Made by a program: the position numbers and the translations under genes
Notes under the pieces: generated by a model
Database searches by the model: none
Told to the model about the DNA's origin: nothing
What the model saw: only the letters and a program-made list of their open reading frames with translations
Part shown: piece by piece, positions 1-20,589 of the stretch
How the letters are laid out: every line of letters starts with the position of its first letter
Numbering within the stretch: the first letter of the stretch is position 1
DNA from: a virus
Length of the DNA: 20,589 nucleotides
Direction: 5' to 3' (one strand)
IMG/VR virus record: IMGVR_UViG_3300025889_001175
Span: 1 to 20,589 of that record

Positions 1-8
1 ATTGTTTT

Positions 9-143
9 ATGACGATCCGTATTCCTGCCGATATTTATAACGCATTGCGGAATAGCGCTAACGAAAACACGCGCACATTTGCGTCACAAGTATTGCACTA
101 CATCAAACAGGGGCTTGCAAATGAAAAAACAACTGCATTGTGA
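9..143 (+). CDS. Arc/CopG-like ribbon-helix-helix DNA-binding protein, possibly the C-terminal part of a longer protein
   Basis: The reading frame encodes 44 residues from the first ATG and is still open at the left edge, so the true start may lie outside the window. The layout is that of a ribbon-helix-helix repressor: a short strand (TIRIP, residues 2-6), helix A (about 7-22) and helix B (TFASQVLHYIKQGL, about 23-36). The P22 Arc and Mnt repressors and CopG share this fold; they dimerise, and the paired strands enter the DNA major groove. From this I infer a sequence-specific transcriptional regulator acting on phage promoters. It heads a plus-strand cluster of small genes and overlaps the next ORF by 23 bases. 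The family call rests on pattern and length only; the operator is not visible. Confidence 0.68.
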   Translation: MTIRIPADIYNALRNSANENTRTFASQVLHYIKQGLANEKTTAL

Positions 144-252
144 AATTAATTGGTTTAATCGTTTAGCGCCATGCTTTGCGTTTGTTTTCGATAGAGGTGA
201 GTTTTGGTTGTGTCTGTGGTTTGTTGAAATTGATATATGGCGGTCATATTAA
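121..252 (+). CDS. 43-residue overlapping small ORF, hypothetical
   Basis: The ATG lies eight bases downstream of an AGGGG Shine-Dalgarno-like stretch located inside the preceding RHH gene. The predicted 43-residue peptide is rich in aromatic residues (five Trp, six Phe) and Cys, with a hydrophobic stretch FWLCLWFVEIDIW near the C-terminus that could be membrane-active or pack into a small fold. Its stop codon overlaps the ATG of the following HTH gene (TAATG), which is typical of translational coupling. Without this ORF there would be a roughly 100-base gap between two tightly packed genes, which is a second argument for it. I do not recognise a named family and assign no function; it could still be a chance ORF. 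Confidence 0.5.
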   Translation: MKKQLHCEINWFNRLAPCFAFVFDRGEFWLCLWFVEIDIWRSY

Positions 253-668
253 TGATGACACCAGATAAAAAACGACAAAAAAAAGACCGCATTATCAGGA
301 TCAATGCGGTCACACAGGCAAAGCTAATTAAGGAGATGTTAGACGGTGTTTACAACTGCACCGAACTTGCAGAAATAACCGGATTGCATTACGTAACAGT
401 CCTGCACTACACCAGAGAATTACACCGAGCTAAAGCTTCACATATTAGTGGTTGGGATAATGACAGCAAAGGCAGGGCAGTTGTAAAAATATACCGCATT
501 GGGAAAGGAAGAGATGTCAAACGGCCGAAAATGACTGCAGCAGAACGCCAGGCAAGATACAGGGAAAAGAAAAAATTTCAGGCGACCATTAGATCAATGG
601 TTCCTGTTGTCAATGATACGAATACTAATTTAATGGAGATGACATGTACATCAGACGATCAACATTAA
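252..668 (+). CDS. Helix-turn-helix DNA-binding protein, hypothetical phage regulator
   Basis: The product is 138 residues when started at the ATG that overlaps the previous stop (TAATG); an in-frame ATG at 237 is possible but has no good ribosome site. Residues about 25-60 form a helix-turn-helix: LIKEMLDG, then CTELAEITGL, then HYVTVLHYTRELHRA as the recognition helix. A winged segment (about 62-84, ISGWDNDSKGRAVVKIYRIG) resembles the beta-wing of winged-helix proteins. The tail is strongly basic (RPKMTAAERQARYREKKK, about 91-108) and would add non-specific DNA contacts. I infer a phage transcription regulator acting in the cytoplasm, but target and sign of regulation are unknown. The end overlaps the next gene by 25 bases. 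The fold is fairly clear; the role is inferred. Confidence 0.7.
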   Translation: MMTPDKKRQKKDRIIRINAVTQAKLIKEMLDGVYNCTELAEITGLHYVTVLHYTRELHRAKASHISGWDNDSKGRAVVKIYRIGKGRDVKRPKMTAAERQARYREKKKFQATIRSMVPVVNDTNTNLMEMTCTSDDQH

Positions 669-835
669 TATTTGCAGCAGTTTTAATTGCAATTGTTTTT
701 TGCTTTGTTGGGCAATCTGATTTTGAAGAAGATCAAAGACAGCAAGACAATTACTGTTTCATGATAAAGCAATGGAAACAGACAAACGGTAAACAAGGTT
801 GGCCAGCCTATAACGGAGAACAGGGTTGTGGATGA
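644..835 (+). CDS. Small single-pass membrane or exported phage peptide with GWPAYNG motif
   Basis: The product has 63 residues. The start is supported by GGAG six bases upstream. Residues 1-5 are basic (MYIRR), followed by a hydrophobic segment (TLIFAAVLIAIVFCFVG, about 7-23) that fits an uncleaved signal anchor. The rest, about 40 residues, should face the periplasm and has two cysteines (C38 and C62) bracketing a GWPAYNGEQGC motif, so a disulfide is possible. From memory, similar short proteins with an N-terminal anchor and a Cys/GWPxYxG signature occur in temperate phages of Proteobacteria, next to a companion like the following gene. Function is unknown; an envelope-directed role such as superinfection exclusion is only a guess. 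Confidence 0.62.
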   Translation: MYIRRSTLIFAAVLIAIVFCFVGQSDFEEDQRQQDNYCFMIKQWKQTNGKQGWPAYNGEQGCG

Positions 836-1014
836 ACATTACAGATGACGAACAATGGCATGTTGTCCCATTAAATGACCTGCGAGAGCATGACTCACAC
901 GGCGATTGCTGGTGCAATCCAACGTGCAATGATGATGGAATCTATCCATTGTGGATACATAACAGCATGGACGGAAGAGAGGATTTTGAGACGGGGAAGC
1001 GCCTCCCGTCTTAA
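832..1014 (+). CDS. Small His/Cys-rich conserved phage protein (WHVVPLNDL type), hypothetical
   Basis: I chose the ATG that overlaps the previous stop (ATGA), giving 60 residues; a TTG six bases upstream is an alternative. The sequence contains WHVVPLNDLREH followed by a His/Cys cluster (H20, H23, C26, C28, C32) and a terminal HNSMDGRE block. I recall short phage proteins with this same pattern (Trp-x-V-x-P-x-N-D-L, then a CxC, then H-x-S-x-DGRE), but know of no assigned function. The Cys/His spacing could hold a metal ion, which is inference. It is acidic overall and has no signal peptide, so it is likely cytosolic. It is the last gene of the plus-strand cluster, and a terminator hairpin overlaps its 3-prime end. 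Confidence 0.66.
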   Translation: MNITDDEQWHVVPLNDLREHDSHGDCWCNPTCNDDGIYPLWIHNSMDGREDFETGKRLPS

Positions 1015-1019
1015 TTTTT
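989..1019 (+). terminator. Intrinsic terminator at the end of the plus-strand cluster
   Basis: AGACGGG (989-995) pairs perfectly with CCCGTCT (1005-1011) across a nine-base loop. The plus strand then reads TTAATTTTTA, a fair U-tract. The hairpin overlaps the last codons of the 60-residue gene and lies just before the convergent holin stop codon. On the minus strand no T-run follows, so it would end only the plus-strand transcript. Confidence 0.68.
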
Positions 1020-1386
1020 ACGTTTTGCGCTTTGAGTAAAACAGGGTTCTATCTCCAAAAAGATAGAATCCGACAGCAGCAGCAAAATTATCAACGGCGT
1101 CACTAGGTTGACCATTCAATTTTAACGCAGCCCATGTACCCAAGACCGTCATGGCGACAACAGGACGCATAAGCCGCACGGCAGCTTCAACCCACGGGTA
1201 TGACGGGTTAGTTCCTCCGGCATCGTTCATTGTTTTGAACATGTCCAAGTCAAGCTGGCGCATTTTGACGTACTCATCAACATTCACCGGCTTATAAGAA
1301 TCCGTCTGAATAAACCGACCAATTAGCGATTTTCCTAAATCTACTGCCAGAGGGCCAAGTGCCGCGAGTATGGTCAACGGGTCCAT
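1018..1386 (-). CDS. Phage holin, three-transmembrane type
   Basis: The product has 122 residues. Holins oligomerise in the inner membrane and open it at a set time to release endolysin. Hydrophobic segments lie at about 4-24 (weak, interrupted by charge), 75-90 (PVVAMTVLGTWAALKL) and 99-111. The block NPSYPWVEAAVRLMRP just before the second segment is characteristic of the holin-of-3TMs family found in phages and gene transfer agents. The start codon overlaps the endolysin stop (TAATG), with a GGAGGAG sequence upstream, so the two are translationally coupled. It is the last minus-strand gene and converges on the plus-strand cluster. Family assignment is from motif memory and position beside the endolysin. 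Confidence 0.8.
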   Translation of the reverse strand: MDPLTILAALGPLAVDLGKSLIGRFIQTDSYKPVNVDEYVKMRQLDLDMFKTMNDAGGTNPSYPWVEAAVRLMRPVVAMTVLGTWAALKLNGQPSDAVDNFAAAVGFYLFGDRTLFYSKRKT

Positions 1387-1766
1387 TATGGATAACTCCT
1401 CCTGTCTAATTCAAAGTGCGGTCCATCTTTAAATGTGCGCCAGTCACCGCCCCACACAATTGCTACGTTTAAATCTTTAGCGGCTTGCTTCATTGCAGCG
1501 GCGATTTTATGATACAGCGGCCAATCCCACCGCACCTCGCCATCAACCAAAGCACCAAGGTCTACCGCATGCCCGGTAATATGCCGAGAGTTAATCGTTT
1601 GACTTGCTCCTGAATCTCTAAGCAATTTTTGACGTTCTGGAGTGCGCAGTCCCTCCAAAACAGTAAAATCAACTGCGGATATATCAATAGCATGCTCTAC
1701 AACCCTAACTAAATCGGGATGAACGCCTTTCAATCTTAACTGAGAACGCTCGCCTAATTTGTACAT
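1386..1766 (-). CDS. Endolysin, M15-family L-alanyl-D-glutamate endopeptidase
   Basis: The 126-residue protein would cut the peptide cross-links of peptidoglycan at the L-Ala-D-Glu bond after the holin opens the membrane. It has the M15 zinc peptidase signature: SRHITGHAVD with zinc ligands H62 and D69, and GPHFEL with the third ligand H117. D114, three residues before H117, matches the position of the catalytic aspartate in phage T5 endolysin. Length is that of compact single-domain enzymes of this group (T5 Lys is 137). There is no signal peptide, so export depends on the holin. The start lies one base after the preceding stop (TAACATG). Confidence 0.92.
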   Translation of the reverse strand: MYKLGERSQLRLKGVHPDLVRVVEHAIDISAVDFTVLEGLRTPERQKLLRDSGASQTINSRHITGHAVDLGALVDGEVRWDWPLYHKIAAAMKQAAKDLNVAIVWGGDWRTFKDGPHFELDRRSYP

Positions 1767-1767
1767 G

Positions 1768-1989
1768 TTAGTAAGTTTTGAAGTTGCTTACCACAAATGC
1801 TACAACTGCCGCAATGCAAGAAATTATGCTCATGCCAAGCCAAAGCCCGCCACGAGATTTATTGGCGAGCGCGATCAACTCTTCGAGTTGCTTCTCCATC
1901 TTGTCAATTTTCTTGCCCATGTCCTGCACTCGCTGGCAGAGAACACCGTACTGTACAGGGTCTATTGCAAATTCTTTATCATCGGCCAT
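1768..1989 (-). CDS. XhlA-like tail-anchored coiled-coil protein of the lysis cassette
   Basis: From the ATG at 1989 the protein has 73 residues: an N-terminal region (MADDKEFAIDPVQYGVL), a charged coiled coil (about 15-44, including DMGKKIDKMEKQLEEL), then one transmembrane segment (about 49-69, LWLGMSIISCIAAVVAFVVS) and a short tail. This layout is the one seen in XhlA-type lysis accessory proteins and in many phage small membrane proteins placed just before the endolysin. It could help holin function or anchor endolysin; this is inferred from position. The ATG at 2007 adds six residues, but no Shine-Dalgarno precedes it, and a candidate promoter would place the transcript start close to it; I prefer 1989. 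It ends one base before the endolysin ATG. Confidence 0.72.
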   Translation of the reverse strand: MADDKEFAIDPVQYGVLCQRVQDMGKKIDKMEKQLEELIALANKSRGGLWLGMSIISCIAAVVAFVVSNFKTY

Positions 1990-2020
1990 ATCACTATACC
2001 CAAACATTTAGAAGCAAAAA

Positions 2021-2046
2021 ATTATAGTTATTTGCCGTAGATGCAA
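2021..2046 (-). promoter_or_regulatory. Candidate sigma-70-like promoter for the lysis cassette
   Basis: On the minus strand a perfect TATAAT (2026-2021) lies about 30 bases before the preferred start of the XhlA-like gene, in an AT-rich gap of about 110 bases. A TTGCAT (2046-2041) lies upstream, but the spacer is only 14 bases and the match to TTGACA is weak. The gap after the tailspike is one of the few in this operon, which favours an internal promoter. No other support is visible. Confidence 0.35.
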
Positions 2047-2047
2047 C

Positions 2048-2063
2048 TGCGTAAAAATACGCA
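2048..2063. repeat. Perfect 6-bp inverted repeat upstream of the lysis genes
   Basis: TGCGTA and TACGCA are separated by four bases (AAAA on the plus strand, TTTT on the minus). The repeat sits between the tailspike stop and the candidate lysis promoter. No T-run follows on the minus strand, so it is a poor terminator; an operator or mRNA hairpin is possible. It may be chance at this size. Confidence 0.4.
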
Positions 2064-2103
2064 CCTGCGGCGAGTGTGAAAATTTAAAGATAATGCGCTT
2101 AGG

Positions 2104-3930
2104 TTACAGTGTGCCGTAACCAACAAGGATCCAAGACCCGCCGTCAAAGCAAACATCTGCCCATTGGCTTGTGCTTAATAATTTCAGCCCGCCAACTGAC
2201 AAAGTAAAGGCTCCACCGCCTGATCTTGTCACTCTGAACCGTGCTCCAGGATATGCATTGGTTGTACTTAATGTGATTGTGCGATTTGCCGTTAACGTTC
2301 CACCGTGCAGAATTTGTTCTGCATTATTTAGCGTCGTGAGCGTAAAGTTTGCATCGCTAACGATAGTCTCAACTCCAGGCTGTGACCGCCTCCATTTTGA
2401 CCCATCGCTGACTAAAAGACCGCCGCCTCCACCTAAATCGCTGCAATACAAACTTGTTCCAGTAAATGATGCGGCAGACGGTAAAAAAGCAATTGGAACA
2501 GAAGGCTGGGGAATTGGCGTGAATACCTCCCTTCCTAGCGCGACAGTGCTGCCATAATAATTACCAGGCATTTCACTGAAATATGCAATTCCGCCACCAA
2601 AAAAAGGCCGCAACATGCTTTCAACGTATGTGCCTGTCGACTTGTATCCACCGCCAACTGCCACCGTAGATGCGGCACCAGCGCCAGACTTATCAAACAG
2701 CACGTTATAGGTTACATACTGTCCAGATAAATACCGCATAAATGAGCCGTGTACACTGTGGTGAGCAGTATTTGCGGTTTGCGAAATCCAGACATCAGCA
2801 TTGCCGTTGTTTCCTTCAAAATATGTCCCACGAATAACAAGACCTACTCCACCCTCTACTCCTGCATCAACACTCTTTATTCCCCATGCTGCCGGGTTTG
2901 CCAGGCTCAAACCAATACCATTACCTTCTACTGTTCCGCCGTCAATCAAGAAGCACGCTGCTCCTGTTGCCAATAGACCGTATGTGTAATTTGTGGCAAT
3001 GATTACATCGCGGAATGCAATTGCGTTTGGGCGAGAAAAATTTGCGTAAGCAAACTGGCCGCCATATTGGTTTAATCGAATTTCGCCCTTGCTAATTGAA
3101 CCTGACAGAATGTCCGTGCCGTTGATGCCATACTCAAATAGTGAGATGTCAAAATCAGTCAGTGACCAATATGCGCAATTATCAATTGATAATCCAATTG
3201 AACCGGCAGCGCGAGCAGGTCCACGCAAAGCAATGCCGCGTATTTCTAAAAACGCGCTAACACCGTCAATAGTGCCGCCTCTATAATCAATACATTTCCC
3301 AGCGTGAGACGGCCATATCATTGTTGACCCTGGCCCGTCGCCTTCAATATGAATGCGGTTGTAAGTGCCGTTTACTGGATCGGCAGTTACTGCGCTGTAA
3401 TCAATGACTAACGGTGAAGAAGTGACATATTTTCCATTGGGAAAATATAGTTTTCCACCAGTTGACACTACTTTTGTGATTGCAGCCTGAATAGCCGCCG
3501 TATCATCAGCCACCCCGTTGCCAACCGCACCAAAATCTTTAACACTCACCGTCTGGCGTAACTTAGCCTGCACAGTAGTGGCAACAGCTCCAGTGCCTGC
3601 TGGGAGATACGAGATTTGCGCCGATGATAAACGATCAGTAAGCCCATTTAGCGACGAATAAACGGTCGTGCCATTCTTATTCATCACACGAATTGAGTAT
3701 TCCTGCGCAACGTAAATATTGGCCGGACTGCCATTCATTGATAAATAGCCGTCTAATGTCCTAATCGGCTGTGCCGCAGGAATAGTTAAAGCAGCGTCCA
3801 AATAAACTTGAATTTGATTAGTTTGTGGATCCAGGTTAGCCGCTCCAATCCAGACATAGCCATATTCCAATGGCTGTCCATCGATATCAGTAAAAATCGG
3901 ATAGCTTGGTTTAATGCTTATCGCGGACAT
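2104..3930 (-). CDS. Tailspike with P22-type head-binding domain and pectate-lyase-like beta-helix
   Basis: The 608-residue protein (P22 gp9 is 667) should form homotrimers on the tail hub that bind, and probably cleave, surface polysaccharide. Residues 1 to about 110 resemble the P22 tailspike head-binding domain (PSYPIFTDIDGQPLEYGYVW, later AQPIRTLDGYLS). Residues about 128-152 (VSVKDFGAVGNGVADDT) are the classic entry to a pectate-lyase-3 right-handed beta-helix, followed by Gly/Asn-rich repeats to about 480. A distinct beta-rich C-terminal region (about 520-608) ends in GSWILVGYGTL. I cannot name catalytic residues by eye. AGGAG eight bases before the ATG gives a strong ribosome site; the ATG overlaps the stop of an upstream frameshifted ORF. 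Confidence 0.9.
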   Translation of the reverse strand: MSAISIKPSYPIFTDIDGQPLEYGYVWIGAANLDPQTNQIQVYLDAALTIPAAQPIRTLDGYLSMNGSPANIYVAQEYSIRVMNKNGTTVYSSLNGLTDRLSSAQISYLPAGTGAVATTVQAKLRQTVSVKDFGAVGNGVADDTAAIQAAITKVVSTGGKLYFPNGKYVTSSPLVIDYSAVTADPVNGTYNRIHIEGDGPGSTMIWPSHAGKCIDYRGGTIDGVSAFLEIRGIALRGPARAAGSIGLSIDNCAYWSLTDFDISLFEYGINGTDILSGSISKGEIRLNQYGGQFAYANFSRPNAIAFRDVIIATNYTYGLLATGAACFLIDGGTVEGNGIGLSLANPAAWGIKSVDAGVEGGVGLVIRGTYFEGNNGNADVWISQTANTAHHSVHGSFMRYLSGQYVTYNVLFDKSGAGAASTVAVGGGYKSTGTYVESMLRPFFGGGIAYFSEMPGNYYGSTVALGREVFTPIPQPSVPIAFLPSAASFTGTSLYCSDLGGGGGLLVSDGSKWRRSQPGVETIVSDANFTLTTLNNAEQILHGGTLTANRTITLSTTNAYPGARFRVTRSGGGAFTLSVGGLKLLSTSQWADVCFDGGSWILVGYGTL

Positions 3931-4047
3931 TATCTAGACTCCTGTTCCTGTTGAATTTGTTGACCAGCCTGCACGGCAGCTTGCAGCCATTGCACTCGTG
4001 AATCTATAGATTGTGGCAGTTTTGCGGCTTTTGCGAAACTGCATCAT
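3930..4047 (-). pseudogene. Small ORF disrupted by an apparent one-base insertion, between the gp16-like gene and the tailspike
   Basis: An ATG directly follows the gp16-like stop (TAAATGATG). As written the frame yields a 37-residue basic peptide ending at 3934 with no protein-like pattern after residue 6. Removing one A from the AAAA run at 4032-4029 joins MMQFRK to AAKLPQSIDSRVQWLQAAVQ and a Gln-rich tail. That gives a 38-residue amphipathic product whose TAA overlaps the tailspike ATG (TAATG), just like other junctions in this operon. The fit at both ends suggests a real small gene with a frameshift, a base-calling error, or programmed slippage. I do not recognise the family. Starting at the internal GTG in the downstream frame would give only 21 residues. 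Confidence 0.62.
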
Positions 4048-6096
4048 TTACTGTTTCCCGGGTATATTTGCCACTTCTCGGGATGCGCTTGGAATGTTTG
4101 ACTGGCGACGCAATAATTCTTTCATAACCTTAATTGCATTTTCTTCGTTAATTCCTCGCGCACGCTCTACTGCAGAGCCTAAAGTTTTTGCAGCCAACCC
4201 AACCAAACCACCTTGAGTAGCTGCTTGCTGCGCTCCTTTTACGCCAGACTGGATAGCCTGTTCTGTTTGACCTTTCAAGCTAGTTGGAGCGACTGCTCCA
4301 AACATGCGGTCGATTTCATTCCCGAACATAAGCTGATTAAGAATGTCATTGTCAAACTTGCCGCCATACTTTGCAGAAGTTTGATTAACCTCATTCAGCG
4401 CGTTAAGCATTTGGATTCGCCCTTGATTATTGCTAGTCAATGAACGCACAGATGTGCCAAGTGCTTTTGCAGCATCAGGCATATCAAGATCAATTTTTGT
4501 TCCAACTGATTCCTGCAATGCATCCAATGCTTGCTTAGTGTCAGAGTAACGCGCATTAGCCGCTGCGTAATCTGAATTGAGATCGCCAAGAGTACGATTC
4601 AGATTGGCTCGCAATCCCTTAACAACTCGTTCTGCCTGCGCGGATAATGGATTTGCAAGATTCTTTTTTGCATAAGATACTTGTGTATCTAAGAATCTTT
4701 TTGCCGTATGAACGCCATATGCATCTGGCGCTTGCACGTTGCTTAGTCGGTCAAGAACATTATTAAAAAGCCGTTGTGATGCCCTATCCCCCTGCAAGTC
4801 AGAGCCTTGTAGGTTTGCTTTTGCAATGCCTTTACTATCAAACTCTACTCGCACGCCCAATTGCTCTAAATCTTGAATAAATTGATTCATAGGGCCGGAC
4901 ACATCAACTTTCGTGCCTTTTAACTGCTGATCAGCAACTCTTTCAAGCATACTTCCAGCATTGCGCCTGGTTGAATCTAAAAATTCAATTCGTTTCTCGA
5001 TGTTCGTTCCAACAATATCGTTTGGCCGATTGGTCATGGCGAACTTTTTATTTTTCTTGCCAATCTCATACAGATTCAGCATTTTCAACATATTGCGACG
5101 ATCGTCATCGCTTGCTGCCTTAATTGCTGTAATTACGCCTGGGTCCCATCCCTGTTTGATCAAGTCTCCGGCCATATCGTCATTAACAACCTGAGTCCCT
5201 GAAAGACGATATCCAACATTTTCTTCGTTGTATGGGTCTTTTGTAATTGATTCCTTTATTTGGCGAGCCTTATTTGGAGTGAGTTTTTCTCGCGCAGTTG
5301 CAATGATAGACCGCGCAGATTCTCCGATTGTAGGTTGAGGCAGTGCCGCCGCAGCTTCTGGCGTTGTGGGGGCTGGCAATCCTAGTTCTCCAGCTCTCAC
5401 AGCGGGAGAGCGTATTCCTGCGCCTTCTGGAGCCGTCATCCTAGCCGCAGCGCCAATGCCTGCACGAGCCAAACTTGGAGCGAATGGCGCAACTCCTCCG
5501 GCCAATCCGGCAGCGACTTGTGCAGCAGTGCCGCCGCCCATTTCCGCCGTTGTTTGCGCAGCACCGCCACCAATTGCACCGCCTAGAATTTGCTTCCCTG
5601 CTTGTTCCGACAGTGCTGCACCAACTTTTTGTGCTGTTTGAGATTGGGCGAGCATTTGAGTTGCCTTGCCTGCCGCAGTAACGCCACCAGCACCAGCCGC
5701 TCCACCCGCAATTGATTGCACAATGCGTTCCGCTTCAGTATCTGCTTGCGGCACGCCAAGGCGCGTTAATAAATCGCCCATCGCCTCTGTTGGCATTTTG
5801 TATCTAGTGCCAAGAATCGTATTAATTCCAGACACCAACGGATCGCCAACCAATTGAGCCAAACCAGCCGCGCCAGCGCCAGCAATCGCACCCGGTATTG
5901 CACCTACGCCGCCGATTGGAGCGCCAGCAAGTGCGCCTAATGCAGCGCCTGCAGCTGGCAGTGCTAGCCCGCGCGTGGCAGCGCCTGCAAGGCCAGTTAG
6001 CGTAGTTTCCGCTTCTTTCTGTGATGCTGCCCACTCTTCAGGAGACATAGGCGCTGTCTGCTTAGTCTGAGACGCTAGCCACTGTTCGGGACTCAT
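4048..6096 (-). CDS. P22 gp16-like DNA ejection (DNA transfer) protein
   Basis: The 682-residue product (P22 gp16 is 609) is the third and largest of three consecutive ejection proteins, in the P22 order 7-20-16. In P22 gp16 leaves the virion and helps DNA cross the host inner membrane. Residues about 35-90 and 130-215 are Gly/Ala-rich and hydrophobic, with repeated small-residue motifs (GAALGALAGAPIGGVG) suited to membrane insertion. The C-terminal half is helical and charged. The first 26 residues carry a tandem motif, MSPEQWLASQ then MSPEEWAASQ. The ATG overlaps the gp20-like stop (ATGA). Assignment rests on position, size and composition rather than on a diagnostic motif. Confidence 0.8.
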   Translation of the reverse strand: MSPEQWLASQTKQTAPMSPEEWAASQKEAETTLTGLAGAATRGLALPAAGAALGALAGAPIGGVGAIPGAIAGAGAAGLAQLVGDPLVSGINTILGTRYKMPTEAMGDLLTRLGVPQADTEAERIVQSIAGGAAGAGGVTAAGKATQMLAQSQTAQKVGAALSEQAGKQILGGAIGGGAAQTTAEMGGGTAAQVAAGLAGGVAPFAPSLARAGIGAAARMTAPEGAGIRSPAVRAGELGLPAPTTPEAAAALPQPTIGESARSIIATAREKLTPNKARQIKESITKDPYNEENVGYRLSGTQVVNDDMAGDLIKQGWDPGVITAIKAASDDDRRNMLKMLNLYEIGKKNKKFAMTNRPNDIVGTNIEKRIEFLDSTRRNAGSMLERVADQQLKGTKVDVSGPMNQFIQDLEQLGVRVEFDSKGIAKANLQGSDLQGDRASQRLFNNVLDRLSNVQAPDAYGVHTAKRFLDTQVSYAKKNLANPLSAQAERVVKGLRANLNRTLGDLNSDYAAANARYSDTKQALDALQESVGTKIDLDMPDAAKALGTSVRSLTSNNQGRIQMLNALNEVNQTSAKYGGKFDNDILNQLMFGNEIDRMFGAVAPTSLKGQTEQAIQSGVKGAQQAATQGGLVGLAAKTLGSAVERARGINEENAIKVMKELLRRQSNIPSASREVANIPGKQ

Positions 6097-7526
6097 TTAA
6101 CCCCCATTTCTTGCTTATATTGGGCCCATTGCGCATCGGTGAAATTAGCGGGGCGAGTGTATGTTTTGCCGCCAACTGTGGCGGTATTTGCCGCTGAAGT
6201 TTGTGTCGTTTCTCCAGGAGCCCTTGGGACTTGGTATTCACTTGGTGCTGCACGACCAGCACGCACTTTTAAAGACTCTAAATAAACTGGAATTGCCGCA
6301 AGTTTTTGTTTTCTCGTGTCTGCATCATCTGTGTAAAGTGGGGTCAACTCTTTTAATTTTTGTTCTGCCTCGTCTTTATTGACACCGGCACCAGTTGCAG
6401 CACGAAGCAAAGCCTCAGACAAAGAACTCGATGCTTGCACAAACTTCTGACGATCTGTGCCTCTCAAAATTGCGGCGCTTCCCTCTCCGATGAAAGGCAA
6501 CGTTCCTGCTGCCGCTTCAAAAAATCCTGGCTTTTCAGCGCCAGTGGGTTTGCCTTTTTGATACATCGCGCCAAGCATGTTGTTATATGCATTGGTTGCT
6601 TGAGACAACCACCCGGCTGCTTTGCGCTCGTCTTCAGTAGCTGCCCCGCCACCGCCTTCAGTTTTTTTGCTTGGCAATGGCAAGCCTTTCAATGCCGCTT
6701 GGAAATCCAAGCTCAGCATCTTGCCTTGAGTGTCAAGGTTGCGAGTTTCAACATTAAATTTGTTGATTTGCGCTTGCTTGAATCCAATTTCAGACAGTCT
6801 TGTTTGTAATTCTGTATCGGCTTGCACTTTCTCCTTTTTGGCTTTTGCTTCTTCAAACATTCGCGTAGCTTTTGCTTTTGCAATGTCATCTGTTGCAGTT
6901 TCCATTTTTATACGTGCTTCAACTTCAGCTTTGTCTGCTGCGGCAAGCTCTTGGCGCAGTTTTGTAGGAGCCATCGCTTCAGCGCGACGTGTTTCACCTA
7001 CTTTTGAGATTCCTTCCGCCCATTCTTTGTATTCTTTAGGGCCAAGCATTGTTGAAAGTGTGTAATCAATATTTGACGCTACCATTTTCGGATCAATGTC
7101 AATTTGCTCTAGCAAATTTTTATACATTGATGCGTCTGCATTTGAATTTTCTGCTGCTTGAATTTGTCTTTCAATCAATTGCTTTGCATATTGCGTATTT
7201 CCAGTTTCAATAGCGGCCCTGACATTAGTGACAGAAGATAATTCGTTTTGCTGCTGAACTTTACTAAGCCGATCATATTGCGGCTTAACCGCTGCTTGAT
7301 GCTCAGGAAATAAAGTCATCAATCGCTCAAATGCTTCTGGCCTGCCTTGTGACCATGCGTTTTCCAGCTCACTGCGATATGCCTGCAAGCGCTGCTCTGC
7401 TTGTTGGCGCGCTGCTTGTTGCTCCTGCAGCTGGCGGAATGTTGCACCAACTTGCAAGCCTTGAATAAGCGACTCGCCAATGTCCACTTGGGGCATATTG
7501 GCTAAATAATTGATAGGCTGTACCAT
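6093..7526 (-). CDS. P22 gp20-like DNA ejection protein
   Basis: The 477-residue protein (P22 gp20 is 471) would be packaged in the virion and ejected with gp7 and gp16 to form a conduit through the cell envelope. Residues about 30-260 are strongly helical and rich in Gln, Ala, Glu and Lys, with long coiled-coil stretches (EARIKMETATDDIAKAKATR and neighbours). Residues about 300-400 are more compact and include GTLPFIGEGSAAILRG. The C-terminus has GGKTYTRPANFTDAQWAQYK, whose Trp-centred end recalls the N-terminal motif of the following gp16-like gene. AAGGAA gives a good ribosome site upstream of ATG 7526. Position and size give the assignment. Confidence 0.8.
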   Translation of the reverse strand: MVQPINYLANMPQVDIGESLIQGLQVGATFRQLQEQQAARQQAEQRLQAYRSELENAWSQGRPEAFERLMTLFPEHQAAVKPQYDRLSKVQQQNELSSVTNVRAAIETGNTQYAKQLIERQIQAAENSNADASMYKNLLEQIDIDPKMVASNIDYTLSTMLGPKEYKEWAEGISKVGETRRAEAMAPTKLRQELAAADKAEVEARIKMETATDDIAKAKATRMFEEAKAKKEKVQADTELQTRLSEIGFKQAQINKFNVETRNLDTQGKMLSLDFQAALKGLPLPSKKTEGGGGAATEDERKAAGWLSQATNAYNNMLGAMYQKGKPTGAEKPGFFEAAAGTLPFIGEGSAAILRGTDRQKFVQASSSLSEALLRAATGAGVNKDEAEQKLKELTPLYTDDADTRKQKLAAIPVYLESLKVRAGRAAPSEYQVPRAPGETTQTSAANTATVGGKTYTRPANFTDAQWAQYKQEMGVK

Positions 7527-7535
7527 TTTTGTTCC

Positions 7536-8255
7536 TTAGAATCGCCCGAAAGATGAGGCTCCTGCTGACGAGGCCGATATTCCGCCTCCAAGTGATGCCC
7601 CGCCAGCGCCAGCTCCACCAAAGCCGCCAAAACCGCCAGCGCCGGCAGCTAATGCGCCAATGCTCATCAAGTCTTTGAACGACTGCCTAACGACACTGCC
7701 ACGCGCCAATTGTCCTCCAGCCAATGCTGCACCACGTTGCGCTAGCAAGTCGCCAATTGCTCCTGCGCTTTCCATTCCTGCAGCACCTTGACCGGCTGCT
7801 GATTGCTGGCCAAGCGCTGTAAGACCGCCAAGCCGTGAGTATTGTTGAGCAATTTGACTCTCTAGCATCTGTGGGCGAAATTGCGCTAGTGCTGCCTGTA
7901 TATTGCCACCTCTAAGCCCGCCAGTCGCCGAGGCTTGCTGTAGCAGTGCCTCCTCACCTTGACGAACAGACGCTTGGAATAGTGGGCTTTGCTCTAGCGC
8001 GCTAATAGCCTGCTGCTGTTCGGGAGCGCCACGTAGTCCAATCAATGCTTGTTGCTGCTGTAATGCTGGCTGTCCAGCTTCAACGTATGGACGCAATAGC
8101 TCGGTCAGTATGTCAAACTGCCGTCGCTGTTCCTCAATCGCCAGATTGCTTGCCGCAGCTTGTGTGCCTGCGGCGGATTCTGCCGCTTTTGCCTGTTGCT
8201 TCGCGCCAGTAATACCGCCAACTACTGAACCAATTGCATTGCCAATAAAACTCAT
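7536..8255 (-). CDS. P22 gp7-like DNA ejection protein
   Basis: I chose the ATG at 8255, which overlaps the upstream stop (ATGA) and has GGAGGGCGG in front of it, giving 239 residues (P22 gp7 is 229). The in-frame ATG at 8270 lies before that ribosome site. The N-terminus has a Gly-rich short hydrophobic stretch (MSFIGNAIGSVVGGITGAK), then a Gln/Ala-rich helical body (about 20-165), and a Gly/Ala/Ser-rich low-complexity end (GAGGFGGFGGAGAGG). This composition is typical of the first DNA-transfer protein in P22-like and related podoviruses. It is expected inside the capsid and to be ejected at infection. It starts the gp7-gp20-gp16 run. Confidence 0.78.
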   Translation of the reverse strand: MSFIGNAIGSVVGGITGAKQQAKAAESAAGTQAAASNLAIEEQRRQFDILTELLRPYVEAGQPALQQQQALIGLRGAPEQQQAISALEQSPLFQASVRQGEEALLQQASATGGLRGGNIQAALAQFRPQMLESQIAQQYSRLGGLTALGQQSAAGQGAAGMESAGAIGDLLAQRGAALAGGQLARGSVVRQSFKDLMSIGALAAGAGGFGGFGGAGAGGASLGGGISASSAGASSFGRF

Positions 8256-8716
8256 TTTGCCGCCCTCCAATCCTGCCTAGTCATGCCTAGAATATGAACG
8301 CCGATCAGCGCGCCGTTTTTCATACATGCATCGCGCCGCATGCCCTCGTTTTTGAATCCTAATTTCATGCAGTAGTTTTTAGCTGTATTTAAACCGTCAA
8401 TAATATAGGCGGTAACGCGCTGTATGTGCTGTTGAGCGAATGCCCACATTAGACACATCTTCCCGAATTCCCTAGAGTGTGGCAATGCGCGTTTTGTCAG
8501 TAGCGCATGAATATCAATTTCAATAAAGCCAGATTCAATAATCATAAAAGCGCCAACCTGCTCACCATTCAGACGAGCAGATAGATATTTTACGTTCGGG
8601 TGGTCAATTGGAGCAGCCGCGCGATGATCATGCCCTACGCGCGTGATATATGGATCGTCAAATAGATCGCTGATCGTGTGCAGGTCTTTTACATGTTCCA
8701 GCGACAAAGAAATCAC
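8252..8716 (-). CDS. P22 gp14-like protein with GNAT acyltransferase fold (DUF2824 type)
   Basis: The 154-residue protein (P22 gp14 is 172) sits exactly where gene 14 lies in P22, between needle region and gp7. The sequence has the rhythm of a GNAT fold: NVKYLSARLNGEQVGAFMI (strands 2-3), IEIDIHALLTKRALPHSREF with the helix that should hold acetyl-CoA, HIQRVTAYIIDGLNTAKNYC and KLGFKNEGMRRDACMKNG, the usual carboxy end of GNAT proteins. No classic R/Q-x-x-G-x-G/A pyrophosphate loop is obvious, so it may have lost catalysis or have a relaxed loop. In P22, gp14 affects morphogenesis or efficiency of infection in a poorly defined way; a similar role here is inference. Confidence 0.77.
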   Translation of the reverse strand: MISLSLEHVKDLHTISDLFDDPYITRVGHDHRAAAPIDHPNVKYLSARLNGEQVGAFMIIESGFIEIDIHALLTKRALPHSREFGKMCLMWAFAQQHIQRVTAYIIDGLNTAKNYCMKLGFKNEGMRRDACMKNGALIGVHILGMTRQDWRAAK

Positions 8717-8777
8717 AATTCACTCCTGTGCAATTCTAGGCCGCTGGTTGCCATAAACTCTCAGCTTTTTGTGGATT

Positions 8778-8799
8778 TTCGCACAAAATATTATGCGAA
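8778..8799. repeat. Near-perfect 9-bp inverted repeat in an intergenic gap
   Basis: On the minus strand TTCGCATAA pairs with TTGTGCGAA across the loop TATT, with one T-G wobble. It lies in the 89-base gap between the Cys-rich protein and the gp14-like gene, one of the longer gaps in the operon. No T-run follows on either strand, so it is not a standard terminator. It could be an operator or an mRNA processing or stability hairpin. Confidence 0.5.
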
Positions 8800-8805
8800 T
8801 AAAAC

Positions 8806-9216
8806 TTAATCTTCCGACTCAAATTCTCGTTCTTCCCATGCTTGGCATGAACGTAGATCGTGGCAGATGAAATCAAACTTATTGCAGTATCCACGAAACC
8901 CTGCATTAACGTCCCACTGGTTTTGCGGGATGCGCTCCATCTTGGCCTGTGTCATTGTGCTGTTGTCGTAATACTCGCAATTGGAGCAACGACGACGACG
9001 CGCCTCTTTCTCGTCAACCTGCATTGCCTTGGCCAACTTCACCCAATACGGTTTATTGGCTCCAGTCTCATTAGATGGATTCTCCGGCCCGAGCATCCAA
9101 TCATTAATAACGGTCTGAGTGTTTTTCTTGTTCTCTGCCGCAGTGATGAACTCTTCCTCTTCTGGCAATCCGCCAAAGCGAGAGATGAAAATCTTAGGAA
9201 ATTTTGCGCCTTCCAT
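8806..9216 (-). CDS. Cys-rich hypothetical phage protein, putative metal-binding
   Basis: I start the gene at ATG 9216, where AAAGG precedes at a good distance; upstream in-frame codons run back into the previous gene. The 136-residue product has an acidic N-terminal part and a C-terminal cysteine cluster: C77 and C80 in RRRCSNCEYYDN, C111 in GYCNKF, C118 and C124 in FICHDLRSCQAWEERE. A CxxC with three later Cys could bind zinc or an iron-sulfur cluster, which is inferred from spacing only. Similar proteins with CSNC-x-Y and a final C-x-A-W-E are familiar to me from phage structural regions but without a role. It follows the 111-residue gene in the operon. Confidence 0.65.
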   Translation of the reverse strand: MEGAKFPKIFISRFGGLPEEEEFITAAENKKNTQTVINDWMLGPENPSNETGANKPYWVKLAKAMQVDEKEARRRRCSNCEYYDNSTMTQAKMERIPQNQWDVNAGFRGYCNKFDFICHDLRSCQAWEEREFESED

Positions 9217-9226
9217 GTTATCGCCT

Positions 9227-9562
9227 TTAGGTAATCTCGCGCCCAGAAACGCGCAGGGTAAGTGCAGTTGCTGCGCTTGCAATGGTGCTGATAAATGCGC
9301 CGGGATCTAGTTCGTGTCCAACTAATTCAGGGCAAAGATAAGTTTCACCAGGTATGACGGCTCTATCGTCAATGATGAGGTTTGCATTAGTCGCTGATCC
9401 GCCAGACTGAATAATGTTAACGCTGAATGTGCGGTTTACCGTGTCAGTGTTGGTGACGGTAGCCTTGTCAATAATTGCTTTCACTGACGTGGCGGTATAT
9501 TGGCTAGTTTGCGTTGACTCCATTTGCTTTGGCGGAATCAATGTTTTCACGGTAACAGTCAT
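9227..9562 (-). CDS. Small beta-rich structural-region protein, hypothetical
   Basis: The 111-residue product begins directly after the stop of the needle-slot gene (TAAATG). It is rich in Thr, Val, Ile and Ala with alternating hydrophobic pattern (SQYTATSVKAIIDKATVTN; RTFSVNIIQSGG), as expected for a small beta-sandwich. It has no signal peptide or transmembrane segment. I recall comparable proteins next to structural genes of phages, where they are left hypothetical. A minor virion component is a reasonable guess from position, but nothing in the sequence proves it. Confidence 0.6.
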   Translation of the reverse strand: MTVTVKTLIPPKQMESTQTSQYTATSVKAIIDKATVTNTDTVNRTFSVNIIQSGGSATNANLIIDDRAVIPGETYLCPELVGHELDPGAFISTIASAATALTLRVSGREIT

Positions 9563-10429
9563 TTATCTGACTCCTTGAATGTTGTTTGACACGGTGAGAA
9601 TGATAGACGGAATTGATGGATAAAATGCCGACGCCGGGAATGCTTCCGGCCTGACCGATGTATCATTTACTGCGAACATTATCTCGACATAATCGTTAGG
9701 CTTAAGATCAAAAAAATAGCCTATGGTAACCAGTTGTTCAGCGTTGTTGCCCTGTATTTGAACCTGGCTGTTGCTATCAGGAACGTCTATGCCATTAATG
9801 CGAGGCCAGGCCCAAAATAGACCAGTGCCGCCGGTTGTTTTGTCAATCTGAATGGAAAATAAAAAGTTGTAAATGCCTTCGGTGTCTACAGTTATGCGCG
9901 AGGTTGGAGAACCTAAAAAAACACCATTGCTAACATCGGTCGTATTAAACGTTATGGCGTACGGCGTATTTGCTGCAGCTGGAATCTGTGTTGTCGTGTC
10001 GTAGAATTGCCCATATCGCGCGCGTTTAAATTCGCGAGGCGGCGGTGCCATCTGCAAGCCCTCAACTACCGTTGTTAGCCTTTCCAAAAGCGCAAGCGCA
10101 TGATTCGCCTTATTCTCTGCCGATGCAGCACTAACGGCAGATTCCTGCGCCAATGCCGATATCTGATCTAGTGCTTGCGTCGCTTTAATGTCGGACACTG
10201 ATTCGCTAACGGCAGCATCGTTAGCTAAATTAGCTATCATTCCAAGCGCTTGCACAGCAGAGGATTGCGCAATACCTGCTGCAATACTGACATCATTTAC
10301 AACGTCTGGTGCGATGGTATCCGCAACTCGAAATAGATTTTCAAATTGCTTGATCTGCTCATGATCTTTTAGGAAAGTTGCGAGTTGATCTCGCGTCAAT
10401 CCTAATTTGATTCGTGAATTAGTAGCCAT
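9563..10429 (-). CDS. Coiled-coil plus C-terminal beta knob protein in the tail-needle (gp26) position
   Basis: The 288-residue protein follows the gp10-like gene, as tail needle gp26 (233 residues) does in P22; the ATG overlaps the gp10 stop (TAATG). Residues about 48-122 contain three imperfect repeats of 24-27 residues rich in Ala, Ser, Asp and Gln (e.g. SSAVQALGMIANLANDAAV and DIKATQALDQISALAQESAV), fitting a trimeric coiled coil. Residues about 135-288 look like a C1q/TNF-type jelly roll (ARYGQFYDTTTQIPAAANTP, DTEGIYNFLFSIQIDK, GYFFDLKPNDYVEIMF). The Sf6 needle also carries a TNF-like knob. The P22 needle N-terminus is not recognisable here, so a fibre is the alternative. Confidence 0.58.
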   Translation of the reverse strand: MATNSRIKLGLTRDQLATFLKDHEQIKQFENLFRVADTIAPDVVNDVSIAAGIAQSSAVQALGMIANLANDAAVSESVSDIKATQALDQISALAQESAVSAASAENKANHALALLERLTTVVEGLQMAPPPREFKRARYGQFYDTTTQIPAAANTPYAITFNTTDVSNGVFLGSPTSRITVDTEGIYNFLFSIQIDKTTGGTGLFWAWPRINGIDVPDSNSQVQIQGNNAEQLVTIGYFFDLKPNDYVEIMFAVNDTSVRPEAFPASAFYPSIPSIILTVSNNIQGVR

Positions 10430-11838
10430 TAGTATGCCAACCCTTCAAGCTGTGCCTCAAGCCTAGCAAAAGATAGATGAGCCTGGCTGTTGCCACTAAA
10501 GCGCTGGATGCGCCAATTGCGCATGTGCCCTTGCTGAAACCACACCAAGCGCTTTTTTGTGTTGCCGTTAGTTCCGACTTTAATGTATCGCTCTTGGCTC
10601 CATGAGAGTCCATCCAGTGAATAGCTTGTGCTGATCTGCGGATCAACACCAATTGCGACACGCCCGGTCAAGCTCACTAGCTCAAGCTCATTAAAGAGTG
10701 CGCCTTTCCCATCGTTGTAGACAATCATTGTGCCGAATTCCCATCGCACAATCTGGCCCCAATGTTCTCCGATGGTGTCCACCATGTAACCAACGTTGCT
10801 TGATTGCGGATCGCCTACTAGCCATTTGTCATAAGCAAAGACGAAATTTCGTGCTCGATACTGGCTAAAACCAGTCGTCGAGGTGGTAAGCGTACACCAC
10901 ACTTGATCGCCAAGCGCTTCGGATGCTGCTGCGTCGTAGACTAAAGTGCGATCCGGCAAATGTACGTATAAGTGCTGGTGACTCTTATCGTTGCGCGTCT
11001 CAAGTTTCACGCTAGAGAGTTGTGTCTCTGTGTAGCTTAGTAGGATTTCATCAATTTCTTGTGTACTGATTTTCTGCGCTTGACCGTTTGCGCCGATGTA
11101 AATTGCTGGAGCCTCATTCCTGCCGCTGCCTAAAAACGCCACTGATTCGGTGTAGATGCAGCAGGCAAACGTACCTACAACGCCCTTTTGTATTTGCGCC
11201 CCGTCTATGCGCTCAAACGGGAAGAACTCGCCACCAACGTTATCGAACACCTCAATAGTGTTGCGGTTGAGCGCATAAACCTCATTGCGAACTTTGAGCA
11301 ATGCAACAACCGGGTCCGGGTCAACCTCAGACGAGCCGTATTTCAACGGGTTAACCTGCGTTGGGTCTGATAGCTCAGTCACAACCAAAAACTCGCCATC
11401 GGTTGTCATGAAATAGCCATCGACCCAAGCAAAATCTAAAACTATTCCTAGATCTGGGTCTGTAACCTGCGTTAGTGTTGCCCCGTCCCAGTAGTAAAGG
11501 CGACCGCCAGATGCGATAGCGAGCCTATCAAAGCTGTAATCAAACGTCACCAGAGAATCAACTGGCCCGCCAACGTCGCCAAGCTCAGTTACAGTGCCAT
11601 TGCTCGCCACTGTGACAAGTTTCGTTCCCATGACGCGATAGCACGTGCCCTGCCAGTTAACCCCGCCACGATCTATCCCAGGACCGGAACCATTGGCAAC
11701 CAATCCATCTGCAGGGCGTAAAAACCCGTTACTAATGCCAGATTGCTTAGGTACAGGAATTAGATTGACAGGGTAAGACGTGCGCAGGTCTGGCCCGTTG
11801 TCCGTATAGATGCCGTTAAGGATGCTAATCTGGGTCAT
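10429..11838 (-). CDS. P22 gp10-like packaged-DNA stabilisation (tail hub) protein
   Basis: The 469-residue protein (P22 gp10 is 472) should form the hexameric hub beneath gp4 that seals DNA in the head and holds needle and tailspikes. The start at 11838 overlaps the endonuclease stop (ATGA) and gives the typical beginning MTQISILNGIYTDNGPDLRT; an ATG 15 bases upstream is less likely. The body is a beta-propeller-like array of short strands with repeated aromatic motifs (GGRLYYWDGATLTQV, VDGYFMTTDGEFLVV, NRNTIEVFDNVGGEFFPFER). The order gp4, gp10, needle, gp14 supports the call. A homing endonuclease lies immediately before it but does not interrupt it. Confidence 0.88.
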   Translation of the reverse strand: MTQISILNGIYTDNGPDLRTSYPVNLIPVPKQSGISNGFLRPADGLVANGSGPGIDRGGVNWQGTCYRVMGTKLVTVASNGTVTELGDVGGPVDSLVTFDYSFDRLAIASGGRLYYWDGATLTQVTDPDLGIVLDFAWVDGYFMTTDGEFLVVTELSDPTQVNPLKYGSSEVDPDPVVALLKVRNEVYALNRNTIEVFDNVGGEFFPFERIDGAQIQKGVVGTFACCIYTESVAFLGSGRNEAPAIYIGANGQAQKISTQEIDEILLSYTETQLSSVKLETRNDKSHQHLYVHLPDRTLVYDAAASEALGDQVWCTLTTSTTGFSQYRARNFVFAYDKWLVGDPQSSNVGYMVDTIGEHWGQIVRWEFGTMIVYNDGKGALFNELELVSLTGRVAIGVDPQISTSYSLDGLSWSQERYIKVGTNGNTKKRLVWFQQGHMRNWRIQRFSGNSQAHLSFARLEAQLEGLAY

Positions 11839-12521
11839 GATTTCGCCTTGCAATTTTCAAAATGCCATCTACGCATTGCATTTCCGCCAATTTTCCCACA
11901 GTGTGGGCATTCAATTTTTGTTTGAATGCGCCCACTAAGTGCGACAGATGCCCTTTTGCGTTCTTCGTTGCTTCGCGTTTGACCAGTTCTACTTTTGTTT
12001 CCTGTAACCCACTCACGCTGCGCAGACTTCCATTCATCAGTGTGTTTATATCCGAGAGAACGTTTTTTTCCTCTGTGGGCATCTGACATTTTTTGACGCA
12101 TTTCTTCCGTGTGAGTAAAACCATTCGCCTTCACAGACGCTGAGATTTTTGCACGCACATCAGCAGAAACAACTTTACCGCGATGTGCCGCGCCGACCTT
12201 TTCTCGCCATTCTTTCGTCTTCGCCCATCCGGAAGTTCCATCACCACCATCTGTAAGATTGCATAGCCTGATACCTGTCATGCGAAGTTGAGATATGCGT
12301 TCTTGTTCAATCAAGAATGCAAGTTCTTCATCAAGATCGGTTGCAACCATGCGGACATAAAACCCGCCGGCCTTACGCTGAGTCCTCTGCCAAAATTCAT
12401 TTCTATGATGATGACTTCGGACTGCATAACGCTTTCCAGTGCCTTTTCCAACATAGAAAACAGCCCCCGTGTCTGAGCGAAGATGCTCATAGACGTAGAA
12501 GCGATTTTCTGATGTTGACAT
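11835..12521 (-). CDS. Free-standing GIY-YIG homing endonuclease with NUMOD3-like repeats and C-terminal zinc finger
   Basis: The 228-residue enzyme (start 12521, six bases after the upstream stop) cuts DNA lacking its own gene and promotes its spread. The GIY-YIG signature is at residues 9-25 (YVY, then VFYVGKGTGKRY); basic residues R31 or R35 and acidic E72 or E74 in LIEQERI are likely catalytic. The segment about 91-195 holds NUMOD3-like DNA-binding motifs (GWAKTKEWREKVGAAHRGK; THTEEMRQKMSDAHRGKK). C205, C208, H220 and C224 form a CCHC zinc finger (ECPHCGKIGG). The gene is coupled to gp10 by ATGA and to the preceding gene by close spacing, so it appears domesticated in the late operon. Its target site is unknown. 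Confidence 0.92.
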   Translation of the reverse strand: MSTSENRFYVYEHLRSDTGAVFYVGKGTGKRYAVRSHHHRNEFWQRTQRKAGGFYVRMVATDLDEELAFLIEQERISQLRMTGIRLCNLTDGGDGTSGWAKTKEWREKVGAAHRGKVVSADVRAKISASVKANGFTHTEEMRQKMSDAHRGKKRSLGYKHTDEWKSAQREWVTGNKSRTGQTRSNEERKRASVALSGRIQTKIECPHCGKIGGNAMRRWHFENCKAKS

Positions 12522-12526
12522 GATGT

Positions 12527-12808
12527 TCACCACTTTACGCGGTTACTCCACCATGCCGCGCTCATCTTGCCTTTGGCGATGTTGCCAGCGTGGCGCGCCT
12601 TGAATGATTCGCGTCTCGCCTTATCCGCTGCACTTTCGCCTTCACGCTTTGGTGATCCGCTAACGCCTTGTTGACCGAACCTAATCGTTTTGATTAGGTC
12701 GCCAGACTTAGCAACGACAACATGCGACTTGGTTGGATGAGAAGGCGTGCGCTTAGGCTTGTTATAGCCCTCGACGCCTGCACGTGTTAAGCGTGAATCT
12801 TGTTTCAT
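12527..12808 (-). CDS. Small basic phage protein ending in SAAWWSNRVKW (DUF5872-like), hypothetical
   Basis: I use the ATG at 12808, which overlaps the upstream stop (ATGA), giving 93 residues. The sequence is very basic and starts MKQDSRLTRAGVEGYNKPKR, with an inner SHVVVAKSGDLIKTIRFGQQ block and the ending ARHAGNIAKGKMSAAWWSNR. This pattern strongly resembles a small phage and bacterial family I know as DUF5872, of unknown function; the name is from memory. Charge and conserved aromatic end would suit a nucleic-acid-associated or virion-internal protein, which is inference. It sits directly before the homing endonuclease. Confidence 0.78.
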   Translation of the reverse strand: MKQDSRLTRAGVEGYNKPKRTPSHPTKSHVVVAKSGDLIKTIRFGQQGVSGSPKREGESAADKARRESFKARHAGNIAKGKMSAAWWSNRVKW

Positions 12809-13185
12809 GGCGTAGCCTGTTGGAACCAATCAGGATCATATGGTTTCACAGTGTACCCTGATACGCCGCCCATTAATGCATCATCCGGCTTTTGGAACAC
12901 CCATTCGTTTTCAATCGTTTGTTGAGCCGCCGCCCATGCGGTTGTGTAGCCTGTTTTTTGATCCTTTACTCCAGTAGCCGCATTGACTCCAAATATTGGG
13001 TAATTTCGACTAGATGAATTAATTTCAACCATGTCGCCTGGACTTAAATCATCTTTTGGAACGGTCTGCTGCGTTTCAATGTTGAGAAGGTCAGGCGAAT
13101 TAATTGCACTGACCATGTTGGCGTAGATCGTCTCCAAAGCCGTGTCAGCAGCGGATTGTGTATTAAAAACTAGGTAGTCGTTCAT
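12805..13185 (-). CDS. Hypothetical structural-region protein following the adhesin
   Basis: The 126-residue product starts at an ATG that overlaps the adhesin stop (ATGA), and its stop overlaps the next ATG (ATGA). The N-terminal half is helical (NTQSAADTALETIYANMVSA), and a middle part (FGVNAATGVKDQKTGYTTAW) leads to an aromatic C-terminus (PYDPDWFQQATP). There is no signal peptide or transmembrane helix. The tight double overlap with the adhesin suggests co-expression and perhaps a chaperone or attachment partner, in the way small genes often follow phage receptor-binding proteins. That is inference; I do not recognise the family. Confidence 0.6.
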   Translation of the reverse strand: MNDYLVFNTQSAADTALETIYANMVSAINSPDLLNIETQQTVPKDDLSPGDMVEINSSSRNYPIFGVNAATGVKDQKTGYTTAWAAAQQTIENEWVFQKPDDALMGGVSGYTVKPYDPDWFQQATP

Positions 13186-15224
13186 AGTAGTGGAGGCGCG
13201 TTTTTATAAGGGTGACCCACTGGGAGGTTGGCTTGTAGGCCCCACTTCCAGGCTAGGTAGCCTTCGAGTTTCTGGCGATTGTCGGTGGATAGCGTGGTCG
13301 GCACAAGCAATATTTCCGCCGCTGTCATTGATGCAATATTTGAGCCGGAAACAAATCTGGCAATATTTATTGGCCCGTCTACAAGAGTGATCGCAGTGGA
13401 ATTACCTTGCGTTACTGTCAAAACATTTCCGTTTTGTGTTACCGTCCAGTTGGACGTATTAACAGCGTTTCTTACGGTTGTAAAAACATACGCCGAACTT
13501 GGAGAGCTAAGGGTTGCTGTTCCCAACTGGGAACCAGTAGAAAAACCAGTCCATACATTATTGCCAGAATTTGCCCCCATGAAATGGTAACTAGAAGCCG
13601 CTGCGGCAGAACCAAAAGACAAAAACACATTCAAGTGGGGTAGCGGGGTAATAAACACCCCGGCGATTGAAAATAGCGGATCTCCTGAAAGACCGATATT
13701 TGACACGCCCAACATAAAATCTGACGTTCCATCAAACACCGCTGCTGGCTTACCTAACAGCCCCGTAGCGTTATACGTTGGCTGCGCACTTGCAGTAGGC
13801 TGCGATACATTTCGTCCATTCCCAGACTTATCGTTCCACTGGCTAACCGTAGACCCATTGAGCGTAATCGTGCTGGCATCAGCAGCGTCAAGCCACAATG
13901 CCGTTGAGATTTGCGCGGGAGTCCAGAGCGGAATATTTCGTGAATATGATGTCAACGCTCGCAACTCTTCGTTGCTTAGGCGAGTGGGGTAATAGACGAT
14001 GCGGCGAATGTGGCCGTTAACAAAATATTGCCCTCGTTCTGAGCCAATGAACATCTGATTGACAGTTGGTACTGTTCCAGATGTGTCGGTGGCAACAGAA
14101 GAGCCGTTAAATGACCGAGCAAAGTCATTTGCTTTATACGCAAATGCAAAATCATTTATTGATGTTGCTACATATCCACTTGATCCAAGTGCCGCTTGAG
14201 TTACACCACCATCAACAACTTGGCTCCTCTCAAATGTTGCGTTAGACGGGCTTGTTCTAACAGTTATTAGATTATTGGATGTGCCATTATCAATGGCCAG
14301 ATACGTCTGTGCCGTGATAGCTGCCAAGCATTGTGCTTGTAGGTAGATCGTCCCCTCAGTCTGGTTATACCAGCTAGAGAAGTTCGTCCCAGTCATGCTA
14401 GCGAGGTCTGCTGCTCTAGTGACTGCTGCTGTGGTGGTGGGGATGTAGCTGGTGGGGAAGGATCCTGTTTCTAGTTGAGCGCCCCAGATGTAAATGCCGC
14501 TTGTGCCGTCACCGTTAGTTGTTAATGTGTTGCTCAATGCAGTGTATATGCCTACCACGCCTAGTGCAGTAGCCAAAGATGTTGCAGTAACAGAGCACCG
14601 ATACCAGCCGTTGCCAAACGAGGTAATTGAAGCGGGCAATGAGTTTGGATTCAGCGTAATAGAACCATCAGTTAAACTAAAAATCACATAACTATTGGCT
14701 GCAAAAACAGAGTTTGTGGTATCAAATAGCAATGCGCCATGTGTTCTGCCAGCAGCTTTCATAAAACAGGAAAACGTATAGGCTGTCCCTGTTGTAATAG
14801 AAATTCCTCCGCCACGGCGTGTAACGTGAGTATTTGCTGCTGTAGTATCCTCAACCAGCTTATCGGCAGTAAGTGTGCCGTCTGGCGCTCCAATTGTGTT
14901 TGAAGTAATGCTCGCCCTAACAAGCGACCAAGCCGCATTGTCAAACTGCTCCGAGTACGTCAGCAGGTTCGTCCTCGACTCCTCAATAAGCAGACCTTTG
15001 AGTGCCCTAGTAACGGGATCGTAGTCGAACCTGGGCTCGTTAATCGCAGCGCTAGCAACCACGCCAGCGCTATTAACGTATGTGCCTGTTGTTGATCTAG
15101 TAAATGTGATGCGAGGATCTAGAGCCGGAGATGTTCCAGCAATTGGAATAAAGTCGAGACTAATAGCTGAATCGCTAAAAATACTCAGTGCTCTAGCTCT
15201 GCTCCTGGCCCTATTTCTGGACAT
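13182..15224 (-). CDS. Large virion adhesin with two concanavalin/LamG-like domains
   Basis: The 680-residue protein begins with a short basic leader (MSRNRARSRARALSIF). Residues about 20-100 carry the widespread phage block TFTRSTTGTYVNSAG, then EPRFDYDP and GLLIEESRTNLL, which often opens carbohydrate-binding tail or capsid proteins. About 100-425 reads as LamG/concanavalin beta-sandwich material (GNGWYRCSVTATS; GQYFVNGHIRRIVYYPTRLS). A second jelly roll follows (about 430-680: TALWLDAADASTITL to EGYLAWKWGLQANLP). I infer a surface polysaccharide-binding protein. It has no catalytic signature I can see. P22 has nothing at this position, so it is probably an acquired receptor-binding or decoration module. 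A good AAGGG ribosome site precedes the ATG. Confidence 0.82.
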   Translation of the reverse strand: MSRNRARSRARALSIFSDSAISLDFIPIAGTSPALDPRITFTRSTTGTYVNSAGVVASAAINEPRFDYDPVTRALKGLLIEESRTNLLTYSEQFDNAAWSLVRASITSNTIGAPDGTLTADKLVEDTTAANTHVTRRGGGISITTGTAYTFSCFMKAAGRTHGALLFDTTNSVFAANSYVIFSLTDGSITLNPNSLPASITSFGNGWYRCSVTATSLATALGVVGIYTALSNTLTTNGDGTSGIYIWGAQLETGSFPTSYIPTTTAAVTRAADLASMTGTNFSSWYNQTEGTIYLQAQCLAAITAQTYLAIDNGTSNNLITVRTSPSNATFERSQVVDGGVTQAALGSSGYVATSINDFAFAYKANDFARSFNGSSVATDTSGTVPTVNQMFIGSERGQYFVNGHIRRIVYYPTRLSNEELRALTSYSRNIPLWTPAQISTALWLDAADASTITLNGSTVSQWNDKSGNGRNVSQPTASAQPTYNATGLLGKPAAVFDGTSDFMLGVSNIGLSGDPLFSIAGVFITPLPHLNVFLSFGSAAAASSYHFMGANSGNNVWTGFSTGSQLGTATLSSPSSAYVFTTVRNAVNTSNWTVTQNGNVLTVTQGNSTAITLVDGPINIARFVSGSNIASMTAAEILLVPTTLSTDNRQKLEGYLAWKWGLQANLPVGHPYKNAPPLL

Positions 15225-15226
15225 TT

Positions 15227-15526
15227 TTAGAACCCTTCGCCAGGCATAATATGCAAAAACCCAGTTCCAGATGCAGTTACATACGCAACGTGCGTGGCGT
15301 CCTGATCTTTACTTAAAGACACCTGAGTAAGTGGCAATACAGGATAATCCGCCGCAGTTGCTACAACTCCAGATGTGCCGACGCTAACATACACAACGAA
15401 TGAGCCTAGATTTGTGACGCATAGCGATTTTGAACCAGCCCCAATAACTGAAGCAGCAGAAACTGTTGAAGGAGCAACAACAACTCCTTTTGTGTATGAC
15501 GGATTAAATGTTGCGTTAACTGACAT
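15227..15526 (-). CDS. Small beta-rich hypothetical protein upstream of the adhesin
   Basis: The 99-residue product has an AAAGGA ribosome site upstream and ends two bases before the adhesin start. It is rich in Ser, Val, Ala, Thr and Gly with alternating strands (SKSLCVTNLGSFVVYVSVG; THVAYVTASGTGFLHIMPGE), as in small beta-sandwich virion proteins. I recall similar short proteins in phage structural operons without a defined role. A head or neck accessory function is possible by position only. Confidence 0.6.
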   Translation of the reverse strand: MSVNATFNPSYTKGVVVAPSTVSAASVIGAGSKSLCVTNLGSFVVYVSVGTSGVVATAADYPVLPLTQVSLSKDQDATHVAYVTASGTGFLHIMPGEGF

Positions 15527-15544
15527 TTGATAATCCTTTAAATA

Positions 15545-15997
15545 TTAAGAAATTCGATACCAAGAATTGGTGGATTGCACAAAGCGCACTCGGAAAAAAT
15601 CCTCAGCGGATAGAGTGCTAGGTTTTCCATACGCGGCAGTTGCGCCATTCAATGCAAGGGTAAAAGAGGTAATTTGCTGAGTCGTTGTAATCAGAATTTC
15701 CGTGCCATCTGGCGTCTGCGTATTAAGCGGCAAAGTTACCGTTCCAGCAGCAAGAGTGCCAGCAGGCTGAATCAGAATCCACTGTTGCGATACTGGCGTT
15801 GGAACCGCAATATTGAAACCAGTTCCAGGCGTATAAAAATTGGTCGCAAGCGACGGGCTTGCAAATGTCTGCTCGAAGTAGTCAAGCAAAGTCCCGATAG
15901 ATACGCGCCGTGCATCGCCATTGTTCGGACTATAGACGGGCAATTGCTCGCCAGACGAGATACTAGACATCAACGGCAACTGGTTTATCTGAGCCAT
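15545..15997 (-). CDS. Hypothetical virion-associated protein, MAQINQLP type
   Basis: The 150-residue product starts after gp4 with the ribosome site AAGGTGA. Its opening (MAQINQLPLMSSISSGEQLP, then VYSPNNGDARRVSIGTLLDY) is a pattern found at the N-terminus of many phage fibre and baseplate-associated proteins, where it may serve as an attachment region. The rest is a short beta domain (ITSFTLALNGATAAYGKPST) ending FVQSTNSWYRIS, with a typical aromatic C-terminus. It is too short for a full fibre, so it may be an adaptor between neck and the downstream adhesin, or a small decoration protein. The role is inferred from motif and position. Confidence 0.65.
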   Translation of the reverse strand: MAQINQLPLMSSISSGEQLPVYSPNNGDARRVSIGTLLDYFEQTFASPSLATNFYTPGTGFNIAVPTPVSQQWILIQPAGTLAAGTVTLPLNTQTPDGTEILITTTQQITSFTLALNGATAAYGKPSTLSAEDFFRVRFVQSTNSWYRIS

Positions 15998-16006
15998 GTT
16001 TTCACC

Positions 16007-16489
16007 TTAATTAAATTCTAGCGGTCCATCAGGACCGACTGTTACCTGATCAACTGGTGGCCTAATAAATGGGTTGTCATACACACGCCACGGCTTATTG
16101 CCAGCCCCGGCAGGCATAGTTCCTGGTAGTTGTTGCTGGTTAGGATGAACGGCGCGTGAAAGAACAGTGTTGTAGCTGTCTTTGGCGGTTGCTTGTGTAT
16201 TTGGCGAAACGGTCTTGCCGTAGCTTGGCGCAAGTCTTAGCGCAAGATTTGTGATGATTGCCTCATTGGCGCTATCAGGAACCTCTGATGGCTCGTCAAG
16301 ATCGCTGAATTGTGGGCTTCCCGGTATCGGATATCCTAGACGGATGCCCTTTCCATTCCAATCAGCTATCATCGAATCCAGCCTACGAAGCGCCGATTGC
16401 TGCTGTTCCGGTTGAAGATCAAATGCATACGAAGCAAGGCCGATTTCCTCGAATGCAGCTGCAATAAATTGGCGCTTGCTGTATCCCAT
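16007..16489 (-). CDS. P22 gp4-like tail accessory (head completion) factor
   Basis: The 160-residue protein (P22 gp4 is 166) should bind the portal after packaging and start tail assembly; P22 gp4 also has peptidoglycan-cleaving activity. I choose ATG 16489, preceded by AGGTGG and one base after the upstream stop, rather than an in-frame GTG at 16498. Matches to the P22 family pattern include AAFEEIGLASYAFDLQPEQ, LDSMIADWNGKGIRLGY, ANEAIITNLALRLAPSYGK and GTMPAGAGN near the end (P22 reads MPTGSGN). It is placed before the tail hub gene, but with about 4.2 kb of extra genes between the two. Confidence 0.9.
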   Translation of the reverse strand: MGYSKRQFIAAAFEEIGLASYAFDLQPEQQQSALRRLDSMIADWNGKGIRLGYPIPGSPQFSDLDEPSEVPDSANEAIITNLALRLAPSYGKTVSPNTQATAKDSYNTVLSRAVHPNQQQLPGTMPAGAGNKPWRVYDNPFIRPPVDQVTVGPDGPLEFN

Positions 16490-16490
16490 C

Positions 16491-16811
16491 TTATCCACCT
16501 ATGGCTTGTTCAATGCGCCTTAGCAGTAGCGCGTCTGTTGTCCTGCCGTCAAATTTAACCCCGAGTTCACGGGCTTTCAGTTCCAATTCCTCGCGGGTAA
16601 TTGGCGAATTATCCGCTGATTCTTCAAAATCCTCCACCGATTTTGACGGGTTTAAAAACGCGTCTACTGCTTTAATTAAGCTCTCACTCCATCCATTGGC
16701 CAGCAAATGAGCGCATTCCTTTTCGTCATTGGCTACAGTAAATCCATAAGTCGTTCCGCTTGGCCCAAAATGCTCGCCTGGGCAGCGATAAACAAGAACA
16801 GGGTATTCCAT
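16491..16811 (-). CDS. Hypothetical protein with C-terminal HeH/LEM-like motif
   Basis: The 106-residue product has an N-terminal half (MEYPVLVYRCPGEHFGPSGT) and a C-terminal segment, residues about 71-104 (ITREELELKARELGVKFDGR, then TTDALLLRRIEQAI). The latter is the helix-extended loop-helix pattern of HeH/LEM/SAP-like domains common in phage head-region proteins, where it may bind DNA or protein. An acidic linker (about 58-70) joins the two parts. It sits just before gp4, next to two very small basic genes, suggesting a role in head completion or DNA handling. That role is inferred. Confidence 0.7.
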   Translation of the reverse strand: MEYPVLVYRCPGEHFGPSGTTYGFTVANDEKECAHLLANGWSESLIKAVDAFLNPSKSVEDFEESADNSPITREELELKARELGVKFDGRTTDALLLRRIEQAIGG

Positions 16812-16812
16812 A

Positions 16813-16962
16813 TTACTTTGCTTTCTTTGCTGTCTTAGCAGCGGATTTAAACGCCGCAGTTGTAGGAGCGCCTTTAGTGCCAGGCTTCCTCATTCGTTCT
16901 TTAGATCCTTTTTCAATGCGCTCACGCTTCGCGTGAATATTCGCATAAAGACCAGTTTTCAT
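16813..16962 (-). CDS. 49-residue very basic small protein
   Basis: The frame opens at an ATG that overlaps the stop of the preceding small gene (ATGA) and closes one base before the next gene's ATG, so it fills the space exactly. The peptide begins [20 protein letters not shown] and ends [13 protein letters not shown]; about a third of its residues are Lys or Arg. Short proteins starting [16 protein letters not shown] are frequent in phage head regions in my memory, usually unannotated. It might be a DNA-binding or capsid-internal peptide, inferred from charge only. Usual gene finders may miss it because of size. Confidence 0.78.
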
Positions 16963-17129
16963 TTTTTAGCCTTTGCAGGAGCCTTGCCAGGCTTTCCAGC
17001 TTTCAATGCAGCAGTGCGCGCGGTAGATAGTGCAATCGCTACAGCCTGCTTTTGTGGCTTGCCCGATTTCACCTCTTTGGAGATGTTAGAGCTAATTGTT
17101 TTCTGGCTGTAGCCTTTTTTCAGCGGCAT
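16959..17129 (-). CDS. 56-residue basic small phage protein, MPLKKG type
   Basis: The ATG is preceded by CTGGAGC at a suitable distance, and the TGA overlaps the next start (ATGA). The 56 residues read [20 protein letters not shown], then [18 protein letters not shown] and a Lys/Ala/Pro-rich tail. The core MPLKKG-S-x-KTI-x-NI followed by a [12 protein letters not shown] block is a well-known conserved small-protein pattern in phages and prophages, with unknown function. It is strongly basic and could bind DNA or the capsid interior; that is inference. It follows a hairpin and the decoration-type gene. Confidence 0.82.
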
Positions 17130-17148
17130 TTTATTTGCTCCAGTAATA

Positions 17149-17172
17149 AGCCCGAGGATTGCTCCCCGGGCT
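17149..17172. terminator. GC-rich hairpin between the decoration-type gene and the small basic genes
   Basis: A nine-base-pair stem (AGCCCGAGG with CCCCGGGCT on the plus strand, one G-T wobble on the RNA) has a six-base loop. On the minus strand, the coding direction, it follows the stop at 17184 and is trailed by TTATTA, a weak U-tract; on the plus strand ATTTTTA follows. It may be a partial terminator or an mRNA-stabilising hairpin that lowers expression of the genes after the head proteins. Confidence 0.5.
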
Positions 17173-17183
17173 ATTTTTACAGC

Positions 17184-17798
17184 TTAGGACAGGCGATACA
17201 CAACAAAGGTATCAGCAGCCGTTTTGCGGACGCGGAAGCGAGCAGCCGCGCCGGAAGTGCCAGCGGTAGCAGCAGCGCCAACGATCGTTACGCCAGTGTT
17301 GACGGTGATCGTAAGAGCAAATGCAGCAAGCGTGATCAGCGAGAAATCGAAACTGTCACCAACTGCAAATTCCGACGCCGCATCAAGAACAGCACCAGTG
17401 GGAAGCTGGATATTACGGCCAGCAGTTGGAGTGGCGGTAACGATGCCGCTCAACAGAGAAGCAGCGGTAAATGCCATTGAGCCGCCGTCTGCAATGTCAG
17501 TGGGAGCGCCTTGAACTTGGGAATTAAGACGCAGCTGCTGCACTTGGGGAGCGGTGCCGACTTCATAATAAACAGGCTGGCTACCGGTAGACTCAACAAC
17601 GATGGTTGCGCCGGCAGAATAGGAACCGAAAACGGTCTGGCCATTCTTTACGGTGCCAATCAAAGTAGTTTGGTCAGGATAGTTAGGAAACCCGATAGTA
17701 CGGGAAACCTGCGCTTCACCTTGCGTGAAAACTGCAATGGATTCGCCAGACGGGATGGTAACGGTAGCTTTTCCGTTGACTGCAACGATGTTAGACAT
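17184..17798 (-). CDS. Probable capsid decoration or head protein
   Basis: The 204-residue product follows the coat gene and has a strong ribosome site (AAAGGA). The N-terminal part (about 1-90) is beta-rich (ATVTIPSGESIAVFTQGEA). The C-terminal domain (about 95-204) has TAGRNIQLPTGAVLDAASEF, SFDFSLITLAAFALTITVNT and the ending RKTAADTFVVYRLS. This carboxy domain is a familiar module in phage head proteins lying directly after the coat gene, where it often decorates the capsid. Its own position behind a terminator suggests that it is made at a lower dose than coat protein. Role is inferred from place and domain. Confidence 0.7.
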   Translation of the reverse strand: MSNIVAVNGKATVTIPSGESIAVFTQGEAQVSRTIGFPNYPDQTTLIGTVKNGQTVFGSYSAGATIVVESTGSQPVYYEVGTAPQVQQLRLNSQVQGAPTDIADGGSMAFTAASLLSGIVTATPTAGRNIQLPTGAVLDAASEFAVGDSFDFSLITLAAFALTITVNTGVTIVGAAATAGTSGAAARFRVRKTAADTFVVYRLS

Positions 17799-17818
17799 AA
17801 TTTTCCTTTCTAAATTTT

Positions 17819-17841
17819 AAAAAGGCCGGATTTCTCCGGCC
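17819..17841 (-). terminator. Strong intrinsic terminator directly after the coat gene
   Basis: On the minus strand GGCCGGA (17841-17835) pairs perfectly with TCCGGCC (17830-17824) across a GAAA tetraloop, and TTTTT follows (17823-17819). This is a textbook rho-independent terminator nine bases after the coat stop codon. Late antitermination or read-through must occur for the tail and lysis genes to be made, so it probably sets the ratio of coat protein to downstream products. Confidence 0.9.
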
Positions 17842-17849
17842 AGTGTTTC

Positions 17850-19124
17850 TTAGGTCTGCGAGAACATGATCACGCCAGACATTTCCGGCTGCTTGTTCAC
17901 CACGCCAAACAGAGTATCGAGACGATATTTAGTTTTCATCGTGTTGATGTCGTACTGCTTCTGCATGACCAACTCGATGCCTTGGTCAGTAGAAGCACGC
18001 ATCACAGCAGCGCCAGCATCAGCAGGAACGGCATAACGACCGGGCAGAATCTCAAGCGAATCACGCTGCCAGAACGGGTTCACAAAGTTGCTGACCGTAT
18101 TCAGGAACACGATAGAGGCATTGGATGCAGTCGTGTTTGCAACGCAGTTCTGATACTGAATTTCTGCGTCGGTGCCGCCCTGCGCGGTAATCAGCGGTGG
18201 GCTGATAACCAGAGTGGTTGCGCTTGGCACAGAGATGACGCGGAAAGTCTTAAGCTGCCCGGTATCGCCTTTGGTGATGTGATGCACAGCGTTAATGCCA
18301 GCGATGGTGAATGCATCGCCTGCAGCAACGTTGGTTGTGCTGGAGACAGTGATGGTCTGGAAACGGTTGTCTACGTTAGCAGTTTCACCAGTAGCAGCAA
18401 CAGATGTCGCTTTCGGGACATAGTAATTGCCAGCAGAGACGCGGGTATCAACGGTCAGACCTGCACCACCGGCAGCAGCTGCTTTGCGGTTTGCGTAGTC
18501 AAACTTATAGGTTTGGAAGCTGGCCATTTCGCCGACAAACGCCTTGCGCAGTGCGCGGTCGCTGATCTCGTTACCAAAGGAACGAGAGGCTTTCGACAGA
18601 TCATTCGCCATGCCGTTATAGTCACGAGTGGACAGAGCCAAGAAACGATCATAAGACGGAACGCCTTGTTCGTTCATGATGGCCTCGCACTGAGCTACAT
18701 CATCAAAACCAGATGCTGCAGCAGTACGTTTAACGAACAGTGTTCCCTGATTAGCTGCAACGTTCATGATTGCAACGTTGATGTCAGAAGCCAGCTTCTG
18801 TTTTGCAGCGTCGCCAAGACGACCCTCTTGCAGGCTATCGCGCAGCTCAGTTGCAGTCATAACCCACGGGACCGACTTGCTAAACCCGATAGTTGCGGGA
18901 ACAGACAACTGCGTGAAATCGTCAAAGTTCGACGACATATCGGTTCCATTGTACGACGTGGCAATGTACGGCTGAGGGCGCCAGATAACATTGTTAGTGC
19001 GCTCCATCATAGTCTGGTCGGTGTTGTACACCGCGACGTTTTTGGACAGTACCAAAGCATCCTGGAAGCCTTCCAGAATATCCTCAAACGCTACGCGTTC
19101 CTCTTTGCTAAAGCTATTAGCCAT
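17850..19124 (-). CDS. Major capsid (coat) protein, P22 gp5 type
   Basis: The 424-residue protein (P22 gp5 is 430) forms the HK97-fold icosahedral shell. Residues 1-90 (MANSFSKEERVAFEDIL; NNVIWRPQPYIATSYNGTDM) resemble the N-arm region. Residues about 220-345 would hold the inserted I-domain seen in P22-like coats, containing VDNRFQTITVSSTTNVAAGD and AFTIAGINAV, close in pattern to the matching P22 stretch. The C-terminal part (about 350-424: FWQRDSLEILPGRYAVPADA, YRLDTLFGVVNKQPEMSGVI) is the P-domain and A-domain end. AGGAG eight bases before the ATG fits high expression. It comes straight after the scaffold gene and is followed by a strong terminator. Confidence 0.95.
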   Translation of the reverse strand: MANSFSKEERVAFEDILEGFQDALVLSKNVAVYNTDQTMMERTNNVIWRPQPYIATSYNGTDMSSNFDDFTQLSVPATIGFSKSVPWVMTATELRDSLQEGRLGDAAKQKLASDINVAIMNVAANQGTLFVKRTAAASGFDDVAQCEAIMNEQGVPSYDRFLALSTRDYNGMANDLSKASRSFGNEISDRALRKAFVGEMASFQTYKFDYANRKAAAAGGAGLTVDTRVSAGNYYVPKATSVAATGETANVDNRFQTITVSSTTNVAAGDAFTIAGINAVHHITKGDTGQLKTFRVISVPSATTLVISPPLITAQGGTDAEIQYQNCVANTTASNASIVFLNTVSNFVNPFWQRDSLEILPGRYAVPADAGAAVMRASTDQGIELVMQKQYDINTMKTKYRLDTLFGVVNKQPEMSGVIMFSQT

Positions 19125-19139
19125 TTTTAAAACTCCTGA

Positions 19140-20033
19140 TTAAATAGATTTATTACGAAGCTGCCGTTTATAAGCCATGACTTTTGAAATATCGCCAGTC
19201 TTTTCGGCTTCAGCTCGCAGCCGTTCTAGGGTTGAGTCAACCGCCCCAGACACTCTGCCAGTTCCTTGCACAGTGCGCTCGGGTGGTGGTGCCGCCTTTC
19301 GGTTTGTAACTTTCAATTCTTTCTCCAGTTTCGCAACCGTAAAGGCGAACTTTACGTGGTCTTTGATGTCAGCGATCTCCTTTGCCTTCTTAGGATTCTT
19401 GCCGAGTGCGTAAACTACCAGTGCAGGATTTTCTGCGCCGTGAACCACCATCCATTGCTGTGTCAAGTCAAAAAGATCATGAACTACATACTCAGCATCT
19501 TCAAAGTCTTTAACATTTAGCCCGGCTTTAGCCTTACTGTAATAATCAAGTCTTGCCTGTAAAGCGTCGTGCTGCGCCTGTTCTTCTTGGCGCGCTTTCT
19601 CGGCGTCTTGATCAGCTGCGCGTTTTCGCTCGTACCAATCAGATAAAGCAGCTTCGAATTTGTCGGTGTCGTAATCGTGATCCTCTAGCTTTGGTTTCGC
19701 CCCTAACACAACCGGCTTGTTCTCAGTTTGTGCTGTGGTTTGCAACTTAGCTTCAAGTTCTCGAATGCGACGTTCCTTTTCGCGGTTCTGTTTACGCAAC
19801 TCGCGAACCCATTCAGGCGCACGAGGTTCTTCTGCTGGAGGTGGCGACTCCTCACCAATGGAAACTACAACCTCGTCTTCGTCATCTTTGGCTGGTTCAC
19901 TTTCCGATTCGCCGTTCTCATGTTCTGTGATTGATTGCTCATCACTGACTTGTTCGACATGCTCATCGTCTGCATTTGCCTCGATGCCTTCAACTTCGAT
20001 TTGATCTCCTGTTTCTGCCGTTTTTACCATCAT
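19140..20033 (-). CDS. Scaffolding protein, P22 gp8 type
   Basis: The 297-residue protein (P22 gp8 is 303) would direct coat assembly inside the procapsid and then exit intact. The first 75 residues are highly acidic (EHENGESESEPAKDDEDEVV), followed by a Pro patch and coiled coil (PEWVRELRKQNREKERRIRE and onward). The middle is helical and charged. The C-terminus (about 255-297: STLERLRAEAEKTGDISKVM, then AYKRQLRNKSI) fits the basic helix-turn-helix that binds coat protein in P22. Two adjacent ATGs (20033, 20030) are both possible; GGGGT precedes. It lies between portal and coat, the canonical place. Confidence 0.92.
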   Translation of the reverse strand: MMVKTAETGDQIEVEGIEANADDEHVEQVSDEQSITEHENGESESEPAKDDEDEVVVSIGEESPPPAEEPRAPEWVRELRKQNREKERRIRELEAKLQTTAQTENKPVVLGAKPKLEDHDYDTDKFEAALSDWYERKRAADQDAEKARQEEQAQHDALQARLDYYSKAKAGLNVKDFEDAEYVVHDLFDLTQQWMVVHGAENPALVVYALGKNPKKAKEIADIKDHVKFAFTVAKLEKELKVTNRKAAPPPERTVQGTGRVSGAVDSTLERLRAEAEKTGDISKVMAYKRQLRNKSI

Positions 20034-20081
20034 TTACCCCATTAAACTCACCCATTAAAACGGCGGGTGGATACCGTTAAA

Positions 20082-20589
20082 TTATTGCATTGGCTGCACC
20101 TGATTTGTCACAGTGCCGCCAATATCACGCGCCAAGTTCAGCGCGTGGTCTTGAGAATCCATATCGACATTGGATAACACCTCTACAGTACGCGCACGCG
20201 AAAGCTCGGCATCTGCAATTGTCTTAACAGTACTTGCGCGAGCCTGCGCGGCTTTTGCTTCAGCTTCCTGAGCGGCGCTCATAAGATACATAGATTGCGG
20301 ATCAGGCTGTTGCCCTTGCATCATTGCTGCTAGCTCTTCGGCTTCTTTCTCCGTAGGCTCAACAACGCCCATGCGAACAAGTTTCTTACGGAAGAAATCG
20401 CGCACGTCGCTAATTCCCTCGCCTTCCATGTTCATCATGGCCATAGCCTGTAGAACTTGCTTAGTTTCTGGATCATCGCTAATCGCCATCATGCCAGTCA
20501 GTGCGCGAACGGTAGATGAACGCTTGCTGCTTGATGAAGGGCCAACCTCAACGTTAACGTCAAACTTAGCATTGCTGAGATCATTTTCT
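20082..20589 (-). CDS. Portal protein, P22 gp1 type, C-terminal part only
   Basis: The frame is open through the right edge (first full codon at 20588), so only the last 168 residues are seen; an internal ATG at 20492 is not the start. The portal is the dodecameric ring through which DNA enters and leaves the head. The visible part includes AKFDVNVEVGPSSSSKRSST, close to the P22 portal pattern of VDVGPS followed by an alpha-helical stretch, then VRDFFRKKLVRMGVVEPTEK and a long Ala/Glu-rich helix (AQEAEAKAAQARASTVKTIA) like the portal barrel. Position immediately before the scaffold gene supports the call. The terminase genes should lie beyond the window. Confidence 0.9.
   Translation of the reverse strand, partial: ENDLSNAKFDVNVEVGPSSSSKRSSTVRALTGMMAISDDPETKQVLQAMAMMNMEGEGISDVRDFFRKKLVRMGVVEPTEKEAEELAAMMQGQQPDPQSMYLMSAAQEAEAKAAQARASTVKTIADAELSRARTVEVLSNVDMDSQDHALNLARDIGGTVTNQVQPMQ

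Follow-up and report, generated by a model that had tools for sequence, protein, structure and literature searches.

A probable recombination scar ahead of a tailspike gene: the orphaned tail of an alternative ejection-protein allele

The window (the whole 20,589-nt stretch of viral DNA analysed here) carries a gp16-like gene followed, on the same strand, by a tailspike gene. The short stretch between them can be read in two frames, one that has a start codon and one that resembles protein-coding sequence and ends at the tailspike start. An earlier note on this DNA proposed that a small gene lies here, broken by one extra A. Whether the stretch is a damaged gene, a gene read in some unusual manner or a remnant of something larger is the question addressed below. 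The relevant features are as follows.

4048–6096, minus strand: gp16-like (ejection protein) gene, B-type allele, 682 codons, stop TAA at 4050–4048.
3934–4047, minus strand: bridging ORF of 37 codons in the non-tail frame, from the gp16-like stop to 3 nt short of the tailspike ATG.
4037–3930, minus strand: putative orphaned A-type C-terminal tail, FAKAAKLPQSIDSRVQWLQAAVQAGQQIQQEQESR, stop TAA at 3932–3930, without an in-frame ATG.
4038–4047, minus strand: predicted recombination junction, bounded by the stop/start edge of the B-type gene (ATG 4047–4045) and by 4038, the first A-type-homologous base.
4029–4032, minus strand: AAAA run, with the same letters in the intact A-type gene of contig L009.
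3939–3943, minus strand: AGGAG, Shine-Dalgarno-like, for the tailspike, 8 nt 5′ of the tailspike ATG and within the leftover tail.
2104–3930, minus strand: tailspike gene, with a P22-type head-binding domain and a pectate-lyase-like domain.
3742–4687, no strand: substitution patch relative to contig L002, 61 substitutions in 946 nt, flanks near-identical.

Two ATG codons in succession (4047–4042, minus strand) directly follow the gp16-like TAA at 4050–4048, and the earlier note was right that the first of them, at 4047, abuts this stop. The frame opened there runs for 37 codons and is closed by TAG at 3936–3934, 3 nt ahead of the tailspike ATG (3930). The other frame ends, as had also been described, in a stop that shares one base with the tailspike ATG (TAATG, 3932–3928). 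The arrangement is that of the free-standing tail ORFs of relatives described below, with an ATG abutting the upstream stop and a tail stop overlapping the tailspike ATG, except that ATG 4047–4045 opens the 37-codon frame and not the tail frame. A search for promoters and terminators near the scar returned nothing beyond chance.

The tail peptide FAKAAKLPQSIDSRVQWLQAAVQAGQQIQQEQESR has strong homologues at the same place in other contigs (E 7e-18 to 1e-8, in a small database), matching the extreme C-terminus of the gene before the tailspike in L009, L029, L027, L020, L036 and L037. In L009 an 822-codon open frame, which carries the identical TTTCGCAAAAGCCGCAAAACTGCCACAATC in frame, ends in FNDFAKAAKLPQSIDARVQWLQSAVQAGRQIEQEQEQE and contains an AAAA run identical to that of the window; the run is also identical in the intact genes of L090 and L091. 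A wider scan placed the tail in frame in 78/78 complete genes of this kind (A-type), with the stop nearly always touching the tailspike ATG. A profile of these A-type tails also recovered the scars of L172/L173, which are near-identical to that of the window (E = 2e-19). In the family library search, A-type proteins fall in PHROG 6704, a family of unknown function, and their relatives are annotated in phage records as transglycosylase or DNA transfer protein. When the C-terminal part of the A-type protein was modelled (mean pLDDT 70), a helix was placed in the tail at residues 442–465; the model is too uncertain to tell whether the tail docks on the body.

In the window the tail is not continuous in frame with an A-type body; the upstream gene is B-type and lies in a different frame. 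Judged from these homologies, the tail frame is beyond chance and is coding-derived sequence, the tail of an alternative gp16-like allele. The small gene proposed earlier thus stands in part: the second frame does derive from coding sequence and does have homologues at the same place, but it was the tail of a gp16-like allele and not originally a separate gene. The window's own variant of the tail had no copies in an exact search of viral contigs, and the tail had no match in a bacterial genome collection, where the A-type body gave one weak match, to a Pirellulaceae MAG, too little for assigning a host. A DNA search of isolated phage records with positions 3700–4600 gave chance-length matches only.

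For the B-type protein of the window, no Pfam or PHROG match was found in the family libraries, and phage records yielded one match, to a putative ejection protein from Pseudoalteromonas phage H6/1 (40 %, across half of the window's protein). Close relatives of the B-type gene (L004–L006) end in SREVARF.GNR, the motif SREVA..G. being shared with the window gene, and in these contigs the tailspike ATG comes directly after the stop with no leftover. By blastn, the window matches L009 at 6194–5669 and again from 4038 onward at 81 %; homology to L004/L006 fills 5994–4069, and 5955–4069 matches only these B-type contigs, at ~72 %. The closest relative therefore changes abruptly at both edges of the swapped segment, the pattern of a mosaic boundary. 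As DNA homology to L009 starts exactly at 4038, the conflict of frames sits at the junction (4047–4038), upstream of the AAAA run. The proposal that an extra A in that run (4032–4029) is the lesion can accordingly be set aside, the intact gene of L009 having the identical run.

The feature is very probably a recombination scar, the orphaned tail of an alternative ejection-protein allele, recurrent in related P22-like phages. The ancestor would have been a phage with an A-type gp16-like gene that overlapped the tailspike start with its C-terminal tail. Replacement by a B-type allele would have followed, with the right crossover within the last ~110 nt of the A-type gene, leaving ~108 nt of tail coding sequence between the B-type stop and the tailspike. 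Here the leftover is out of frame with the ATG beside the B-type stop; elsewhere a leftover of this kind is in frame and gives a free-standing ORF of 36–40 codons. The scar of the window may have been born out of frame, or may have arisen via an earlier intact small ORF.

Long remnants of the A-type tail are present at 8/80 B-type loci and shorter ones, in a gap of 62–65 nt, at 14/80. Most other B-type loci retain no more than a ribosome-binding site in a short spacer; its sequence is often CAGGAGAACCAATAAATG, which is the last codons of the A-type tail plus the tailspike ATG; CAGGAGAACCA, the equivalent of the tailspike Shine-Dalgarno, is retained in B-type relatives. The scar-bearing relatives are P22-like, with P22-type coat, scaffold and head-completion genes. 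In several of them (L214/L252, L229/L254, L216–218 and L233) an ATG overlapping or abutting the stop of the B-type gene opens the frame of the remnant, which stands as a free ORF, 36–40 codons long (MTHFANAAKLPQSLDARVQWLQSAVQTGRQFDQENQ in L214/L252). L253, L271 and L264 have this free tail too, there preceded by a DNA-transfer gene of PHROG 770; the sequence ahead of the tail is unrelated between L252 and L253, yet their tails are almost alike. Intact homologues between the gp16-like and tailspike genes, which the earlier note had named as support for its small gene, are found (L214/L252, L216–218, L233, L253 and L264).

Between the tails of L216 and L233, 12/15 changes are at third positions. 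This was dropped as a sign of selection on free-standing ORFs, since the fused A-type tail nearest to one is not the one nearest to the other, and the changes may predate the split.

Several further arrangements were seen at this boundary. In 14 contigs (L204, L208, L211, L212, L215, L220, L222, L226, L228, L236, L242, L243, L247 and L249) the gap is 62–65 nt and, in another frame, encodes ALNALP.VQP-stop; this may be where a third gp16-like allele ends, and would then make a nested scar. An extra short ORF (MLATLRKWIAWLLAWLRSFF-like, amphipathic or membrane-like) lies between the tail and the tailspike head domain in L233, L351, L354, L357, L361 and L108, and is sometimes fused to the tailspike frame. 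At L254:2600-2620 the tail stop and tailspike start read TACTG, not TAATG, and the tail frame runs on; the site is close to the contig end and may not be real.

Two contigs from other samples, L002 and L003, have the same junction as the window in the same out-of-frame state. A sequencing or assembly slip at the AAAA run of a single contig, which had been suggested in the earlier note and has that suggestion as its sole ground, is hardly credible against three contigs that share the state, an identical run in the intact genes of L009, L090 and L091, and 8 differences between the tails of the window and L002, which rule out copies of one assembly. The window differs from L002/L003 by 61 substitutions in a sharply bounded 946-nt patch (4687–3742), with near identity on either side. 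Sequence comparison identifies this patch as a second, later (recent) recombination tract that runs over the scar and covers the end of the gp16-like gene and the start of the tailspike, both alleles being scarred. Two clearly diverged alleles with the scar imply an old scar that recombination has transferred on at least one further occasion. Between L002 and L009, third-position differences number 2/31 in the tail and 36/100 in the adjacent tailspike (p = 0.001); on this comparison, the tail itself is exchanged by recombination.

The substitutions between the scar alleles also bear on whether either frame is expressed. Read in the tail frame, the eight between the window and L002 fall at five third, three first and no second positions, and positions 1 and 2 of this frame change at 4 %, compared with 16 % at gp16-like third positions (Fisher p = 0.008). 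This pattern looks like protein-level constraint on the tail frame, and it runs counter to pure decay, which would not conserve first and second positions; recombination with intact donors would. As L002 resembles L009 far more in the tail than in the adjacent tailspike, exchange with intact A-type tails can import a constraint-like pattern, and with only eight substitutions the pattern is not claimed as evidence of expression.

The same figures, with 0/8 changes at third positions of the 37-codon frame, would fit a tail peptide that is still made, by ribosomes that initiate on the ATG adjoining the gp16-like stop and slip +1 at the Phe-Arg pair at 4038–4033. Such a shift is conceivable by analogy, Phe followed by Arg CGN being among the known types of +1 site (PMC3498833). 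However, frequent recombination with fused donors explains the pattern too, RNA structure at the scar is not beyond that of shuffles (z = +1.04) and many relatives live without the tail, so that continued synthesis is unlikely. Programmed slippage at the AAAA run, raised in the earlier note, gained no positive evidence: stimulatory structure is lacking and the run is just four A. It is likewise unlikely that the tail is a detachable part, which several lineages that lost it from the ejection protein would produce on its own as a small protein, and which the lineage of the window would still produce at a low level by a +1 shift just after the start codon. That the 37-residue frame is itself a gene is very improbable. 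It is open, and its ATG adjoins the upstream stop, but all eight allele substitutions fall at its first and second positions (third-position changes 0/8, expected 6, P = 0.002), an anti-coding pattern. Homologues of this frame, which had been named as the finding that would count against the 38-residue repair, were absent outside the scar, except where the tail itself is read in the shifted frame.

A genuine small gene of this lineage, once an intact free-standing tail like those of L214/L253 and lost by a later one-base change near its start, is a real possibility, though it falls somewhat short of an even chance. Intact free-standing homologues do occur at the same place, and their ATG, like that of the window, adjoins the upstream stop and lies at the same distance, to within one base, from TTTCGC. 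However, the tail of the window is closest to the fused tail of L009 (89 % identical; 87 % over 32 residues in a separate search) and not to the free-standing tails of L252/L253 (75 %), no L009-type tail was found intact and free-standing, and the scar may have been out of frame from birth.

Reinitiation falls steeply with distance after termination and is nearly abolished by about 20–38 nt (PMC10666635). A swapped gene that ended 117 nt before the tailspike would be uncoupled from it. Every long scar listed has an ATG or GTG at −4, −1 or 0 of the upstream stop (L233 has both a GTG at −4 and an ATG at −1), and the long-scar ORFs stop within 3 nt of the tailspike ATG, except in L233; the window achieves this in the non-tail frame. 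A bridging ORF may therefore keep translation of the tailspike coupled to the upstream gene, a suggestion to which nearly even weight is given. The out-of-tail frame also ends ≤20 nt from the tailspike ATG in 21/81 fused A-type tails, so the bridging ORF of the window could be due to chance, although in 0/81 does it come as close as 3 nt. The end of the leftover is the part retained in most relatives, and the many B-type phages with no leftover beyond the ribosome-binding site indicate that the tail is dispensable. The leftover is probably kept for the tailspike ribosome-binding site and for the homology that enables allele swaps.

Two other ORFs lie elsewhere in the window. One at 11835–12533 (minus strand), next to the gp10-like head-closure gene, has a GIY-YIG-like start (recognized by eye) and a NUMOD3 motif, and probably encodes a homing endonuclease. 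Another at 8252–8716 (minus strand), beside the gp7-like DNA ejection gene, is weakly GNAT-acetyltransferase/DUF2824-like.

With donor, recipient and recombinant types all visible, the locus shows how the boundary with the tailspike gene keeps a legible scar once the ejection-protein gene has been swapped. Such scars have repeatedly come to look like tiny genes, or have turned into them. Phages commonly have small ORFs between their virion genes, most of which lack an explanation; orphaned tails may account for some of them. Retention of leftovers for the ribosome-binding site of the next gene and for a translation relay is an idea that could be tested. A search of one paper library found no published description of this scar.

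Several known systems offer comparisons. In relatives, the leftover has start/stop overlaps of −4, −1 or 0 on either side, and the window comes close to this; such overlaps resemble termination-reinitiation pairs (ATGA, TAATG; PMC10666635), with the difference that coupling here would run through a leftover mini-ORF. The B-type gene occupies the place of P22 gp16 and the PHROG 770 DNA transfer protein, after gp7- and gp20-like genes and before the tailspike, and by synteny would share their function; in L253 and L264 the gene ahead of the free tail is itself a PHROG 770 gene, whereas the B-type protein of the window has no PHROG match. The leftover corresponds to the in-frame C-terminal tail of PHROG 6704 members such as L009 and L029, of which the window keeps the last ~36 codons only, without start or body. 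Exchange at conserved gene-boundary sequences is the model of mosaicism in tailed phages summarised in Phamerator (PMC3233612), and ejection proteins are described as mosaically conserved (PMC8954989). As in that exchange and in P22-like mosaicism, alleles of a virion gene appear to have been swapped, with the junction at the gene edge in a conserved boundary stretch. Unlike the usual boundary exchange, the boundary here consists of the final ~100 nt of the very gene that was replaced, and this piece persists either as a legible remnant or as a mini-ORF standing by itself.
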